Source: Exiguobacterium marinum DSM 16307
Lineage (GTDB): Bacteria; Bacillota; Bacilli; Exiguobacteriales; Exiguobacteriaceae
Assembly (NCBI RefSeq): GCF_000620845.1
Contig: NZ_KK211189.1
Span: 1,503,662 to 1,567,661 of the forward strand
DNA: 64,000 bases
Reading direction: 5' to 3'
Under the pieces are notes generated by a model. That model searched no databases. It was not told where the DNA came from and saw nothing but the letters and a program-made list of their open reading frames with translations. The position numbers and the translations under genes were made by a program. Below are positions 1-64,000 of this stretch, in pieces. Position 1 is the stretch's first letter. The number at the start of each line of letters is the position of its first letter.

Positions 1-705
1 AGCAGAGATTGTATATTGATGAATTCCTTCAAGTGGAAAGTTAGATAGGGTCTGTTCAACACGAACTAAGTTTCGAGCTGTCCCACCAACACCGACAAGT
101 GGGACGCCATGAGGTTCCAACCATTCAATTTCTTTGAATGCTTTCTTCAAGTATGAAATCAATGCCTTACGTTCGTCTTTCGTCATTGTATCGTCTTTCA
201 TAAACTCTTTTGTCAATGTGACGGCACCGAACGGGAAGCTGTGATAAAAGACGAGCTCTCGGTTCTGAAAATAGGTGACTTCCATTGATCCTCCGCCAAT
301 ATCGACCGAATAGCCATCTTCAACATAGGTCGAATTGACAATGGCTGAGTATCCGTAATACGCTTCTTCATAATCACTTAACAAACGGATGGTCATGTCA
401 GTAGATAGCTTTACTTGTTGTAAAATTTCATCCGAATTATTAGCGTTCCGAATGGCAGCCGTCGCCACAGGGAGTACATCGGTAACGGTGTGATAATCGT
501 TTAATTCCTTAAAATGACGTAATGTATCGATGAGCGCAGCGATTCCTTCATCTGTCATTTCATTCGAATCACTAATATGGCTAGATAAACGAGCGACCTC
601 TTTTACGTTCAAACGCTCAAAGTATTGTCCTTCCTCGTTGACTTCAAAAATGACGTTCCGGATCGAGTTGGACCCGATATCAATGACTGCAAGTTTCTTT
701 TCCAT
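1..705 (-). CDS. ppx: Ppx/GppA-family phosphatase (exopolyphosphatase-like), 3' end outside window
   Basis: The first 235 codons are visible, reading leftwards off the window. The protein begins MEKKLAVIDIGSNSIRN, the first phosphate-binding motif of the ASKHA-fold Ppx/GppA family. Further on come SVDIGGGSMEVTYF (the second nucleotide/phosphate motif) and VGVGGTARNL. The family hydrolyses polyphosphate ends or pppGpp in the cytoplasm; which substrate applies cannot be told here. The start ATG has an AAGGGG ribosome binding site about 6 bases upstream. It is divergent from the zinc operon, with 187 bases between them. Family assignment is firm; the gene symbol is tentative because the C-terminal domains that separate subfamilies lie outside the window. 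Confidence 0.85.
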   Translation of the reverse strand, partial: MEKKLAVIDIGSNSIRNVIFEVNEEGQYFERLNVKEVARLSSHISDSNEMTDEGIAALIDTLRHFKELNDYHTVTDVLPVATAAIRNANNSDEILQQVKLSTDMTIRLLSDYEEAYYGYSAIVNSTYVEDGYSVDIGGGSMEVTYFQNRELVFYHSFPFGAVTLTKEFMKDDTMTKDERKALISYLKKAFKEIEWLEPHGVPLVGVGGTARNLVRVEQTLSNFPLEGIHQYTISA

Positions 706-807
706 AAAACCATCCCCTTCATACTAATAGTGTAATCGACAAGCTTTTGAACGAACATATGATTTACGTGAATTTTAACATTTCGCTGAGGGGGAAACCG
801 GTCTTGC

Positions 808-867
808 TTGAAGACATGTCTAATATTTTGTATAATACAAACGCCTAGGAAGTAGAAATGATTACGA
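808..867 (+). promoter_or_regulatory. Zinc operon promoter with Zur-box-like operator
   Basis: A sigma-A promoter is visible: -35 TTGAAG at 808-813, 17 bases, then -10 TATAAT at 831-836. Just downstream of the expected start, at 853-867, lies TAGAAATGATTACGA. It matches the Bacillus Zur consensus (TCGTAAT, one base, ATTACGA) at 12 of 14 positions, with the right arm perfect. The third gene of the operon encodes a Zur-type regulator, so autoregulated repression by zinc is the natural reading. This is an inference from motif and context. Confidence 0.7.
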
Positions 868-892
868 TTTATCAAATGAGAGAAGGGATTAG

Positions 893-1654
893 ATGACAAA
901 ATCCGTCGTCAAATTAAACGATGTGTCTTATTTCTATGATGGGACACCGGCCTTACAACACGTATCGATTGATATTCGACAAGGGGACTTTGTCGCAATC
1001 GTTGGAGAAAACGGTTCTGGGAAGTCGACCTTGATTCGAACCATTCTTGGTTTACTAAACCCACAACAAGGGTCTGTCGAACTTTTTGGCAAGCCAATCT
1101 CGCAGTTTAAAGACAAGTCTCGTATCAGTTACGTTTCCCAAAAAGCGGCCTCGTTTAACTCGGGATTCCCGGTTACGGTGGAAGAGGTCGTAGCAATGGG
1201 AAGATATGGTCGCCTTGGTTTATTCAAACGTCTCAAAATAGAAGATCAAGCAGCGATTCAAAATGCTCTTGAAACGGTAAATATGTGGCAGTTTCGCCAT
1301 CGTAAAATTGGAGAATTATCAGGTGGGCAGCAACAACGGGTCTTCATCGCACGGGCGATGGTTAACCAGCCCGATCTATTGATTCTCGATGAACCGACCG
1401 TTGGTGTCGACCAAAAGCATCTACAGGATTTTTATGAAGTATTGCATATGCTCAGAGAACATACGACGTGTACATTCGTACTCGTCACACACGATTTGAA
1501 CGTTGTGACGGACCTCGTCACGAAAGTCGTCCATCTTGATCATGGAAAATTGGCGTGCAATTGTGGTTTAAGGGAATATAGTGAGCTCGGTGAACTGGCA
1601 TCATCCATCAAACCATATCCTGTCAAAGTTCTCATTCACGAGGGTACAAGATGA
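893..1654 (+). CDS. znuC: Zinc ABC transporter, ATP-binding protein
   Basis: This is a 253-residue ABC ATPase that would power high-affinity zinc uptake from the cytoplasmic face. The Walker A GENGSGKST lies at about residues 38-46, the signature LSGGQQQR at about 142-149 and Walker B LLILDEPTVGVD at about 160-171, followed by a switch histidine in LVTHD. Its stop overlaps the start of the permease gene (ATGA-type overlap), and a Zur-like regulator follows, which points to zinc rather than manganese or iron. The substrate-binding lipoprotein (ZnuA/AdcA) is not next to it and must be elsewhere. The start ATG has AGAAGGGA upstream. The Bacillus equivalent is called znuC (also adcC, ycdI). Confidence 0.88.
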   Translation: MTKSVVKLNDVSYFYDGTPALQHVSIDIRQGDFVAIVGENGSGKSTLIRTILGLLNPQQGSVELFGKPISQFKDKSRISYVSQKAASFNSGFPVTVEEVVAMGRYGRLGLFKRLKIEDQAAIQNALETVNMWQFRHRKIGELSGGQQQRVFIARAMVNQPDLLILDEPTVGVDQKHLQDFYEVLHMLREHTTCTFVLVTHDLNVVTDLVTKVVHLDHGKLACNCGLREYSELGELASSIKPYPVKVLIHEGTR

Positions 1655-2508
1655 TTGCAGATCTCTGGACATATAGTTTTTTACGTTATGCGTTCATCGC
1701 GGCACTTGTCATCGGCTTCACTGCTCCTTTAATTGGTTCATTTGTTGTGGTCAGACGAATGAGCTTGATTGCCGATGCACTGTCACACATAACCCTTGCC
1801 GGTATTTCATTTAGCTTATTTCTTGGACAATATATTGCCTTGTTTGCTGGGCTAAACCCGCTTTATATGGGTACGTTAATTTCGGTGCTAGCGGCACTTG
1901 GGCTCAATTGGTTGCGCGGGAAATATATTCACTTTCAAGAACTGTCTATTCCAATTATGATGTCTGCAGGGATGGGACTCAGTGCAATCTTCATATCGCT
2001 CTCTAGAGGCTTCTCTATTGATTTATCATCACTCTTATTCGGATCGATTTCTGCAGTGAGCCAGTCTGATATATCATTGATTGTTGGTGTAGCAGTTGTG
2101 ACCCTAGTTGTCATTATCATCTTTTATAAGCAACTGTTGTTCTTGTCATTTGATGAAGAGCAAGCAAAAGTCTCTGGACTGCCAAGTACGATGCTCCACA
2201 CGCTGTTCATGTTCATCGTTGCGCTTGTCATTGCTGTGAGCATGCGAATTGTCGGTACGCTCCTCGTCTCTAGCTTGATTACCCTACCGGTCGCAGCTGC
2301 GTTACGTTTCACCTCAAGCTTCAAACAGACGATTCTTTGGTCCGTCATCTTTGGAGAGGTCGCGACAATCGGTGGACTTGTCCTCGCCTATGACCTCGAT
2401 GTCGCACCAGGTGGGGTAATCGTGTTGATTGCTGTCAGCATTCTTGCCATCGTTATGTTACTTGAAAAAGTGATGAGTTTCAGGAAAAAGGAGGTATATC
2501 ATGAATGA
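1651..2508 (+). CDS. znuB: Zinc ABC transporter, permease
   Basis: This 285-residue integral membrane protein belongs to the ABC-3 (ZnuB/MntB-like) permease family. It has roughly eight hydrophobic segments, beginning with FIAALVIGFTAPLIGSFVVV, and the conserved cytoplasmic stretch RRMSLIADALSHITLAGI that docks the ATPase. It overlaps the ATPase gene by 4 bases and the regulator gene by 8, so the three are translationally coupled. Metal specificity cannot be read from this protein alone. Zinc is inferred from the neighbouring Zur-type regulator and the Zur-box-like site at 853-867. Confidence 0.88.
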   Translation: MIADLWTYSFLRYAFIAALVIGFTAPLIGSFVVVRRMSLIADALSHITLAGISFSLFLGQYIALFAGLNPLYMGTLISVLAALGLNWLRGKYIHFQELSIPIMMSAGMGLSAIFISLSRGFSIDLSSLLFGSISAVSQSDISLIVGVAVVTLVVIIIFYKQLLFLSFDEEQAKVSGLPSTMLHTLFMFIVALVIAVSMRIVGTLLVSSLITLPVAAALRFTSSFKQTILWSVIFGEVATIGGLVLAYDLDVAPGGVIVLIAVSILAIVMLLEKVMSFRKKEVYHE

Positions 2509-2926
2509 GACAGAAAGACTGGACCGACTTCGTTCGTCCTCTTTAAAAGTCACACCGAAACGTCTGGAAATGTATGCCTATCTCTCTGAAGAAGACCGCT
2601 ATATCAGTGCGAAAGAAGTGCTTGAATACATGCGGGATAAGCATCCGACGATGAGTTTTGATACAGTCTATCGGAATCTCAAATCGTTTGCTGAAGAAGG
2701 TTTACTCGAAGCGACAGAGCTAGACGGGGAAAAGTCGTTCCGTGTCACGTGTAGTGCGAACCACCACCATCATCATTTGATTTGTCGAAATTGTGGGAAG
2801 ACGAAGCTACTCGATTTGTGTCCAATGAGATTCGTAGAAACGCTCGATCCTGAATTTGAAGTGGTCGACCATAAGTTTGAGATATATGGGTATTGTAAAG
2901 AATGTAAGCAAAAGGGATTGAATTGA
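2501..2926 (+). CDS. zur: Fur-family regulator, Zur type
   Basis: This 141-residue protein has the Fur layout: an N-terminal winged helix (LKVTPKRLEMYAYL, then MSFDTVYRNLKSFAEEGLL) and a C-terminal metal-binding dimerisation domain. It has a histidine run (NHHHHHLICRNCGK) and two CxxC pairs (CRNC and CKEC), which usually bind structural zinc. As the last gene of a zinc transporter operon it is best read as the zinc uptake repressor Zur rather than Fur or PerR. The ribosome binding site AAAAAGGAGG lies inside the end of znuB. A short inverted repeat overlaps its stop codon. Confidence 0.85.
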   Translation: MNETERLDRLRSSSLKVTPKRLEMYAYLSEEDRYISAKEVLEYMRDKHPTMSFDTVYRNLKSFAEEGLLEATELDGEKSFRVTCSANHHHHHLICRNCGKTKLLDLCPMRFVETLDPEFEVVDHKFEIYGYCKECKQKGLN

Positions 2927-2940
2927 TTCAATTCCTTTTT
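2912..2940 (+). terminator. Rho-independent terminator after zur
   Basis: The arms AAGGGATTGAAT and ATTCAATTCCTT can pair with one G-U wobble and are followed by a run of T. The hairpin includes the zur stop codon. Confidence 0.65.
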
Positions 2941-2962
2941 TGTATCGAAAGGGGGGCTTCAA

Positions 2963-4351
2963 ATGATTTATACAGCTGCAGAAATCAAACAGATTGATCA
3001 AACCGCTACTCAAAACGGGATGCCTGAGTCGGTATTGATGGAACGGGCGGCCTCGGCAATCGTGCCTAAACTTCCAATCGAATCGCATTCAACCATATTG
3101 GTGGTGTGTGGTACCGGAAACAATGGAGGGGATGGCTGGGTCGTCGCAAGAGAGCTCGCCGTAAAAGGACATGAGGTGAGTGTATGGTTACCACTTGGTG
3201 ATAGTAAATCAGAGGCAGCTTCGACACACGCGGCATATGCGTCTTCGCTCGTTCGTGTGATTGAACAACCTGTAGCAACGGATATTGTCATTGATGCTCT
3301 TTTCGGAGTCGGACTGTCTGGTCCCGTGACTGGAAAAGCAAGGGACGTGATTGAATGGGTGAATCAACAAATGGCAACCGTCTTATCGATTGATCTTCCT
3401 TCAGGAATACCGAGTGACCATGCACGTGAGTTTGATGGTCTGGCGATTCAGGCAACACGCACATATTGTTTGCACGGATACAAACGTACTGCGTTTTTAA
3501 ATCGTACGTCGCCATATTACGGACAGATTGAACGAATTGATATTGGATTACCGCATACATCGAATTGGAGCGTGTTGACCGAATCTGATTTCAATCGGTC
3601 ATTATTGGAGCGGGACCGATTTAGTCATAAAACAGACTATGGACACGGTATACTTATCGGTGGAAGTCGTCATTTGTTAGGCGCACCATTTTTAGGAGGT
3701 CGTGCTGCGATTCGTTCGGGGATTGGTTTATTAAATCTCTCCATCCCACGAGAAGCAAGCCCGTTCATTTCAACATTGCCTGAAGCGATGTACAATCAAC
3801 ATTCGGATGTTCTAGAGCAATCATATGATGCGATTGCAATTGGTCCCGGTATGGTGGAAGGTGAGGGGATGGATACCATCTGGCAACAAGTGAAGCACCA
3901 GTCTTGTCCCATTATTGTCGATGCGGGTGCGCTCTCGACGAGACGTTTAGAAACACGAGGTCCGCTCATCTTAACGCCTCATCCTGGCGAATTTTCCAGA
4001 CTGACCAATCAATCGGTTGAAGAAATCGAAGGGGACCGTTTCGCTGTGGCCAGCGAGTTCGCGAAACAACATCGAGTTCATTTGATTTTAAAAGGCACGT
4101 ATACCCTCATCGTCACACCTGATGGGAAAGGTGCCGTCAATACTGTAGAAGCGTCTGCTTTAGCGAAAGGTGGGAGTGGAGACATATTGACGGGAATCTT
4201 ACTTGCGCTCTGGTCAAGAAAAGGTGAGCTTCAATCTCCTAGTGAGCAAGCTGTATTGTGGCATGCGCTCGCCGCCAAATCGATTAGTCGAACGATACAC
4301 CCCGCAAGTGTACTAGCAAGCGATGTGATCGAAGAGCTCGGACGAATTTAA
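2963..4351 (+). CDS. nnr: Bifunctional NAD(P)H-hydrate epimerase / ADP-dependent (S)-NAD(P)H-hydrate dehydratase
   Basis: This 462-residue fusion repairs hydrated, inactive NADH and NADPH. Residues 1 to about 200 form the YjeF-N epimerase domain, with VVCGTGNNGGDGWVVARELA and DIVIDALFGVGLSG. Residues from about 215 onward form the ribokinase-like dehydratase domain, with GHGILIGGSRHLLGAP, AIGPGM, IVDAGAL, LTPHPGEFSRL and the catalytic KGGSGDILTGIL. The start ATG has AAAGGGGGG upstream. It follows zur by 36 bases across a terminator, so it may have its own weak promoter. Nothing ties it to zinc. Its stop lies in a bidirectional terminator shared with the next, oppositely oriented gene. Confidence 0.92.
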   Translation: MIYTAAEIKQIDQTATQNGMPESVLMERAASAIVPKLPIESHSTILVVCGTGNNGGDGWVVARELAVKGHEVSVWLPLGDSKSEAASTHAAYASSLVRVIEQPVATDIVIDALFGVGLSGPVTGKARDVIEWVNQQMATVLSIDLPSGIPSDHAREFDGLAIQATRTYCLHGYKRTAFLNRTSPYYGQIERIDIGLPHTSNWSVLTESDFNRSLLERDRFSHKTDYGHGILIGGSRHLLGAPFLGGRAAIRSGIGLLNLSIPREASPFISTLPEAMYNQHSDVLEQSYDAIAIGPGMVEGEGMDTIWQQVKHQSCPIIVDAGALSTRRLETRGPLILTPHPGEFSRLTNQSVEEIEGDRFAVASEFAKQHRVHLILKGTYTLIVTPDGKGAVNTVEASALAKGGSGDILTGILLALWSRKGELQSPSEQAVLWHALAAKSISRTIHPASVLASDVIEELGRI

Positions 4352-4385
4352 AAAGGCAATCCCGATTGCGTCGGGATTGCCTTTT
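4351..4385. terminator. Bidirectional terminator between nnr and the nucleotidase gene
   Basis: A perfect 15-base-pair stem (4351-4365 with 4371-4385) around a 5-base loop has A-rich and T-rich ends on both sides. It serves both converging genes and overlaps both stop codons. Confidence 0.9.
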
Positions 4386-4968
4386 AACGTTGCTGTAGAA
4401 CGATTTGTTTCTCTATTTGTGCGACATGATGGTGCGCCTCGCGCCATGTCGAAATACGGGTCACGCCCTCTGGTAACGTCTTACGATTATAAGGTGCATC
4501 GAATAGGAGTACCGGGATTGATGTTTCTTCATGAATCGAGATTGCGTTCTCATATCGATCTTCCATAAACAGTTCGAGTGACAAGTCTTTGACGACATTG
4601 ATTTTATCATGGGAACCGGTCATGACCAACGAATCGAGCGGAAGGCGATGCTGTTTGATCCATTCTTCCGTAACCGGTCGCACGGCCTCACTTCTGGCAG
4701 TGACGTAATGCAGATGATGTTGTCGCTTTAGCTCCCATAACACATTAAGCACATCGGAGTGCGGAAGGGAACGGCGGTAAATCGCTTCCTCATGCCCCTC
4801 TTCAATCATAAACTTCCAAAATTCATGTTGCTCCATCGTTGTATACGTATGCAACTCGTACTCGGTCGCACGATGATAATCAATCGAATAACCGAGTGAT
4901 TCATTCATATATAGGAAACAACTTTTAGGATCTGTAACGGTTCCGTCCAAATCAATGCCGATTCGCAT
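4384..4968 (-). CDS. 5'(3')-deoxyribonucleotidase-like HAD hydrolase (NT5C family)
   Basis: This 194-residue cytoplasmic protein has the HAD motif I MRIGIDLDGTVTD at its start, motif II-like HYVTARSE near residue 103 and motif III/IV around FMEDRYENAISI. The pattern matches the NT5C/YqfW group of putative 5' nucleotidases. I chose the ATG at 4968 because GGAGGAG lies 7 bases before it. An in-frame GTG at 4986 would put that ribosome binding site inside the gene. It converges on nnr. The substrate (a deoxynucleotide) is inferred from the family only. Confidence 0.75.
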   Translation of the reverse strand: MRIGIDLDGTVTDPKSCFLYMNESLGYSIDYHRATEYELHTYTTMEQHEFWKFMIEEGHEEAIYRRSLPHSDVLNVLWELKRQHHLHYVTARSEAVRPVTEEWIKQHRLPLDSLVMTGSHDKINVVKDLSLELFMEDRYENAISIHEETSIPVLLFDAPYNRKTLPEGVTRISTWREAHHHVAQIEKQIVLQQR

Positions 4969-5003
4969 CTCATCACTCCTCCTCACATGCCCTCTATTCT
5001 ATC

Positions 5004-5032
5004 AAAAACCCGTACGGTTGCAACCGTACGGG
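5004..5032 (-). terminator. Terminator of ispG
   Basis: A 12-base-pair stem (CCCGTACGGTTG with CAACCGTACGGG, 5009-5032) is followed, reading leftwards, by five T. Confidence 0.85.
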
Positions 5033-5043
5033 AATGAGATTTG

Positions 5044-6165
5044 TTAATTTGATTGATTTGCGAGTTCCTGTTCTTCGCGCTCACGTTCAGCCATTTTTTC
5101 AGCGGCGATGGCATCGATTTCTTTTTTCAATTCTTCGACCATCGTCGCTTCAGGCACTTTACGGATAATCTTTCCGTGACGGAAGAGGAGACCTTCGTTA
5201 CGTGCGCCAGCGATTCCGATATCGGCTTCACGAGCCTCACCCGGACCGTTTACCGCACATCCGAGAACGGCAACTTTAATATTGACGTTAATATTTTGAA
5301 TGTAATCTTCTACTTCTTTTGCAATCGAAATCAAATCGATTTCAATTCGCCCACACGTTGGGCAAGAAATTAGAGTCGCGGCATTCGCTGCAAGCCCGAA
5401 CGACTTGAGTACTTCTTTTGCAACTTTCACCTCTTCTACCGGATCATCTGAAAGCGAGACCCGAACAGTTGAGCCGATACCGAGTGAAAGGATGGCGCCG
5501 AGTCCGGCCGCTGACTTGAGTGAGCCAGAGAAGAGCGGGCCGGACTCTGTGATTCCGACATGGAGTGGATAGTCGAATGTCTTCGCAGCGAGCGTGTACG
5601 CTTCGAGTGCGAGATTCACGTCAGACGCTTTGAGCGAGATGATCGTGTTGTAGAATCCGAGGTCCTCGAGAATCTTGACGTGGTGCATGGCACTTTCAAC
5701 CATTCCTTGGGCAGTCGGATAACCATACTTTTCAAGGAATTGTTTTTCTAATGAGCCAGCGTTGACACCAATCCGAATTGGAATCCCTTTTGCTTTTGCT
5801 GCGTTTACGACAGCTTCTACTTTCTCACGGCGACCAATGTTACCCGGGTTGATGCGAATTTTATCGACGCCACTTTCAATCGCTTTTAAGGCAAGCTTGT
5901 AATCGAAGTGAATATCGACGACGAGCGGGATGTTGATGCGGCTCTTGATTTCAGCTAATGCGTCAGCTGCACGTTCGTCTGGACATGCCACGCGAACGAC
6001 TTGGCAACCAGCTTCTTCAAGACGTTTGATTTCGGCGACTGTCGCCTCGACGTCATGTGTTTTCGTTGTGGTCATAGATTGGATAATGACTTCGTTAGAT
6101 CCCCCGATAATCAAGTTACCGACACGAATCGGACGTGTTAATGAACGATGCAAAATTTCTGACAT
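5044..6165 (-). CDS. ispG: 4-hydroxy-3-methylbut-2-en-1-yl diphosphate synthase (flavodoxin)
   Basis: This 373-residue enzyme performs the sixth step of the MEP isoprenoid pathway, reducing MEcPP to HMBPP. The N-terminal TIM-barrel is recognised by [19 protein letters not shown] and [12 protein letters not shown]. The C-terminal iron-sulfur domain carries SCPTCGR and [11 protein letters not shown], which supply the three cysteines and the glutamate that hold the 4Fe-4S cluster. I chose the start MSEILHRSL because AAGGAG lies 9 bases upstream; the longer frame from 6198 has no better signal. dxs and ispA of the same metabolic route lie at 51.8-54.7 kb. The gene stands alone, on the minus strand. 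Confidence 0.95.
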
Positions 6166-6377
6166 ATACGTAATCTCCTTCTTTTGGAAAGAATCCAATC
6201 GATTTAAGATGATAAGGTTTCTTCATTATCATAACGAAAAGAATGTGAAAAAGCATCTAGGATGCGTAACGGATGTGTGCTCTTTACAAACTATAACGTT
6301 ATCTTAACATCTACTTCATAATTTTCCACCGTCTCAAGACCGATATATAGGCGAGATTATAAAAAGAGGTGGCACAC

Positions 6378-8078
6378 GTGAAGTGGAATTTCAAACGACA
6401 TCTAATCAAAAAAGCCAGAAATGAAACCAAGAAAAATAAACGTCTAAAAATGGCACACCGTCTTCAATGGACACTGATGCCAATCGTCCTTCTTATCTTC
6501 ATCCTCACATTTAGTTGGTTCGCACTAAAATCTGAACAACTGTTGTCAGCGGAGATTGAGCAACGTCTCCTGCGAGAAGTCACGGTTATGCGAGAATCAA
6601 TTAAGACCTCATACAGTGCCTATGTCGCTAACGAGAAACAATTGAATCGTTCACTGAAGTCTACCTATATGCAACAAGCATCGATCTTATCAGGAGATGA
6701 GATGGATGCGGCTCAATTTTTAGTGAATGAGCAGTCGGTCGTGCAATTGACAGGGAAGAAAGGAATAACGGCAGACAGTTCTATAGAAGATATCTTTGAG
6801 AATTCTAAATCGGAAGTGATAGAAACAGAGCGATTATTAATTGCTTCCGTACCGATTCCTGAACTGAAAGCAGATTACGTTCTTGTCGTCACGAAAGAAT
6901 CTGTTCTCGGTTCGATGAGTGAGTTACGGAGGCATATCGTTTACATCTTATTGATTGCGATGATTGGGATGACCTTTATGTTTACACGGTTCATTCACCG
7001 TGAAGTAAATTCATTAAGTGTTCTAGCCAATTCGTTACGTCGCGCTGTCGAGTCGCGCCGATTCGACGATGTAATGCTTGGAGCAAAGTCAAAGGAAATA
7101 CATATGTTAGAAACGGAATTCAATGCGTTCATTCATCTGTGGAATCAATCGATGACAATGATGGGGAAAACTGCAATAGCATTTAATAAGAGCTTGCCAG
7201 TCTTCAAACAAGAGCTATTGAACAGTCACCATCAAGTGGAACAGTTTAGAGAAGTCGCAGCCACTGTAGAGTCTACGAGTCACTCTTATCAATGTGTGAC
7301 GAGCGGGTCCTCATCTAAAATGAGAGAAGTGACACAACAAATTGAAATGCTCGAACAACAAATTACAAGTGTGGATGAACGAGGGAATCGATTAAAATCA
7401 ATTTTACATGAAGAGCTTGAAACATTCTCTGCAGTGAAAGAAGTCAGTGCCTATGTCGAGCGTCAAGTTGAGTCCATTCAGCAAAAGCTTATGGAAAGTG
7501 AAGTGAACTCTTCAAAGGCAGATGAAGCGCTAAAAAGTATCCTCTCCGTCTCGACAGCGACAAAAATGCTGTCATTAAACGCATCAATCGAGGCGGCACG
7601 AGCTGGAGAACATGGCAAAGGATTTGCTGTCGTTGCGAATGAAGTGGGCAACTTGGCCAAAATGACAAATGAGGCAACGCTTCTAGCGGTCAGTGCCATT
7701 GAAGCGCTGAACATAGAACGAATAGACTTGCTATCTGAAGTCAATGACTTCATTGGGGAGATTCACCTTCTAAAAGATGCCGTCGATCGTGTCGAGGCTG
7801 GTATCGAGACGATTGATTACGAGATTAAAGTTCAGCTAGACGAGTTTCAGGAAATTACTGTTCATACCTCTAGTACAGGGGAGCGGCTCGTTCAATTGAT
7901 GGAATCGAATGAGAAGTTACGAGAAATCAGTTCATTGCTTGAGCGGAAATTGAGTGATTTAAATGAAGGGGTAGATCGTTGGTCGAATGTTCAACGCTCA
8001 CTACAAGATGCTGGCACGAACTTAGGAGACCAAAGTGAGGCACTGAATCAAACACTTGAGGAATTGTCACCGACATAA
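6378..8078 (+). CDS. Methyl-accepting chemotaxis-like transmembrane sensor
   Basis: The protein (566 residues) has a basic N-terminal tail and a transmembrane segment at about 30-50 (LMPIVLLIFILTFSWFAL). An extracytoplasmic region of about 130 residues follows, then a second transmembrane segment near 188-208 and a cytoplasmic coiled coil. The chemoreceptor hairpin tip is clear: SLNASIEAARAGEHGKGFAVVANEVGNLA. The usual EVRxLA has become EVGNLA, an arginine-to-glycine change just after the CheA/CheW contact region. The ligand is unknown. The start GTG at 6378 is preceded by AGAGGTGG at good spacing; an in-frame GTG at 6369 sits too close. No chemotaxis genes adjoin it. Confidence 0.75.
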   Translation: MKWNFKRHLIKKARNETKKNKRLKMAHRLQWTLMPIVLLIFILTFSWFALKSEQLLSAEIEQRLLREVTVMRESIKTSYSAYVANEKQLNRSLKSTYMQQASILSGDEMDAAQFLVNEQSVVQLTGKKGITADSSIEDIFENSKSEVIETERLLIASVPIPELKADYVLVVTKESVLGSMSELRRHIVYILLIAMIGMTFMFTRFIHREVNSLSVLANSLRRAVESRRFDDVMLGAKSKEIHMLETEFNAFIHLWNQSMTMMGKTAIAFNKSLPVFKQELLNSHHQVEQFREVAATVESTSHSYQCVTSGSSSKMREVTQQIEMLEQQITSVDERGNRLKSILHEELETFSAVKEVSAYVERQVESIQQKLMESEVNSSKADEALKSILSVSTATKMLSLNASIEAARAGEHGKGFAVVANEVGNLAKMTNEATLLAVSAIEALNIERIDLLSEVNDFIGEIHLLKDAVDRVEAGIETIDYEIKVQLDEFQEITVHTSSTGERLVQLMESNEKLREISSLLERKLSDLNEGVDRWSNVQRSLQDAGTNLGDQSEALNQTLEELSPT

Positions 8079-8121
8079 ACAACGTCGAGCGTTCAAGAGG
8101 ACGCCCGACGTTGTTTTTTTT
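8078..8121. terminator. Bidirectional terminator between the sensor gene and a membrane protein gene
   Basis: AACAACGTCG pairs with CGACGTTGTT, with a shorter inner GCG/CGC stem, and ends in eight T on the plus strand. The stop of the minus-strand gene lies inside it. Confidence 0.85.
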
Positions 8122-8551
8122 GTGGCACTTTCGTCAGAGGATAGATAACATACCCTAATCCAATAATCAAACCAATAACTATGAAATTTGAATTGATATG
8201 ATACAACGTGACTAACAGAACAGTCGGCACAAGAGTCATCGACACGGCATATGGCCAAGATTGACGATAGGGCAACATATTTTTTGAATAGATTTTCGTA
8301 AACAATTGGACGAATAAAGCAATGATGGATACCCAAATCAAATAGAAAAAGAAGATTGCGAAGCCGTGTAAAAATAGCCACATCGGAATAAAAAAGTCAG
8401 GACGAATTACTAAAAAATCTAACGTAGTGATGACAAGCGTCAGAATAAAAGCTGCGCCCATATAAGCATGTAGTGGCGCAAGACGAAGTCGTAACACTTG
8501 TTTTGAAGGGACTAGACTTGAGCGGAGAAACGTGAAAATCGTGGATAACAT
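8093..8551 (-). CDS. Small membrane protein, possibly DUF1189-like
   Basis: The 152-residue protein begins MLSTIFTFLRSSLVPSKQVLRLRLAP and then has about four hydrophobic segments, the last near the C-terminus (FIVIGLIIGLGYVIYPLTKV). The short amphipathic N-terminus ahead of the membrane part resembles the DUF1189 group, but I do not recognise it firmly. I chose the ATG at 8551 because GGAG lies 7 bases upstream. The frame stays open back to 8689 but that extension looks non-coding. It converges on the chemoreceptor-like gene and is divergent from the phosphate transporter. No function is claimed. Confidence 0.55.
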   Translation of the reverse strand: MLSTIFTFLRSSLVPSKQVLRLRLAPLHAYMGAAFILTLVITTLDFLVIRPDFFIPMWLFLHGFAIFFFYLIWVSIIALFVQLFTKIYSKNMLPYRQSWPYAVSMTLVPTVLLVTLYHINSNFIVIGLIIGLGYVIYPLTKVPQKKQRRASS

Positions 8552-8590
8552 ATAAAAACTCCAATCTGTTATATTACAAAGACTCATAAA

Positions 8591-8668
8591 TAGACAATTT
8601 TGGTACAGCGTTTTAATAAAACTTTTACATAAAACGTGTTTACATGAAGATGCCGATGAAGGCATAAT
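8591..8668 (+). promoter_or_regulatory. Candidate Pho box and promoter of nptA
   Basis: Four hexamers lie exactly 11 bases apart: TAGACA (8591), GGTACA (8602), TTAATA (8613) and TTTACA (8624). This is the spacing of PhoP-binding TTxACA repeats, though two of the four are weak. A promoter follows: TTTACA at 8639-8644, 18 bases, CATAAT at 8663-8668. The Pi transporter downstream makes phosphate control plausible. The same pattern, better matched, precedes pstS. Confidence 0.45.
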
Positions 8669-8730
8669 GAGTAGGGCATTAAAAACCAAGCAAATCCAAC
8701 CAATTCTTAATTAAAAGGAGTACAAAAATC

Positions 8731-10374
8731 GTGGAATACAATTTGCAAGAAATGTTATTCATGTTTTTTGGAGGTCTAGGGATCTTCCTCTTCGGGATCA
8801 AATCGATGGGAGACGGACTCCAAAAGTCTGCAGGGAATCGCCTGCGAGACATCCTTGATAAGTATACAACGAATCCTTTCCTTGGTGTACTCGCCGGGAT
8901 TATCGTTACAGTATTGATTCAATCTTCTTCAGGTACTACCGTTATTACGGTCGGGCTGGTCAGTGCTGGCTTCATGACGCTTCGTCAAGCAATTGGAGTC
9001 ATCATGGGTGCAAACATCGGTACAACGGTCACGGCATTCATTATCGGATTCGATGTCGGTGAATATTCGCTTCCGATGATTGCAATCGGTGCAGTCCTGC
9101 TCTTCTTCTTTAAGAAAGAACGTTTTCAACACCTTGGACAAGTCATCTTTGGTCTTGGGGCACTTTTCTACGGTCTTGAGTTGATGGGAGACGGGATGCG
9201 TCCACTTCGTTCAAGTGAGTATTTCATCGACTTGACACAATCTATGAGTGACAATCCGTTCCTCGGAGTCATCGTCGGTACAGTATTTACTGTCATTGTA
9301 CAATCATCTTCCGCAACAATTGGTATCTTACAAGAGCTATATGCTGGAGGGTCAATCGACTTAGACGCCGCGCTTCCAGTATTGTTCGGTGATAACATCG
9401 GAACAACAATCACAGCGATTCTCGCATCAATCGGTGCTTCAGTTGCCGCACGACGTGCAGCAGCAGCGCACGTCATCTTCAACTTGATTGGTACGACAAT
9501 CTTCATGATTTTGTTAATTCCTTTTACAAATTATATCTATTGGATTACAGACTTCTTAGCAATTGAAGACAAGATGCAAATTGCATTCGCACACGGTACG
9601 TTCAACTTTGCCAATACGTTCATTCAGTTCTGGTTCATTGGTTCGATTGCTTGGCTCGTAACGAAAATGGTGCCTGGCGAAGATTCAATCGTTGACACGA
9701 AAGCGCAACACCTAGATCCAATCTTCATTCAACAGTCACCATCGATTGCCGTAGAACAAGCAAAATATGAAGTCATCCGCATGGGAGATTTCGCAAAACT
9801 TGGTCTTGATGAAGCGCGTAACTATTTGACTACAGGCGACAAAAAACACTCTGAAAAGTCAGCTCATATCGAAGAAGCGTTAAATTCGTTAAATGCCAAA
9901 ATTACTGATTATCTCGTGAAATTGGCCGCAGTTGATTTGACAGAACAAGAATCACAAGAGCACAAGACACTCATGCATGCAATCAACGACATCGAACGCA
10001 TTGGTGATCATGTTGAAAACATCATTGAGTTAATCGATTATAAGACAGCTACGAAAGTCACACTGTCGGCTGATGCTCAAAAAGAATTGACTGAAATGTA
10101 CGACCTCACACGTGAAACGCTAGAGAAATCACTTCAAACGTTGGCGAGCAGTGATATGGTCGAGGCACGTAAAGTCATTGAAATGGAAGCGAAGCTTGAT
10201 ATGCTCGAGCGTCAATTCCGTAAGAACCACGTCGTCCGCTTGAACAAAGGGACTTGTGATGGACAAGCAGGTATGTTCTTCGTTGATATGCTCTCAAACC
10301 TTGAGCGAATCGGTGACCATGCGATGAATATCACAGAAATCACACTAGAAGATGCAAACGAAGTAACCGTATAA
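8731..10374 (+). CDS. nptA: Na+/phosphate cotransporter with C-terminal PhoU domain
   Basis: This 547-residue protein of the PNaS family imports phosphate with sodium. Two inverted repeats of the transporter core are visible: GIIVTVLIQSSSGTTVITVGLVSAG near 60 and VGTVFTVIVQSSSATIGILQELYAGG near 190. Each carries the QSSS motif of the substrate and sodium site. From about residue 340 a cytoplasmic PhoU-like helical domain follows, with the repeated metal-binding signature IERIGDHVENI and LERIGDHAMNI. The start is GTG with AAAGGAG upstream. Together with pstSCAB-phoU at 15-20 kb it forms a local concentration of phosphate genes. A terminator follows. Confidence 0.9.
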   Translation: MEYNLQEMLFMFFGGLGIFLFGIKSMGDGLQKSAGNRLRDILDKYTTNPFLGVLAGIIVTVLIQSSSGTTVITVGLVSAGFMTLRQAIGVIMGANIGTTVTAFIIGFDVGEYSLPMIAIGAVLLFFFKKERFQHLGQVIFGLGALFYGLELMGDGMRPLRSSEYFIDLTQSMSDNPFLGVIVGTVFTVIVQSSSATIGILQELYAGGSIDLDAALPVLFGDNIGTTITAILASIGASVAARRAAAAHVIFNLIGTTIFMILLIPFTNYIYWITDFLAIEDKMQIAFAHGTFNFANTFIQFWFIGSIAWLVTKMVPGEDSIVDTKAQHLDPIFIQQSPSIAVEQAKYEVIRMGDFAKLGLDEARNYLTTGDKKHSEKSAHIEEALNSLNAKITDYLVKLAAVDLTEQESQEHKTLMHAINDIERIGDHVENIIELIDYKTATKVTLSADAQKELTEMYDLTRETLEKSLQTLASSDMVEARKVIEMEAKLDMLERQFRKNHVVRLNKGTCDGQAGMFFVDMLSNLERIGDHAMNITEITLEDANEVTV

Positions 10375-10381
10375 GAACTGG

Positions 10382-10413
10382 GCACTCCAAATGAATTTTT
10401 GGAGTGCTTTTTT
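10382..10413 (+). terminator. Terminator after nptA
   Basis: GCACTCCAAA pairs with TTTGGAGTGC, followed by six or more T. Confidence 0.85.
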
Positions 10414-10434
10414 CTGTTCGGTAAGGAATTTCCC

Positions 10435-10463
10435 TTGACACTCTAAAATATATTCAGTATATT
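10435..10463 (+). promoter_or_regulatory. Promoter of the tRNA pair
   Basis: A perfect -35 TTGACA at 10435-10440, 17 bases, and -10 TATATT at 10458-10463 stand 18 bases before the first tRNA. Confidence 0.85.
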
Positions 10464-10481
10464 ATTACTGTATAACAACAT

Positions 10482-10555
10482 GGCGGTGTAGCTCAGCTGG
10501 CTAGAGCGTACGGTTCATACCCGTGAGGTCGTGGGTTCGACTCCCTCCGCCGCTA
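10482..10555 (+). tRNA. tRNA-Met (anticodon CAT), elongator type
   Basis: A complete 74-base cloverleaf with anticodon loop TTCATAC. The acceptor arms GGCGGTG and CGCCGCT pair with G-T wobbles, and the discriminator is A. CCA is not encoded, since TTT follows. The T stem GTGGG/CCCTC carries one T-T mismatch at its second pair. The sequence resembles the Bacillus elongator tRNA-Met; the first acceptor pair is G-T rather than the mismatch of initiator tRNA. Confidence 0.9.
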
Positions 10556-10562
10556 TTTATAA

Positions 10563-10636
10563 GGACCCTTAGCTCAGCTGGTTAGAGCAGACGGCTCATA
10601 ACCGTCCGGTCGTAGGTTCAAGTCCTACAGGGTCCA
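10563..10636 (+). tRNA. tRNA-Ile2 (anticodon CAT, lysidine-modified type)
   Basis: A complete cloverleaf with acceptor GGACCCT/AGGGTCC, discriminator A and no encoded CCA. The anticodon loop is CTCATAA. The body matches the known bacterial tRNA-Ile(k2CAU) rather than tRNA-Met, so it should read AUA after TilS modification. Automatic tools may label it Met. It lies 7 bases after tRNA-Met and is probably cotranscribed with it. Confidence 0.85.
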
Positions 10637-10643
10637 TTTTCCG

Positions 10644-10674
10644 ACAACTTTCATTTTGTGAAAGTTGTTTTTTT
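10644..10674 (+). terminator. Terminator of the tRNA transcript
   Basis: ACAACTTTCA and TGAAAGTTGT form a 10-base-pair stem with a 5-base loop, followed by seven T. Confidence 0.9.
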
Positions 10675-10750
10675 GTTTTCAATCTAAAAATCGTGGGTAA
10701 ATACTCGTTAGCATTTTGTTTTTTGAAAAATATGAAATGAGGCGAACAAA

Positions 10751-12223
10751 ATGGAACGAAATCACACCATGATGCAGTTTTTTGAATGGCATGTTGAGGC
10801 AGACCAAAAACATTGGAAGCGATTAAAAGAGAGAGCAGAAGACTTAAATAAAGCTGGAATCACGGCCCTTTGGTTACCACCTGTTACGAAGGGACAAAGT
10901 GGCGAGGACACTGGTTATGGTGTTTATGACTTATACGATTTAGGAGAATTTAATCAAAAAGGGTCAATCGCCACGAAATATGGAACGAAACAAGAACTAC
11001 TCGAAGCAACAGCGTATTGTCAACAAGAGTTAGGTATGCAAATTTATATGGATGTGGTCATGAACCATAAAGCAGGCGCGGATGCAACCGAGAACTTTGA
11101 AGTATTAGAAGTCGATCCGAATGACCGAACAAAAGTATTGTCAGATGAGCCGTTTGAAATTGAAGGTTGGACGAAGTTTGATTATGAAGCCCGAGACGGG
11201 AAATATTCGAATTTCAAATGGGACTACACTCATTTTAACGGAACTGATTATGATGCGGCGACTGACCGTTCTGGTATTTACTTCATCGTTGGAGAGAATA
11301 AGCGGTGGAATGATAACGTTGATGACGAATTCGGTGTTTATGATTATCTCATGTTCGCAAATATCGATTATCACCACCCAGATGTGCGTGAGGAAGTGTT
11401 GAACTGGGGTAAATGGTTCATCGAGGAAACAAAATGTGACGGATTCCGTTTGGACGCAATTAAGCATATCAACTATGATTTTGTGAAAGAGTTCAGCCAA
11501 ACGATGCGAGAAGAGAAGGGGGATGAATTCTATTTAGTCGGGGAGTTTTGGAAATCAGACCTCGATGCGTGTCGAGCATTCCTTGATAACATCGATTATC
11601 ACGTCGACTTGTTCGATGTTCCCCTTCATTACAATTTGCATCGCGCATCGCAAGAAGGGGCTTCATTTGATATGCGAACGATTTTTGATGACACACTCGT
11701 TCAGTCACACCCCCTTCATGCGGTGACATTCGTGGATAATCACGATTCCCAGCCTGAGGAGGCGCTTGAATCGTGGGTAGAAGAATGGTTTAAACAAATC
11801 GCTTATGGTCTCGTCTTGCTTCGTAAAGATGGATATCCTTGTGTCTTCTATGGAGATTACTACGGTATTGACGGACCACACCCGACTGATGGCATGAAAC
11901 TTGCGATTGACACGCTCCTATATGCTCGTCGTGAAAAAGCTTACGGCGATCAGGACGATTACTTCGATGAGTCGAATGTCATTGGATGGGTTCGCCATGG
12001 GGCAGAAGAGATCGAACGTTCAGGATGCGCCGTTCTCATTTCAAATTCCGATGAGGCTGAAAAGAGAATGTTCGTTGGTGAAGAGCGCTCTGGAGAAACA
12101 TGGGTCGATTTGACGAATACCTTAGAGGACAAAATTGAGATTGATGATGAAGGATTTGGGGTATTTAAAGTGGCGGCGGGGTCTATTTCTGTCTGGGCGT
12201 TACCGGAAGAAGATGTCGAGTGA
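10751..12223 (+). CDS. Cytoplasmic alpha-amylase (GH13)
   Basis: This 490-residue glycoside hydrolase hydrolyses internal alpha-1,4 bonds of starch, glycogen or maltodextrin. It starts directly with the catalytic barrel (NHTMMQFFEWHVEADQKHWKRL) and has no signal peptide, so it acts inside the cell. Conserved regions are in order: region I MDVVMNHK (near 99), region II GFRLDAIKHI with the nucleophile Asp (near 232), region III FYLVGEFWKSD with the acid/base Glu (near 262) and region IV FVDNHDSQP with the transition-state Asp (near 328). The fold and motifs fit the GH13_5 group. It probably recycles internal glucans; the GH57 gene at 20.6 kb is a possible partner. The ribosome binding site is weak (GAGG). 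Confidence 0.9.
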   Translation: MERNHTMMQFFEWHVEADQKHWKRLKERAEDLNKAGITALWLPPVTKGQSGEDTGYGVYDLYDLGEFNQKGSIATKYGTKQELLEATAYCQQELGMQIYMDVVMNHKAGADATENFEVLEVDPNDRTKVLSDEPFEIEGWTKFDYEARDGKYSNFKWDYTHFNGTDYDAATDRSGIYFIVGENKRWNDNVDDEFGVYDYLMFANIDYHHPDVREEVLNWGKWFIEETKCDGFRLDAIKHINYDFVKEFSQTMREEKGDEFYLVGEFWKSDLDACRAFLDNIDYHVDLFDVPLHYNLHRASQEGASFDMRTIFDDTLVQSHPLHAVTFVDNHDSQPEEALESWVEEWFKQIAYGLVLLRKDGYPCVFYGDYYGIDGPHPTDGMKLAIDTLLYARREKAYGDQDDYFDESNVIGWVRHGAEEIERSGCAVLISNSDEAEKRMFVGEERSGETWVDLTNTLEDKIEIDDEGFGVFKVAAGSISVWALPEEDVE

Positions 12224-12307
12224 AGCATTAGAATTGAGTAGACCGTCACATATCTGTTACATTTAAGACGAACGTTGTTCAAAACACTTTTAAGGGGGAT
12301 TTTAGTA

Positions 12308-12916
12308 ATGGCTAAATTTGAATTACCAAAACTTGATTACGCATATGATGCACTCGAACCACACATTGATGCTCGCACGATGGAAATCCACCACACAAAA
12401 CATCACAACACTTACGTCACAAACGTAAACAATGCACTCGAAGGGAAAGATGTAGAGTACTCTTCACTCGAAGACTTACTCCAAAAAATCGATTCACTTC
12501 CTGCTGACATTCAAACTGCTGTCCGTAACAACGGTGGCGGTCATTGGAACCATTCATTCTTCTGGAAGCTCTTGAAGAAAAATGAGAATGGTACGCCGTC
12601 TGGAGACCTGGCTTCTGCAATCGACGAGTCGTTCGGTAGCTTTGACGCATTCAAAGACGAGTTCACAAAAGCTGCAACAACTCGCTTCGGTTCAGGCTGG
12701 GCATGGCTCGTCGTGAAAAACGGGAAACTTGAAGTGACGTCTACACCTAACCAAGACTCACCGATCATGGAAGGCGTCTCGCCAATTCTTGGCCTTGACG
12801 TTTGGGAACACGCTTACTACTTGAACTATCAAAACCGTCGTCCTGACTACATCAATGCATTCTTCCATGTCATCGACTGGGATTACGTTGCGAAATTGTA
12901 CGCTGACGCTAAATAA
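12308..12916 (+). CDS. sodA: Superoxide dismutase (Mn or Fe)
   Basis: This 202-residue enzyme disproportionates superoxide in the cytoplasm. It begins [21 protein letters not shown]. The metal ligands are visible: a His in MEIHHTKHH near 27, the His of NHSFFW near 82, and Asp and His in [20 protein letters not shown] near 165. The [11 protein letters not shown] and WEHAYY contexts fit the Mn-type of Bacilli, but Mn versus Fe cannot be settled by reading. I chose the ATG at 12308 because AAGGGGGAT lies 8 bases before it; the open frame from 12275 lacks a signal. Its place before pbp and pst matches B. subtilis. Confidence 0.95.
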
Positions 12917-12925
12917 GTCGTTCTT

Positions 12926-12959
12926 ACCTGGGACTCTTACATGAGTCCCGGGTTTTTTT
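12926..12959 (+). terminator. Terminator after sodA
   Basis: ACCTGGGACTC pairs with GAGTCCCGGGT (one T-G wobble), followed by seven T. Confidence 0.9.
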
Positions 12960-13073
12960 GTGCTTTTCATTATTTTGTAAACAAATTATGATATAGTGAA
13001 AATCGGATAAAATGACAGGTTATGCTGTTCTATATAATATAGAAGGAATCGATTGTGGAAGGAGTTAACGGAC

Positions 13074-15137
13074 TTGGCTAAAAATCGTGTGAAAGTGCTG
13101 AAGAAACGGCGAAACCACTTACCGTTACGCTTGAATTTACTATTTTTTATCGTCTTCATTCTATTTGCGACTCTTATTTTTCGGTTAGGGGTCGTTCAAA
13201 TCGTGAACGGGGAATTGATTGCTCGAGAAGTACAGAAAACGGAGTCGAGTAAAATCAAGTATGAGGTACCGCGAGGAAAGATTTACGACCGTAACGGTCA
13301 AGTGCTTGCGGATACGATTTCGAATTACTCGGTCATGTATCGCCGCTCGCAAGTGACGAAAACGGATGAACGGTTAGATGTTGCAAAAAAATTGGCAGAG
13401 ATTGTCGATATTCCGAAAGAAGATCGTAAAATGACCGAGCGTGACCGCAAAGACTACTGGATTGCAACGAATCCGGAGTTAGCGCAAGAGCGCACTCAAT
13501 CCTTGTTGGAGGCGTTATCGGAAGAGAAACGGGCGGCATTGTCTAACCAAGACGTGGATCGCCTTTTGCTTGACTCGATCACAGAAGAAGAGATCACGTT
13601 TGATGATGCGACAGAAGAAATCATCGCCATCAAGCACAATATGGAAAGCGGCTATGCATTAGACCCACAGGTCATCAAAATCGGAGCAAGTCCGAAAGAG
13701 ATGGCGGTCATCGAAGAAAACCTAGAACGATTGCCAGGTGTTAGCGTTGAGCCATATTATCAACGTGACTATCCGTTCGATGAGACGTTCAAGAGCTTTT
13801 TAGGAAGTTACCGTCAAATACCGGCTGAGCAACGTGCTTCCTACCAAGCAAAAGGTTATGGGTTGAATGATCGGGTCGGAACATCTTATTTGGAACAACA
13901 ATATGAAGACGTCCTTCGTGGAACGCCAGCATACGATGTGTTCACGACTTACAAAGGGGAACCAGTCGGGGAACCGACACGAGTCAGCGGAAACCCAGGC
14001 AAAGATATCGTGTTATCAACGGACATCGAATTCCAAAAAGAAATCGACGAGATTTTGAAGAAGGCTATTCGAGCAGGACGTTCTGGAAGTCCTCACTTTG
14101 ATCGGGCTTTTGCTGTTGTCATGAATCCTCAAACGGGGGAGCTTCTTGCATTGTCAGGACAGGAACTTGATTTAGAGACGAACGAATTTAAGGACGTTTC
14201 GACCGGAACGGTGCTGCGTGCCAGCCAAATTGGGTCAACTATTAAAGGGGCGACAGTCGCCTATGGATTTGAAGAAGGTGTCGTCAAACCAGGTGAATAT
14301 ATTTATGATGCTCCGATTCGAATCGGGTCGTCCGTCAAAGCCTCATATCGGAACATGGGGAACATCAACGACTTAGATGCACTCGCAATGTCATCGAACA
14401 TCTATATGTTCCAAATAGCATTACGTTTGGCTGACTATTACTCGACAGGTCAAATCGTCGGAGAAAATGTCACACAAGCATTTGAAACGATGGAACATTA
14501 TTATAAACAGTTTGGCCTCGGAGTCGAGACTGGAATTGACTTACCGTTTGAATCTACCGGATTCCGTAGCATCCCGGACCGTGTCACACTTCTTATGGAT
14601 ATGTCGATCGGGCAGTATATTTCCTACACGCCGATTCAATTGGCACAGTATACGTCCGCTCTAGCAAATGGTGGTTATCGTGTACAACCGCACTTGCTTA
14701 AAGAAATCATTGAGCCTGGTTCGCTTGATGAAAATAACAAGCAAGTCGTCAGCACGTTCCAACCAAATGCGTTAAATAAAGTCGATATTCAAGATGAGTA
14801 CATTCAGCGAGTTCGCGAAGGATTTCGTCAAGGTGTTGAATCTTCATCAGGTTCATCTCGTATCTTGCAGCAGACAGGTATGACGGCTGCAGGTAAAACA
14901 GGTACAGCCCAGGCCATCGCTGAAGGTGAAGACGGTCAGGCGAAACGAAACGCCAGCGGGGAGCCGATTAAGACGCTGAACTCCAACCATGTTGGTTGGG
15001 CACCGTTTGATGACCCAGAAATTGCTTGGGCCATCATCATGCCTGGACTTGAGGCAGAGGGAATCAACACACGTGTCGCTCATGACATCATGAAAGCTTA
15101 CTTTGATTTAGAAGATGTGAATGCAATGCTTCAATGA
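13074..15137 (+). CDS. pbpA: Class B penicillin-binding protein (elongation transpeptidase)
   Basis: This protein of about 687 residues cross-links peptidoglycan outside the membrane. It has a basic cytoplasmic tail, one transmembrane anchor (LNLLFFIVFILFATLIFRLGVV) and a class B dimerisation domain with YEVPRGKIYDRNGQVLA. The transpeptidase domain carries SxxK as STIK near residue 390, SxN as SSN in AMSSNIYMF, and KTG in AAGKTGTAQA. This is the PBP2/PbpA-PbpH type used in side-wall synthesis. The start is uncertain: TTG at 13074 has GGAAGGAG 9 bases upstream, while TTG at 13053 has a weaker AGAAGGA. The position between sodA and pst equals that of B. subtilis pbpA. Confidence 0.88.
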   Translation: MAKNRVKVLKKRRNHLPLRLNLLFFIVFILFATLIFRLGVVQIVNGELIAREVQKTESSKIKYEVPRGKIYDRNGQVLADTISNYSVMYRRSQVTKTDERLDVAKKLAEIVDIPKEDRKMTERDRKDYWIATNPELAQERTQSLLEALSEEKRAALSNQDVDRLLLDSITEEEITFDDATEEIIAIKHNMESGYALDPQVIKIGASPKEMAVIEENLERLPGVSVEPYYQRDYPFDETFKSFLGSYRQIPAEQRASYQAKGYGLNDRVGTSYLEQQYEDVLRGTPAYDVFTTYKGEPVGEPTRVSGNPGKDIVLSTDIEFQKEIDEILKKAIRAGRSGSPHFDRAFAVVMNPQTGELLALSGQELDLETNEFKDVSTGTVLRASQIGSTIKGATVAYGFEEGVVKPGEYIYDAPIRIGSSVKASYRNMGNINDLDALAMSSNIYMFQIALRLADYYSTGQIVGENVTQAFETMEHYYKQFGLGVETGIDLPFESTGFRSIPDRVTLLMDMSIGQYISYTPIQLAQYTSALANGGYRVQPHLLKEIIEPGSLDENNKQVVSTFQPNALNKVDIQDEYIQRVREGFRQGVESSSGSSRILQQTGMTAAGKTGTAQAIAEGEDGQAKRNASGEPIKTLNSNHVGWAPFDDPEIAWAIIMPGLEAEGINTRVAHDIMKAYFDLEDVNAMLQ

Positions 15138-15167
15138 AAGGGGTCACTTCGGTGACTTCTTTTTTTG
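15138..15167 (+). terminator. Terminator after pbpA
   Basis: AAGGGGTCAC with GTGACTTCTT around a TTCG tetraloop, including G-T pairs, then a run of T. Confidence 0.8.
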
Positions 15168-15169
15168 TC

Positions 15170-15228
15170 TTTACAATTCTTTTACGTTCCGTTTATTTCT
15201 CGTTAATAGAAGTTCATTAGGATATTAA
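15170..15228 (+). promoter_or_regulatory. Pho box and promoter region of the pst operon
   Basis: Four hexamers stand exactly 11 bases apart: TTTACA (15170-15175), TTTACG (15181-15186), TTTATT (15192-15197) and TTAATA (15203-15208). This is the B. subtilis PhoP-binding arrangement of four TT(A/T/C)ACA direct repeats with 5-base spacers. A possible -10 (GATATT or TATTAA) lies at 15221-15228, about 12 bases after the last repeat. No -35 is evident, which fits a PhoP-activated promoter. Confidence 0.8.
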
Positions 15229-15290
15229 TTGTAGGACATAACAACAGATCCACAACAAAAATCAAAGCAAACTCAAGGAGGACGTCACAA

Positions 15291-16226
15291 ATGTCTTGGA
15301 TGAAAAAATCAGCTGTACTCGCTTCAATCACTTCGGTCGCACTCGTAGGTGCTGCCTGTGGGAATAATGAAGAAGGTGGAGCTGCTGAAGGCGATGCGCT
15401 CTCAGGAAAAGTCGTCATGGACGGATCGTCAACTGTATTCCCAATCATGGAAGCAGTCGCAGAAGAATATTCAGCCGAACAACCGGAAGTTGAAGTGACG
15501 GTCGGTGTCTCTGGTACAGGTGGGGGCTTCAAACGTTTCGTGACGGGAGAGACAGACTTCTCAAACGCATCACGTGAAATCAAAGATGAAGAAGCAGCTG
15601 AAGCTGAGAAAAATGGTGTGGAATTCACACAACTTTCAGTCGCGCTTGATGGTCTATCACTCGTTGTAAACCCGGCAAACGACTGGGCACAAGATATCAC
15701 GATTGAAGAATTGAAAAAAATGTGGACAGACACAAGCGTGAAAACGTGGAAAGATGTTCGCTCTGACTGGCCAGATGAAGAGATTTCATTCTTCGCACCA
15801 GGTAAGGATTCAGGTACGTATGATTTCTTCGACGAAAAAGTTCTTGATGAAGTCGATATTCGCCAAGACGCACAATTGTCGGAAGATGACAACGTACTCG
15901 TAACGGGTGTCGCAGGGACGGAAGGTGCAATCGGATTCTTCGGATTCGCTTACTACCTTGAAAACCAAGATACACTCCGTGCATTGAAAGTTGAAGGTGT
16001 AGAACCGACACACGATACAATCAACGATTTGTCATACCCGCTCTCACGTGAAATCTTCACGTACGTCAACAACGCATCATTGAAAGATAAAGAGCAAGTG
16101 GCTGATTTCGCACGCTTCATGAACGAAAACGCTGCTGATCTATCTGAAGAAGTTGGTTACGTGAAAATGGAGCAAGAACGTTACGATGAGAATATGAAAA
16201 TGATTGATGAGATTGCTGGCGAATAA
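15291..16226 (+). CDS. pstS: Phosphate ABC transporter substrate-binding lipoprotein
   Basis: This 311-residue protein captures phosphate outside the cell for the Pst importer. It has a lipoprotein signal peptide with lipobox VGAAC, so Cys at about residue 23 would be lipidated. The mature part starts with an acidic linker and then VVMDGSSTVFPIMEAVAEEY, the phosphate-binding P-loop of PstS. GVSGTGGGFKRFVTGETDFSNASR and the later FFAPGKDSGTYDFF supply further ligands. The ribosome binding site AAGGAGG is strong. It is the first gene of pstSCAB-phoU and is followed by an intercistronic hairpin that may set its higher expression. Confidence 0.95.
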   Translation: MSWMKKSAVLASITSVALVGAACGNNEEGGAAEGDALSGKVVMDGSSTVFPIMEAVAEEYSAEQPEVEVTVGVSGTGGGFKRFVTGETDFSNASREIKDEEAAEAEKNGVEFTQLSVALDGLSLVVNPANDWAQDITIEELKKMWTDTSVKTWKDVRSDWPDEEISFFAPGKDSGTYDFFDEKVLDEVDIRQDAQLSEDDNVLVTGVAGTEGAIGFFGFAYYLENQDTLRALKVEGVEPTHDTINDLSYPLSREIFTYVNNASLKDKEQVADFARFMNENAADLSEEVGYVKMEQERYDENMKMIDEIAGE

Positions 16227-16236
16227 TAATGACAGA

Positions 16237-16272
16237 TGGCAGAAGGTGAGAGCTACTCTCGCCTTCTCGCCA
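16237..16272 (+). promoter_or_regulatory. Intercistronic hairpin between pstS and pstC
   Basis: TGGC, GAAGG and GAGAG pair with CTCTC, CCTTC and GCCA around a CTA loop, with small bulges. There is no T-run, so it looks like an mRNA-stabilising or processing hairpin rather than a full terminator. In B. subtilis the pst mRNA is known to be processed after the first gene; that it also happens here is inference. Confidence 0.6.
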
Positions 16273-16310
16273 TGCTTTCTAGTATGAAGAGGTAGGGAGC
16301 GATACACGAG

Positions 16311-17255
16311 ATGAACGAACAAAACAAAGAGCTCTCGATTCGAGAGATGATACATCAAAATAAACAAAAGAAACTCAGTACGACGAACGTGTTTGATAAA
16401 ATCATGCCGTTCTTATTATTCTTGAGCGCATTCGTATCAGTCGTCACGACAATCGGTATAGCGTTCACGCTTGGTTTTGAACTGTTCAAGTTCTTTGAAC
16501 GAGTGCCTGTCGCTGAATTTTTAGGGACGACAGAGTGGTACCCGCTTAGTGCAGATCAGCGCTTCGGGGTATGGGCACTTGTGATGGGGACACTCCAAAT
16601 TACTGTAATTGCGATGCTTGTTGCGGTCCCGCTCGGGTTGGCGTCAGCGATTTATTTAAGTGAGTACGCCTCAGAGCGAGCACGCCGGGTGTTAAAGCCG
16701 ATTTTAGAAGTGTTGGCCGGTGTACCGACCATCGTCTTCGGCTTCTTCGCCTTATCATTCATCACACCAATTTTGCAATCACTTATTCCAGGACTTCAAA
16801 TTTACAACGCTCTAAGCCCGGGGATTGTAGTCGGAATCATGATTATTCCGATGATTGCTTCCATCTCTGAAGATGCGATGAGTGCTGTTCCGAAGAAGAT
16901 TCGAGATGGTGCGCTCGGTTTAGGTGCGACACGTCTTGAAGTGGCGACGAAAGTCGTCATGCCTGCAGCTACGTCAGGAATCATTGCCTCGATCGTTCTT
17001 GGAATGAGTCGTGCGATTGGTGAGACGATGATTGTGACCATTGCTGGTGGTTCGCAGCCAAACTTTGAGTTCAATCCGCTCAATGCGATTCAAACGATGA
17101 CAGCTTACATCGTTCAAATCGCTAAAGGTGATGCAGGGTACGGCACAATTGAATATTACAGTATCTATGCGGTCGGTGCGTTGTTGTTCGTCTTCACACT
17201 ATTGATGAACCTATTCGCAAACTGGGTGACGCGCCGCTTCAGAGAGGAGTACTAA
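16311..17255 (+). CDS. pstC: Phosphate ABC transporter permease
   Basis: This 314-residue membrane protein forms half of the Pst phosphate channel. After a charged cytoplasmic tail there are about six transmembrane segments. The ABC permease EAA-type loop is visible at AVPKKIRDGALGLGATRLEVATKVVMPAATSGIIAS, followed by RAIGETMIVTIAGG, a phosphate-permease signature. Its longer N-terminus, compared with PstA, and its position as first permease support the PstC label. GGGAG stands before the ATG. The pstA start follows its stop by one base. Confidence 0.92.
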   Translation: MNEQNKELSIREMIHQNKQKKLSTTNVFDKIMPFLLFLSAFVSVVTTIGIAFTLGFELFKFFERVPVAEFLGTTEWYPLSADQRFGVWALVMGTLQITVIAMLVAVPLGLASAIYLSEYASERARRVLKPILEVLAGVPTIVFGFFALSFITPILQSLIPGLQIYNALSPGIVVGIMIIPMIASISEDAMSAVPKKIRDGALGLGATRLEVATKVVMPAATSGIIASIVLGMSRAIGETMIVTIAGGSQPNFEFNPLNAIQTMTAYIVQIAKGDAGYGTIEYYSIYAVGALLFVFTLLMNLFANWVTRRFREEY

Positions 17256-17256
17256 T

Positions 17257-18168
17257 ATGGCTTTACCGAACAGTGAGTTCAAGAATAAGAAGAACCTGAT
17301 GAATCGTGAAACGGTGTCTGAGCGAATCAAGCGCCGTTTACAACTGAATGAAATATTTAAGTATATCTTTTTGGCAGGGCTCGTCTTTGCGTTAGTCGTT
17401 CTGTCGACTTTGATTTATGACATCGTTTCGAAAGGGGCGGGGTGGGTCGACCTCGACTTCTTACGTAACTTCCCGTCACGTCGTCCCGAACAGGCTGGGC
17501 TATACCCCGCATTGATTGGCTCATTATGGTTGATGTTTCTCATCGTACCGATGGTGTTTATCATCGGCGTCGGTGCGGCAATCTACCTCGAAGAGTACGC
17601 ACCAAAAAATCGTATGACTTCATTTATTGAAGTCAACATCTCAAATCTGGCTGGTGTACCTTCAATCGTCTTCGGATTGCTCGGTTTGACGATTTTCGTC
17701 CGCGTCATGGAATTGGGTAACTCTGTTATCGCTGGTGCCCTTACCCTAGGTCTCATGAGTTTGCCAATCGTCATCGTGGCATCACAGGAAGCGCTTCGAT
17801 CAGTCAAAATGGAGTTACGCCACGCTTCTTTAGCACTTGGAGCATCAAAATGGCAGACGACGTTCAATGTCGTCTTACCATCGGCGCTACCAGGAATCAT
17901 TACAGGGATTATCCTAGCTGTATCTCGTGCGATTGGTGAGACGGCACCGTTGATCATGGTCGGTGCTGCCACGTTTATTTCAACAACACCTAGTGGCATT
18001 TTCTCTGACTTCACAGCGTTACCGATTCAGATTTATAACTGGACGAGCCGACCGCAAGCGGAATTCCAAAACTTGGCCGCAGCTGGAATCATCGTACTGA
18101 TGACAATGCTCATTGCGATGAACTCGGTTGCAATTTATATCCGAAACAAATATACGAATCGACATTGA
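17257..18168 (+). CDS. pstA: Phosphate ABC transporter permease
   Basis: The second Pst channel subunit has 303 residues and about six transmembrane segments. The conserved permease loop reads ALRSVKMELRHASLALGASKWQTTFNVVLPSALPGIITGI, then SRAIGETAPLIMVGAATFI, the PstA form of the signature (GETAPL). It starts one base after the pstC stop with GAGAGGAG upstream, so the two are tightly coupled. It forms a heterodimer with PstC on the PstB ATPase. Confidence 0.93.
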   Translation: MALPNSEFKNKKNLMNRETVSERIKRRLQLNEIFKYIFLAGLVFALVVLSTLIYDIVSKGAGWVDLDFLRNFPSRRPEQAGLYPALIGSLWLMFLIVPMVFIIGVGAAIYLEEYAPKNRMTSFIEVNISNLAGVPSIVFGLLGLTIFVRVMELGNSVIAGALTLGLMSLPIVIVASQEALRSVKMELRHASLALGASKWQTTFNVVLPSALPGIITGIILAVSRAIGETAPLIMVGAATFISTTPSGIFSDFTALPIQIYNWTSRPQAEFQNLAAAGIIVLMTMLIAMNSVAIYIRNKYTNRH

Positions 18169-18203
18169 GTCGTTTTTGCAGATGAATGAGGAGGAAGCTC
18201 GAG

Positions 18204-19040
18204 ATGATGAAACAACAAGAGCTCAATAAAGGAGATCAAAACGTGAACACAACTACGACAGAACCGACAATGACTGAGATGAAAAAAGATAGCGCTTATG
18301 TCGTCAACAATTTGAACTTGTGGTACGGAGAAGACCAAGCATTGATTGACGTCAACCTCGACATTAAACAGAATGAAGTTACGGCAATCATCGGACCGTC
18401 TGGATGTGGGAAATCGACATTCATTAAAACGTTGAACCGTATGGTCGAGCTCGTCCCGTCGGTTCGAACAAATGGTGAGATTCTGTATCACGGGAAAAAC
18501 ATTTTTGACCGCGGCTACAGAGTGGAAGATTTGCGTACATCTGTCGGGATGGTGTTTCAACAACCGAACCCGTTCCCAAAATCCGTTTATGACAACGTGG
18601 CATATGGTCCCCGTACGCACGGAATCAAAAATAAGAAAGTGCTAGATGAAATTGTCGAACGTTCGCTTCGCGGTGCTGCCATTTGGGATGAAGTAAAAGA
18701 CCGTTTGAATGAGAATGCGTACGGTCTTTCTGGTGGACAACAGCAACGTCTCTGTATTGCTCGTACGTTGGCGATTGAGCCTGACGTTATTTTGATGGAC
18801 GAGCCAACGTCAGCCCTTGATCCGATCTCTACGTTAAAAGTAGAAGAGTTAGTTCAGGAGTTAAAAGAGCAATATTCCATCATTATCGTGACGCATAACA
18901 TGCAACAAGCTGCCCGTGTTTCAGATAAAACGGCATTCTTCTTGAATGGAGAAGTTGTCGAGTTCGATATAACAGATAAGATTTTCTCGAATCCATCTGA
19001 CAAACGGACGGAAGACTATATTTCTGGCCGTTTCGGTTAA
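18204..19040 (+). CDS. pstB: Phosphate ABC transporter ATP-binding protein
   Basis: This ABC ATPase (about 278 residues) energises phosphate import. It has Walker [12 protein letters not shown], the Q-loop [24 protein letters not shown], signature LSGGQQQR and Walker [14 protein letters not shown]; the PNPFP stretch is typical of PstB. The start is uncertain. ATG at 18204 has GAGGAGGAAG before it, and GTG at 18243 has AAAGGAG with 8-base spacing. The extra 13 residues are hydrophilic. B. subtilis has two pstB genes in tandem; here there is one. Confidence 0.92.
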
Positions 19041-19056
19041 GGAGGAGACTAGATTG

Positions 19057-19719
19057 ATGGCACAAAATCGTACATTTTTTGATATAAAGTTAACAGAGTT
19101 AGAAGATAAAGTAGTTCATTTGGCGAACTTGACGATGCGCCAAACGGCAACGGCAATCGAAGTGTTAGAAAAACATGATCTTGAATTGGCAAAAACCGTA
19201 ATCGACAATGATAACGAGCTAGACGATTTAGAGTTAGCAATCAACGACGAAGCGATTCTATTGATTGCAAAGCAACAACCAGTTGCAACTGACTTACGCC
19301 GTCTAATTGTAACGATGAAGTCAGCCACTGATTTGGAGCGAATTGCGGATTATGCGACGAATATTGCTAAAGCAGTGACACGGATCGAGCATGTTCCGTA
19401 TGTACATGACATCCAACCGCTTAAGCAGATGGCTGAACAGTTGATCGACATGCTTGAACTTGCGACTCGTGCATATCGGAAGGGTGAAGTGAGTCGTGTT
19501 CGTGAACTCAATGAAATGGACCGTGTGATTGACGAAATCAATTTGACGGTGATCAAACAATACATCGGTTCTCTTCCGGCTATGACGGTCGGTACGAATG
19601 ATGTGTATGAATTCTCGAACATCGCTCGATACCTCGAACGCATGGGCGATCATGTGACAAACTTCGGAGAGCATTTGATTTTCCTTGAAAAAGGGAAACA
19701 TTATGATTTGAACCAATAA
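19057..19719 (+). CDS. phoU: Phosphate transport regulator PhoU
   Basis: This helical protein of 220 residues links the Pst importer to the PhoR kinase and dampens phosphate uptake. Its two three-helix repeats carry the metal-cluster motifs DLERIADYATNIAKA (near 90) and YLERMGDHVTNFGEHLIF (near 195). It is 13-17 bases after pstB with AAGGAGGAG upstream; a TTG one codon earlier (19054) could also serve as start. The phoPR pair is not in the window. A terminator ends the operon. nptA at 8.7 kb carries a PhoU-like domain of its own. Confidence 0.92.
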   Translation: MAQNRTFFDIKLTELEDKVVHLANLTMRQTATAIEVLEKHDLELAKTVIDNDNELDDLELAINDEAILLIAKQQPVATDLRRLIVTMKSATDLERIADYATNIAKAVTRIEHVPYVHDIQPLKQMAEQLIDMLELATRAYRKGEVSRVRELNEMDRVIDEINLTVIKQYIGSLPAMTVGTNDVYEFSNIARYLERMGDHVTNFGEHLIFLEKGKHYDLNQ

Positions 19720-19728
19720 GATTAGTGG

Positions 19729-19763
19729 TAAAGAACAACAAGACTGTTGTTCTTTATTTTTTT
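19729..19763 (+). terminator. Terminator of the pst-phoU operon
   Basis: TAAAGAACAACA and TGTTGTTCTTTA form a 12-base-pair stem with an AGAC loop, followed by a T-run. Confidence 0.92.
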
Positions 19764-19834
19764 GGGCAGGAAAAGCAATCCAAAAAGCGAATAATAGTCT
19801 ACATGGATTTTTACATGAAGGGAGCCTAACAGAG

Positions 19835-20584
19835 ATGGAAGAGAAAATCGTATCCTTGAAACAACAAGGTTTTACGTTAAAACAGATTGCGGCAGAACTA
19901 GACGTCCCCATTGGCAAAGTCCAATACGCATGGCGAAAATGGAGAAATCAGCACCAAGAATCGGAGGACGTTATCCCTGTGAAACAAAAAAGCGACAAGA
20001 AAAAAGAAAAGACGTCCGTAACGGCATCACACAAACAAGTAGCATCAGCGAAAGAATCGGTTGATGTGAAGGCTTCACCACTCCTTGAGAAAGGTCCTGA
20101 AGGATACTGGCAGTTACCAGACCGATATAATGTAGACTTTTTACATGCGGTCGTCCAGTCTCCGAACTCAGTATATGTGTGCTGGGAAGTATCTGATTTG
20201 GTGAAAAAAACGTTAGAGCTTCAGTTCATGAGACGATGGGAAGAATTGCCGAAAGCGTTCCGTATATTAGATGTGACGTTGCTTGATTACGCTAGCGGGC
20301 ACACGAACCGGTCCTACACGTTTGACCTCCCTGAGATGACGAATAGTTGGTTCGTTCGTCCTCTCGATCCAAATACGACATATGTGTTCGAATTTGGAAT
20401 CCGCACGATGGAAGGGGAGTTTTTACCGATTGCGGCATCGACACCGCTTGATACGCCACGGGCAGAACCAGCCGGTGTTGGACGATTCGCAGAACCAGTA
20501 AGGCGTTGGCAATACGGAGAAGTTGATTCTCCAGAGTTATTGGATACATTACCAAAATATGCGGCATACCGTTTCGTACGTTAA
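19835..20584 (+). CDS. DUF4912 domain protein with N-terminal helix-turn-helix-like segment
   Basis: The 249-residue protein has three parts. Residues 1-35 (MEEKIVSLKQQGFTLKQIAAELDVPIGKVQYAWRKW) look like a helix-turn-helix. Residues 36-85 are a Lys/Ser-rich linker. Residues 95-245 (YNVDFLHAVVQSPNSVYVCWEVSD, then RSYTFDLPEMTNSWFVRPLDPNTTYVFEFGI) form a DUF4912 domain, an all-beta fold like carbohydrate-binding or fibronectin modules. It is 15 bases upstream of the GH57 enzyme gene, the company DUF4912 keeps in other Firmicutes as I recall. A role in binding or regulating storage glucan is inference. Confidence 0.7.
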   Translation: MEEKIVSLKQQGFTLKQIAAELDVPIGKVQYAWRKWRNQHQESEDVIPVKQKSDKKKEKTSVTASHKQVASAKESVDVKASPLLEKGPEGYWQLPDRYNVDFLHAVVQSPNSVYVCWEVSDLVKKTLELQFMRRWEELPKAFRILDVTLLDYASGHTNRSYTFDLPEMTNSWFVRPLDPNTTYVFEFGIRTMEGEFLPIAASTPLDTPRAEPAGVGRFAEPVRRWQYGEVDSPELLDTLPKYAAYRFVR

Positions 20585-20598
20585 GGAGGACTCTATAC

Positions 20599-22800
20599 AT
20601 GAAACCAGGATACTTTTCACTCGTCCTTCATGCTCATTTACCGTACGTTAGGCATGAAGAAAAACACCGTTTAGAGGAAAGATGGGTGTACGAGGCCATA
20701 TCAGAGACTTATATCCCGATCCTTTGGCAAGTCGATCGATTGAAGCGTCCGTTACATTGGACAGTTAGTATTTCACCGCCTGTGGTAGAAATGCTTGCTG
20801 ACCCACTCATTCAAGACCGCTACGCCGAGCATTTGGATGAAATGCTTGATTTGATTGCTTTAGAGCTCTCAGAAGGAAGAACGGATGCAGAGACGGCAAC
20901 GCTTCAGTTTTATAAACAACGTTATCAAGACTTGAAAAACACGTTCCTTCATTGGAATAAAAACTTGAATGAGGCGTTCCGTACATATCGTGAGGCGGGC
21001 TATATTGATATGGTCACGTGTACAGCGACTCATGGATTCAACCCGCATCTGTTTACGGAGCAGGCTGCCCGAGCGGAAATCCGGACTGGCCTTAATTGTT
21101 TCGAACGTCATTATGGGTTCCGCCCTACAGGTATTTGGTTGCCGGAGTGTGCCTATACACCAGGAGTAGACCGGATTCTATATGAAGAAGGGGTGCGGTA
21201 CACGTTCGTCGATGAGCATGCCTTATTAGAGGCTGATCCGACTCCTGACAAAGGGATTGGCGCGCCTGTTTATTCTCCGCATGGGGTCGCATTGTTCCCA
21301 CGAGATCAAATCATCTCGGGCAAAATTTGGAGTTCGATGATTGGATACCCGGGTCATCCGGACTATCGTGAATTTTATCGTGATTTGGCCTATGATCGAG
21401 ATTGGGACTATATTCAATCATTCATGCACCCTGAAGGCATTCGGTTTGATACGGGATTAAAAATGCATCGAATCACGGGCGACACGGATCAAAAAGATTT
21501 TTATGTCCGCGACTGGGCGGAACATCAAATTGAGAATCATGCGATGGATTTTGCGAAAACACTCGAATCACATCTTGAAGCCCATGGTGCTCAAACGTTC
21601 CCGCCATTTTTAGTGACAGCACCGTTCGATGCGGAGTTGTTCGGTCATTGGTGGTTCGAAGGACCGGAATTTCTAGGGAAAGTGGCAGAGCGCCTTGTGG
21701 AATTTGGGATTGAGACCATCACTCCGGCGATGTTCCTCGAACGTCACTTCAAAGATTTACAGACGGTTCACGTCTCGATGAATACGTGGGGGCGCAAAGG
21801 ATACGGTGAAGTGTGGATCAATGAACGAAATGAATGGATGCTTCGCCACCTTCATATGATGGAGATGCAACTCGTAAAAGATGTGGCTGATTATCGCGGA
21901 AAATCTGATTTAACAAATCGTGCATTGAAACAATTGATTCGCCATTATGTGTTGGCTGTGTCGAGTGACTGGGCATTTATTTTAGATGGACAAACGACGG
22001 CACAGTACGCTGCTGAACGCTTCCGAGAACATACACGATTGTTTGCCGAACTTGAAACGGCGCTCTATCAGGATGAGCTCTCGGATCAATTGCTAAATGA
22101 ACACTTCGCGGCCTACCCGTTCCTTCAAGACGATGATATCGACATCGACTCATTCTTGTCACCCCATGATTATTACGTGACGACAGAGCGTGAACAAGAG
22201 AAGCCGGCAATCCTGCTGCTTACTCCCGAATATCACGGTCATATCGTCGGAGGACTTGGAAAGCGGGTCGTTGATGAGGTCGAAGCGAGAGCGAACGAAG
22301 GTGAAATCGTCTACGTGTTGACACCATACCACGATGAGTTACCAGCGTATGAGCGGCATGGGAACATACATGTGTATCGAGTGAGCCCGACTAGTACATT
22401 TTTAGAACATGTCATGAATCAGGTGGCCACGCAAAATATTGCGTATGTCAAACTAGTTCATGAATTGGCGAAACGGATCTCTTTCAAAGTGGTTCATCAC
22501 TTTGATTGGATGACGATTCCTGCGGCAAGAGAACTTGCGCAATCCCTTTCGCTTCCGTTATACTCAACTATGTTGTCCTTCGAAGCGACACGCAATCCAC
22601 ACGGGCATGGTGGTTTATTCGATGCGATTCATCGCATTGAGAACAGTGTGTTCCCTGAAGCGGAGTGCGTTTATGTCGGTGAAGAGATTTCAATCCATGA
22701 CTTGAAGCAATGGTACAAGGTGAGTGAGAATGTCAATACTTGCCTGCCTCTTGAATCTTCTCCGTATGGACAGAAACCAATGAAAAAGAACGTGAAATAA
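20599..22800 (+). CDS. GH57 (1,4-alpha-glucan branching enzyme-like) fused to an N-terminal half of a GT5-like glycosyltransferase
   Basis: This 733-residue protein begins as a family 57 glycosidase: YFSLVLHAHLPYVRH (the conserved HAH), GIWLPECAYTPGVD with the nucleophile Glu near 186, and TAPFDAELFGHWWFEGP with the acid/base Asp near 345. A helical domain typical of GH57 branching enzymes follows to about 520. From about 540 the text changes to AILLLTPEYHGHIVGGLGKRVVDE, the N-terminal signature of glycogen/starch synthases (TPE...VGGLG). It continues only about 190 residues, so the C-terminal Rossmann domain that binds the sugar nucleotide is missing. It likely branches internal alpha-glucan; the half-transferase may be a binding module. 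It is coupled to the DUF4912 gene. Confidence 0.82.
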   Translation: MKPGYFSLVLHAHLPYVRHEEKHRLEERWVYEAISETYIPILWQVDRLKRPLHWTVSISPPVVEMLADPLIQDRYAEHLDEMLDLIALELSEGRTDAETATLQFYKQRYQDLKNTFLHWNKNLNEAFRTYREAGYIDMVTCTATHGFNPHLFTEQAARAEIRTGLNCFERHYGFRPTGIWLPECAYTPGVDRILYEEGVRYTFVDEHALLEADPTPDKGIGAPVYSPHGVALFPRDQIISGKIWSSMIGYPGHPDYREFYRDLAYDRDWDYIQSFMHPEGIRFDTGLKMHRITGDTDQKDFYVRDWAEHQIENHAMDFAKTLESHLEAHGAQTFPPFLVTAPFDAELFGHWWFEGPEFLGKVAERLVEFGIETITPAMFLERHFKDLQTVHVSMNTWGRKGYGEVWINERNEWMLRHLHMMEMQLVKDVADYRGKSDLTNRALKQLIRHYVLAVSSDWAFILDGQTTAQYAAERFREHTRLFAELETALYQDELSDQLLNEHFAAYPFLQDDDIDIDSFLSPHDYYVTTEREQEKPAILLLTPEYHGHIVGGLGKRVVDEVEARANEGEIVYVLTPYHDELPAYERHGNIHVYRVSPTSTFLEHVMNQVATQNIAYVKLVHELAKRISFKVVHHFDWMTIPAARELAQSLSLPLYSTMLSFEATRNPHGHGGLFDAIHRIENSVFPEAECVYVGEEISIHDLKQWYKVSENVNTCLPLESSPYGQKPMKKNVK

Positions 22801-22899
22801 CCTTGCTTTTTCAAAAGAAACTTGGTAGGATAATTGAGTATGCTTAGACTGTAAAGCAAAAGCACTTGATACAACATCATTGAGATGGGAGTGAAAGAA

Positions 22900-23049
22900 A
22901 TGCGCGTTAAAATTACATTAGCTTGCACAGAAACAGGCGATCGCACGTACATCACGAAGAAAAACAAACGTAACAACCCTGAGCGCCTCGAGTTGCGCAA
23001 ATACAACCCACGTCTCCGTCGTCACACGCTTTACCGCGAAGTGAAATAA
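22900..23049 (+). CDS. rpmG: 50S ribosomal protein L33, zinc-free (C-minus) form
   Basis: This 49-residue basic protein reads [20 protein letters not shown] and continues with [25 protein letters not shown]. It is an L33 of the large ribosomal subunit. The two CxxC pairs of the zinc-binding form are absent: only one Cys remains (ACTETG), and the second pair is replaced by NPRL. It is therefore a zinc-independent paralogue; the same form is common as a housekeeping copy in Bacilli. The upstream signal is GGGAGTGAAAGAA. The gene order rpmG-fthC matches B. subtilis rpmGA-yqgN. Confidence 0.93.
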
Positions 23050-23059
23050 TGAGAGACCG

Positions 23060-23087
23060 GCCGTCACATATGTGGCGGCTTTTTTTA
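23060..23087 (+). terminator. Terminator after rpmG
   Basis: GCCGTCACA and TGTGGCGGC pair (one T-G wobble), followed by seven or more T. Confidence 0.85.
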
Positions 23088-23103
23088 TAAGGAGGGACGA
23101 GTT

Positions 23104-23658
23104 GTGGAAGAAAAAGCAACATTAAGACGCATCGTGCATCAATCCATCAAGCAAATGACGAATCGGCAACTCGTCGATCGAGCGATACACCAACGACTGT
23201 TTTCATCCTATATATGGAAAGAAAGTCAGACAATCGCAGTGACATCTTCACTTCCGCTTGAAATTGATACTTCTCCAATCATTCACGAGGCATTTGAAGC
23301 AGGAAAAACGGTTTGTGTCCCGAAAGTAACGAGGCAAGGACTTACATTTCACATCATTCATTCGGTCGATGATCTCGAGGCGGGAGTCATGAATATTTTA
23401 GAGCCGACGACTCTACCGACGACGAGGCCAATCGACCTCTGTGTTGTGCCAGGAAGGGTATTTGATCGGGCGGGATATCGAATTGGCTGGGGTGGAGGAT
23501 ATTATGACCGTTTTCTAAAAACATATAAAGGAACAACAATTGCTTTGGCTTACACGAATCAGCTTGTAAGTCATGTGCCGACTGAACCACATGATCTGCC
23601 TGTTGAATGGATCGTGACAGAAAAGGAGATGATCCAATGTTCGCCATATTTGTTGTAA
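23104..23658 (+). CDS. fthC: 5-formyltetrahydrofolate cyclo-ligase
   Basis: This 184-residue enzyme converts 5-formyl-THF to 5,10-methenyl-THF using ATP. The C-terminal signature is clear: DLCVVPGRVFDRAGYRIGWGGGYYDRFL, containing the GxGGGYYDR nucleotide loop. The N-terminal region KATLRRIVHQSIKQM is the usual basic helix. The start is GTG with AAGGAGGGA upstream. Its end overlaps the next gene by 22 bases. It corresponds to B. subtilis YqgN in position and size. Confidence 0.92.
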   Translation: MEEKATLRRIVHQSIKQMTNRQLVDRAIHQRLFSSYIWKESQTIAVTSSLPLEIDTSPIIHEAFEAGKTVCVPKVTRQGLTFHIIHSVDDLEAGVMNILEPTTLPTTRPIDLCVVPGRVFDRAGYRIGWGGGYYDRFLKTYKGTTIALAYTNQLVSHVPTEPHDLPVEWIVTEKEMIQCSPYLL

Positions 23659-24407
23659 CTTGTATCGTCGCCTATCTCGGTTATCGGTTGCAGTCATTAA
23701 CGTTTTTAGGAGCCATCTTGACAGTGCTGACAGGGACGTTGATTGGACTATCGTTTGGGTGGTTTGGGCTATATTTGCTAGGTGTGTTTTTCTCGACCTC
23801 GTCGCTCGCCTCGAAATATCGTTCACGCGATAAAGAAGGAGTGGATGATATCGTCGAAAAAACAGGCGCTCGCGACGCCATACAGGTATTGGCCAACGGT
23901 GGAGTCGGTATTCTTTGTGCACTCGGGTATCTGCTCACAGAAAATTTTGTCTACGTTTATATGTACATTGTGTCTATTGCCGCGGCGACAAGCGATACGT
24001 GGGGGTCGGAGTTTGGTGTGCTCTCAAAAAATAAGCCGCGATTCATGTTCACGTTTAAGCGAGTCGAACCGGGGACAAGCGGTGCAGTTTCCACATTCGG
24101 CACATTCATGTCGATTATAGGGGCTTTCGTAATCGTGATCTCTTCTATCTTATTTGTCCAAATGGATGTGGCACTGCTCCTCATGTTATGGGGGATCGGG
24201 CTAAGCGGTAGCGTCATCGACACGTTACTTGGAGCGACTCTGCAACGCAAGTTTCGTTGTACTGTCTGTGGCAAATTGACTGAAAAAAAAGTTCATCACC
24301 AGGTCTCGACGACATACGTGTCTGGATGGCGCCTGCTCGGTAACGATGCGGTCAATTTCATCTCTATATTCGGAGCGACTTTGATTTGTTTTTTTGTGCT
24401 CGGATGA
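23637..24407 (+). CDS. DUF92 family membrane protein
   Basis: A 256-residue polytopic protein with about six to seven hydrophobic segments. Conserved stretches are GVFFSTSSLASKYR, the hydrophilic EKTGARDAIQVLANGGVG, AAATSDTWGSEFGVLSKNKPRFMFTFKRVEPGTSGAVS and GLSGSVIDTLLGATLQRKFRC. These define DUF92/TMEM19, a family that includes the plant phytyl-phosphate kinase VTE6. In Bacilli the function is unknown to me. A CTVCGK motif near residue 215 may bind metal. I chose ATG at 23637 because AAAGGAG lies 8 bases upstream; the start is inside fthC, so the two are coupled. Confidence 0.8.
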   Translation: MFAIFVVTCIVAYLGYRLQSLTFLGAILTVLTGTLIGLSFGWFGLYLLGVFFSTSSLASKYRSRDKEGVDDIVEKTGARDAIQVLANGGVGILCALGYLLTENFVYVYMYIVSIAAATSDTWGSEFGVLSKNKPRFMFTFKRVEPGTSGAVSTFGTFMSIIGAFVIVISSILFVQMDVALLLMLWGIGLSGSVIDTLLGATLQRKFRCTVCGKLTEKKVHHQVSTTYVSGWRLLGNDAVNFISIFGATLICFFVLG

Positions 24408-24441
24408 GGGTAGTACAGGAAATGAAGATGTTCCATTCGAA

Positions 24442-24528
24442 TGTGAATATTGTCACAATATCGCCAAAGTGAAAACGGTTTCTATTGTAGTTAGGGTTTG
24501 TGAATGATGTTACAATCATGTTGTAACA
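24442..24528 (+). promoter_or_regulatory. Rex-like operators and a perfect dyad upstream of ldh
   Basis: At 24442-24457 TGTGA and TCACA are separated by 6 bases, the Rex half-site spacing. At 24498-24515 TTGTGAA, 4 bases and GTTACAA form a weaker second copy. Overlapping it, TGTTACAA (24508-24515) and TTGTAACA (24521-24528) form a perfect 8-base inverted repeat around TCATG. Rex senses NADH/NAD+ and represses fermentation genes such as ldh in Firmicutes. The promoter itself is not clear; TACAAT at 24511-24516 could be the -10 and would lie inside the dyad. Confidence 0.65.
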
Positions 24529-24576
24529 GAGATAACAAAAACATGAAACAGATTGTTCGAAGGGTGGAGAATCAAT

Positions 24577-25533
24577 ATGGAAACATTAAATCATGCTAAA
24601 GTAACACGTGTCGCACTCGTGGGTGCAGGTGCGGTAGGTGCGAGCTTCGCTTATCAATTAACAACAGCAAGTCTATGTGAAGAACTCGTCATTATTGATA
24701 TCAATAAAGCAAAAGCAGAAGGGGAAGCGATGGACTTGAACCATGGCGTCTCATTTGCTTCATCACCAATGCGTGTCTGGGCAGGGGATTACACGGATTG
24801 TGGAGTAGCTGATATTGTCGTCATCACTGCCGGTGCGCCACAACGTCCAGGCGAAACACGTCTTGACCTCGTCGAAAAAAATGCGAAGATTATGAAATCT
24901 ATGATTTCAGAGATTATGGACTCTGGTTTTGATGGAATCATTATTATTGCCTCAAACCCGGTTGACATCATGACACATCTCGCATGGAAATATTCGGGTC
25001 TTCCGAAACATCGAGTCTTTGGTTCAGGTACAGTACTAGATACATCTCGCTTACGTTATATGCTTGGTGACTACTTTAATGTCGATCCGCGCAACTGCCA
25101 CGCATACATCATGGGCGAACATGGAGATACAGAATTCGCTGCTTGGAGCAACGCCCGCATTTACGGAAAATCGGTCGAGCAATTGCTTGAAGAGCATGAC
25201 GAATATAACTGGCAAGATCTCGAAGATATTTATGTGAACGTTCGTGACGCGGCATATCATATCATTGAGCGTAAAGGTGCGACATACTACGCGATTGGTC
25301 TCGGATTACTTCGTTTGGTCAAAGCCGTCCTTCGTAACGAAAACACATTGTTGACAGTCGGTGCTCATCTCGACGGGGAATATGGCCTACATGATATCCA
25401 TATCGGTGTACCAGCCATCATCAATCGTCAAGGAGTGCGGGAAGTCGTTGAGATCGAATTGTCAGAAGAAGAGCATCAAAAAATGCAACACTCTGCGAAC
25501 GTGCTCATGAAAACAATGGAACCTGTCTTGTAA
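24577..25533 (+). CDS. ldh: L-lactate dehydrogenase
   Basis: This 318-residue NAD-dependent enzyme reduces pyruvate to L-lactate and regenerates NAD+. The Rossmann motif is [18 protein letters not shown], the coenzyme-selecting acid is in [19 protein letters not shown], the loop [20 protein letters not shown] carries substrate Arg residues, and the catalytic His is in [22 protein letters not shown] with Gln rather than Arg in the loop marks lactate rather than malate as substrate. I chose ATG at 24577 because GGTGGAG stands 7 bases before it. Two Rex-like sites upstream suggest redox control. Confidence 0.95.
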
Positions 25534-25549
25534 CCTCTATATAGTGATG

Positions 25550-25573
25550 ACCCGTAACCATCTGGTTACGGGT
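25550..25573 (+). terminator. Hairpin after ldh, probable terminator
   Basis: ACCCGTAACCA and TGGTTACGGGT form an 11-base-pair stem around a 2-base loop. It is followed by ATTTGTG rather than a long T-run, so termination may be partial. Confidence 0.6.
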
Positions 25574-25667
25574 ATTTGTGCATCCAGAACAAGTCCCGAT
25601 TTTGTCGTGAGGTGCTCAGTGATTTACAATAGAATGGAGAGAATACTTGAGAGAGGAGGGAGTTCCA

Positions 25668-26720
25668 TTGGCTACGACTTGTTTTTGGGAAGATATCTAT
25701 CGGGCGGTTGAAAGCGGCGGGCGAATTGAAGGGATATTAGAGCCTTCACGCGCGGTCATTTTGTTCGACACGAAAGCGGGAGATAGCTATGATCTGTACA
25801 TTCAGTCCGAAAAAGCATGGGCAAATCATGTCGGGACCGATATTCATGCTATCCTAAACGCATTTCGCCTATCTCGGATCGGACGGAAGCGATTGACGAT
25901 TCATTTGTATGGCGAACGTCTCGTAGATGAGGAGAGGATTGATTCACTAACATTTCCAATCCCGGCAAAAGTAACAATATCTCGATCTATCTGCACGTCC
26001 ACTATGGAAGAAGAACGGTTTCGAATGCTTGCTGTCTCCCTTGACCGCGAAAAAAAGTCTGAGTTAAAAAAGCGGTTCTCATTTGGTAAACCGCAAGTAG
26101 TATACGGTCTAATGTTTATCACATTTTTAGTCATGTGGTTAGCTGAATCTGTCGGCTCAACTCTTGACCCGAATACGTTGATCGCATTCGGTGCAAAAGT
26201 GAATCCACTCATTGAGCAGGGAGAATGGTGGCGCTTGATCACACCGATGTTTCTGCATATCGGATGGTTCCACTTTTCGATCAATATGTTTGCCCTTTGG
26301 TCACTCGGTCCACTCGTCGAACGAATGTATGGTTCGATTCGGTTCCTGATTATCTATGTGATTGGTGGGGTTTTGGCGACGACAGCATCATATGCATTCA
26401 GTGAATCAATTTCTGCGGGTGCCTCGGGTGCGTTATTTGGGCTTGTCGGTGCTTTACTTTATTTTGGACTACGAGATCGTTCTCTCTTTATGAAGACGCT
26501 CGGACCTCCGCTCTTTATTATGTTAGGATTAAATGTGGGACTAGCGTTTGTTTTAGGGGCAAGTTTGGATCATTTTGCGCACGCTGGTGGACTAGTTGGT
26601 GGATTTGTCGTCTCTGGAGTCGTAGGATTACCAGATGAAGATAATCGCGCACAACGAATTATATTTTCCGTGCTCACGATCATTTTATTTGGTCTACTAT
26701 ACGGGTACGGATCTTGGTGA
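25668..26720 (+). CDS. Rhomboid family intramembrane serine protease
   Basis: This protein of about 350 residues has a cytoplasmic N-terminal domain (about 1-145) and a rhomboid core of six to seven transmembrane helices. The core shows GEWWRLITPMFLHIGWFHFSINMFALWSLGPLVER, the catalytic Ser in SAGASGALFGLVGALL and the catalytic His in LDHFAHAGGLVGGFV. It cleaves membrane proteins within the bilayer; in position it equals B. subtilis YqgP (GluP). The start is uncertain: TTG at 25668 has GAGGAGGG 7 bases upstream, while TTG at 25647 has none. It leads a unit with the M42 peptidase, yqgQ and possibly glcK. Confidence 0.9.
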   Translation: MATTCFWEDIYRAVESGGRIEGILEPSRAVILFDTKAGDSYDLYIQSEKAWANHVGTDIHAILNAFRLSRIGRKRLTIHLYGERLVDEERIDSLTFPIPAKVTISRSICTSTMEEERFRMLAVSLDREKKSELKKRFSFGKPQVVYGLMFITFLVMWLAESVGSTLDPNTLIAFGAKVNPLIEQGEWWRLITPMFLHIGWFHFSINMFALWSLGPLVERMYGSIRFLIIYVIGGVLATTASYAFSESISAGASGALFGLVGALLYFGLRDRSLFMKTLGPPLFIMLGLNVGLAFVLGASLDHFAHAGGLVGGFVVSGVVGLPDEDNRAQRIIFSVLTIILFGLLYGYGSW

Positions 26721-26732
26721 GGAGAGATTTCA

Positions 26733-27755
26733 ATGATTGATACACTAAAAACATTAGTAAACATTCCGAGTCCGTCTGGGATGACGGAAGAGGCCATTCG
26801 ATTCGCAGAGCGAGAATTACAAGCACTCAATGTCAGCACGTCTCGGCTACATAAAGGGGCATTACTTGCAACATTTCCTGGGCGTTCAAAAGAGGCGCGG
26901 CTCTTGACGGCGCACGTTGATACGTTAGGTGCGATGGTTAAAGATATCTTGCCGAGTGGACGCTTGCGTTTGACGCAAGTTGGAGGATACGCTTGGACAG
27001 CGATTGAAGGTGAGAATTGTCTCATTCATCGAGAAGAAGGCGATGCGATTGAGGGAACGATCCTCATCCATCAGTCGAGTGTACATGTTTATAAGGACAC
27101 GAACTCAGCTGAACGTTCTGCTTCGAATATTGAAGTTCGATTGGATGAAAAGGTGCATTCGCGGGAAGACGTGACAGCACTCGGAGTCGAAGTGGGTGAC
27201 TTTGTCTCGTTTGACCCCCGCTTCAAGGTGACGTCTTCAGGATACGTGAAATCACGCCATTTGGATGATAAAGCATCTGTCGCCATTTTATTGGATCTCG
27301 CAAAAGACCTGGTCCGTTATGACTTACCGCACACCGTACACTTCTTGATTTCCAATTATGAAGAAGTCGGGTTTGGAGGCAACGCGGGCATCCCGAAAGA
27401 CGTCGTAGAATACATTGCCGTTGATATGGGTGCGCTTGGGGATGGACAACATTCAGATGAGTATACTGTCTCGATTTGTGCCAAAGACTCTTCGGGACCA
27501 TACGATATCGAACTTCGAAGAACATTTACGTCTCTCTGTAAAAAACATGAAATCGCTTATAAAGTAGATATTTATCCGTACTACGGCTCAGATGCGTCCG
27601 CTGCTATTCGTGCAGGCTATGATGTGAAACATGCATTGATTGGCCCGGGGATCGAATCAAGTCATAGTTATGAACGGACACACACGTCATCAATGGAAGC
27701 GACACGTGATTTGTTGTATCGTTATGTATTGACAACGATGGAGGAAGAAGCATGA
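26733..27755 (+). CDS. M42 family metallo-aminopeptidase
   Basis: This 340-residue enzyme has the di-zinc M42 fold. Its metal ligands are visible: His in LLTAHVDTLGAM (near 68), Asp in KSRHLDDKASVAIL (near 177), the catalytic Glu pair in ISNYEEVGFGG (near 214), Asp in IAVDMGALG and His in GPGIESSHSYERTHTSS. An inserted beta domain (about 75-165) is the PDZ-like tetrahedral assembly domain. It trims peptides in the cytoplasm. Its start has GAGGAGAG upstream, and its stop overlaps yqgQ. B. subtilis has no M42 gene at this exact place, so it may be an insertion into the syntenic run. Confidence 0.88.
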   Translation: MIDTLKTLVNIPSPSGMTEEAIRFAERELQALNVSTSRLHKGALLATFPGRSKEARLLTAHVDTLGAMVKDILPSGRLRLTQVGGYAWTAIEGENCLIHREEGDAIEGTILIHQSSVHVYKDTNSAERSASNIEVRLDEKVHSREDVTALGVEVGDFVSFDPRFKVTSSGYVKSRHLDDKASVAILLDLAKDLVRYDLPHTVHFLISNYEEVGFGGNAGIPKDVVEYIAVDMGALGDGQHSDEYTVSICAKDSSGPYDIELRRTFTSLCKKHEIAYKVDIYPYYGSDASAAIRAGYDVKHALIGPGIESSHSYERTHTSSMEATRDLLYRYVLTTMEEEA

Positions 27756-27946
27756 AAAATTTTTATGATGTCCAACAGTTTTTAAAATCGTTCGGGACCA
27801 TTATTTATATTGGGGAGCGGGATGCTGAAATCTCACTCATGATGATGGAACTAGACGAAATGTATGAAGGGGGCATCATCGAACAACGCGTTTATGATAC
27901 GGCCAAAATCATTTTGACTCACGAATTGAAAAATTCAATAGATTGA
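27752..27946 (+). CDS. yqgQ: YqgQ family protein (DUF910)
   Basis: This 64-residue protein reads MKNFYDVQQFLKSFGTIIYI and continues with GERDAEISLMMMELDEMYEGGII. It is a small three-helix protein conserved in Bacilli immediately upstream of glucokinase. Its function is unknown; crystal structures of the family show a compact helical fold. The start overlaps the peptidase stop (ATGA), so it depends on coupling. The family name rests on sequence and position together. Confidence 0.88.
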   Translation: MKNFYDVQQFLKSFGTIIYIGERDAEISLMMMELDEMYEGGIIEQRVYDTAKIILTHELKNSID

Positions 27947-27951
27947 CAGAA

Positions 27952-28001
27952 ATCCCCTTAGTGCAAAGGGTTGCACTAAGGGGATAATAGTGTACACTAG
28001 T
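27952..28001 (+). promoter_or_regulatory. Perfect 15-bp hairpin overlapping a candidate glcK promoter
   Basis: 27952-27966 and 27971-27985 form a perfect 15-base-pair stem with an AGGG loop but no T-run. The right arm contains TTGCAC (27971-27976), which with TACACT 16 bases later could be a promoter for glcK. The element may be a weak terminator, an operator, or both. Confidence 0.5.
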
Positions 28002-28039
28002 CAATGAAAGCGATTTAGTTGAGATGAGGAGTGAACGGT

Positions 28040-29002
28040 ATGAAATGGTTATTAGGTATCGACATCGGTGGTACAACGGTGAAGATGGCTGTTTTAGACA
28101 TGAACGGCATCATTTCTGATAAGTGGGAAGTCAAAACGGATATTCGGGAGAATGGTGTACATATTCCAAAGGACATCGCAACGTCTTTTGAAACATATCT
28201 TGAGACATCCGGGAAGAAAAAAGAGGATTTCGCGGGTGCGGGGATTGGAGCGCCTGGATTCATTAACTTCTCGGAAGGAGTTGTCGAATACTCGCCGAAC
28301 ATCGGGTGGAAAGATTTCGCCCTTGTCAGTGAGTTCGAACAAGCGGTTGGACTTCCGGCTGTTCTCGAAAACGATGCAAACGCAGCAGCCCTCGGTGAAA
28401 TGTGGAAAGGTGCCGGTGAAGGTGCATCTGAACTATTGGCAATCACGCTCGGAACGGGTGTCGGTGGTGGCGTAATCACAAATGGAAATATTGTTCACGG
28501 AACAGCGGGCATGGCTGGAGAAATCGGACATATTACAGTGGAGCGAGATGAAAATAAGGCTGTTAAGTGTGGTTGTGGTCGTCTTGGATGTATTGAAACG
28601 ATTGCCTCTGCGACCGGTATTTCACGTTTAGCCCTACAGAAGCGAAAAAATCAAGACACCACGTTGAATGAATTGAAAGACGTAACAGCGCGTGACGTGT
28701 TTGAGGCATATAAAGCCGGTGACTCGATTGCGACAGAAGTAATCGATGAGATGACCGAATATCTCGGATTGACCATCTCAAATATCGCAAACACACTCAA
28801 CCCGAAAATGATTGTCATCGGTGGTGGCGTTTCTAAAGCGGGTCACGCGTTACTCGAACCACTTGATGCTCAATTCAAACGTTTCGCGCTCGAACGCGTA
28901 TACGAGTCGACGTCGTTTAAAATTGCAGAACTTGAAAATGATGCCGGTGTGATCGGATGTGCTTGGCTAGCACGGAAACACTTCCTTCCAACACGCGTAT
29001 AA
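28040..29002 (+). CDS. glcK: ROK family glucokinase
   Basis: This 320-residue sugar kinase makes glucose-6-phosphate from free glucose. The phosphate loop is LLGIDIGGTTVKMAVLD. The catalytic base lies in LENDANAAALGEMWKGAGEG, the ROK glycine loop is ITLGTGVGGGVI, and the ROK zinc motif is the CGCGRLGCIET cysteine cluster with the His of GEIGHITVE. I chose ATG at 28040 with GAGGAG upstream. The gene lies downstream of yqgQ, as in B. subtilis. It could feed on glucose released by the cytoplasmic amylase, which is inference. Confidence 0.93.
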   Translation: MKWLLGIDIGGTTVKMAVLDMNGIISDKWEVKTDIRENGVHIPKDIATSFETYLETSGKKKEDFAGAGIGAPGFINFSEGVVEYSPNIGWKDFALVSEFEQAVGLPAVLENDANAAALGEMWKGAGEGASELLAITLGTGVGGGVITNGNIVHGTAGMAGEIGHITVERDENKAVKCGCGRLGCIETIASATGISRLALQKRKNQDTTLNELKDVTARDVFEAYKAGDSIATEVIDEMTEYLGLTISNIANTLNPKMIVIGGGVSKAGHALLEPLDAQFKRFALERVYESTSFKIAELENDAGVIGCAWLARKHFLPTRV

Positions 29003-29008
29003 CACGAG

Positions 29009-29036
29009 CACGTCTGCACTTTGCAGGCGTGTTTTA
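29009..29036 (+). terminator. Terminator after glcK
   Basis: CACGTCTGCA and TGCAGGCGTG pair (one T-G wobble) around a CTT loop, followed by TTTTA. Confidence 0.8.
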
Positions 29037-29228
29037 TTATGGAAAAGGGTATGGTAAATTGTAAAATTTGTAACGCCACAGTTGATTTTTTATTAAAAAA
29101 GGAGTAAGATTTGAACTTGATACTGGATCTGTACTATTCAATCCGAATTGTACAATATGTAAACAAATATAAAAAATAATGGCTAAATAAACCCATGCCG
29201 AAAACTGAAAAGAGGAGGAGACCGTCAG

Positions 29229-31145
29229 ATGAATTCATCTCAACGCTTCTCGAAGCTATCAACGAGACTGAACGACACGGTCCGCGCTTCGTTTCAAGAA
29301 TATCGTCTATTTTGGATTTTTACGTTATTGCTTTGGACGAAGACGTATATCGTCTATCAATTTTTCTTCAACATTCCGATCGAAAACACTGCACAAGCTT
29401 TTATCTTACTGATTAGCCCAATCAGTTCGACACTATTCTTGTTTGCCTTCCACTTCTTTTTTAAAGGGAACAAACAAAAATGGGTGCTTTACACGCTTTA
29501 CGCAATTGCATCGTTTATCTTGTTTGCAGATGCCGTGTATTATCGGGAATTCACGGACTACTTGACGATGCCTGTCATTATGCAACCGTCGAACATGGAA
29601 ACGTTATCGACTTCGTTCACTTCACTTCTTGAATGGAAAGATTTAATCGTTCTTGGTGATGTGTTCGTCTTACCATTCATCTTATGGCGGATGAACATGA
29701 AAGAGAACGCTGCCTCACACCGACGTGCGCTCGTCACATTCGTTGTAGCTGTGTCAGTATTCTTGTTCAACCTTTCGCTCGCAGAAACAGAACGTCCTGA
29801 ATTGTTGACTCGTTCATTTGACCGTGAACTACTCGTGAAAAACATCGGTACTTTCAACTTCCATGTATACGATGCGATGCTCCAAACGAAAACATCGGCT
29901 CAAAAAGCGATGGCTGATGAATCAGAGCTTGCGACGATTGAACAGTTCACACGTCAAAATTATGCTGCACCGAATCCAGATTTGTTCGGTAAGTATAAAG
30001 GGAAGAATGTCATTGTCGTTTCGTTCGAATCGGCACAGAACTTCACACATAACATGAAGGCGCCAAACGGAGAGTATATCACCCCAAACTTAAACAAACT
30101 GATTGAGGAGTCTCACTACTGGCCGAACTATTACCACACAGTTGGTCAAGGGAAGACTTCGGACGCTGAGTTTGCACTCGATAACTCGCTATACGGTCTT
30201 CCACGTGGTGCCGTATACTTTACAAATGCCGATAATGAATACCAAGCACTTTCTGAGATGATCAAAGAAGATAATTATTATTCAGCTGTGTTCCACGCGA
30301 ACAATAAATCGTTCTGGAACCGTGATCAAATGTATAAAAACGTCGGGGTCGATCAGTTCTTTGATGAGAAGAGTTATGACCTTGGGAATCCAGAAAATAT
30401 GACAGAATGGGGTCTTTTGGATGATAGTTTCTTCGAGCAATCTATTCCAATGCTCCAAGAACTACCAGAGCCGTATTATGCGAAGTTCATTACATTAACG
30501 AACCACTTCCCATATACGATGCCAAGTGAAGACTATGAGCTTGTTCCAAAGTTTGAAACAAGTTCGACAACATTGAATAATTTCCCGCAAGCACTTGCGT
30601 ACCAAGATTATGCACTCGGTCTCTTTATTGAACAATTAAAAGAGAACGATATGTGGGATGACACGATTTTTGTCGTCTATGGTGATCATTATGGAATCTC
30701 AACAAACCACAATAGTGCAATGGCAGAGTTGCTTGGAAAAGAAGAATTAACACCTTTCGATGTTGCGAAATTACAACAAGTACCATTCGCTATTCATTTA
30801 CCGGATCAGAAGAATGGTGAAGTGCATGAAACAATCGGAAGTCATGTTGACATGAAACCGACAATCTTGCATTTACTTGGAATCGATACGTCGGACACAA
30901 TCGGTTTCGGGAATGATTTATTCTCAGAAAACCGAAACAGTCGTGCAATCTTCCGTGATGGTACGGTCGTGACGGATGAATATGTCTGGACACAATCGAC
31001 ATGTTATAATGCTACATCTGGTGAAGTTGTAGAAGACACGTCACTATGTGGTCCGATCACAGAGGAAGCGGAAAAGATATTACAGATGAACGATGATTTA
31101 ATCTATTCTGACTTACTCCGTTTTAAAGAGCAGACGAAAGAATAA
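29229..31145 (+). CDS. ltaS: Lipoteichoic acid synthase family protein
   Basis: This 638-residue protein polymerises glycerol phosphate on the outer face of the membrane. Five transmembrane segments fill residues 1-190. The extracellular sulfatase-like domain follows, with VSFESAQNF (metal Glu), GQGKTSDAEFALDNSLYG (catalytic Thr), HANNKSFWNRDQMYKNVG and FVVYGDHYGIS (metal Asp-His). It matches B. subtilis LtaS/YqgS in place and domain order. GAGGAGGAG precedes the ATG. The upstream 226 bases hold a TTGTACAA palindrome. Whether it is the main synthase or a paralogue such as YqgS cannot be told; its position suggests YqgS. Confidence 0.9.
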   Translation: MNSSQRFSKLSTRLNDTVRASFQEYRLFWIFTLLLWTKTYIVYQFFFNIPIENTAQAFILLISPISSTLFLFAFHFFFKGNKQKWVLYTLYAIASFILFADAVYYREFTDYLTMPVIMQPSNMETLSTSFTSLLEWKDLIVLGDVFVLPFILWRMNMKENAASHRRALVTFVVAVSVFLFNLSLAETERPELLTRSFDRELLVKNIGTFNFHVYDAMLQTKTSAQKAMADESELATIEQFTRQNYAAPNPDLFGKYKGKNVIVVSFESAQNFTHNMKAPNGEYITPNLNKLIEESHYWPNYYHTVGQGKTSDAEFALDNSLYGLPRGAVYFTNADNEYQALSEMIKEDNYYSAVFHANNKSFWNRDQMYKNVGVDQFFDEKSYDLGNPENMTEWGLLDDSFFEQSIPMLQELPEPYYAKFITLTNHFPYTMPSEDYELVPKFETSSTTLNNFPQALAYQDYALGLFIEQLKENDMWDDTIFVVYGDHYGISTNHNSAMAELLGKEELTPFDVAKLQQVPFAIHLPDQKNGEVHETIGSHVDMKPTILHLLGIDTSDTIGFGNDLFSENRNSRAIFRDGTVVTDEYVWTQSTCYNATSGEVVEDTSLCGPITEEAEKILQMNDDLIYSDLLRFKEQTKE

Positions 31146-31160
31146 GCGATTAGTTGATGA

Positions 31161-31197
31161 AGAACCGAATCACTTTATGTGATTTGGTTCTTTTTTT
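31161..31197 (+). terminator. Terminator after ltaS
   Basis: AGAACCGAATCAC and GTGATTTGGTTCT form a 13-base-pair stem (one G-T wobble), followed by seven T. Confidence 0.9.
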
Positions 31198-31281
31198 GTA
31201 GAGGACAGTGTTTCTATCCTTTTCTTAAAAATGAATCAGGTGAGTCAATCGAAAACTGTACATCAGGTTGATTTTTGACAC

Positions 31282-31304
31282 AAAAAAAGCGACCGAAGTC
31301 GCTT
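31282..31304 (-). terminator. Terminator of the yqgW-like gene
   Basis: On the minus strand AAGCGAC, TTCG and GTCGCTT form a tetraloop hairpin followed by seven T. Confidence 0.85.
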
Positions 31305-31326
31305 GCTGATTTCTTGCTGCAAATCA

Positions 31327-31506
31327 TTAACCTGGAATTCCGCCGTAAATCAATGTGGCGATCCCAAAGAATCCGAATACGAGTACAGTTAAAGCTGCAA
31401 ATACGAGCGGAAAGAATTGGCGTTTTTGGAATGAACGAAGCATTCCCCATACAGCCACAATGGCGACGATGACGGAAATCCATCCGAACGGTTCATACAA
31501 ATGCAT
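31327..31506 (-). CDS. yqgW: DUF2759 small membrane protein (YqgW-like)
   Basis: This 59-residue protein starts MHLYEPFGWISVIVAIVAVW and ends in FGIATLIYGGIPG. It has two hydrophobic segments separated by a short basic turn (RSFQKRQ). AAAGGGGGAAC lies 5-6 bases before the ATG, a strong signal, and a terminator follows the stop, so this is a real gene despite its size. Size, topology and position after the LTA synthase gene match B. subtilis YqgW (DUF2759). Its function is not known. Confidence 0.8.
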   Translation of the reverse strand: MHLYEPFGWISVIVAIVAVWGMLRSFQKRQFFPLVFAALTVLVFGFFGIATLIYGGIPG

Positions 31507-31663
31507 GACGAGTTCCCCCTTTAATTATACGTCATGAAATTCATAAAAATTTCACTGAAATATCATTATTATTTTATCCGATTATTGGGGCGCTGTCGAG
31601 CAAAGGTTGACATCGATACAATTTTGCCACAATATTGTTTTGAACAAGAAGGGGATGAATCAA

Positions 31664-32284
31664 ATGCAAATTAAGAAGATTACGTCTGGCTTAGCACAAG
31701 AGAATGGATATGTTCTTGAAAAAGACGGAACTGTCATTGTAATCGATCCAGGAACAGATGATCCAAGGTATTTTGAAGTGATCGAACATTTCGGTAAACC
31801 TTCTGCGATTTTATTAACTCATGCGCATTTTGATCATATCGGTGGAATTGATGCACTTCGTGAGCGCTATCAAATACCCGTATACGTGCACCGTTTTGAA
31901 ACAAGTTGGTTGACGGATGGAGAAAAGAATGGGGCGGCCGCATTCAATCTACCAGTTCCGGCAATGAAACCGGCAGAAAAGACATACGAAGGCGATATGC
32001 TGGTCGTTGGGAGCATCGCATTCCGGCTCTATCATACGCCGGGTCACTCCCCGGGAAGTGTTGTCTTGTACATGAAGGATGAAGAAGTTGCATTTTGTGG
32101 TGATTTGATATTTAAACAGTCTGTTGGACGAACCGACTTGTTCGGGGGGGATCAAAAGGCGTTAATGGGATCAATCGATCGGATGAAGCAATTGCTCCCT
32201 GATTCGACAGTTCTCTACTCTGGACATGGTCCTCGGACAACGTTAGAAGATGAGAAGCGGACAAACCCGTTCTTCAAACAGTAA
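31664..32284 (+). CDS. yqgX: Metallo-beta-lactamase fold hydrolase, glyoxalase II-like (YqgX)
   Basis: This 206-residue protein has the binuclear metal motif THAHFDHIGG (HxHxDH, near 57), further ligands in YHTPGHSPGSVVLY and FCGDLIF, and the late YSGHGPRT. It belongs to the small MBL-fold hydrolases annotated as hydroxyacylglutathione hydrolase-like; in Bacilli without glutathione the thiol may be bacillithiol. The substrate is not known. I chose the ATG at 31664 with AAGGGGATG upstream; the frame from 31607 has no signal. Its place equals that of B. subtilis yqgX. Confidence 0.85.
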   Translation: MQIKKITSGLAQENGYVLEKDGTVIVIDPGTDDPRYFEVIEHFGKPSAILLTHAHFDHIGGIDALRERYQIPVYVHRFETSWLTDGEKNGAAAFNLPVPAMKPAEKTYEGDMLVVGSIAFRLYHTPGHSPGSVVLYMKDEEVAFCGDLIFKQSVGRTDLFGGDQKALMGSIDRMKQLLPDSTVLYSGHGPRTTLEDEKRTNPFFKQ

Positions 32285-32318
32285 AAAAAGATTGTCTCCG
32301 GTGAGACAATCTTTTTTT
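32283..32318. terminator. Bidirectional terminator between yqgX and yqgY
   Basis: AAAAAAAGATTGTCTC and GAGACAATCTTTTTTT form a 16-base-pair stem around CGGT. Confidence 0.92.
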
Positions 32319-32580
32319 ACATTTGGAAGTTGCTCCAATACGTAAAGACAACGAAGAAAATTGTCAAATACGCCCCAAAGACATATACATACGTTTTTTC
32401 AGTTAACTTTAAGTAACCTAGAGCGACAAAGAAAATCGTTTGTGCTAAGAAGACAAGTCCCATAACGATAAAGTCACCAGTATGTTCACTACTACTTTGG
32501 TCGCCGCCAAGTGCGCCTACGAAAGCAAGTGCCGCCACTAGCCCAGTCCAAAAGCCTAGGACACGAAACATTCTTGCCAT
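32317..32580 (-). CDS. yqgY: DUF2626 small membrane protein (YqgY-like)
   Basis: This 87-residue protein has three hydrophobic segments: FWTGLVAALAFVGAL, DFIVMGLVFLAQTIFFVALGYL and VYVFGAYLTIFFVVF. It begins MARMFRVLGFWTG, like the DUF2626/YqgY family of Bacilli, and sits where yqgY does in B. subtilis. The ribosome binding site GGGGGGATTAAC precedes the ATG. The function is unknown. It is divergent from the Spx-family gene across 249 bases that carry tandem TTGTACAA elements. Confidence 0.8.
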   Translation of the reverse strand: MARMFRVLGFWTGLVAALAFVGALGGDQSSSEHTGDFIVMGLVFLAQTIFFVALGYLKLTEKTYVYVFGAYLTIFFVVFTYWSNFQM

Positions 32581-32710
32581 GTTAATCCCCCCATGCGTGC
32601 ATTATTCCATTCTCATTCACTATTTTACCAACACATTCGAAAAAATGCTATGGAAACGTGAGAATTGCGCAAAATAATCGTGAAAAATATGTGAAATCAT
32701 TCTGATAAAA

Positions 32711-32776
32711 AAAGTTGTACAAATTTTTAATAAAGTTGTACAAAACATATACAAAGTGGGTATATAAGTGTATAAT
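32711..32776 (+). promoter_or_regulatory. Tandem 13-base repeats and promoter upstream of mgsR
   Basis: AAAGTTGTACAAA occurs twice, at 32711-32723 and 32732-32744, exactly 21 bases (two helical turns) apart. Each holds the palindrome TTGTACAA. A TATAAT -10 lies at 32771-32776. GGGTAT at 32758-32763 with GTACAA 14 bases upstream could instead be a sigma-B promoter, the type known for mgsR in B. subtilis. The repeats lie just upstream of either -35 or across it. Confidence 0.55.
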
Positions 32777-32829
32777 CAACTTATACAAACTGAACGAAGT
32801 AAAAAGTTGAATGAGGGAGGATTATAAAA

Positions 32830-33216
32830 ATGTCATCAGAACTAATGTTTTATACGTATCCAAGCTGTACTTCTTGTAGAAAAACGAAAGCGTTTTTACA
32901 GGATCAAGAGCTTCAAGTGAGTGAACGTCATATTTTCAGAGATGCACCGACTGTTGATGAGTTGTTACAATTACTTGCAATTAGTGAAGAAGGTGTTGAT
33001 TCCCTCTTAGCGACGAGAAGTCAAGCCTTCAAGCAACTCGACGTTGATGTAGAAGATTTGAAGTTAAGCGAACTACTCAAATTGATGAGCGAAAATCCGA
33101 AATTGTTGAAACGTCCGATTCTAACGGATGGAAAAGAAGTGATTGTCGGATATGACAAGGTTTCAATCGAAACATATGCGCGTCGCCATAATACGGTTTC
33201 GGTTCAAGTTTCTTAA
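32830..33216 (+). CDS. mgsR: Spx/MgsR-family transcriptional regulator (ArsC-like)
   Basis: This 128-residue thioredoxin-fold protein begins SSELMFYTYPSCTSCRKTKAFL. The CTSC (CxxC) redox switch of Spx and MgsR is intact. LLATRSQAFKQL and NPKLLKRPILTDGKEVIVGYD are the ArsC-family signatures. Such proteins bind the RNA polymerase alpha C-terminal domain and change transcription under thiol or general stress. The position upstream of comGA and next to yqgY matches B. subtilis YqgZ (MgsR). Spx itself usually lies near mecA, which supports the MgsR call. The ribosome binding site is GAGGGAGG. Confidence 0.82.
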   Translation: MSSELMFYTYPSCTSCRKTKAFLQDQELQVSERHIFRDAPTVDELLQLLAISEEGVDSLLATRSQAFKQLDVDVEDLKLSELLKLMSENPKLLKRPILTDGKEVIVGYDKVSIETYARRHNTVSVQVS

Positions 33217-33222
33217 GACAAG

Positions 33223-33251
33223 CCCACTTTCGACATAGTGGGTTTTTTTTT
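33223..33251 (+). terminator. Terminator between mgsR and comGA
   Basis: CCCACT and AGTGGG pair around an 8-base loop and are followed by eight or more T. Confidence 0.85.
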
Positions 33252-33274
33252 ATGCTTGAACCGAGGTGAACGAG

Positions 33275-34087
33275 ATGAAAGAATTCATTGAAGAACTGAT
33301 GGTCGCAGCCCGGCAAGCCGGTGCGACCGATCTTCATTTTTTACCGGATGCTCATCGGGTGAAGGTTCAAGTCCGATCGGCCATGAGATTAGTCGAATTT
33401 CAGTCAATGGACTTAGGTCAATACAATCGACTCACGTGGCATATGCGCTATTGGTGTTCATTACCTGAAACGAATCAACGGCTTCCTCAGTCAGGCGTAT
33501 ACGAATTAAATCAAGAAGTAATTCGTGTGACTTTTCTTCCTTCATTTGAGCAAACGTTGATGTCATGGAGGATTCCACATCAGACGTTCAATCTCCCTCA
33601 ATTATTGCAATCACAAGATGTGGAACGTTTACAAAAAATGACTGCTTCACGAGAACGAAACGGACTTTTATTTATTGGTGGCTCTACAGGAGCGGGTAAG
33701 ACGACAGTGATGTATGCATTGTTAAATTATTTAAAACAAGAACGGATTGTTACCATTGAAAACCCTCCTGAACAAATGGTCGACGGGGTGATTCAATTGG
33801 AAGTGAATACTAAAGCAGGACTAAGCCATCGACAATTATTGAAAGAAACATTGAGGGCGGATCCGGACATTATCGTGATTGGGGAAGTGCGAACCGTTGA
33901 AGAGTTGACTGTCGCATACGATGCGGCACTAAGTGGACATTTGACGATCACCACCTTTCATACAGCATCCATTCAAGATGGAGAGAGAAGAATTGAGCAA
34001 TTACTTGGGAAGACTTCCATCCAGAGACATTGGTGTGTGCTGACCCGGAATCAGGGGGTGACTTGTGAATGGGCAACTCATCAATGA
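33275..34087 (+). CDS. comGA: Competence pseudopilus assembly ATPase ComGA
   Basis: This GspE/PilB-like ATPase (270 residues) drives assembly of the competence pilus. The N-terminal part (FIEELMVAARQAGATDLHF) is the usual start. Walker A is GGSTGAGKTT (near 135), the Asp/Glu boxes are IENPPEQ and DPDIIVIGEVR, and the His box is GHLTITTFHT. It then ends about 40 residues later, while B. subtilis ComGA continues for about 85 more. The last stretch (LLGKTSIQRHWCVLTRNQGVTCEW) does not look like the usual C-terminal domain. A short lineage form or a disrupted end are both possible. I chose ATG at 33275 after GAGGTG. Confidence 0.85.
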   Translation: MKEFIEELMVAARQAGATDLHFLPDAHRVKVQVRSAMRLVEFQSMDLGQYNRLTWHMRYWCSLPETNQRLPQSGVYELNQEVIRVTFLPSFEQTLMSWRIPHQTFNLPQLLQSQDVERLQKMTASRERNGLLFIGGSTGAGKTTVMYALLNYLKQERIVTIENPPEQMVDGVIQLEVNTKAGLSHRQLLKETLRADPDIIVIGEVRTVEELTVAYDAALSGHLTITTFHTASIQDGERRIEQLLGKTSIQRHWCVLTRNQGVTCEWATHQ

Positions 34088-35046
34088 ATCCTCCGATTCA
34101 ATTGATTCACCGCTTTCTGCGATTGCAATCCCGAGGTGTGTCACTGAAAGTGACGATGGAAACACTCGAATACCATGAAAAAGGAGCGAAAAAAGACAAG
34201 GTTCGGGATATGAGGGCGTTACTTGAAACAGGTACGAATTTGGCTGAAGTGTTCTCGGTAATCATCACTAATCCGCAAATGCGAGAGATTTTGAACACGG
34301 CAGAGCGAAGTGGTCGGTTTATTGATGGGTTACATCAAGTCGTCTTAGTGTTGGAGATGCGTCAACGACTGAAAGAAGAATTAAAAAGATTGATTCGCTA
34401 TCCATTGATCATTTTTTTTATTCTCCTTTCTCTAGGGATGATTTACGCGCTATATATTTTTCCGAAACTGATGGGAATGGTCGATGTCTCGTTGCAAAAT
34501 GGTGTAGCTTCGATTCTATTGTCACGGTGGTTCTTCCCAACACTATTTTGTGTAGTTTTAACGTCTGGGGCACTAATGTTCGGAATGTATCGACGAGGGA
34601 TTGAGCTTCCCTTTTACACATGGAACCATGGAAAGACGCTGTATTTGACGTATGTATTTGTTAGTGAGTTATCACTACTCCAAAATACTGAAACGAACAT
34701 CAGGCAGATCATCAGTCGTCTAGCAGATGAAGATGGGGAGATGGCTAAGATGGCTAAACGAATCCATTGTCGCATGTCAGATGGAGAAGGTCTTGAAGCC
34801 GCCGTGAAATGTGAGCCGTTTATTGATTATGAGGTCGTCGGTCTGTTAGGGGTAGGAGCGATGAGTGGTGAACTTGGTGAACTCATGTCGCTTCACCGAG
34901 AACTTGTATTCGAAGAAATGGAACTGTACAGTCGTAGTTTGATTGAAAAAGTGGAGCCGATATTGTATGGCGTAATTAGTATGATGATTGCAGTTTTATT
35001 TTATACATTGTATTTACCGGTCAAGCTCATCATGGCTCAATTATGA
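34069..35046 (+). CDS. comGB: Competence pseudopilus inner-membrane protein ComGB
   Basis: This 325-residue GspF-family platform protein has two cytoplasmic helical domains. The first ends near 110, followed by hydrophobic IIFFILLSLGMIYALYIFPKL and WFFPTLFCVVLTSGALMFGMY, and a last transmembrane segment near the C-terminus (ILYGVISMMIAVLFYTLYLPVKLIM). Typical GspF features are ERSGRFIDGL and VGAMSGELGELM. It overlaps comGA by 19 bases, with AGGGGGTGA upstream of its ATG. It anchors pilus assembly for DNA uptake. Confidence 0.88.
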   Translation: MGNSSMNPPIQLIHRFLRLQSRGVSLKVTMETLEYHEKGAKKDKVRDMRALLETGTNLAEVFSVIITNPQMREILNTAERSGRFIDGLHQVVLVLEMRQRLKEELKRLIRYPLIIFFILLSLGMIYALYIFPKLMGMVDVSLQNGVASILLSRWFFPTLFCVVLTSGALMFGMYRRGIELPFYTWNHGKTLYLTYVFVSELSLLQNTETNIRQIISRLADEDGEMAKMAKRIHCRMSDGEGLEAAVKCEPFIDYEVVGLLGVGAMSGELGELMSLHRELVFEEMELYSRSLIEKVEPILYGVISMMIAVLFYTLYLPVKLIMAQL

Positions 35047-35060
35047 AGGGGGAAAAGGAA

Positions 35061-35363
35061 ATGAAGGAAGAACATGGATTCACACTAGTTGAGATGGCGG
35101 CTGTCCTTTTGATTATATCGGTTCTGCTCTTATTACTCGTCCCATCCCTAACAGAAGGGAAATCGCGGGCAGACCAAGTTAGTTGTGAAGGCAGTGTACG
35201 TATCGTCGAGTCAGAAATCAACTTATACTATGCCGAGCATAAATCTTACCCTGCAACATTAGAAGTGATAAAACGCGACTCCTCAACAGACCCACTCGTA
35301 TACAGCTGTCAATCGTCAGAGTATACATATTCACCTCTTGATGGTTCTCTCATAAAGCGATGA
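35061..35363 (+). CDS. comGC: Major competence pseudopilin ComGC
   Basis: This 100-residue type IV prepilin has a six-residue leader and a processing site before FTLVEMAAVLLIISVLLLLLVPSL, with the essential Glu at mature position 5. ComC peptidase would cleave after the Gly. Two cysteines (VSCEG and YSCQSS) could form the intramolecular disulfide typical of ComGC. I chose ATG at 35061, since AAGGGGG lies 8 bases upstream. It is the main subunit of the DNA-uptake pilus. Confidence 0.9.
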   Translation: MKEEHGFTLVEMAAVLLIISVLLLLLVPSLTEGKSRADQVSCEGSVRIVESEINLYYAEHKSYPATLEVIKRDSSTDPLVYSCQSSEYTYSPLDGSLIKR

Positions 35364-35791
35364 AAGGATATACACTCGTCGAAATAACATGGGTCCTTGT
35401 TATATTATCGTTTCTCCTACTAATCAGTATCCCGGTAGCAAAACCGTTTGAACGACTAGAGCTCTATGATTTCACAGATTCCTTAGTTGCCAATATTCAA
35501 GAAGCGGGGCAGTACCCCTATATTTCTGAAAATGGGAGTTGTGTTCCGAAGTTGATTTGGATATCCCAACAGCAAACCTATCTGATCGTGTGTGGTCTGA
35601 CGTTAATTAGAGAGGTAGACGTACCATCGGGAATAACTCTATATCTCCCGACGTATAATACTTTGACATTTTCACAAGCAACGGCTTCCTATGCAGGGCA
35701 ATGGAAGTTTGTAAGTGGAAAGACGTCTGTGACGCTCAAATTTCGAATCGGAACGTATGAGCCGGAGGTGATTATTCGTGAGGAGGAATGA
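35360..35791 (+). CDS. comGD: Competence minor pseudopilin ComGD
   Basis: This 143-residue prepilin-like protein starts MKGYTLVEITWVLVILSFLLLISIPVA, a GYTLVE processing motif and N-terminal helix. The rest is a beta-rich domain with two cysteines (GSCVP and IVCGL). It overlaps the comGC stop (ATGA) and has no strong ribosome binding site, so it probably depends on coupling. Assignment as ComGD rests on order in the operon as well as on sequence. Confidence 0.85.
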   Translation: MKGYTLVEITWVLVILSFLLLISIPVAKPFERLELYDFTDSLVANIQEAGQYPYISENGSCVPKLIWISQQQTYLIVCGLTLIREVDVPSGITLYLPTYNTLTFSQATASYAGQWKFVSGKTSVTLKFRIGTYEPEVIIREEE

Positions 35792-36014
35792 AGCGGGTTT
35801 TTCTTTATGGGAATTGAGTGTAAGTCTAGCAGTGATAATGGGATGGGTCTTCATTTTGACATCATTTGTCGTGCAGGGGAACGAGTGGATCGACCGAATG
35901 AGTGAAACGTTGTTCACCTATGAACGTTTACAAGGAGAGGTGCTACTTGAAGCTGCTGAACCGTCTGGTCGCGAGCAAGTGTGTGAAAAAGGATTCTGTT
36001 TGCCGACGTTGTGA
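35778..36014 (+). CDS. comGE: Competence minor pseudopilin ComGE-like
   Basis: This 78-residue protein reads MRRNEAGFSLWELSVSLAVI, then a hydrophobic GWVFILTSFVVQ. It has a class III prepilin leader (G before FSLWEL) and the conserved Glu. The GTG start is preceded by GGAGGTGAT at 7-base spacing, a near-perfect ribosome binding site, which settles the start. It overlaps comGD by 14 bases. The ComGE label is by position; the C-terminal region is not distinctive. Confidence 0.75.
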   Translation: MRRNEAGFSLWELSVSLAVIMGWVFILTSFVVQGNEWIDRMSETLFTYERLQGEVLLEAAEPSGREQVCEKGFCLPTL

Positions 36015-36444
36015 ACAAGGATTTACTATGATTGAGATGACGGCAGTATTGCTGATTCTTCCGATATTTATCTTATTGTTAGCGGAATTGATGCTGCTTG
36101 GTCAAAAGCTTTACGAACAGCCTAAATGGAATCATCATACGACACCGCAACTGATTGTACGACGTTTGATAAACAGTGAAAATTGCCGTGTAGACGCCGG
36201 TCGCTTACGAGGAGAATTTGTTAAGTCGGATGATGAGGTATGGCCATGGACGATTAAACAGTTGAATGGGAATTTGGTCATGGTTGGAGACGGAGGGGGG
36301 AACTTGCTATTTTTAAGAGGAATCGCTCAGTACCATGTCGAATCGATTGGAAAAGGATTTCGAATTTCATGGACCGATTCGTCGTTCAAAAGAGAGCGGC
36401 ACGTGATGTGTATGAACGGGGATTCTTCCTCATTGTCACCTTGA
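35983..36444 (+). CDS. comGF: Competence minor pseudopilin ComGF-like
   Basis: The gene encodes about 153 residues with a prepilin site, CEQG then FTMIEMTAVLLILPIFILLLAELMLL. The downstream part (LIVRRLINSENCRVDAG...RISWTDSSF) resembles ComGF. The start is uncertain: GTG at 35983 gives a leader of normal length but only a weak ribosome binding site (GAGCAAG), and the open frame extends back to 35902. It overlaps comGE, so coupling is likely. Confidence 0.72.
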   Translation: MKKDSVCRRCEQGFTMIEMTAVLLILPIFILLLAELMLLGQKLYEQPKWNHHTTPQLIVRRLINSENCRVDAGRLRGEFVKSDDEVWPWTIKQLNGNLVMVGDGGGNLLFLRGIAQYHVESIGKGFRISWTDSSFKRERHVMCMNGDSSSLSP

Positions 36445-36707
36445 CAATCGTTGTATGGCTACTTGGGGCCGCGTTATTTTGGTATACTGATATTGAACGA
36501 ACGACGAGACGAATCTCAGATGAGATATTGGCCATACGTTTTGAATCCCACTTGTTGTTGGCAAAAGAACGTTGTGGCAATCAACCAGTAACACTCACTA
36601 AACCGACGGGGACGGTGACATGTCGTCCGATTGCACCGAATCGAACGGAAGTGGAGATGGTGTTGACATCTGGTGAACGTCATAAAGAGGTGATGGCTTA
36701 TGAATAA
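36369..36707 (+). CDS. comGG: Competence protein ComGG-like
   Basis: This 112-residue protein has one N-terminal hydrophobic helix (GFFLIVTLTIVVWLLGAALFWY) after a short basic segment and ends in a hydrophilic domain. It is the seventh gene of the comG operon and fits ComGG, the pilin-like subunit that lacks a standard processing motif. It overlaps comGF by 76 bases. The possible start at the GTG of DVYERGFF is an alternative. Identification rests mainly on position and topology. Confidence 0.7.
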   Translation: MDRFVVQKRAARDVYERGFFLIVTLTIVVWLLGAALFWYTDIERTTRRISDEILAIRFESHLLLAKERCGNQPVTLTKPTGTVTCRPIAPNRTEVEMVLTSGERHKEVMAYE

Positions 36708-37188
36708 GAAACCGTTTTATATCGTGGGATTTATGGGTACAGGTAAGTCTACCTTGTTCACTTTTATGCAAGAACATGGAGACGTTGTGGACCTCGATGA
36801 AGAAATCGAAACCTGGATTGGAACCGACATCGCTACATATTTTGACCAATACGGGGAGTCAGCGTTTCGAGACGTGGAATCAAAAGTGCTTCAGCAAATC
36901 GATGCTGACTTTGTTCTCACGGGTGGTGGTATTGTCGAACGCTCTGAAAACATTCATTGGATGCGCGAACACGGTATGATCATTCATTTAGATTTACCAT
37001 TTGAGGAATGCTGGGCACGGATTAAAGATTCGAATCGACCGCTTGTGAAAAAAGGAGAGGCGGAAGTTCGGACACTGTACAACCGACGGACCACTCTTTA
37101 TCAAGAAGCGGACGAGACGATTAATGCGTCCCGGACACCGCAGTGTACTGCAGAGCAAATTATCCGTATGAAGGAGGAAAAAGTATGA
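36700..37188 (+). CDS. aroK: Shikimate kinase
   Basis: This 162-residue enzyme phosphorylates shikimate in aromatic amino acid synthesis. It has P-loop GFMGTGKSTL, the shikimate Asp in VDLDEEIE, FRDVESKVL and the glycine loop LTGGGIVE, then the lid and adenine segment DSNRPLVKKGEAEVRTLYNRRTTLYQEAD. GAGGTGATG stands before its ATG. It overlaps comGG by 8 bases. aroQ of the same pathway is at 44.8 kb. In B. subtilis aroK also lies just after comG. Confidence 0.9.
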   Translation: MNKKPFYIVGFMGTGKSTLFTFMQEHGDVVDLDEEIETWIGTDIATYFDQYGESAFRDVESKVLQQIDADFVLTGGGIVERSENIHWMREHGMIIHLDLPFEECWARIKDSNRPLVKKGEAEVRTLYNRRTTLYQEADETINASRTPQCTAEQIIRMKEEKV

Positions 37189-37523
37189 TTTGGATTAACC
37201 TTGCAATTCTTTTATTCGCCATCATTGGACTTGGTGTATATGGATATTTGTTATTTAAAAAACAGATGAAGCCGACGTTCGGAAGATTAAACCGTTTGAC
37301 GGAACGGTTTAACATTCGAGCAGACGTGATTGGACAGCAAGTCAATGAGATTAAAGGACATGTGGATGCGGTCAACCGATCTATTACTCAAATAAAGGAC
37401 TTCGGAGTTAAGGCAAAAGACGAATCAATCGAGTTGAAGCAGGCGGCGGTTGGGCTGACGCATGAAATCAAACGAACGGCGGGAATCGAACGCTCTGACG
37501 TTTCCACCGAGACAAAAATATGA
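37185..37523 (+). CDS. Membrane-anchored coiled-coil protein (DUF948-like)
   Basis: This 112-residue protein has one N-terminal transmembrane segment (MIWINLAILLFAIIGLGVYGYLLF) followed by a charged helical region with heptad-like spacing, ending in a hydrophilic tail. The layout resembles DUF948 proteins such as YtxG, though the match is only by topology. The ATG overlaps the aroK stop (ATGA), with AAGGAGG upstream. No function is claimed. Confidence 0.6.
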   Translation: MIWINLAILLFAIIGLGVYGYLLFKKQMKPTFGRLNRLTERFNIRADVIGQQVNEIKGHVDAVNRSITQIKDFGVKAKDESIELKQAAVGLTHEIKRTAGIERSDVSTETKI

Positions 37524-37530
37524 AATAATG

Positions 37531-37563
37531 AGGATGAAAACGTTTTCGTTTTTCATCCTTTTT
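37531..37563 (+). terminator. Terminator before gcvT
   Basis: AGGATGAAAACG and CGTTTTTCATCCT pair (one bulged base) around TTTT, followed by a T-rich tract. Confidence 0.8.
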
Positions 37564-37670
37564 CTTTTTCTCTTTTTTAACTATGCAGAAAGATTAAAAA
37601 TTGTTAAAGTGAAATGGAAAGCGAAAGATTTCAAATAAAATATCATTTATGTTCGGGATTGGGGGATATT

Positions 37671-38747
37671 ATGGAAAGGGTTACTTTGAAACGTACGCCT
37701 TTATTTGAATTGATTGAACCGAAGGCGAAGATGGTTGATTTTGCGGGATTCGAAATGCCGATTTTGTTCTCTTCGATTAAGGAAGAACATCTGGCTGTGC
37801 GTCAAAACGTGGGGATGTTTGATGTATCTCACATGGGAGAGATTCGGATTGAGGGACCAGACGCACTTGAACAAGTACAGAACCTCGTGACGAATGACGT
37901 CTCGAAAATTAAAGTTGGTCAAGCTCAGTACAACCTTCTGTGCCTTGAAGATGGTGGAGTGGTGGATGATTTGCTTGTCTATCGCTTAGATGAGGACGCC
38001 TATTGGCTCGTCGTCAACGCCTCGAATATCGAAAAAGATGAAGCGCATATTCGCAGGTACGTCAATGGTGACGTGACTGTGACAAATGAGTCTGACGGGT
38101 ACGGTCAAATTGCCATCCAAGGACCGAACGCAGAAACAATTCTTCAAAAAATCACAAATGTAAAACTCAAGGAAATCGGGTTCTTCAAGTTTATAAACGG
38201 TGATGTGGCAGGCGTCCCGTCTGTTATCTCACGTAGTGGATATACAGGGGAGGATGGTTTCGAAATCTATGCTCGGGCTGAAGGAATCTCTGCCGTTTGG
38301 GAAGCTCTTGAATCAGAAGGCGTGATCCCTTGTGGACTAGGTTCACGAGATACACTTCGTTTTGAGGCGTGCTTACCGCTCTATGGACATGAGCTAGATG
38401 AGTCGGTTACACCGTTTGAGGCGAATCTCAACTTTGCTGTTAAGTTAGACACGGATTTTATCGGGAAAGATGCGCTTGTCTCTCAAAAAGAGAACATTCC
38501 GACTCGATTAGTAGGCTTGAGATTACTCGGGCGAGGGATCGCTCGTCAAGGAGCGCAAGTCGAAGTCGATGGTGATGTGGTAGGTGTCGTCACGACCGGT
38601 ACGATGCCTCCGACGATTAATGAATCGATTGCTTGGGCACGAGTCGATGCACGCTATAAAGATGAAGAACGATTCGTCATCGACATTCGGGGCAAAAAGA
38701 TTGAAGCGGAACGCGTACCGACACCTTTCTATAAACGGACGAAATGA
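37671..38747 (+). CDS. gcvT: Glycine cleavage system T protein (aminomethyltransferase)
   Basis: This 358-residue THF-dependent protein releases ammonia and 5,10-methylene-THF from the aminomethyl group carried on GcvH. It begins LKRTPLFELIEPKAKMVDFAGFEMPILF and carries VSHMGEIRIEGPDALEQVQNLVTNDV, the conserved Asp in DDLLVYR and SRSGYTGEDGFEIY. The C-terminal LGRDTLR-like motif reads GSRDTLRFEACLPLYGHELDE. I chose ATG at 37671 with GGGGGAT upstream. No glycine riboswitch is recognisable in the roughly 100 bases after the preceding terminator, unlike in many Bacillus relatives. Confidence 0.93.
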   Translation: MERVTLKRTPLFELIEPKAKMVDFAGFEMPILFSSIKEEHLAVRQNVGMFDVSHMGEIRIEGPDALEQVQNLVTNDVSKIKVGQAQYNLLCLEDGGVVDDLLVYRLDEDAYWLVVNASNIEKDEAHIRRYVNGDVTVTNESDGYGQIAIQGPNAETILQKITNVKLKEIGFFKFINGDVAGVPSVISRSGYTGEDGFEIYARAEGISAVWEALESEGVIPCGLGSRDTLRFEACLPLYGHELDESVTPFEANLNFAVKLDTDFIGKDALVSQKENIPTRLVGLRLLGRGIARQGAQVEVDGDVVGVVTTGTMPPTINESIAWARVDARYKDEERFVIDIRGKKIEAERVPTPFYKRTK

Positions 38748-38763
38748 AACAGGGGGATTCAGA

Positions 38764-40110
38764 ATGAATAGAATGGAATTTCGTTATTTACCGATGACTG
38801 AACAAGACGAGCGAGACATGTTGCAGACAATCGGAGTGGATTCAATTGAGGGGCTACTCGCAGATATCCCAGAATCGCTTCGTGAAAAAGCATCACTTGC
38901 GGCAATCGGCTCACCACTTCCCGAGGTTGATCTCGTACGTCATATGACGAAATTGGCTGACAAAAACAAGCATACGAAATCATACCCGAGCTTCCTTGGA
39001 GCAGGGATGTATGATCACCTTTCGCCGACCGTAATGAACCATATGCTTTTGCGTTCTGAATTCTATACGGCATATACACCATACCAACCTGAGATTTCAC
39101 AAGGTGAACTGCAAGCAATGTTTGAGTTTCAGACGATGATCTGTGAATTGACAGGTATGGATGTCGCAAACTCATCGATGTATGACGGAATCACTGCGCT
39201 TGCCGAGGCTACGTATTTAGCTAGTGCTCAAACGAAGAAAAAACGTGTCGTCGTTTCAGGAGCAGTTCATCCTGAAGCCAAAGATGTTATTCGCACGTAC
39301 GCTGATGGGCCTGGTCTTTCGGTCGAATACACAGACGTAGTGAATGGTGTAACGGATCTATCTGATTTCGATTTGACGGATGCGTCATGTCTCGTCGTGC
39401 AATACCCAAACTTCTACGGTCGAATTGAAGACCTGGAGCAATTGGCGAAACAAGCGCATGACGCCGGCGCACTCTTTGTCGTATCAAGTAACCCGCTTGC
39501 CCTTGGGATTTTAGAGTCACCAGGTGCACTCGGTGCGGATATTACAGTCGGAGATGCACAACCGTTCGGGATTCCGCAAAGTTTTGGTGGTCCGTCATGT
39601 GGTTACTTCGCGGTGAAAAAATCGTTGATGCGTAAACTACCTGGTCGACTTGTTGGACAAACAGTGGACGAGGATGGAAAACGTGGATTTGTCTTAACGT
39701 TACAGGCACGCGAACAGCACATTCGGCGAGATAAGGCAACGTCAAACATCTGTTCGAACCAAGCGCTCAATGCATTAGCTGCTTCGATCACAATGTCGGC
39801 TTTAGGAAAATACGGAATTCGTGACATGGCCGTTCGAAACATCCAAACAGCCCATTACATGAAAGAAGCATTAAAAGCTTCTGGATTCAAAATCGTTGAT
39901 GAAGGTCCAATGTTCAATGAGTTTGTCGTTGACTTCGGACATGACGCGGAGGAAGTGTCACGTCATCTTCTCGAACATGGAATGATTGGCGGTCTACCGC
40001 TTGGTACGTACGAAGCGGAACGTCAGACACAAATGTTGGTTTGCGCGACGGAATTACGTACAAAAGAAGAGATTGATCAGTTTGTCGAAGTGGTTAGGGG
40101 GATGAAATGA
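38764..40110 (+). CDS. gcvPA: Glycine dehydrogenase (decarboxylating) subunit 1
   Basis: This 448-residue protein is the N-terminal half of the split P protein of Bacilli. It starts [20 protein letters not shown]. Conserved segments are [67 protein letters not shown] and later [26 protein letters not shown]. It lacks the PLP lysine, which sits in subunit 2. AGGGGGAT stands before the ATG at 38764, 16 bases after gcvT. Confidence 0.93.
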
Positions 40111-41585
40111 TGCAACACGAACAAACGCTAATTTTTGAAGTGTCACGTGAAGGACGGACAGGATATAACTTGCCGACACCAACTGTCCCTGAGGTTGACC
40201 TCGAGACACTGTTACCGGCTACGATGATTCGAAAAGAGGTAGCGGAACTTCCGGAAGTATCTGAACTCGATGTTGTCCGACATTATACCTCTCTGTCTAC
40301 TCGAAACCATGGCGTGGATTCAGGATTTTATCCGCTCGGTTCGTGTACGATGAAATATAATCCAAAAGTGAATGAAGACATGGCCCGCCTTTCTGGGTTT
40401 GCGCATATTCATCCTTTGCAACCGGCGGAAACGATTCAAGGTGCACTTGAACTCATGGTGGACTTACAGGAGCAACTCGCTGAAATCACAGGTATGGACG
40501 AGGTCACGTTGCAACCCGCAGCTGGAGCGCATGGTGAATGGACGGGTCTCATGTTGATTAAAGCATTCCACGAGCGCAACGGGGATACGGCTCGTACGAA
40601 AGTTCTCGTCCCAGATTCTGCCCATGGAACGAATCCGGCCTCTGCAGTAGTTGCTGGATTCGAGACAGTGACGGTCAAATCGGACAATCGTGGACTCGTT
40701 GATTTGGATGATTTAAAAGCGAAGGTCGGAGCGGATACAGCGGCGCTCATGCTTACGAATCCGAACACACTTGGACTATTTGAAGCAGACATCCTTGAGA
40801 TTTCAAAAGTGGTCCATGAAGCTGGTGGAAAATTGTATTATGACGGCGCGAACTCGAACGCAATCCTAGGTATCGCGCGTCCGGGAGACATGGGCTTTGA
40901 CGTCGTCCACTTAAACTTGCATAAGACGTTCACAGGTCCACACGGTGGAGGTGGACCAGGTTCAGGTCCTGTCGGTGTCAAACGCGATTTGATTCCATTC
41001 TTGCCAACCCCGATCGTAACTAAGACGGAAAATGGATATGGTCTAGATTACGACCGTCCACACTCGATCGGTCGAATCAAACCGTTCTATGGGAACTTCG
41101 GGATCAATGTTCGGGCTTACAGCTATATCAAGACGATGGGTGCCGAAGGGTTGACGCGTGTTTCGCGAGAAGCTGTACTCAACGCCAACTATATGTTCGC
41201 TCGATTAAAAGATGCGTTTGACGTACCGTACGATACGTATTGCAAACACGAGTTCGTTTTGTCAGGTAAACGACAAAAAGCACTCGGAGTTCGTACGCTC
41301 GATATCGCAAAACGTCTTCTTGATTTCGGCTATCACCCACCAACCATCTATTTCCCGTTGAATGTCGAAGAGTGTATCATGGTGGAACCGACTGAAACCG
41401 AATCAAAAGAGACACTCGATGCTTTCTGTGATGCGATGCTTCAAATTGCAAAAGAGGCGGAAGAAAATCCGGAAATCGTTCAGACGGCTCCGCATACGAC
41501 GGTCGTCAAACGTATGGATGAGACGCTCGCTGCTCGGAAACCGATTTTAAAATACGAACGTCGCGAAGCATCGTCAGTTAAATAA
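40107..41585 (+). CDS. gcvPB: Glycine dehydrogenase (decarboxylating) subunit 2
   Basis: The C-terminal half of the P protein (492 residues) holds the PLP cofactor. The Schiff-base lysine is in [26 protein letters not shown] near 272. [26 protein letters not shown] and [17 protein letters not shown] are other signatures. It overlaps gcvPA by 4 bases (ATGA); either of two consecutive ATGs could start it. With GcvT, GcvH and the lipoamide dehydrogenase it degrades glycine. gcvH and lpd are not adjacent. Confidence 0.93.
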
Positions 41586-41622
41586 AAATGAGCGGGTCGA
41601 CTCAGTCGTCCCGCTCATTTTT
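41585..41622. terminator. Bidirectional terminator between gcvPB and yqhL
   Basis: AAAAATGAGCGGG and CCCGCTCATTTTT form a stem with an inner CGACT/AGTCG, serving both converging genes. Confidence 0.9.
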
Positions 41623-42001
41623 ATGCTTTTTTAATTTTGCCTTTCCAGTTTTTGAATCCACCTTCGAGCATGTAGATGTTGTTGTATCCGTTCTTCATGA
41701 GAAGCTTGGCTGCTTGGTTAGACCGTGAGCTTCCTTGGCAATAAATAAGGATCGGTTGATCTTTACGCAATTCTTTCATACGCATTTTCATTTGTCCGAC
41801 CGGGATGTTTCGTGCGCCGACGATATGACCAGCTTTATATTCTTTCGGTTCACGTACGTCGATCAATTGTCCTTTACGGAGTGAAGCGCGGAATTCTTCT
41901 TGTTTCATTTTTTTCAACCCGCGAGCTGGCATGAAGCGCCATACGATGTAGGCGATCAAGGCAACCCATAGGAGGATGACGAGGATTGTTTCGAGTCCCA
42001 T
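41621..42001 (-). CDS. yqhL: Membrane-anchored rhodanese-like protein (YqhL)
   Basis: This 126-residue protein has an N-terminal transmembrane anchor (ETILVILLWVALIAYIVWRF) and a single rhodanese domain facing the cytoplasm. The domain starts with LIDVREPKEYKAGHIVGARNIPVGQ and has the active-site loop YCQGSSRSNQAA, whose Cys would carry a persulfide. It probably handles sulfane sulfur; the acceptor is unknown. I chose ATG at 42001 with AAGGGAAG upstream. It lies between gcvPB and mntR, as in B. subtilis. Confidence 0.85.
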   Translation of the reverse strand: MGLETILVILLWVALIAYIVWRFMPARGLKKMKQEEFRASLRKGQLIDVREPKEYKAGHIVGARNIPVGQMKMRMKELRKDQPILIYCQGSSRSNQAAKLLMKNGYNNIYMLEGGFKNWKGKIKKA

Positions 42002-42164
42002 AGATGTTCTTCCCTTCTCTTTCAAAGTTACCATCTCTCATTATAATGAATTTGAGGTCATGAGACAATGATTGACTCAATCAATCAGTGCTTTCCCTTT
42101 CGATTTCATTCTAGTTAGGATAAAATAAAAAGTGGAAACCGGAACATTAGGGGAGGTCGTGCCC

Positions 42165-42593
42165 ATGCCGACACCGAGTATGGAAGATTATTTAGAACGT
42201 ATTTACTTATTGATGTCAGAAAAAGGATATGCGCGAGTATCTGACATTGCCGAACATTTAGGAGTACATCCCTCCTCTGTCACGAAAATGGTTCAAAAGT
42301 TGGATCGTGAAGAGTATCTCGTATACGAAAAATATCGTGGACTTATGCTTACGAAAAAAGGTCAAAAAGTAGGGAAGCGATTGGTCGAGCGTCATGCGAT
42401 GCTCGAGTCTTTTTTACGTCTCATCGGAGTGGATGAGGCAGACGTCTATGAAGATGTTGAAGGAATCGAACACCACCTCAGTTCAAATACACTCGATTGC
42501 ATGACTCAGTTTGTGGAATTCTTTGAGGATAAACCGGAGCTCATGAATCAATTTAAAGAGTTTCGTGAACAAGAGCGGGCTGCGGAAGAATAA
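42165..42593 (+). CDS. mntR: Manganese transport regulator MntR
   Basis: This 142-residue DtxR-family repressor senses Mn(II). It starts [52 protein letters not shown], almost identical to the B. subtilis winged helix. Metal ligands are present: Asp in SMEDYLE, Glu in ERHAMLES-type helix, His and Glu in EGIEHHLS. It lacks the SH3-like domain, as MntR does. I chose ATG at 42165 with GGGGAGG upstream. The transporters it regulates are not in the window. Confidence 0.93.
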
Positions 42594-42596
42594 TTT

Positions 42597-42632
42597 AAAA
42601 AAACGCCAATTTTAATCGATTGGCGTTTTTTT
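42597..42632 (+). terminator. Terminator after mntR
   Basis: AAAAAAACGCCAAT and ATTGGCGTTTTTTT pair around an 8-base loop. Confidence 0.9.
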
Positions 42633-42734
42633 ATCGCTTCGTTTCTTCAAAACACGAACGAATTATTGTTAGTTGCGAATGAATGTATATATTTTGGTTA
42701 GGAATATGTTAAGATAAATCGTGGATTGAATATT

Positions 42735-42768
42735 GAGGGGGTGGCGGCGAACATTCGCCGATATTATG
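42735..42768 (+). promoter_or_regulatory. Hairpin between ribosome binding site and start codon of hpt
   Basis: GAGGGGG at 42735-42741 is the only ribosome binding site, 24 bases before ATG 42766, which is too far in linear sequence. Between them CGGCG (42745-42749) pairs with CGCCG (42756-42760), extendable by two pairs. Folding leaves an effective spacing of about 8 bases. Confidence 0.55.
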
Positions 42769-43293
42769 GAGATTCAAATTAAAGGGAAGTTATTTGACGA
42801 ACAACAAATTCGAGACCGGGTAAAAGAATTGGCAGAAGAAATTGAGAAAGATGCCAATGGGACACCGATTGTCATCGTTGCCGTGTTGAAAGGGTCGATG
42901 GTCTTTGCTGCCGATTTGATGCGCTACATGAAAGGCAGTGTGCAACTCGATACAGTCGCAACATCTTCATACGGGAAAAAGACCGTTTCGAGTGGCAGTG
43001 TACAACTTCGGAAAGATCTTGATTTAGATGTCGAAGGAAAGTATGTCGTCATCATCGAAGATATCATCGATACGGGGCAGACGTTGAAATTTCTGTGCAA
43101 ACATATGGAACTCCATCAACCGAAACAGTTGAAAATCTGTACGCTTCTCGATAAACCGGCTCGCCGTCTCGTGCAATTAGACGCAGACTATGTTGGCTTT
43201 GAGATTCCGGATGAATTTGTCATCGGTTATGGCATCGATTATGCGGAGCAGTATCGCAACTTACCTTATATCGGGTATGTAGAAACAACCTAA
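42766..43293 (+). CDS. hpt: Hypoxanthine phosphoribosyltransferase-like protein
   Basis: This 175-residue purine salvage enzyme joins hypoxanthine or guanine to PRPP. The type I PRTase motif is VVIIEDIIDTGQTLKFL near 95-111, the PPi loop is VLKGSMVFAADLMR, the flexible loop is ATSSYGKKTVSSG and the purine pocket includes YVGFEIPDEFVIGYGIDYAEQYRNLPYIG. In B. subtilis hpt lies next to ftsH; finding one here between mntR and yqhP suggests a second copy or a moved gene. The translation start is unusual, as the ribosome binding site is separated by a hairpin. A bidirectional terminator follows. Confidence 0.9.
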   Translation: MEIQIKGKLFDEQQIRDRVKELAEEIEKDANGTPIVIVAVLKGSMVFAADLMRYMKGSVQLDTVATSSYGKKTVSSGSVQLRKDLDLDVEGKYVVIIEDIIDTGQTLKFLCKHMELHQPKQLKICTLLDKPARRLVQLDADYVGFEIPDEFVIGYGIDYAEQYRNLPYIGYVETT

Positions 43294-43318
43294 AAAGGAG
43301 CGCCGCGGCGCTCCTTTT
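43293..43318. terminator. Bidirectional terminator between hpt and yqhP
   Basis: AAAAGGAGCGCC and GGCGCTCCTTTT form a 12-base-pair stem around a GC. Confidence 0.9.
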
Positions 43319-43727
43319 ACATGTTCGCTTTCTTTTTCTTCTTGCCTTTCTTCCCTTCGATTACCGTCAAATGTGGAGGATTGCTTCGATGTACGTTCGG
43401 GCGTTTCGACAACTTTGTAACGTTCGAACCTGGTTTTTTGCTTTTTTTGATTTTTGCAGATGCGGAAGGTTTGACTTGAGGGCCGCGATTTCCTTGCATC
43501 CGTTTCTTAGAGGCTTGTGCGGTTTTACGGTAACGCATATCCTCTGGAGACATACGTCGACCGATGAAGAAACGATAGATCACATAAAAGACTAACCCGA
43601 ATATTCCGATGAACAACAACTGTCTAAACAAGCGACCTGGATCGGTGGCGAGCATATGTCCGACCCCGATGAAGCCAAGGATAAACACGATGGTTGCTGC
43701 GGTCGAACCAATTCTTTGTCTGATCAT
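43317..43727 (-). CDS. yqhP: SA1362 family protein (YqhP-like)
   Basis: This 136-residue protein has two N-terminal transmembrane segments (GSTAATIVFILGFIGVGHML and LLFIGIFGLVFYVIYRFF) and a long, very basic C-terminal tail that ends in a Lys-rich run. Size, topology and its place just downstream of yqhQ match the SA1362/YqhP family of Bacilli. The function is unknown; the basic tail could contact RNA or lipid, which is speculation. I chose ATG at 43727 with AGGAGGAAG 4 bases upstream. Confidence 0.75.
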   Translation of the reverse strand: MIRQRIGSTAATIVFILGFIGVGHMLATDPGRLFRQLLFIGIFGLVFYVIYRFFIGRRMSPEDMRYRKTAQASKKRMQGNRGPQVKPSASAKIKKSKKPGSNVTKLSKRPNVHRSNPPHLTVIEGKKGKKKKKANM

Positions 43728-43741
43728 GGTGCTTCCTCCTC

Positions 43742-44683
43742 TTATCCCTCTCTCTGAACGACCGATTCTCCTAACTCTTTTCGTTCCCACGTTTCGAATG
43801 CCTCAATCGCAACTTGAATCTGTTCATCATTTGGTTCCCGGGTCGTCAATAACTGAAGCGAAAGACCTGGTTTTCCGAGGAATGACAAAAAGCGATGATC
43901 GCGGAAGCGATTGGTGAATTGAAGGACTTCAAACGAGATTCCGATGACGACTGGCAAGAGTGCGATTCGGCTGACGAGTCGCAGCCAAAGCGGATCGATT
44001 GGCACAATCATATATACGCCAATCCCGACGAAGACAGTGAACAAAATAAAACTTGATCCACAGCGATAATGAAGACGTGAGCTTTGACGAACATGTTCGA
44101 CTGTGACCTGTCGTCCGGACTCATAACAGTTGATGACCTTATGCTCAGCCCCATGATATTGAAAGACACGTTTGATGAGTGGCGTCAATGAAATCAAGTA
44201 GAGGTAACTAAGCAACAATACTAATTTTATTCCCCCTTCAAGGAGGTTTTGAATCACGTGTCCAGAAAATATCGGTACGTCTTGAAACATTGCGGCGAGC
44301 AGTGCTGGTGTCACGTTAAAAATCAATTTGCCGAAGACGTATGAAATGACGCCGATGATGGCGACGAAGGCAATCATCCAAATGCTCTGCTTTTGTTCAT
44401 CGTTCGGGCTCGAGTCTTCACTTGGATCAACGTCATACCGATCACTCGCAAAATTCATATGGGCAGACCCATTCTTTAACGACTCGTAGAGCGCGACGAT
44501 TCCTCTTAGAAACGGTACTTTTTTTAAGGATTGAACCCATGGGACGAGGATGCGTGCTTGCTCGAACGTTTCGATGGACCCATCCTTTCGTCGAATGGCA
44601 GATGCGCTCTCGGAACGGCCTTGAAACATGACCCCTTCCACAAGTGCCTGTCCCCCGACAGGGATAGTTTGTTTAGAATTCAT
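43742..44683 (-). CDS. yqhQ: DUF1385 family membrane protein (YqhQ)
   Basis: This 313-residue polytopic protein starts with VGGQALVEGVMFQGRSESASAIRR, the DUF1385 signature. Later comes FQYHGAEHKVINCYESG and RLHYRCGSSFILF, whose His, Glu and Cys suggest a bound metal. There are about five transmembrane segments. B. subtilis YqhQ is its counterpart in the same place; the biochemical role is not known to me. It shares an operon with yqhP, 14 bases downstream. GAGGAAAG precedes its ATG. Confidence 0.85.
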   Translation of the reverse strand: MNSKQTIPVGGQALVEGVMFQGRSESASAIRRKDGSIETFEQARILVPWVQSLKKVPFLRGIVALYESLKNGSAHMNFASDRYDVDPSEDSSPNDEQKQSIWMIAFVAIIGVISYVFGKLIFNVTPALLAAMFQDVPIFSGHVIQNLLEGGIKLVLLLSYLYLISLTPLIKRVFQYHGAEHKVINCYESGRQVTVEHVRQSSRLHYRCGSSFILFTVFVGIGVYMIVPIDPLWLRLVSRIALLPVVIGISFEVLQFTNRFRDHRFLSFLGKPGLSLQLLTTREPNDEQIQVAIEAFETWERKELGESVVQREG

Positions 44684-44824
44684 TCACTTTCCTCGATTCT
44701 TACAGTGTTGTACTTGAATTATACCGTGATTTATCAAAAAAACGAAAGGGCAGAAGGCTCGATTCACGTTCTTTCGATAAATTTGTTACAATAGATAAGA
44801 CTTGACGAACGAGGGGGAAGAAGA

Positions 44825-45262
44825 TTGCGGATTTTAGTATTGAATGGGCCGAATTTAAATTTGTTAGGTCGCCGTGAACCAGACGTGTATGGGAACGTGT
44901 CGTTAAAAGGCTTAGCTGCCGAATTAATGCTCGTCGCACCGGAGGGCGTCGAACTCACGTTCAAACAATCGAATCACGAGGGAGAGTTGATTGACGCCCT
45001 TCACGACGCCTACGATTTCGAAGGTGTTGTATTAAATGCGGGAGCCTACACGCATACGTCAATCGCGATTCGAGATGCCATCTCCGCTATCGTTGCCCCG
45101 GTCGTTGAAGTACATATCTCGAACGTGCATGCCCGTGAGGTGTTTCGTCACGAGTCAAAACTCGCAGGCGTTTGCTTAGGAGTAATCACCGGATTTGGGC
45201 TCACTAGCTATACGTTAGCATTGCATGCACTAATCGAACATTGGAGGAATCGACATGATTGA
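44825..45262 (+). CDS. aroQ: 3-dehydroquinate dehydratase, type II
   Basis: This 145-residue enzyme makes 3-dehydroshikimate in the shikimate pathway. It begins MRILVLNGPNLNLLGRREPDVYG, which carries the catalytic Arg and Tyr. SNHEGELIDALHDA, NAGAYTHTSIAIRDA and VEVHISNVHAREVFRHES supply the substrate-binding His and Arg. The start is TTG with GAGGGGGAAG upstream. It overlaps the next gene by 8 bases. The position equals B. subtilis yqhS. Confidence 0.93.
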   Translation: MRILVLNGPNLNLLGRREPDVYGNVSLKGLAAELMLVAPEGVELTFKQSNHEGELIDALHDAYDFEGVVLNAGAYTHTSIAIRDAISAIVAPVVEVHISNVHAREVFRHESKLAGVCLGVITGFGLTSYTLALHALIEHWRNRHD

Positions 45263-46325
45263 ACGCGTAAACAAACTGCAAGCACAGTTAGAAGCAAACG
45301 AGATTGACGCATTGCTCGTCACAAAACGTGAAAACATTCGCTACTTATCTGGTTTCACCGGATCGAGTGGCGTTATCGTCATCACGTCGAAAACCGCAAG
45401 CTTTATCACGGATTTCCGTTATACGGAACAAGCGAACGATCAAGTAAAAGGATACGACATCGTTGAATTGGATACATCGCTTATTAAATCGGTCGCTGAC
45501 GTTGTATCACGTGACTCGATCACACGTCTTGGAATCGAGCAAGACGCAATGACGATTGGTCAGTATCGGACATATGAAAAAGAAGTAGATGCACATCTCA
45601 TCGAGACGGCAGGAATCGTAGAAAAACTGCGCTTGATTAAGGATGAATCAGAGATTAAGATTATGAAGGAAGCTGCGGCAATCGCTGATGCAGCTTATGC
45701 CCATATCCAGACGTTCATCCGTCCTGGTCGTACCGAAAGAGAAGTTGCGAACGAACTCGAGATGTTTATGCGTTCAAAAGGCGCTGACTCGTCATCATTT
45801 GATATGATTGTCGCTTCAGGTCTCCGTTCGGCACTTCCGCACGGTGTCGCAAGCGATAAAGTCATCGAATCAGGTGAACTTGTCACACTTGATTTTGGAG
45901 CATACTATAAAGGGTACTGCTCTGATATCACGCGTACACTCGCGGTCGGAGAAATCTCAGATGAGTTGCATCAAATTTACGATACGGTTCTTCGCGCTCA
46001 ACTCGCTGGTGTAGAAGGTACTCGTGCCGGTATCACAGGCATTGAAGCTGACGCGTTGACACGAGACATCATTAAAGAAGCTGGATACGGTGAATACTTC
46101 GGTCACTCGACGGGCCATGGTCTCGGCATGGAAGTGCACGAGGCACCAGGATTATCATTCCGTTCTGAAACGGTGCTAGAACCTGGGATGGTCGTCACAA
46201 TCGAACCGGGTATTTACATTAACGGTGTCGGCGGTTGCCGAATTGAAGACGATGTCGTCATTACGGAAGACGGATGCTACCGTCTAACGCAGTCGCCAAA
46301 AGAGTTAATTACGATTGAGGCGTGA
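45255..46325 (+). CDS. papA: Xaa-Pro aminopeptidase-like M24 peptidase (YqhT/PapA)
   Basis: This 356-residue metallopeptidase has the pita-bread fold. The N-terminal domain ends near 130. Metal ligands are in LDFGAYYKGYCSDITRT (two Asp), GHSTGHGLGMEVHEAP (His), VTIEPGIY (Glu) and GGCRIEDDVVI (Glu). It releases N-terminal residues before proline. It lies between aroQ and efp as in B. subtilis, and the two neighbours relate to proline: EF-P eases translation of proline runs and PapA degrades Xaa-Pro peptides. Confidence 0.92.
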   Translation: MIERVNKLQAQLEANEIDALLVTKRENIRYLSGFTGSSGVIVITSKTASFITDFRYTEQANDQVKGYDIVELDTSLIKSVADVVSRDSITRLGIEQDAMTIGQYRTYEKEVDAHLIETAGIVEKLRLIKDESEIKIMKEAAAIADAAYAHIQTFIRPGRTEREVANELEMFMRSKGADSSSFDMIVASGLRSALPHGVASDKVIESGELVTLDFGAYYKGYCSDITRTLAVGEISDELHQIYDTVLRAQLAGVEGTRAGITGIEADALTRDIIKEAGYGEYFGHSTGHGLGMEVHEAPGLSFRSETVLEPGMVVTIEPGIYINGVGGCRIEDDVVITEDGCYRLTQSPKELITIEA

Positions 46326-46354
46326 GTCTCGTCTGAATTTAGGAGGAAATTAAC

Positions 46355-46921
46355 ATGGTATCAGTTAACGATTTAAAAACAGGATTGACAGTCAAAACGT
46401 CTGACGGTTCGATTTGGCAAGTCATCGAATTCCAACATGTAAAACCGGGCAAAGGTGCGGCGTTCGTACGTACGAAGATGCGCAACTTGCGTAACGGTGC
46501 GATTCAGGAAACAACGTTCCGTGGTGGAGAAAAAATCGAACGAGCGCATATCGAACGTAAACGTATGCAATATCTCTATCCAATGGGTGACACGTATGTA
46601 TTCATGGACAACGAATCATACGAGCAACTTGAATTGACAAGCGAACAAGTTAAAGCGGCTCTTCCTTACATGCTTGAAAACATGGAAGTTAGCATCGCAG
46701 ACTATGAGGGTGAGATTCTTGGAATCGAACTTCCTACAAGTGTTGTCTTGACAATTGTCGAAGCGGACCCGGGCGTTAAAGGGGACACGGCATCAAACGT
46801 GAAGAAAAATGCGACAGTGGAAACAGGACATGTGATCCAAGTACCACTTTTCATCGAACCAGGTGAAAAAGTAACGGTTGATACACGTACTGGAGATTTC
46901 ATGGGTCGTTACAACGGTTAA
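46355..46921 (+). CDS. efp: Elongation factor P
   Basis: This 188-residue, three-domain translation factor begins [45 protein letters not shown]. The modification loop PGKGAAF carries the lysine that other bacteria modify. The C-terminal OB domain shows [52 protein letters not shown] precedes the ATG. It is followed directly by accB; the spoIIIA operon that separates efp from accB in spore formers is missing. Confidence 0.96.
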
Positions 46922-46924
46922 TCA

Positions 46925-46962
46925 AAGAGAGTGTTCATTCGAATGAATGAACGCTCTTTTTT
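46925..46962 (+). terminator. Terminator after efp
   Basis: AGAGTGTTCATTC and GAATGAACGCTCT pair with one T-G wobble, with GAAT as loop, followed by six T. Confidence 0.85.
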
Positions 46963-46966
46963 CTCG

Positions 46967-47022
46967 TTGCATTCATTGGTCTGACCAGTTATAGTGAAGT
47001 AGAGATTAGTACCAGGTATAAA
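46967..47022 (+). promoter_or_regulatory. accBC promoter with FapR-like operator
   Basis: The promoter has -35 TTGCAT (46967-46972), 17 bases and -10 TATAGT (46990-46995). Just downstream of the expected start, TTAGTACC, A and GGTATAAA (47006-47022) form an imperfect palindrome. It resembles the FapR operator (TTAGTACC then GGTACTAA): the left arm is perfect and the right arm matches at 6 of 8. FapR represses fatty acid synthesis genes until malonyl-CoA accumulates. Confidence 0.65.
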
Positions 47023-47037
47023 CAGGGGGTAAGAAAG

Positions 47038-47481
47038 ATGCAAATCGATCAAATTAAAGAGCTCATTCAATTATTAGATCAATCATCTGTCCATGAAATG
47101 GAGCTTGAGACATCTGATTTCAAACTGTCATTGAAGAAAGAAACGCAACAAACTGGAAGCGTGCCAGTCATGCAGACACAAGCAATTGCATCACCTGCGC
47201 CTCAAGTAGAAGAAAATATAGAACAATTGGCGCCAGAAAAAGCGTCTTATCGTACAATCACATCACCGATGGTCGGAACATTTTATTCGCGTCCGGCCCC
47301 GGATAAAGAGGCTTTTGTCAACGTTGGAGAACGCATAGAGTCTGGGCAAGTTGTCTGTATTTTAGAAGCGATGAAATTGTTTAACGATGTCGAAGCGGAA
47401 ATCAGTGGCGAAATCGTAGAAGTGCTAGTCACCGATGGCGATCTCGTCGAGTTCGGTCAACCGCTCTTCAGCGTGAAGTGA
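47038..47481 (+). CDS. accB: Biotin carboxyl carrier protein of acetyl-CoA carboxylase
   Basis: This 147-residue protein carries biotin for acetyl-CoA carboxylase, the first step of fatty acid synthesis. The N-terminal segment ([27 protein letters not shown]) is followed by a Pro/Ala-rich linker and the biotinyl domain from about 70. The target lysine is in [14 protein letters not shown] near residue 112. The ATG follows AGGGGGTAAGAA. accC begins 7 bases after its stop. A FapR-like operator precedes it. Confidence 0.95.
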
Positions 47482-47488
47482 GGTCGTT

Positions 47489-48832
47489 ATGAAATTATTA
47501 ATCGCTAACCGTGGTGAAATCGCGGTTCGAATCATACGTGCTGCAAAAGAATTGAATATCCCGACGGTCGCCGTCTTTTCTGAGGCGGATCGTGAGGCAT
47601 TACATGTTCATTTGGCCGATGAAGCCTATTGTATCGGTCCGAATCCTTCGAAGGACTCCTATTTGAACATCCCGAATATTTTATCTGTCGCATGTGCTGT
47701 TGATGCGACGATGGTGCACCCGGGATACGGTTTTTTAGCTGAAAATGCAGAGTTCGCCGAGATGTGTGAGGCGTGTGGCATTCAATTCGTTGGACCGAGT
47801 AGCTATGCGATTCGGAAGATGGGGATCAAAGACGAGGCAAAACGAACAATGATCGAGTCCGGTGTCCCGGTCGTTCCAGGTTCGAGTGGTGTCGTCACCG
47901 ACGAAGAAGCCACCGAACTCGCACGTAAGATGGGCTATCCGGTTATTATCAAAGCGACGGCAGGTGGAGGGGGACGCGGTATTCGTGTCGCCCGTGACGA
48001 AGAAGAACTGACTCAAGGGTTGATTGCGACACGTAAAGAAGCGAAGCAGGCTTTCGGTAACGGAGACGTTTATCTCGAGAAGTTCATCGAGTCGTTCCGT
48101 CATGTTGAAGTGCAAGTCCTTGCCGACCAATTCGGTAACGTCATCCACTTAGGTGAACGCGACTGTACGATTCAACGACGTATGCAAAAACTAGTCGAAG
48201 AGGCACCATCACCTGCGATTGATGAAACGACCCGGCAAATGATGGGAGATGCGGCCGTCAAAGCGGCAAAAGCCATTCAGTATTCAGGAGCGGGAACAAT
48301 CGAGTTCATCTATGTCCCTGAATCGAACGAGTTCTACTTCATGGAGATGAACACACGGATTCAAGTCGAGCACCCGGTCACGGAGATGATTACAGGATTC
48401 GACCTCGTCCAAGCGCAACTAGAAGTGGCGCTCGGACATCCGTTAGCCATCTCCCAAGAAGACATCACCTTCTCAGGACATTCAATCGAATGCCGAATCA
48501 ATGCAGAAGATCCATTTATGGACTTCCGTCCGATGGCAGGGAAGATTGACCAATACATCGTCCCGGGAGGCATGGGTGTCCGTGTCGATAGCGGGCTATA
48601 CGCTGGTGCGATGATTCCGCCATTCTACGACTCGATGGTAGCTAAATTAATTGTTCATGCGCCAACACGTGACGAGGCAATTTTGAAGATGTTGCGTGCA
48701 TTGGATGAGTTCACGGTTTCAGGGGTCAAAACGACGATTCCGTTCCATCAGCAAGTCATGGCCCATGAACAATTCCGAATCGGTACATTTGATACGAAAT
48801 TTGTCGAAAAAGAAATGTCATTGGCGAAATAA
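47489..48832 (+). CDS. accC: Biotin carboxylase subunit of acetyl-CoA carboxylase
   Basis: This 447-residue ATP-grasp enzyme carboxylates biotin on AccB. It shows [39 protein letters not shown], the glycine loop [40 protein letters not shown] and [18 protein letters not shown] with the metal Glu and catalytic Arg. The C-terminal [14 protein letters not shown] is complete. In B. subtilis yqhY follows accC; here a terminator and then nusB follow, and yqhY is absent. Confidence 0.96.
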
Positions 48833-48836
48833 CAAC

Positions 48837-48877
48837 AACCAGGAAGCCCGAACATTATTTCGGCTTCCTGGTTTTTT
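48837..48877 (+). terminator. Terminator after accC
   Basis: AACCAGGAAGCC and GGCTTCCTGGTT form a 12-base-pair stem, with inner CGAA/TTCG, followed by T. Confidence 0.9.
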
Positions 48878-48904
48878 GTACTGAATTTATGAGTGCTTTA
48901 TGCT
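48876..48904 (+). promoter_or_regulatory. Candidate promoter of the nusB operon
   Basis: TTGTAC (48876-48881), 17 bases, TATGCT (48899-48904). It begins within the T-run of the accC terminator and is 41 bases before nusB. Confidence 0.5.
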
Positions 48905-48944
48905 AAACTATCACAATGAAAGCATGTAAAAGGAGAGTAACTGA

Positions 48945-49331
48945 ATGAAACGTCATGAAGCACGAGAGAAAGCGATTCAAACGCTTTTTCAAATCGAAGT
49001 ATCAAAATTAGAGGTAGATGAAGCAATCGAATTCGCATTGGATGGAGAAGAATCTGATCCGTTTTACGAACAACTCGTCACAGGGACGCTAGAACATATT
49101 GAAGATATCGACGTATTGCTCGTTGAGAACTTAAAAAACTGGCGCTTAGATCGCCTCGGTAACGTCGAGCGTACGATTCTACGAATGGCAACGTATGAAT
49201 TGTTATATGTCGAAACGATTCCAGAGAACGTCACAATTAACGAAGCGGTCGAACTCGCGAAATCGTTCGCGGATGAAGAGGCTGGTAAACTTGTGAATGG
49301 CGTACTCGGCAATATCATTAAAGAAGACTAA
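48945..49331 (+). CDS. nusB: Transcription antitermination protein NusB
   Basis: This 128-residue all-helical RNA-binding protein supports rRNA antitermination with NusE. It begins MKRHEAREKAIQTLFQIEVSKLE and ends with LGNVERTILRMATYELLYVETIPENVTINEAVELAKSFADEEAGKLVNGVLGNI, the full family signature. AAAGGAGAGTAACTGA precedes its ATG. It starts a long rightward run of folate, nuclease and isoprenoid genes. Confidence 0.94.
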   Translation: MKRHEAREKAIQTLFQIEVSKLEVDEAIEFALDGEESDPFYEQLVTGTLEHIEDIDVLLVENLKNWRLDRLGNVERTILRMATYELLYVETIPENVTINEAVELAKSFADEEAGKLVNGVLGNIIKED

Positions 49332-49394
49332 AAAATAGAGATAAGACACCAGACCAACTACAGAAAAACCTAAAGACAACGGGGGATGAGAGAG

Positions 49395-50231
49395 ATGGCA
49401 GTAGTGATCGACGGGAAACAAGTGGCAGCATCATATCGAGCAACGTTAAAAGAGCGTGTAACGGAACTTCGTGCACGCGGCATCGTACCGAAATTGAAAG
49501 TAGTGTTGATTGGGGATGACCCAGCAAGTCATAGCTATGTACGCGGGAAGGAACGGGCGGCAGAGGAAATCGGAATCGATTCTCAAGTGCTCCGTTTTGA
49601 TGAAACAATTAGCGAAACAGAATTGCTCGACTTGATTGACTTGATGAATGAGGATGAGGAAGTCCATGGTATTCTCGTGCAGCTCCCTTTACCGAAACAC
49701 ATCGACGAGTCGCGAGTCATCATGCGCATCTCTCCTAAAAAGGATGTAGACGGATTCCATCCCGAGAACGTCGGGAAGATGATGCTCGGTCTAGACACAT
49801 TGCTTCCATGTACGCCTCACGGCATCTTACATCTCGCGAAGACACAAACCGAGATTTCCGGAAAACACGTTGTCGTCGTCGGTCGCAGTCAAATCGTCGG
49901 CAAACCGGTCGGGATGTTGTTCTTGAATGAATCTGCTACGGTCACATATTGTCACTCAAAAACGGCTGATCTCGGTGCGATGACGCGGCAGGCCGATATT
50001 TTGATTGTCGCGGTAGGGCGCGCAAGTCTCGTCACTGCAGATATGGTCAAACCAGGGGCAGTCGTCATCGATGTCGGTGTCAACCGGGTGGAAGGTCGCC
50101 TCGTCGGGGACGTGGATTACGCGGCCGTGAAAGAAAAAGCGAGTGCGATCACGCCTGTTCCAGGTGGTGTCGGTCCGATGACCATTACGATGCTCATGCA
50201 TAATACGATCGAGGTTGCATCACGTGGCTAA
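49395..50231 (+). CDS. folD: Methylenetetrahydrofolate dehydrogenase/cyclohydrolase
   Basis: This 278-residue bifunctional enzyme interconverts methylene-, methenyl- and formyl-THF. Signatures are KLKVVLIGDDPASHSYVRGKERAAEEIGI with the catalytic Lys nearby, GILVQLPLPKHIDESRVIMRISPKKDVDGFHPENVGKM, and VVVGRSQIVGKPVGMLFLNESATVTYCHSKT for NADP. It ends with PVPGGVGPMTITMLMHNTI. I prefer ATG 49395, with GGGGG about 9 bases upstream; ATG 49386 directly abuts that signal. The next gene starts inside its 3' end. Confidence 0.94.
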   Translation: MAVVIDGKQVAASYRATLKERVTELRARGIVPKLKVVLIGDDPASHSYVRGKERAAEEIGIDSQVLRFDETISETELLDLIDLMNEDEEVHGILVQLPLPKHIDESRVIMRISPKKDVDGFHPENVGKMMLGLDTLLPCTPHGILHLAKTQTEISGKHVVVVGRSQIVGKPVGMLFLNESATVTYCHSKTADLGAMTRQADILIVAVGRASLVTADMVKPGAVVIDVGVNRVEGRLVGDVDYAAVKEKASAITPVPGGVGPMTITMLMHNTIEVASRG

Positions 50232-51570
50232 CCCCCTTCCGGTTTCAGAGGTCGTTCGGTATGTGAAGCGACAACTCGATGATGATATAGTGCTTCGACA
50301 AGTCGCAGTCATCGGTGAAATCTCAAATTTTAAACGATATTCCTCAGGTCATTGTTATTTCACGTTGAAGGATGACGCGTCTCGTATGAAAGCCGTCATG
50401 TTTTCTCGTGATGCCAAACAACTTCAATTTGAACCGAAAGACGGGATGAAAGTTATCGCTGTCTCGAGAGTGACAATGTATGAGGCGACGGGTGATGTTC
50501 AGCTGTATGTCGAATTGATGCGTCAAGATGGCGTTGGTCTGTTGTTTGAGCGGTATGAGGCGAGAAAGCGTGAACTCGAGGAAAAGGGTTGGTTCGATTC
50601 GGAAAGAAAGCAAGCACTACCCACATTTCCAGAACGAATCGGGATTGTGACGTCTCCTAAAGGTGCTGCACTCCACGATATCGCGACAACCCTTCGACGT
50701 CGTGCGCCTCATGTGGCCATTACGTTCGCCCCGGTTGCCGTGCAAGGTGAGATGGCAGCCCCGCAAGTTGCATCTGCCATTCAATGGATGAATGAGCGCA
50801 CTGATTGTGATGTACTGATTGTCGGACGAGGTGGCGGTTCCATCGAAGAACTGTGGGCATTTAATGAGGATGTTGTGGTGGAGGCGATTTATTCGTCCAC
50901 GATTCCGATCATTTCTGCTGTCGGTCATGAAACGGACTATACACTTTCCGACTTTGTCGCAGATGTAAGAGCAGCTACTCCAACGGCTGCAGCAGAACTC
51001 GCTACAGCAATGATTGATGCGCAACGTAAAGATGTGGAGCGCCTTCACGTGCATTTGCACAAATCGGTTTCGAACCAACTCGATGATCTGCGGAGCAGAG
51101 TCAATCGAATGGTCAACAGCTATGGGTTAAGATCGCCGCGTTATACCATTTCACAAAAACGTGAACGATTCGCACAATCTGAAATCCGACTCGAACAAGG
51201 GATGAGACGTCATCTAACCCAAGCCACGCATCAACTTCATCAAGTCTCACAACAGCTTGATTTGAAACGGTTTTCAAAAACGTTGACACAGCAGGGTGAA
51301 GAGGTCAATCAAATGACCGCTCGACTCCGTCGTACAAAACCGTTAGAACAGTCAAAACAACAGTTTGCCCAACAGGTGGGACGACTGCATTCGGTCAGCC
51401 CGCTTGCTGTCTTATCACGTGGCTATGCGTTCATTGAGCAAGACGGTGCATATGTGCAAAATGTGAAACAATTACGCGATGGAGACATCTCGATTCGTTT
51501 TCGGGACGGTCATGCAGTCGCTGAAGTGAAGGAGAGGGTTGTCGGTGACAAAAAAAGAACAGACGTTTGA
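50224..51570 (+). CDS. xseA: Exodeoxyribonuclease VII large subunit
   Basis: This protein of 448 residues degrades single-stranded DNA with XseB. It has the N-terminal OB fold (VIGEISNFKRYSSGHCYFTLKDDASRMKAVMF), the nuclease domain with FPERIGIVTSPKGAALHDIATTLRRRAPHV and VGRGGGSIEELWAFNEDVVVEAIYSSTIPIISAVGHETDYTLSDFVADVRAATPTAAAEL, then a long coiled coil and the C-terminal PLAVLSRGYAF. I chose GTG at 50224 with GAGG 9 bases upstream; TTG at 50215 is possible. It overlaps folD. Confidence 0.94.
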   Translation: MANPLPVSEVVRYVKRQLDDDIVLRQVAVIGEISNFKRYSSGHCYFTLKDDASRMKAVMFSRDAKQLQFEPKDGMKVIAVSRVTMYEATGDVQLYVELMRQDGVGLLFERYEARKRELEEKGWFDSERKQALPTFPERIGIVTSPKGAALHDIATTLRRRAPHVAITFAPVAVQGEMAAPQVASAIQWMNERTDCDVLIVGRGGGSIEELWAFNEDVVVEAIYSSTIPIISAVGHETDYTLSDFVADVRAATPTAAAELATAMIDAQRKDVERLHVHLHKSVSNQLDDLRSRVNRMVNSYGLRSPRYTISQKRERFAQSEIRLEQGMRRHLTQATHQLHQVSQQLDLKRFSKTLTQQGEEVNQMTARLRRTKPLEQSKQQFAQQVGRLHSVSPLAVLSRGYAFIEQDGAYVQNVKQLRDGDISIRFRDGHAVAEVKERVVGDKKRTDV

Positions 51571-51769
51571 AGCCGCGCTAGAGCGACTCGAACAGATCGT
51601 CGCTCAGCTCGAAACCGGTGATGTGCCGCTAGAGGAAGCCATGACGCTCTATGAAGAAGGTGTCCGCTTGTCTGCTTTGTGTCAGACAAAACTCTCGGCA
51701 GCCGAGAAAAAGATGGACGAAATCTTGGAACTCGATGGTACCCTTCGTGAAAAAGGAGGCCCCTCATGA
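51545..51769 (+). CDS. xseB: Exodeoxyribonuclease VII small subunit
   Basis: This 74-residue helical-hairpin protein forms the small subunit of exonuclease VII. It reads TFEAALERLEQIVAQLETGDVPLEEAMTLYEEGVRL, the standard XseB signature. GTG at 51545 has AAGGAGAGG 7 bases upstream; TTG at 51539 is an alternative. It overlaps xseA at its 5' end and ispA at its 3' end, so three genes are coupled. Confidence 0.92.
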   Translation: MTKKEQTFEAALERLEQIVAQLETGDVPLEEAMTLYEEGVRLSALCQTKLSAAEKKMDEILELDGTLREKGGPS

Positions 51770-52644
51770 ATCGTACCGATGATTTGAAGAAGTGGAAGTT
51801 GGCTGTTGAAGAAACGATGCAGGAACTTATCGAATCAAGTGACATGCCGACTAGACTCCGTGATGCGATGTCGTATTCATTAGAGGCGGGAGGGAAGCGA
51901 ATCCGTCCTGCGCTCGTTTATGCAGTTCTTGAAACGTATGGCATTGCAATCGAGCGCGGGCGGGAAGTCGCTTCGACACTCGAGATGGTTCATACATACT
52001 CACTCATTCATGACGACTTGCCAGCAATGGATGATGATGACCTTCGGCGCGGCCGTCTGACGAACCATCGTCAGTTTGATGAGGCGACTGCCATTTTGGC
52101 GGGGGACGCGCTATTAACCGATGCGTTTCGCATCCTTTCGGAAGCGAACCTCCCTGCGGAAGCGATCGTCGAGATTATTCGCGCTTTCGGACTTGCCGCC
52201 GGAAGTGCGGGCATGGTCGGTGGACAATTAGATGATATGCTCGCTGAAAAGCGGGATGATGTCACGCTTCAGGAACTTCAGTCGATTCATGAACGGAAGA
52301 CGGGAGCACTTCTCGTCTATGCGCTTGAAGCAGGTAGCATTCTTGCAGGTGTGTCTAAAGAAGACCGGCTTCAACTCAAACAGTTCGGCCGCCATCTAGG
52401 TATTGCCTTTCAGATTCAAGATGATATTTTAGATGTCATCGGGGACGAACAGGCAATCGGGAAACGCGTCGGCTCGGATGAAGAGAATGAAAAAACGACT
52501 TATCCGAAATTACTCGGACTAGATGGGGCGAAGCGTGCACTTGATGCAGAGGTAGATGCGGCGACCTTTGCAATCCAGTCACTTTCGGTTCAAGCACCGT
52601 TACTTGTTGACCTGTTGACGTTTGTAGTGAAACGAAATTATTGA
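51766..52644 (+). CDS. ispA: Farnesyl diphosphate synthase (polyprenyl synthetase)
   Basis: This 292-residue trans-prenyltransferase condenses IPP with allylic diphosphates. It shows GGKRIRPALVYAV, the first Asp-rich motif DDLPAMDDDDLRRGR near 84, and the second motif FQIQDDILDVIGD near 220. The two residues between the first Asp pair and the following DD fit short-chain C15 synthesis. It lies directly before dxs, which supplies the same pathway. A terminator follows. Confidence 0.94.
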   Translation: MNRTDDLKKWKLAVEETMQELIESSDMPTRLRDAMSYSLEAGGKRIRPALVYAVLETYGIAIERGREVASTLEMVHTYSLIHDDLPAMDDDDLRRGRLTNHRQFDEATAILAGDALLTDAFRILSEANLPAEAIVEIIRAFGLAAGSAGMVGGQLDDMLAEKRDDVTLQELQSIHERKTGALLVYALEAGSILAGVSKEDRLQLKQFGRHLGIAFQIQDDILDVIGDEQAIGKRVGSDEENEKTTYPKLLGLDGAKRALDAEVDAATFAIQSLSVQAPLLVDLLTFVVKRNY

Positions 52645-52648
52645 CCTC

Positions 52649-52684
52649 GGTGACACGATGAGCACATCGTGTCACCTTTGTTTT
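52649..52684 (+). terminator. Terminator after ispA
   Basis: GGTGACACGATG and CATCGTGTCACC form a 12-base-pair stem with an AGCA loop, then TTTGTTTT. Confidence 0.85.
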
Positions 52685-52767
52685 GGGGAATGTGTGGCAT
52701 CTACCGTCACATTCTTGTAAAATGTAAGGTACGAATCAGTAAAATGTGAGGAGAAAGGATGGTCATT

Positions 52768-54660
52768 ATGGACTTGACATCCATTCAAGACCCGTCATTC
52801 CTGAAAAGGTTGTCTGTAACCGAACTCGAATCCCTCGGTTCTGACATTAGACGGTTCTTGATTGAAAAATTGGCAGTGACGGGAGGGCATTTGGCGCCAA
52901 ACTTAGGTGTTGTAGAGTTGACGCTTGCCTTGCACCGTGTATTTGACAGTCCGAAAGACCAACTTGTATGGGACGTCGGTCATCAGGCGTACGTTCATAA
53001 AATTTTGACAGGACGTACGGATCAGTTTGATACCCTGCGACAGTACAATGGATTATGCGGTTTCCCGAAACGTTGTGAGAGCGAACATGACGTTTGGGAA
53101 ACAGGCCATAGTTCGACATCACTTTCGGCAGCGATGGGGATTGCAATCGCAAACGAGTTGAAAGGTCGCGCAAACGATCGTGCCATTGCCATCATCGGGG
53201 ATGGTGCGCTGACTGGGGGAATGGCACTTGAAGCGCTGAATCACATTGGTGCCGAAAAGCAAAATGTCATCGTCATCCTGAACGACAATGAGATGTCGAT
53301 TGCACCGAACGTCGGTGCCATGCACAACATGCTCGGACGTATTCGTGCATCACGAAAATTGAAGCATGCACGTGAAGAAATGGAATCCATCATTAAGCAC
53401 ATTCCTCTCGTTGGCAACTCGCTTGAACGAAGTGGGGAACGGGTGAAAGATTTATTGAAGTCTGCACTTATTCCGGGCACTTTCTTTGAAGAACTCGGGT
53501 TTACTTACTTCGGCCCGACAGACGGACACGATTTGAAAGATTTGCTCGAGACGCTCGAGTATGCGAAGAAGATCGACGGTCCGGTTCTCGTTCATGTCAT
53601 CACGAAAAAAGGCAAAGGTTACCGTCCGGCAGAACTAGATGGTATCGGAACGTGGCACGGGCTTGGGCCATATAAGATTGAGTCTGGTGAAGTCATCAAA
53701 GGGAAGCCGAAAGGACCAAGTTATTCGAAAGTGGTCGCTGAAACGATTACGAAAGTTGCGGAGTCTGATGAACGGGTCACGTTGATCACGCCGGCAATGA
53801 GCGTCGGATCAAAACTTGACTGCTTCACGAAAAAATTCCCGGAACGCATGTTTGATGTCGGGATCGCTGAGCAGCACGCGGTTACGCTCGCTGGTGGACA
53901 AGCGACACAAGGATTAAAACCCGTCGTCTCGATTTATTCGACGTTCTTCCAACGTGCGTATGACCAACTCGTCCATGACATTTGTCGTCAAAACCTGAAC
54001 GTCGTGTTCACGATTGACCGGTCCGGACTTGTAGGGGCGGATGGAGAGACGCACCAAGGTGTGTTTGACATCGCCTTTATGCGTCATGTCCCAAACATTC
54101 GCATCTTGATGGCGAAAGACGAAGAAGAGTTGCAACGACTCGTTTATTCTGCTCTTCGTTACGATGGCGGGCCGATTGCGATTCGGTTCCCACGTGGTGA
54201 AGGAATCGGTGTTCCGATGAGTGACACGCTTCAGGAGATTTCACTTGATGATTGGGAAGTCGAGGCGGAAGGAACGGATGTCGCGATTTTGACGTTCGGT
54301 CCACAAGTTCAAGACGCTCTTGAAGTACGGTCGTTGTTAGAAGGCACGCTCAGCGTTCGGGTCATCAACTGCCGTACGATTAAACCGCTCGATGAGGCCA
54401 TGCTTGCTTCATTATATGCAGAAGGTATCCCGCTCGTGACACTCGAAGAAGCGGCACTTGCCGGTGGTTTTGGAAGTAGTGTGTTAGAGCATGCGAATGA
54501 AGCTGGAACTTTCCCGCGGATTCAACGTCTCGGTATTCCGGATCGCTATATCGAACATGGAGGGGTCAACCAACTCTTAGAAGAGATTGGACTTCGACCT
54601 ACCCAAATGGCGGAATCGATTGAACGATTCGTCATGGAAACAAATCGACAGAATGTGTGA
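52768..54660 (+). CDS. dxs: 1-deoxy-D-xylulose-5-phosphate synthase
   Basis: This 630-residue thiamine-diphosphate enzyme starts the MEP pathway by joining pyruvate and glyceraldehyde-3-phosphate. It has [17 protein letters not shown], the ThDP motif [18 protein letters not shown]...NDNEMSI, the transketolase catalytic segment [17 protein letters not shown] and [21 protein letters not shown] at 52768 agrees with the start of homologues ([12 protein letters not shown]); ATG at 52759 is nearer to GAGGAG and is possible. ispG is at 5-6.2 kb and ispA is upstream. Confidence 0.95.
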
Positions 54661-54666
54661 GGGATT

Positions 54667-55482
54667 ATGGAAAAAAGAACGAAAACTAGATTAGATGTAT
54701 TGCTCGTCGAACGTGGACTCGCTGAAACACGAGAAAAGGCGAAGCGGTCTGTCATGGCCGGTCTCGTCTATAGTGGGACCGAACGCCTAGACAAGGCGGG
54801 CGATAAAGTGTTTGATGATATCCCTCTCGAAGTGAAGGGACAAGCCCTACCGTATGTCGGCCGGGGGGGCTTGAAGCTCGAGAAAGCGCTCGAAGTATTC
54901 CCGCTTGACGTAAACGGACGTGTCGGAATCGACATCGGGTCTTCAACGGGAGGGTTTACTGACTGTGCGCTTCAAAACGGTGCGAGCCAAATGTATGCGG
55001 TCGATGTCGGGTACAACCAGCTTGCCTGGAAACTTCGGAGCGATGATCGTGTCGTCGTCATGGAACGGATGAATTTTCGTCATGCGACGGCCGATCAATT
55101 CCCGATCAAACCAGACTTTGCGACGATTGATGTCTCGTTCATCTCACTACGCCTTATGGTGCCGCCGCTCAAAACTATTTTAAAGCAGGACGGCGTCGTT
55201 ATGGCACTCGTTAAACCTCAATTTGAAGCCGGTAAAGCCGACGTCGGGAAAAAAGGGATTGTACGAGACCGTGACGTACATGAGCGTGTGGCGAGCGATA
55301 TGGTTCGCTATTTTGCATCGGAAGGGTTCTTCGTCGAAGGATTGGATTACTCCCCAATCACGGGTGGAGACGGAAATATTGAATTCCTCTTATTCGCCCG
55401 TTATACGGAGGTAGGTGGAGTCGAACCATCCCTACGAGTCGAAGACGTGGTGGATGCGGCACATACCAAACTAAAGGGATAA
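54667..55482 (+). CDS. yqxC: TlyA-family rRNA methyltransferase (YqxC)
   Basis: This 271-residue protein has an N-terminal S4 RNA-binding domain (TRLDVLLVERGLAETREKAKRSVMAGLVY) and an FtsJ-like methyltransferase domain. The SAM loop is VGIDIGSSTGGFTDCALQNGA, and the catalytic tetrad includes Asp/Lys in TIDVSFISLRLM and ALVKPQFEAGKADV. Homologues methylate 16S and/or 23S rRNA riboses and are often misnamed hemolysin. It is 6 bases after dxs. Confidence 0.92.
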   Translation: MEKRTKTRLDVLLVERGLAETREKAKRSVMAGLVYSGTERLDKAGDKVFDDIPLEVKGQALPYVGRGGLKLEKALEVFPLDVNGRVGIDIGSSTGGFTDCALQNGASQMYAVDVGYNQLAWKLRSDDRVVVMERMNFRHATADQFPIKPDFATIDVSFISLRLMVPPLKTILKQDGVVMALVKPQFEAGKADVGKKGIVRDRDVHERVASDMVRYFASEGFFVEGLDYSPITGGDGNIEFLLFARYTEVGGVEPSLRVEDVVDAAHTKLKG

Positions 55483-55488
55483 GCAATG

Positions 55489-55517
55489 GCTACAGACAGA
55501 TTTGTCTGTAGCTTTTT
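55489..55517 (+). terminator. Terminator after yqxC
   Basis: GCTACAGACA and TGTCTGTAGC form a 10-base-pair stem with a 4-base loop, followed by five T. Confidence 0.88.
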
Positions 55518-55577
55518 CTTATCGATGAAGAAGGGATGGGGAATGGTGGAAATACCCACTGGAATGCTAGACCTTTT

Positions 55578-55602
55578 TTCGACAATACTTTAGAATGATA
55601 AT
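55578..55602 (+). promoter_or_regulatory. Candidate promoter and 0A-box-like site before argR
   Basis: GATAAT at 55597-55602 is a plausible -10, but the -35 is poor. TTCGACAA (55578-55585) is the complement of a Spo0A box (TTGTCGAA) and lies in the -35 area. spo0A is the third gene downstream. An 8-mer match alone is weak evidence. Confidence 0.35.
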
Positions 55603-55637
55603 GTGTATGTGAAACGAAAAATGAGGTGTCAGCGCTT

Positions 55638-56087
55638 ATGAACAAAGGACAGCGATTGATTAAAATTCGAGACATCGTGACGAATCGTGAAATCGAAACG
55701 CAAGATGAACTGGTAGATGAACTACGTCGCTCCGGATATCCGGTCACACAGGCAACTGTGTCTCGGGATATTAAGGAGTTACATTTAGTCAAAGTGCCGT
55801 TAAACGACGGACGATATAAATACAGCTTGCCTGCGGATCAGCGCTTTAACCCATACGGTAAAATGAAGCGAATCCTTAGCGACAGCTTCGTCTCGGTCGA
55901 TTCTGCTCAAAATTTGGTCGTCATGAAAGTGCTTCCGGGAAATGCTGATGCAATCGGCGTCTTAATCGACCATTTGTCATGGGATGAATTGATTGGGACG
56001 GTTTGTGGCGACGATACGATTTTAATGATTGCGCGCGATGAAGATAAAGCGAAGCAGATTATCGATCGATTAATCGGAATGTTATGA
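55638..56087 (+). CDS. argR: Arginine repressor
   Basis: This 149-residue regulator (AhrC in Bacillus) controls arginine synthesis and breakdown. The N-terminal winged helix is [53 protein letters not shown]. The C-terminal hexamer domain has the arginine-binding [32 protein letters not shown] chose ATG at 55638, 9 bases after GAGGTG. It is the first gene of argR-recN-spo0A. Confidence 0.94.
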
Positions 56088-56100
56088 GGTGAAAGTACGT

Positions 56101-57798
56101 ATGTTAGCAGAACTATCAATCAAACAGTTTGCGATTATCGACGAGTTAAACATTACGTTTAATCGAGGTATGACCGTTCTCACGGGTGAAACGGGTGCCG
56201 GTAAATCAATTTTGTTAGATGCGATTGGGTTGCTTGTTGGAGGACGAGGCTCGAGTGAGTTTGTTCGCTACGGTCAGGACAAGGCCGAAATCGAAGGGTT
56301 GTTCATGATTGAACCAAATCATCCCGTCATTGAAGCGGCCAATCAATATGGAATTGATGTTGAGGACGGGACTGTCATACTACGTCGAGACTTACATAGT
56401 AGTGGAAAAAGTGTCTGTCGGGTGAACGGGAAAATGATGACGCTCTCGACGTTGCGTGAATTCGGGCGACTTCTCGTCGATATTCATGGGCAACATGAGC
56501 ATCAACATCTGATGGAAGCGGAATTTCACTTAGGAATTCTCGATCACTTTGCCGAGAAGGAAGTAGGCCCTCTATTAGAGGAATATCAAGCAGCATATGC
56601 AGCTTGGAAAAAAATCGCCGATGAACTGAAGCGCCTCAGCCAAAGTGAGCAAGAACTCGCGCAGCGGATGGATTTGTTGTCGTTCCAAACAAAAGAGATC
56701 GAGGCGGCAGAATTAAAGCCGGGTGAAGAACAGGCGCTGACGGAAGAGCGTGATGAATTAGCCAACTTTGAGCGCATCCATCAACATATCCGTCTTTCTT
56801 ATGAGGCGGTTGCCGAGGACTCGAACGGACTTGACCAAATTGGCGTTGCGATGCGTGAAATGGGCGAGGCATCACAGCTTTCCACCTCTCTTGCTTCTGT
56901 ATCCGAGACAATCTCCAACGCATACTATCTGCTAGAAGACGCGAAATTTCAATTGCGCGATCAATTAGATTCGCTAGAGTTTGATCCGATTCGATTGGAT
57001 GAGATCGAGTCGAGATTAGCCCTTTTCCAGCAGCTAAAACGAAAGTATGGAACGACAATCGAAGAAGTCATCGCATATGGGGAACGAGTTTCCGAGGAAC
57101 TTAAATCGATGACGAATCGAGAAGAACATTTGCAGACGTTGTCAGATGAGCTTGTTCGATTAGAGAAGGCTGCAAAAGAGACTGGAATAAAACTGTCTAC
57201 AGCCCGCAAAGTTGCAGCAAAGTCGCTGGAGCAGGCGATACATCGTGAATTAAAAGAACTGTACATGGAAAAAACAGCATTTGAAGTTCGTTTCCGCTCA
57301 ACGTCTCTAAAACAAGACGGATTAGATGATGTAGAGTTTTACATGATGACAAATGTCGGTGAACCGTTTAAACCGCTTGCGAAAGTCGCTTCAGGCGGTG
57401 AGCTTTCCCGCGTCATGCTCGCACTCAAGTCCATCTTTTCGAGAACCGTCGGAGTGGCCTCGATTATTTTTGATGAAGTCGATACAGGTGTATCCGGCCG
57501 TGTCGCCCAAGCGATGGGGGAGAAGATTTTCCGTCTATCTGTCGGGTCACAGGTGCTGTGTATCACTCACTTGGCACAAGTCGCCGCGATGGCAGATCAA
57601 CACCTTTACATTACGAAAACAGAAACGGATGACCGAACGAAAACGAATGTCGATTCTCTCAATCATGAGAGCCGAATCGACGAATTGGGTCGAATGATTG
57701 CTGGAGCTCAAATGACGAACTTGACGAAACAACACGTTGAAGAGTTACTTGAGATGTCACAGCAAGTAAAACAGAAGTTCATCAAAGGAGTGTCATAA
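56101..57798 (+). CDS. recN: DNA repair protein RecN
   Basis: This 565-residue SMC-like ATPase acts early in double-strand break repair. It shows Walker A LTGETGAGKSILLDAIGLLVGGRGSSEFVR, a long central coiled coil (about 150-380) and the C-terminal half with ASGGELSRVMLALKSIF (signature) and IIFDEVDTGVSGRVAQAMG (Walker B). I chose ATG at 56101, matching MLAELSIKQFAIIDEL of homologues, with GAGGTG upstream. Its stop is immediately followed by the spo0A start; the spoIVB gene that lies between them in Bacillus is absent. Confidence 0.94.
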   Translation: MLAELSIKQFAIIDELNITFNRGMTVLTGETGAGKSILLDAIGLLVGGRGSSEFVRYGQDKAEIEGLFMIEPNHPVIEAANQYGIDVEDGTVILRRDLHSSGKSVCRVNGKMMTLSTLREFGRLLVDIHGQHEHQHLMEAEFHLGILDHFAEKEVGPLLEEYQAAYAAWKKIADELKRLSQSEQELAQRMDLLSFQTKEIEAAELKPGEEQALTEERDELANFERIHQHIRLSYEAVAEDSNGLDQIGVAMREMGEASQLSTSLASVSETISNAYYLLEDAKFQLRDQLDSLEFDPIRLDEIESRLALFQQLKRKYGTTIEEVIAYGERVSEELKSMTNREEHLQTLSDELVRLEKAAKETGIKLSTARKVAAKSLEQAIHRELKELYMEKTAFEVRFRSTSLKQDGLDDVEFYMMTNVGEPFKPLAKVASGGELSRVMLALKSIFSRTVGVASIIFDEVDTGVSGRVAQAMGEKIFRLSVGSQVLCITHLAQVAAMADQHLYITKTETDDRTKTNVDSLNHESRIDELGRMIAGAQMTNLTKQHVEELLEMSQQVKQKFIKGVS

Positions 57799-58530
57799 GT
57801 GATTACATTATGTATTGCGGACGACAATCGAGAAATCGTCGATTTGTTGAGCCGACAACTAGAATCTGAGCCTGATCTTCGTGTCGTGGGAACGGCGCAC
57901 GATGGTGAAACGTGCTTGGATGTCGTCAAGACACACCAACCGGATGTACTCTTACTCGATATTATCATGCCGCATTTGGATGGAATTGGAGTATTGCAAC
58001 GTCTTAATGAAGAGTTCGGTGACGAGAAGCCGGAAGTGATCATGCTCAGTGCGTTCGGGAAAGATGAAGTGACGAAACAAGCGGTTCAACTCGGTGCCTC
58101 TTATTTTCTCGTCAAGCCATTCAATATCCAACAGTTGTTAACGAAGATTCGAGAATTGTCGGATGGGACGAATCGGGAGTTTGAAGGGATGACACCCGAA
58201 GAGATCGAGATTTCACTCTTACTGCAACAAATGGGCATTTCTCCACGAATCAAAGGATTCAAGTACATCCGTCAAGCGGTCATCTATGTGAGGGAGCGTC
58301 AAGACTTGCTCGGTCTAATCACGAAAGAGTTATATCCAATGGTTGCGAAAGAACATGAGACGACTTCGTCGCGTGTGGAGCGGGCTATGCGCCACGCGAT
58401 TAAGACGGCTTGGGGTAACGGGATGCAGGACCATGAAATGTTTGAAGGACGACCGGAGCGTGAGCGAAGCCCGAAAAACTCGGAGTTCATCTCTTACTTC
58501 GTCACGTATTTATCGTTTAAGAACAATTAA
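57799..58530 (+). CDS. spo0A: Response regulator Spo0A
   Basis: This 243-residue protein is the master regulator of stationary phase and sporulation in Bacilli. The receiver domain has the acidic pair Asp8-Asp9, phospho-acceptor Asp54 (LLLDIIMP) and Lys106 (LVKPFN). The DNA-binding domain from about 135 keeps the recognition helix (TTSSRVERAMRHAIKTAW) and the end (SPKNSEFISYFV) nearly unchanged from Bacillus. All key residues are intact, so it should be functional. GTG start with AAAGGAG 8 bases upstream. Its former partner spoIVB and the spoIIIA genes are missing here, so it probably governs non-sporulation targets, such as biofilm or competence. Confidence 0.94.
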   Translation: MITLCIADDNREIVDLLSRQLESEPDLRVVGTAHDGETCLDVVKTHQPDVLLLDIIMPHLDGIGVLQRLNEEFGDEKPEVIMLSAFGKDEVTKQAVQLGASYFLVKPFNIQQLLTKIRELSDGTNREFEGMTPEEIEISLLLQQMGISPRIKGFKYIRQAVIYVRERQDLLGLITKELYPMVAKEHETTSSRVERAMRHAIKTAWGNGMQDHEMFEGRPERERSPKNSEFISYFVTYLSFKNN

Positions 58531-58542
58531 AAAAATCGATTT

Positions 58543-58576
58543 GGACTGAGTCATGATCGGCTTAGTCCTTTTTTAT
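58543..58576 (+). terminator. Terminator after spo0A
   Basis: GGACTGAG and CTTAGTCC pair (one G-T) around a 10-base loop, followed by TTTTTT. Confidence 0.85.
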
Positions 58577-58588
58577 TCAGTTTAAGAA

Positions 58589-58625
58589 AGAAAGCGCTTG
58601 CAAAATACTCGCTCTTTGTTATAAT
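58589..58625 (+). promoter_or_regulatory. Strong promoter overlapped by a cre-like site
   Basis: -35 TTGCAA (58598-58603), 16 bases and -10 TATAAT (58620-58625). AGAAAGCGCTTGCA (58589-58602) matches the cre consensus TGWAARCGYTWNCW at all but the first position and covers the -35. CcpA would repress this promoter when good sugars are present. Confidence 0.75.
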
Positions 58626-58924
58626 AAAGGTGTACCAAGTTACTTGGACAAGCGTCAGATGAACGCTTTTCAAACTTGTTCCGGAGCATGTTTGAAGAAA
58701 TATAATCATCTCGGTTCGCTATCCGATTATAGCTCAGAGGTGGGAACGACACCTCAAGTCGTTAATGTCCCGACGTGAGGTCGCGGCAGTCGCTCATTTG
58801 CGAGACGATTCTATCATCAGCTCGAAGCTAGGGGTTGGTATAGGGAAAACGAATCGTTCAGTTAACCAAAAGGAGTGTTGTCAACCGTTGAACAGTTTAT
58901 GGCAAGCGCTCGACTTCACAATGG

Positions 58925-59065
58925 ATGGTTGGACATGATCCGATAATCAAAAAGTTAGTAACTCGAATGGAAGCGTTCCGTTCACGCAAGACGGCAGTTA
59001 CTAAAATTCTTTCATACTTCTTCATTAAGAAGACGTTGGATATCATGTCAAAGCAAGCAAAGTAG
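58925..59065 (+). CDS. Possible 46-residue basic peptide
   Basis: The frame reads MVGHDPIIKKLVTRMEAFRS and then RKTAVTKILSYFFIKKTLDIMSKQAK. It is rich in Lys and Arg with a hydrophobic stretch (ILSYFFIKK). It has no ribosome binding site of its own, but its ATG lies inside a 16-codon frame that starts TTG at 58888, 12 bases after AAAGGAG, and that ends at 58936-58938. Coupled translation is conceivable. I recognise no family, and it could equally be chance within an RNA gene. Confidence 0.25.
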   Translation: MVGHDPIIKKLVTRMEAFRSRKTAVTKILSYFFIKKTLDIMSKQAK

Positions 59066-59108
59066 TTAGAAAGGAGATCATCCGTAGTGATCACAATTCA
59101 ATACGAAT

Positions 59109-59155
59109 AAAAGGTTCCGCACTTGAAATGAAGTCAAGTTAGGGAACCTTTTTTT
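59109..59155. terminator. Strong terminator, probably shared with yqzF
   Basis: AAGGTTCC and GGAACCTT with inner ACTTGA/TCAAGT form a long stem followed by seven T on the plus strand and AAAA (four T on the minus strand) on the other side. Confidence 0.85.
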
Positions 59156-59161
59156 GTGTAC

Positions 59162-59410
59162 TTATGAGTCGAATCGTTGAACTTTTCCTGATTTCTTGTC
59201 GCGGTTAAAAATATAGCCAGCTACAAATCCGATCCCACCCATGGCGAGCAGAAGTCCAAAGGTCCCCTGCAACATAGAGGCGGCAGCGAGTGAATCAATC
59301 CATGTGAAGGGTGTGCTCGTCTTCAAAAAGAAGCTGTCGCGGAGCAATTTTATTCCGTAGACACCTAGTAGTCCGGGGATGATTAAGATTAGAAGTGCGA
59401 TGAAACGCAT
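59162..59410 (-). CDS. yqzF: DUF2627 small membrane protein (YqzF-like)
   Basis: This 82-residue protein has two transmembrane segments: FIALLILIIPGLLGVYGIKLL at the start and GTFGLLLAMGGIGFVAGYIF. The start MRFIALLILIIPGLL and the intervening KTSTPFTWID are typical of DUF2627. It lies between spo0A and bkdR, as yqzF does in B. subtilis. AAAGGAGGAG precedes the ATG at 59410. Its function is unknown. Confidence 0.82.
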   Translation of the reverse strand: MRFIALLILIIPGLLGVYGIKLLRDSFFLKTSTPFTWIDSLAAASMLQGTFGLLLAMGGIGFVAGYIFNRDKKSGKVQRFDS

Positions 59411-59544
59411 GCAATCTCCTCCTTTACCATACATTATTTTAACAGAAATCATTTCGCTCGACACTGTCTATTTTTAGGCGACTTGCGAATCAACATAGGA
59501 TTCAGTAGCATGAAGAAGAGAAGAGAGATGATGGGGGAATAAGT

Positions 59545-61182
59545 ATGAATAAACGATTGATGATTGTCGGGGCCGGAAAAGGCGGGTCAGAGGTCCTTCA
59601 TATGTTGATGGATTCACCACTTGCGACTATTGTGGCAGTCGTTGACTCTGATGTATCGGCTGAAGGAATCGCTCTTGCGAAAAGTTACGGCATCGCTGTG
59701 ACAGACGATTGGACAAAATATGCTGAAGCTAAGCTAGACTTTGTCATCGAAACAACCGGACAGCATCAAACGTTCGAAGAGTTGAAAGACCATTTTAAAG
59801 AGGCGGTCGTGTTACCAGGAGAGTTTATTCGTATCGTTGTCGAGCGGTTGAAGCAGAATCAACAAATGCTTGAAGCAATCATTGAATGTACGAGTGAAGC
59901 CATTTCGGTAGCCGACCATCATGGAAATACGATATTGATCAACCCATCATACACTCGTTTGACGGGATTTAAAAAAGAAGACGTTGTCGATAAGCCGGCA
60001 ACGGCTGATATCGGAATGCAAGAAAGTGTCCATTTGAAAGTATTGTCTACCGGGCAAGGCGTCAGGGACATCAGAATGCAAATCGGTGCGACAAGACGGG
60101 ACATTCTCGTGAACGCGGAACCAATCATCGTGGAAGGTAAATTACGCGGCTCGGTCGGGGTCATCCGAGATGTGTCTCAAATCCGTGCGCTTCGAGATGA
60201 ATTACAGGAAGCGAAAACACGCATTCGGAATCTAGAGGCGAAGTATCAGTTTGCCGATATCATCGCGACGAGTGATGCGATGCGATTTGTCATTGAGCAG
60301 GCAAAACTTGCTGCGGTGACCCCTGTGACAGTATTGATTCGTGGAGAATCGGGAACTGGGAAAGAATTGTTCGCCCATGCCATTCACGGGGAGTCCCCCC
60401 GGAAATATAAGAAGTTCATTCGGGTCAACTGTGCCGCCATCTCGCCAACGCTTCTTGAGAGTGAGTTGTTCGGCTATGAGGATGGCGCGTTCAGCGGTGC
60501 CAAACGTGGCGGGAAAACGGGTTATTTCGAGGAAGCGGACGGTGGTTCGCTCTTTTTAGACGAAATTGGTGAATTGCCGCTCGATGTTCAAGTGAAACTG
60601 TTACGTGTCCTACAGGAAAATGAAATCGTGCGAGTTGGAGGGACAACGGCGATCCCAATCGATGTCCGCATTATTGCCGCAACGAATGCCGATCTTGAGC
60701 AAAAAGTGGGGGATGGGTCCTTCCGTGAAGATTTGTATTACCGGATCAATCGTATGCCAATCCACATACCACCTTTACGTGAACGGTTGAATGAACTCGA
60801 AGCGCTGTGTGACCGAATCGTACGGAAGTTGAATCAGGAATATGGTCGCAGTGTACGTGGGGTAGACGAAGATGCGTTGATTCTACTGAAAAGTCAGCAT
60901 TGGAAAGGGAACGTCCGAGAACTTGAGAACGTGATTGGGCGAGCGATGATTTACATGGCGAGCACCGACCAGTGGATCGCGCCTCACCACTTACAATTAT
61001 CAAATCGGTCTACAAGTCAAAAAGTAGTTGAGTCCGGGACATTCCATGAGGCCGTAGCGAAATATGAGCGAGATTTGATTGAACGAACGATTGAAGAAGC
61101 CGGTGGGAACAAATCAGAAGCAGCCCGCCGATTAAAGATTTCGATTCGGACATTATATAACAAACTAGACACCACGCAATAA
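59545..61182 (+). CDS. bkdR: Sigma-54-dependent activator BkdR
   Basis: This 545-residue activator turns on the branched-chain keto acid operon with sigma-L. It has an N-terminal Rossmann-like domain (LMIVGAGKGGSEVLHML), a PAS domain (about 110-215), a short coiled coil and the AAA+ domain from about 235. The AAA+ domain shows Walker A RGESGTGKELFA, loop GAFSGA (a Ser variant of GAFTGA), Walker B GGSLFLDEIGEL and the Arg finger region REDLYYRINRM. The C-terminal Fis-type helix-turn-helix is NKSEAARRLKISIRTLYNKL. The target promoter is immediately downstream at 61253-61269. Confidence 0.92.
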   Translation: MNKRLMIVGAGKGGSEVLHMLMDSPLATIVAVVDSDVSAEGIALAKSYGIAVTDDWTKYAEAKLDFVIETTGQHQTFEELKDHFKEAVVLPGEFIRIVVERLKQNQQMLEAIIECTSEAISVADHHGNTILINPSYTRLTGFKKEDVVDKPATADIGMQESVHLKVLSTGQGVRDIRMQIGATRRDILVNAEPIIVEGKLRGSVGVIRDVSQIRALRDELQEAKTRIRNLEAKYQFADIIATSDAMRFVIEQAKLAAVTPVTVLIRGESGTGKELFAHAIHGESPRKYKKFIRVNCAAISPTLLESELFGYEDGAFSGAKRGGKTGYFEEADGGSLFLDEIGELPLDVQVKLLRVLQENEIVRVGGTTAIPIDVRIIAATNADLEQKVGDGSFREDLYYRINRMPIHIPPLRERLNELEALCDRIVRKLNQEYGRSVRGVDEDALILLKSQHWKGNVRELENVIGRAMIYMASTDQWIAPHHLQLSNRSTSQKVVESGTFHEAVAKYERDLIERTIEEAGGNKSEAARRLKISIRTLYNKLDTTQ

Positions 61183-61223
61183 TCTGCATGAATATTTCTG
61201 CATGGTAAGCATCAATCTGCATG
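61183..61223 (+). promoter_or_regulatory. Three TCTGCATG repeats, candidate BkdR upstream activating sequence
   Basis: TCTGCATG occurs at 61183-61190, 61197-61204 and 61216-61223, spaced 14 and 19 bases. GCAT halves in between add partial inverted symmetry. They begin right at the end of bkdR and lie about 30-85 bases before the -24/-12 element, where an enhancer-binding protein would sit. Confidence 0.65.
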
Positions 61224-61235
61224 GTCACCCGCATT

Positions 61236-61269
61236 ATAAAGCGCTTACATTTTTGGAATTAAACTTGCT
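61236..61269 (+). promoter_or_regulatory. Sigma-54 promoter of the bkd operon with a cre-like site
   Basis: TTGG (61253-61256) and TTGC (61265-61268) give a GG-to-GC gap of exactly 10 bases, the -24/-12 signature of sigma-54. Just upstream ATAAAGCGCTTACA (61236-61249) matches the cre consensus at 12 of 14 positions. The initiation site would be near 61280. Confidence 0.8.
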
Positions 61270-61303
61270 TATGATATAGTGTAGAGGTCAAGGGGGGACA
61301 ATG

Positions 61304-62200
61304 ATGAATTTTGAACGGATGCTGACGAACGCGAAACAACTAGAAGGTTGTACCGTGTCCATTGCGGGTGCAGCGGACGAAGAAGTTATTCGGGCCGTAA
61401 AACTTGCTACGAATCATGGCTTGTCTCGCTTCATTTTGTTCGGCGAAGCTAGAGAAATCCGGAAGTTATGTGAGCAGTATGAGATCGATGAGTCAAACGT
61501 CGATATTTTACATGCGAAAGGTGATGTAGAGATTGCACGCCGCGCCGCGCTAGCCGTGAAAAACAAAGAAGCGGATGTACTCATGAAAGGAATGGTGTCG
61601 ACATCTACTTTCATGAAAGCCGTCCTCAATCGAGAGGCTGGTCTTCGGACGAAACGAACGCTCAGTCATGTGGCTTTATTTCAAATTCCGAATCGAGAGA
61701 AGCTGATCGGTGTGACTGATGCTGCGATTCATATTGCGCCGACGCTTGAAGAAAAAGTTGAAATCATCCACAATGCTGTCGAGGCGATGCATGACATTGG
61801 TTACGCATCACCAAAAGTTGCAGCAATCGGAGCGGTCGAAGTTGTCAATCCACAGATGAATGCGACACTCGATGCCGCGTTACTCAGTCAAATGAATCGT
61901 AGGGGTCAAATCAAAGGCTGTATCGTAGACGGACCACTCGCACTCGATAATGCGGTCGATATGATTGCGGCCAAGCAAAAAGGAATCAACAGTGAAGTAG
62001 CCGGTCAAGCTGACTTATTAGTCGTACCATACATAGAGGTCGGCAACGTCCTTTATAAATCAATCATGTATTTTGCAGAGGCGAGCGTAGCGGCGATTGT
62101 CGTCGGCGCATCAGCCCCTGTCGTGTTGACGAGTCGTGCCGATACTGCAGAAGCGAAACTATATTCACTCGCATTCGCTTTGTTACATGCCAAAAATTAA
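61304..62200 (+). CDS. ptb: Phosphate butyryltransferase
   Basis: This 298-residue enzyme exchanges CoA for phosphate on butyryl- or branched-chain acyl-CoA. It shows ADEEVIRAVKLATNHGLSRFILFGE, ADVLMKGMVSTSTFMKAVLNREAGLR and the C-terminal AGQADLLVVPYIEVGNVLYKSIMYFAEASVAAIVVGASAPVVLTSRAD, the PTA_PTB signature. ATG 61301 is also possible; 61304 gives better spacing to AAGGGGGG. It is the first gene of ptb-bcd-buk, which turns branched-chain amino acids into acyl-CoA precursors and ATP. Confidence 0.93.
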   Translation: MNFERMLTNAKQLEGCTVSIAGAADEEVIRAVKLATNHGLSRFILFGEAREIRKLCEQYEIDESNVDILHAKGDVEIARRAALAVKNKEADVLMKGMVSTSTFMKAVLNREAGLRTKRTLSHVALFQIPNREKLIGVTDAAIHIAPTLEEKVEIIHNAVEAMHDIGYASPKVAAIGAVEVVNPQMNATLDAALLSQMNRRGQIKGCIVDGPLALDNAVDMIAAKQKGINSEVAGQADLLVVPYIEVGNVLYKSIMYFAEASVAAIVVGASAPVVLTSRADTAEAKLYSLAFALLHAKN

Positions 62201-62225
62201 TCATATTTAATAGGAGGAATTAACC

Positions 62226-63347
62226 ATGATGGAAACAAACACAGAACCACGCTTCCGTATTTTTGATGTTTTACAATCTGAGGACTATGAACAAATCGTA
62301 TTTTGTCAGGACCAAACTTCAGGACTAAAAGCAATCATCGCGATTCACGATACGACACTCGGTCCAGCGCTCGGTGGACTTCGCATGTGGAACTATGAAT
62401 CAGAACAAGAAGCACTCACAGACGTCTTGCGCCTTGCAAAAGGAATGACGTATAAAAATGCGGCAGCCGGTCTCAACCTTGGAGGCGGAAAAGCTGTCAT
62501 CATCGGAAATGCGAAGACGGATAAGTCAGAAGCGCTCTTCCGTGCGTTCGGTCGTTACGTACAGTCACTTAGCGGACGCTACATCACGGCTGAAGATGTC
62601 AACACGACAGTTTCAGATATGGATTTCATTCATATGGAGACAGACTACGTAACAGGCGTTAGCCCAGCATTCGGCTCGAGTGGTAACCCTTCACCTGTAA
62701 CAGCATACGGTGTGTATCGTGGGATGAAAGCGGCTGCTAAATGGAAGTTTGGTACCGACTCGCTCGCTGGGAAGACGGTTGCTGTACAAGGTGTCGGAAA
62801 CGTTGCCTATAATTTATGCCGCCACCTTCACGAAGAAGGTGCGCATTTGATCGTGACAGATATTAACGAGGAAGCACTCAAACGTGCGGAGACTGACTTT
62901 GGTGCGACTGTCGTCAAGCCGGATGAAATTTACTCTGTCGAATGTGACATTTTTGCCCCATGTGCACTCGGTGCGGTCATCAACGATCAAACGATTCCAC
63001 AGTTAAAAGCTCAAATCGTCGCAGGTGCTGCGAACAACCAATTGGCAGAAGATCGTCACGGTGATGTGCTCGACGAGAACGGTATCCTCTATTCACCAGA
63101 TTTCGTCATCAACGCTGGAGGTGTCATCAACGTCGCCGACGAACTCGAAGGCTACAACCGAGAACGCGCGATGAAAAAAGTCGAACTCATCTATGACAAC
63201 ATGATGCGCGTCTTTGAAATCGCAGAACGTGACGGTGTACCGACACACGTCGCGGCCGATAAGATGGCTGAAGAGCGTATTCAGATGATGTCGCGTTCAC
63301 GCAGTCAATTCCTAAAAGTCGAAAAAAGCATTCTAGGGAGACGCTAA
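62226..63347 (+). CDS. bcd: Leucine (branched-chain amino acid) dehydrogenase
   Basis: This 373-residue NAD-dependent enzyme deaminates leucine, valine and isoleucine. It has [18 protein letters not shown], the catalytic Lys in [23 protein letters not shown], the Asp in [16 protein letters not shown] and the Rossmann motif [37 protein letters not shown] completes the active site. AGGAGG stands before two consecutive ATGs. The gene lies 26 bases after ptb. Confidence 0.94.
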
Positions 63348-63348
63348 G

Positions 63349-64000
63349 ATGACGAAACGGCTAATTCTTGCAATCAACCCAGGGTCGACCTCGACGAAAG
63401 TTGGATTGTTTGATGGGAAGGAAGAAGTGATGACTCGCACGGTTCGTCATGAGATTGACGTGACCGGCCTCACTCTTCCGGAGCAATTGCCTCATCGTGA
63501 GCAAGAAGTACGTGCCTTGTTAGAAGAGACTGGCATCGCGGTCAACGATTTGACCGCGGTCGTCGGTCGTGGTGGCTTACTTGCGCCAATGACATCGGGA
63601 ACATATACCGTCAATGAACTCATGCGTGAGGATTTGACGAGCGGTCGTTTCGGGATGCACGCATCCAACCTTGGTGGATTGATTGCTTCTAAAATTGGTG
63701 AGCACGAAGGAGTCCCGAGTTTCATTGTCGATCCAGTCGTTGTCGATGAGATGCATGAGTTGGCCCGTAAGACGGGTATGTCAGAGATTGATCGTCGGAG
63801 TATTTTCCATGCTCTTAACCAAAAGGCCGTTGCGAAGCGATTCGCATCTGAAAATGGAAGCGATTACAACGAGCTGAATCTCATTGTTGCGCATCTCGGT
63901 GGCGGAATCACTGTCGGTGCACATGCGGCCGGCCGCGTCATTGATGTGAACAATGGACTGGACGGGGACGGTCCGCTTGCACCAGAGCGTGCCGGTTCAA
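63349..64000 (+). CDS. buk: Butyrate kinase, 3' end outside window
   Basis: The first 217 codons of a butyrate kinase are visible. It begins MTKRLILAINPGSTSTKVGLFDG, the acetate/butyrate kinase phosphate loop, and continues with VVGRGGLLAPMTSGTYTVNELM and LIVAHLGGGITVGAHAAGRVIDVNNGLDGDGPLAPERAG, the second nucleotide motif. It converts acyl-phosphate to acid with ATP gain. GGGAG lies 8 bases before the ATG. It starts 2 bases after the bcd stop. Confidence 0.93.
   Translation, partial: MTKRLILAINPGSTSTKVGLFDGKEEVMTRTVRHEIDVTGLTLPEQLPHREQEVRALLEETGIAVNDLTAVVGRGGLLAPMTSGTYTVNELMREDLTSGRFGMHASNLGGLIASKIGEHEGVPSFIVDPVVVDEMHELARKTGMSEIDRRSIFHALNQKAVAKRFASENGSDYNELNLIVAHLGGGITVGAHAAGRVIDVNNGLDGDGPLAPERAGS

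Follow-up and report, generated by a model that had tools for sequence, protein, structure and literature searches.

A candidate RNA gene with a putative CcpA site, conserved beside spo0A in the Exiguobacteriaceae

RosA, a sponge RNA of Bacillus subtilis for RoxS and FsrA, is repressed by CcpA (PMC8216469), and RsaI (RsaOG) of Staphylococcus aureus is a stand-alone, G-rich RNA that is repressed by CcpA on glucose (PMC9266662, PMC8216469). The RNA gene described here, found in a 64,000-nucleotide stretch of the Exiguobacterium marinum genome (the whole stretch analyzed, hereafter the window), resembles both in that it stands alone, carries G-rich regions and is predicted to be repressed by CcpA. 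The G-rich regions of RosA bind C-rich sRNAs; those of the RNA here are AAAAGGAGUGUUGUC and GARAGGRG, each found in 38 of 38 copies. RosA is about 229 nt long and has a predicted CcpA site from -1 to +12, whereas the RNA here measures about 525 nt and has its putative CcpA site (cre) at the -35 hexamer. RsaI is described in PMC8216469 as conserved in Staphylococcus and not in Bacilli, and the RNA here is without any Rfam match. A search of the window's genome for RoxS/RsaE, the C-rich partner of RosA, gave no more than a weak match near a terminator-like hairpin (20.5 bits, E 0.675, cut-off 79), so that RoxS was not detected as a pairing partner in this genome; a diverged RoxS/RsaE partner is possible.

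Three further RNAs can be compared by size or kind. RNAIII of S. aureus is similar in its 514 nt, its 14 stem-loops and its possible small frame (PMC9266662); however, it is controlled by agr and codes a known peptide, whereas the RNA here lacks an Rfam match. The OLE RNA (RF01071) is described as ornate, about 600 nt long and Gram-positive, which likens it to the RNA here, but it was rejected after its covariance model scored above 50 bits in none of 37 Exiguobacteriaceae genomes. Of the 24 genomes searched from the class's other families, 9 matched the same model at 504 to 545 bits. At L031, the single OLE locus read, the neighbors of OLE, which we take to be ispA-like and oapA-like genes, differ from the spo0A and DUF2627 genes beside the RNA here, and a connection to OLE through DUF2627 as OapA was rejected given that the gene beside OLE in L031 encodes a different protein of 208 aa. 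The RNA here also has a likeness to 6S RNA (RF00013) as a housekeeping structured RNA; that it is a missing 6S RNA was rejected, since the window's genome has 6S elsewhere (78.6 bits). By this comparison the RNA would resemble RosA and RsaI in its control and its G-rich motifs, and its size and absence from Rfam appear to place it in no described family.

Extent, distribution and novelty of the RNA gene

The gap between spo0A and the convergent DUF2627 gene (58531-59161) measures 631 bases and is the longest internal stretch of the window without an ORF of at least 90 aa. The earlier note had called it the longest gene-free stretch, which holds inside the window, but by the same threshold a stretch of 653 bases at the window end (63348-64000) is longer. 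The second-longest internal stretch, 32285-32829, is mostly accounted for by a gene for a small DUF2626 protein. Within the gap, a terminator-like hairpin behind spo0A is followed by the cre/-35 segment, the promoter, a hairpin-rich stretch and a terminator (Table 1).

Table 1. Features of the RNA gene and its neighbors, in coordinates of the window
Feature	Position	Strand	Evidence
Gene for small DUF2626 protein	32317-32580	-	inside stretch 32285-32829
spo0A, upstream neighbor, outside the RNA	57799..58530	+	Pfam Response_reg and Spo0A_C
Terminator-like hairpin after spo0A	58543..58574	+	terminator scan and sequence
cre (putative CcpA site) TGCAAGCGCTTTCT, overlaps the -35 hexamer	58589..58602	. 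(matches on minus strand)	exact fit to TGNAANCGNWNNCW
Sigma-A-type promoter TTGCAA-16-TATAAT, TG before -10	58598..58625	+	scan and conservation
RNA gene, about 525 nt	58631..59155	+	start estimated from -10, end at T run; 38/38 family genomes
Hairpin P1, CCAAG/CUUGG here, CCAAA/UUUGG in sister group	58635..58647	+	cross-group pairing tests
Hairpin P2, near-invariant loop UCAGAUGAA	58651..58667	+	alignment and pairing tests
Hairpin P3, variable stem, CCGG near tip	58667..58698	+	one significant covarying pair in sister group
Invariant UCAUCUC, can pair with P2 loop (AGAUGA)	58706..58712	+	paired in all rows, never varies
Hairpin P4, three shared pairs, inner two vary	58718..58733	+	cross-group pairing tests
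Hairpin P5, best cross-group covariation	58737..58755	+	cross-group pairing tests
Hairpin P6, loop GAAGCUAGG here	58820..58835	+	alignment and cross-group test
G-rich/SD-like motif 1 AAAAGGAGUGUUGUC, invariant	58868..58882	+	38/38
Tiny frame 1, 16 aa, TTG start	58888..58938	+	open, not coding-like
Helix P8, closes inner hairpin	58955..59004	+	cross-group test
Hairpin P9 with invariant CUUCAUUAAG	59017..59032	+	alignment and pairing tests
G-rich/SD-like motif 2 GAAAGGAG	59069..59076	+	GARAGGRG in 38/38
Hairpin P10, loop UCCGUAG	59076..59092	+	cross-group and pairing tests
Tiny frame 2, 7 aa, MITIQYE	59087..59110	+	open in 38/38
Intrinsic terminator of the RNA	59109..59155	+	conserved in alignment
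DUF2627 protein gene, convergent neighbor of the RNA	59162..59464	-	Pfam; 37/37 loci checked

Conservation in relatives, on which the earlier note had let its reading depend, was found by a BLASTN-type search of 61 genomes, with the element located at the corresponding site in 37 of them: 19/19 genomes of the same-genus group (the window's included), 18/18 of the sister group and 0/24 of other families. Identity to the window copy, self apart, was 83-94% in the same-genus group, and sister-group matches consisted of short blocks only; a second search with a sister-group copy as the query recovered the element in 38/38 family genomes. Each of these 38 copies was cut out from the first base behind the -10 to shortly beyond the T run, which gave lengths of 532-545 nt in the same-genus group and 568-763 nt in the sister group, and no second copy was recognized in the searches of family genomes. 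Seven of the 19 sister-group copies (L020, L021, L023-L027) measure 600-763 nt. A 10-base tandem repeat, AAGCAAGACC, occurs in 19.1 copies inside the RNA of one of them (L023:1080-1270), and a similar repeat was spotted by eye in the RNA of L020.

The gene appears to be specific to this family at the sensitivity of Infernal's stricter filters with few candidates scored per genome. When 398 genomes of the class were searched with one model for the 5' domain (R1) and another for the 3' domain (R2), both matched 38/38 family genomes, with E values no worse than 2.8e-32 for R1 and 6.5e-24 for R2. Among the 360 genomes outside the family (E up to 0.1), R1 gave weak matches in 11 (best 4.8e-4; four in one genus) and R2 in 4 (best 0.002), never in the genomes matched by R1. 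Three of these 15 were inspected, and the verdict of chance covers those three: one matched mostly at a terminator, one was a 55-base match around P1/P2 and one matched in part, with the hairpin and loop of P2 present. On 26 loci (4 OLE loci and 22 spo0A loci of other families), R1 had no match at E up to 5 and R2 had one, at E 3.6. A scan of viral contigs returned no matches, and all 25 genome records matching a signature of the RNA were from Exiguobacterium.

The earlier note recognized no known RNA family in the gap, and we reached the same result: Rfam 15 at the gathering cut-off reported two tRNAs in the window and nothing in the gap, and the 7 hits of relaxed searches of the gap and 2 hits of relaxed searches of six loci all fell far below their cut-offs. 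Among open-licence papers on Exiguobacterium RNA, searches showed no description of this RNA, and the passages of PMC4247613, PMC6158405 and PMC5399880 that bear on it do not describe it. Small RNAs have been predicted computationally in Exiguobacterium genomes, with numbers given by clade and higher in the psychrophilic clade (PMC10837837), and the locus could be among those unnamed predictions. For E. antarcticum B7, RNA-seq data from growth at 0 and 37°C are available (PMC4247613). So far as Rfam 15 and the literature searched show, the RNA would represent a new family. With a promoter of its own, a conserved cre and a copy in all 38 family genomes, the stand-alone structured RNA gene proposed in the earlier note is, to judge from the sequence, almost certainly real, and we infer that it is transcribed.

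Promoter and putative control by CcpA

The near-consensus promoter and the cre over its -35 that had been noted earlier are both present. A promoter scan found one promoter versus a mean of 1.3 in shuffles, which alone is no better than chance; we take the promoter as real because it is conserved in the 19 same-genus genomes, and it is intact in all 38 extracted copies. Across those 19 genomes, the mean column identity of the cre/-35 segment is 1.00 (rounded, with a single base different in L018), compared with 0.60 for the spacer and 0.69 for the sequence upstream. The cre fits the consensus exactly in 18/19 same-genus genomes and with one mismatch in the remaining one, and it always lies at the -35. 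In the sister group, 10/19 genomes have a cre of no more than one mismatch at a position 13 bp farther upstream, and none is present at this threshold in the other 9/19. Given that the site is displaced or absent there, control by CcpA is not universal in the family; in the sister group CcpA may act as an activator, exert weaker control or have no effect.

CcpA is encoded in the window's genome (514.7 bits, cut-off 442.35), and a CcpA site able to block the promoter is found, as sequence only, in the window's genus. There, CcpA bound to the cre would cover the -35, and the RNA would be off on glucose and on once preferred sugars run out. From the position of the cre, we consider repression of the RNA by CcpA in the window's genus to be probable. 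Over the whole window (1-64000) there are 102 cre-like sites with one mismatch or none, versus 65.8 expected; this count includes any coding bias and was reached by 0/100 shuffles.

The reading that we favor, at a probability of roughly 0.55, is that of a stand-alone noncoding RNA, repressed by CcpA in the window's genus, that acts by base pairing in trans. The RNA would be a chain of conserved hairpins and loops with its own sigma-A promoter and its own terminator. The partners of its two G-rich, SD-like motifs would be C-rich: sRNAs of that kind, or 16S rRNA at its anti-SD end. Its loops of the UUCAU type could base-pair at the start sites of mRNAs. For the base pairing in trans by itself, we put the odds at about even.

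Hairpins, tiny frames and rival explanations

The RNA of the window folds at -152.3 kcal/mol, which beats all of 100 shuffles (z -3.84), and z ranged from -2.65 to -4.29 for the window copy (L001) and four orthologues with 60 shuffles each. The most conserved segments are the UCAGAUGAA loop, UCAUCUC, GAAGCUAGG, AAAAGGAGUGUUGUC, CUUCAUUAAG, GARAGGRG and (A/U)UCAUCCG. Variation in the UCAGAUGAA loop is confined to C or U at the second base and A or G at the last; in some sister-group copies of GAAGCUAGG, A replaces either the first G or the U. P3 forms a stem, with CCGG close to the tip, in most versions but not in all of the sister-group ones. In the 5' domain (alignment A1, all 38 sequences, 35 distinct), 96.4% of 700 cells were paired versus 27.6-41.3% when slid, and 9/20 pairs had changed on both sides, a count reached by 9/500 column shuffles. 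In the 3' domain (alignment A3, 31/38 sequences, 27 distinct; L004, L011, L013, L025, L035, L036 and L052 dropped), 100% of 675 cells were paired versus 37.0-59.3% when slid. Pairs changed on both sides (3/25) were reached there by 461/500 column shuffles and are hence no evidence. For cells with changes on both sides, 0/500 shuffles attained the observed count.

Because these hairpins had been picked on the sequences tested, the structure predicted from one group was tested on the other. When the sister-group structure was placed on the same-genus group, 533/804 double-changed cells paired (66%) versus 28-50% when slid, and over all informative cells the figure was 770/1709 (45%) versus 36-44%, barely above the controls. 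Changed cells were still paired in P2 (42/42), P4 (18/18), P5 (76/76), P6 (25/25), P9 (19/19), P10 (19/19) and the main stem of the terminator (48/48), and nearly so in P1 (19/20) and P8 (62/72). The other sister-group helices mostly failed on the same-genus group (for example, 27/159 and 25/156), as did the inner terminator extension predicted from the sister group (0/38 cells). In the reverse direction, the full-length fold of the same-genus group paired 318/743 double-changed cells in the sister group (43%), inside the 25-47% of slid controls, and it failed over all informative cells, with 640/1933 (33%), level with the low end of the slid controls (33-42%). A simplified, tree-based covariation test (60 null alignments, E<0.05) gave one significant pair in the sister group, in P3 and inside the structure, and none in the same-genus group. 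The two-sided changes amount to about a dozen events, given that most fall on the single branch between the groups. Local hairpins are thus common to both groups; a long-range fold is not established, since the same-genus fold fails on the sister group and the sister-group structure stays near its controls over all cells, which leaves the local hairpins secure. The P2 loop and UCAUCU possibly form a pseudoknot; they can pair in every row, and both sides are invariant, hence the pairing is no proof.

The strong terminator that had been noted at 59109-59155 is conserved, though a simple terminator scanner did not report it; that scanner found the terminator of spo0A alone (58543-58568), one hit versus 1.1 in shuffles. 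The RNA perhaps shares its terminator with the convergent DUF2627 gene.

These data also bear on the view that the RNA is a large ornate RNA, OLE-like in kind, which serves as a scaffold or catalyst in an RNA-protein particle and does not act by base pairing. The size of the RNA, its many hairpins with conserved loops, the possible pseudoknot and a single recognized copy kept in all 38 family genomes would fit such a role, in which the conserved loops would make protein or tertiary contacts and would not be antisense seeds. The two groups, however, do not share a long-range architecture, no protein partner is known, and neither OLE nor any other Rfam family matches. A family-specific ornate RNA with carbon-source control, working as an RNA-protein particle or a compact tertiary fold, would stand beside OLE, GOLLD and ROOL, and the wiring of its control would have changed inside a single family, with the cre over the -35, upstream or absent; we regard this account as unlikely, although it and the peptide account below are the chief rivals of our reading.

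The two ribosome binding sites of the earlier note are both present as SD-like sites, and they raise the question of whether the transcript has a dual function or makes small peptides. On that account the SD-like motifs would start two tiny proteins, one of 16-20 aa and one of 7 aa, with the hairpins as structure of the mRNA. Start codon, frame and stop of both tiny frames are kept in 38/38 copies, and the insertion in frame 1 of L041 (sister group) adds three bases in frame, all of which would suit coding. Openness alone, however, means little, because five antisense frames of at least 6 aa are likewise kept in 19/19 same-genus genomes. Frame 1, which is 16 aa long in the same-genus group and 19-20 aa in the sister group, changes without a coding pattern: its variable columns fall 2/3/4 by codon position in the same genus and 4/5/2 in the sister group without L041, and the amino acid is altered in 5/7 and 7/7 of the varying codons, respectively. 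Frame 2 varies in the window's genus in one codon, at the third position and synonymously, which favors a peptide, but across the whole sister group, where it reads MKPTLYE or similar, one varying codon is synonymous and four change the amino acid (two and two without L041). The start codons lie rather far from their SD-like motifs (12 nt for frame 1, 10-11 nt for frame 2), the GTG of frame 2 falls within hairpin P10 and the frame is too short to judge. The stop codon of frame 2 overlaps the start of the terminator stem in the window. Peptides from the tiny frames are possible and not supported by these patterns, and a small peptide as the main product, as the earlier note had entertained, seems improbable to us.

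The surroundings of the gene speak to the idea that it is the 3' UTR of spo0A or the leader of the downstream bkdR-like gene. The genes are adjacent and on the same strand, but the terminator-like hairpin behind spo0A would part the RNA from the spo0A transcript, and the sigma-54-activator (bkdR-like) gene, which starts at 59545, lies beyond both the terminator of the RNA and the convergent DUF2627 gene. DUF2627 is convergent with the RNA in 37/37 loci checked (36 on the minus strand, L041 from coordinates), and spo0A is upstream in 36/37, the remaining locus having no spo0A match within the stretch covered. The gap from spo0A to DUF2627 widens to 1290-1505 bases in 8/17 sister-group loci; in L030, the large-gap locus that was read, the RNA is not directly behind spo0A, because a reverse RibD_C-family (dihydrofolate-reductase-like) gene intervenes (399-1055, minus). 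Among spo0A loci of other families (24 loci from 22 genomes, 1.0-1.5 kb downstream), DUF2627 was found in 1 and a bkdR-like gene in 0. A UTR or leader is very unlikely on these grounds. That the gap holds a decayed gene or the remnant of a lost sporulation locus, which had been raised because the RNA follows spo0A and which the description of the genus as non-spore-forming (PMC4319586) would favor, is scarcely credible, given that promoter, hairpins and terminator are constrained in all 38 copies and no ancestral frame is shared: of 19 same-genus genomes, 1, 7 and 1 keep the three ORFs of the gap (44, 57 and 46 aa, respectively) intact with unchanged ends, and none of the three has a Pfam match at E up to 1.

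Significance for the family

Our preferred reading remains that of a noncoding RNA that pairs with its targets in trans and is repressed by CcpA in the window's genus. To our knowledge, conserved bacterial noncoding RNAs of more than 500 nt are few, and each has been hard to explain; here, such an RNA without a match in Rfam 15 is kept in 38/38 genomes of a culturable genus group. The placement of the cre over the -35, upstream of it or nowhere, depending on the clade, offers a natural experiment. If the control by CcpA is true, Exiguobacterium would join Bacillus, with RosA, and Staphylococcus, with RsaI, as lineages with a CcpA-controlled RNA of their own, a pattern that would point to repeated origins of such RNAs.
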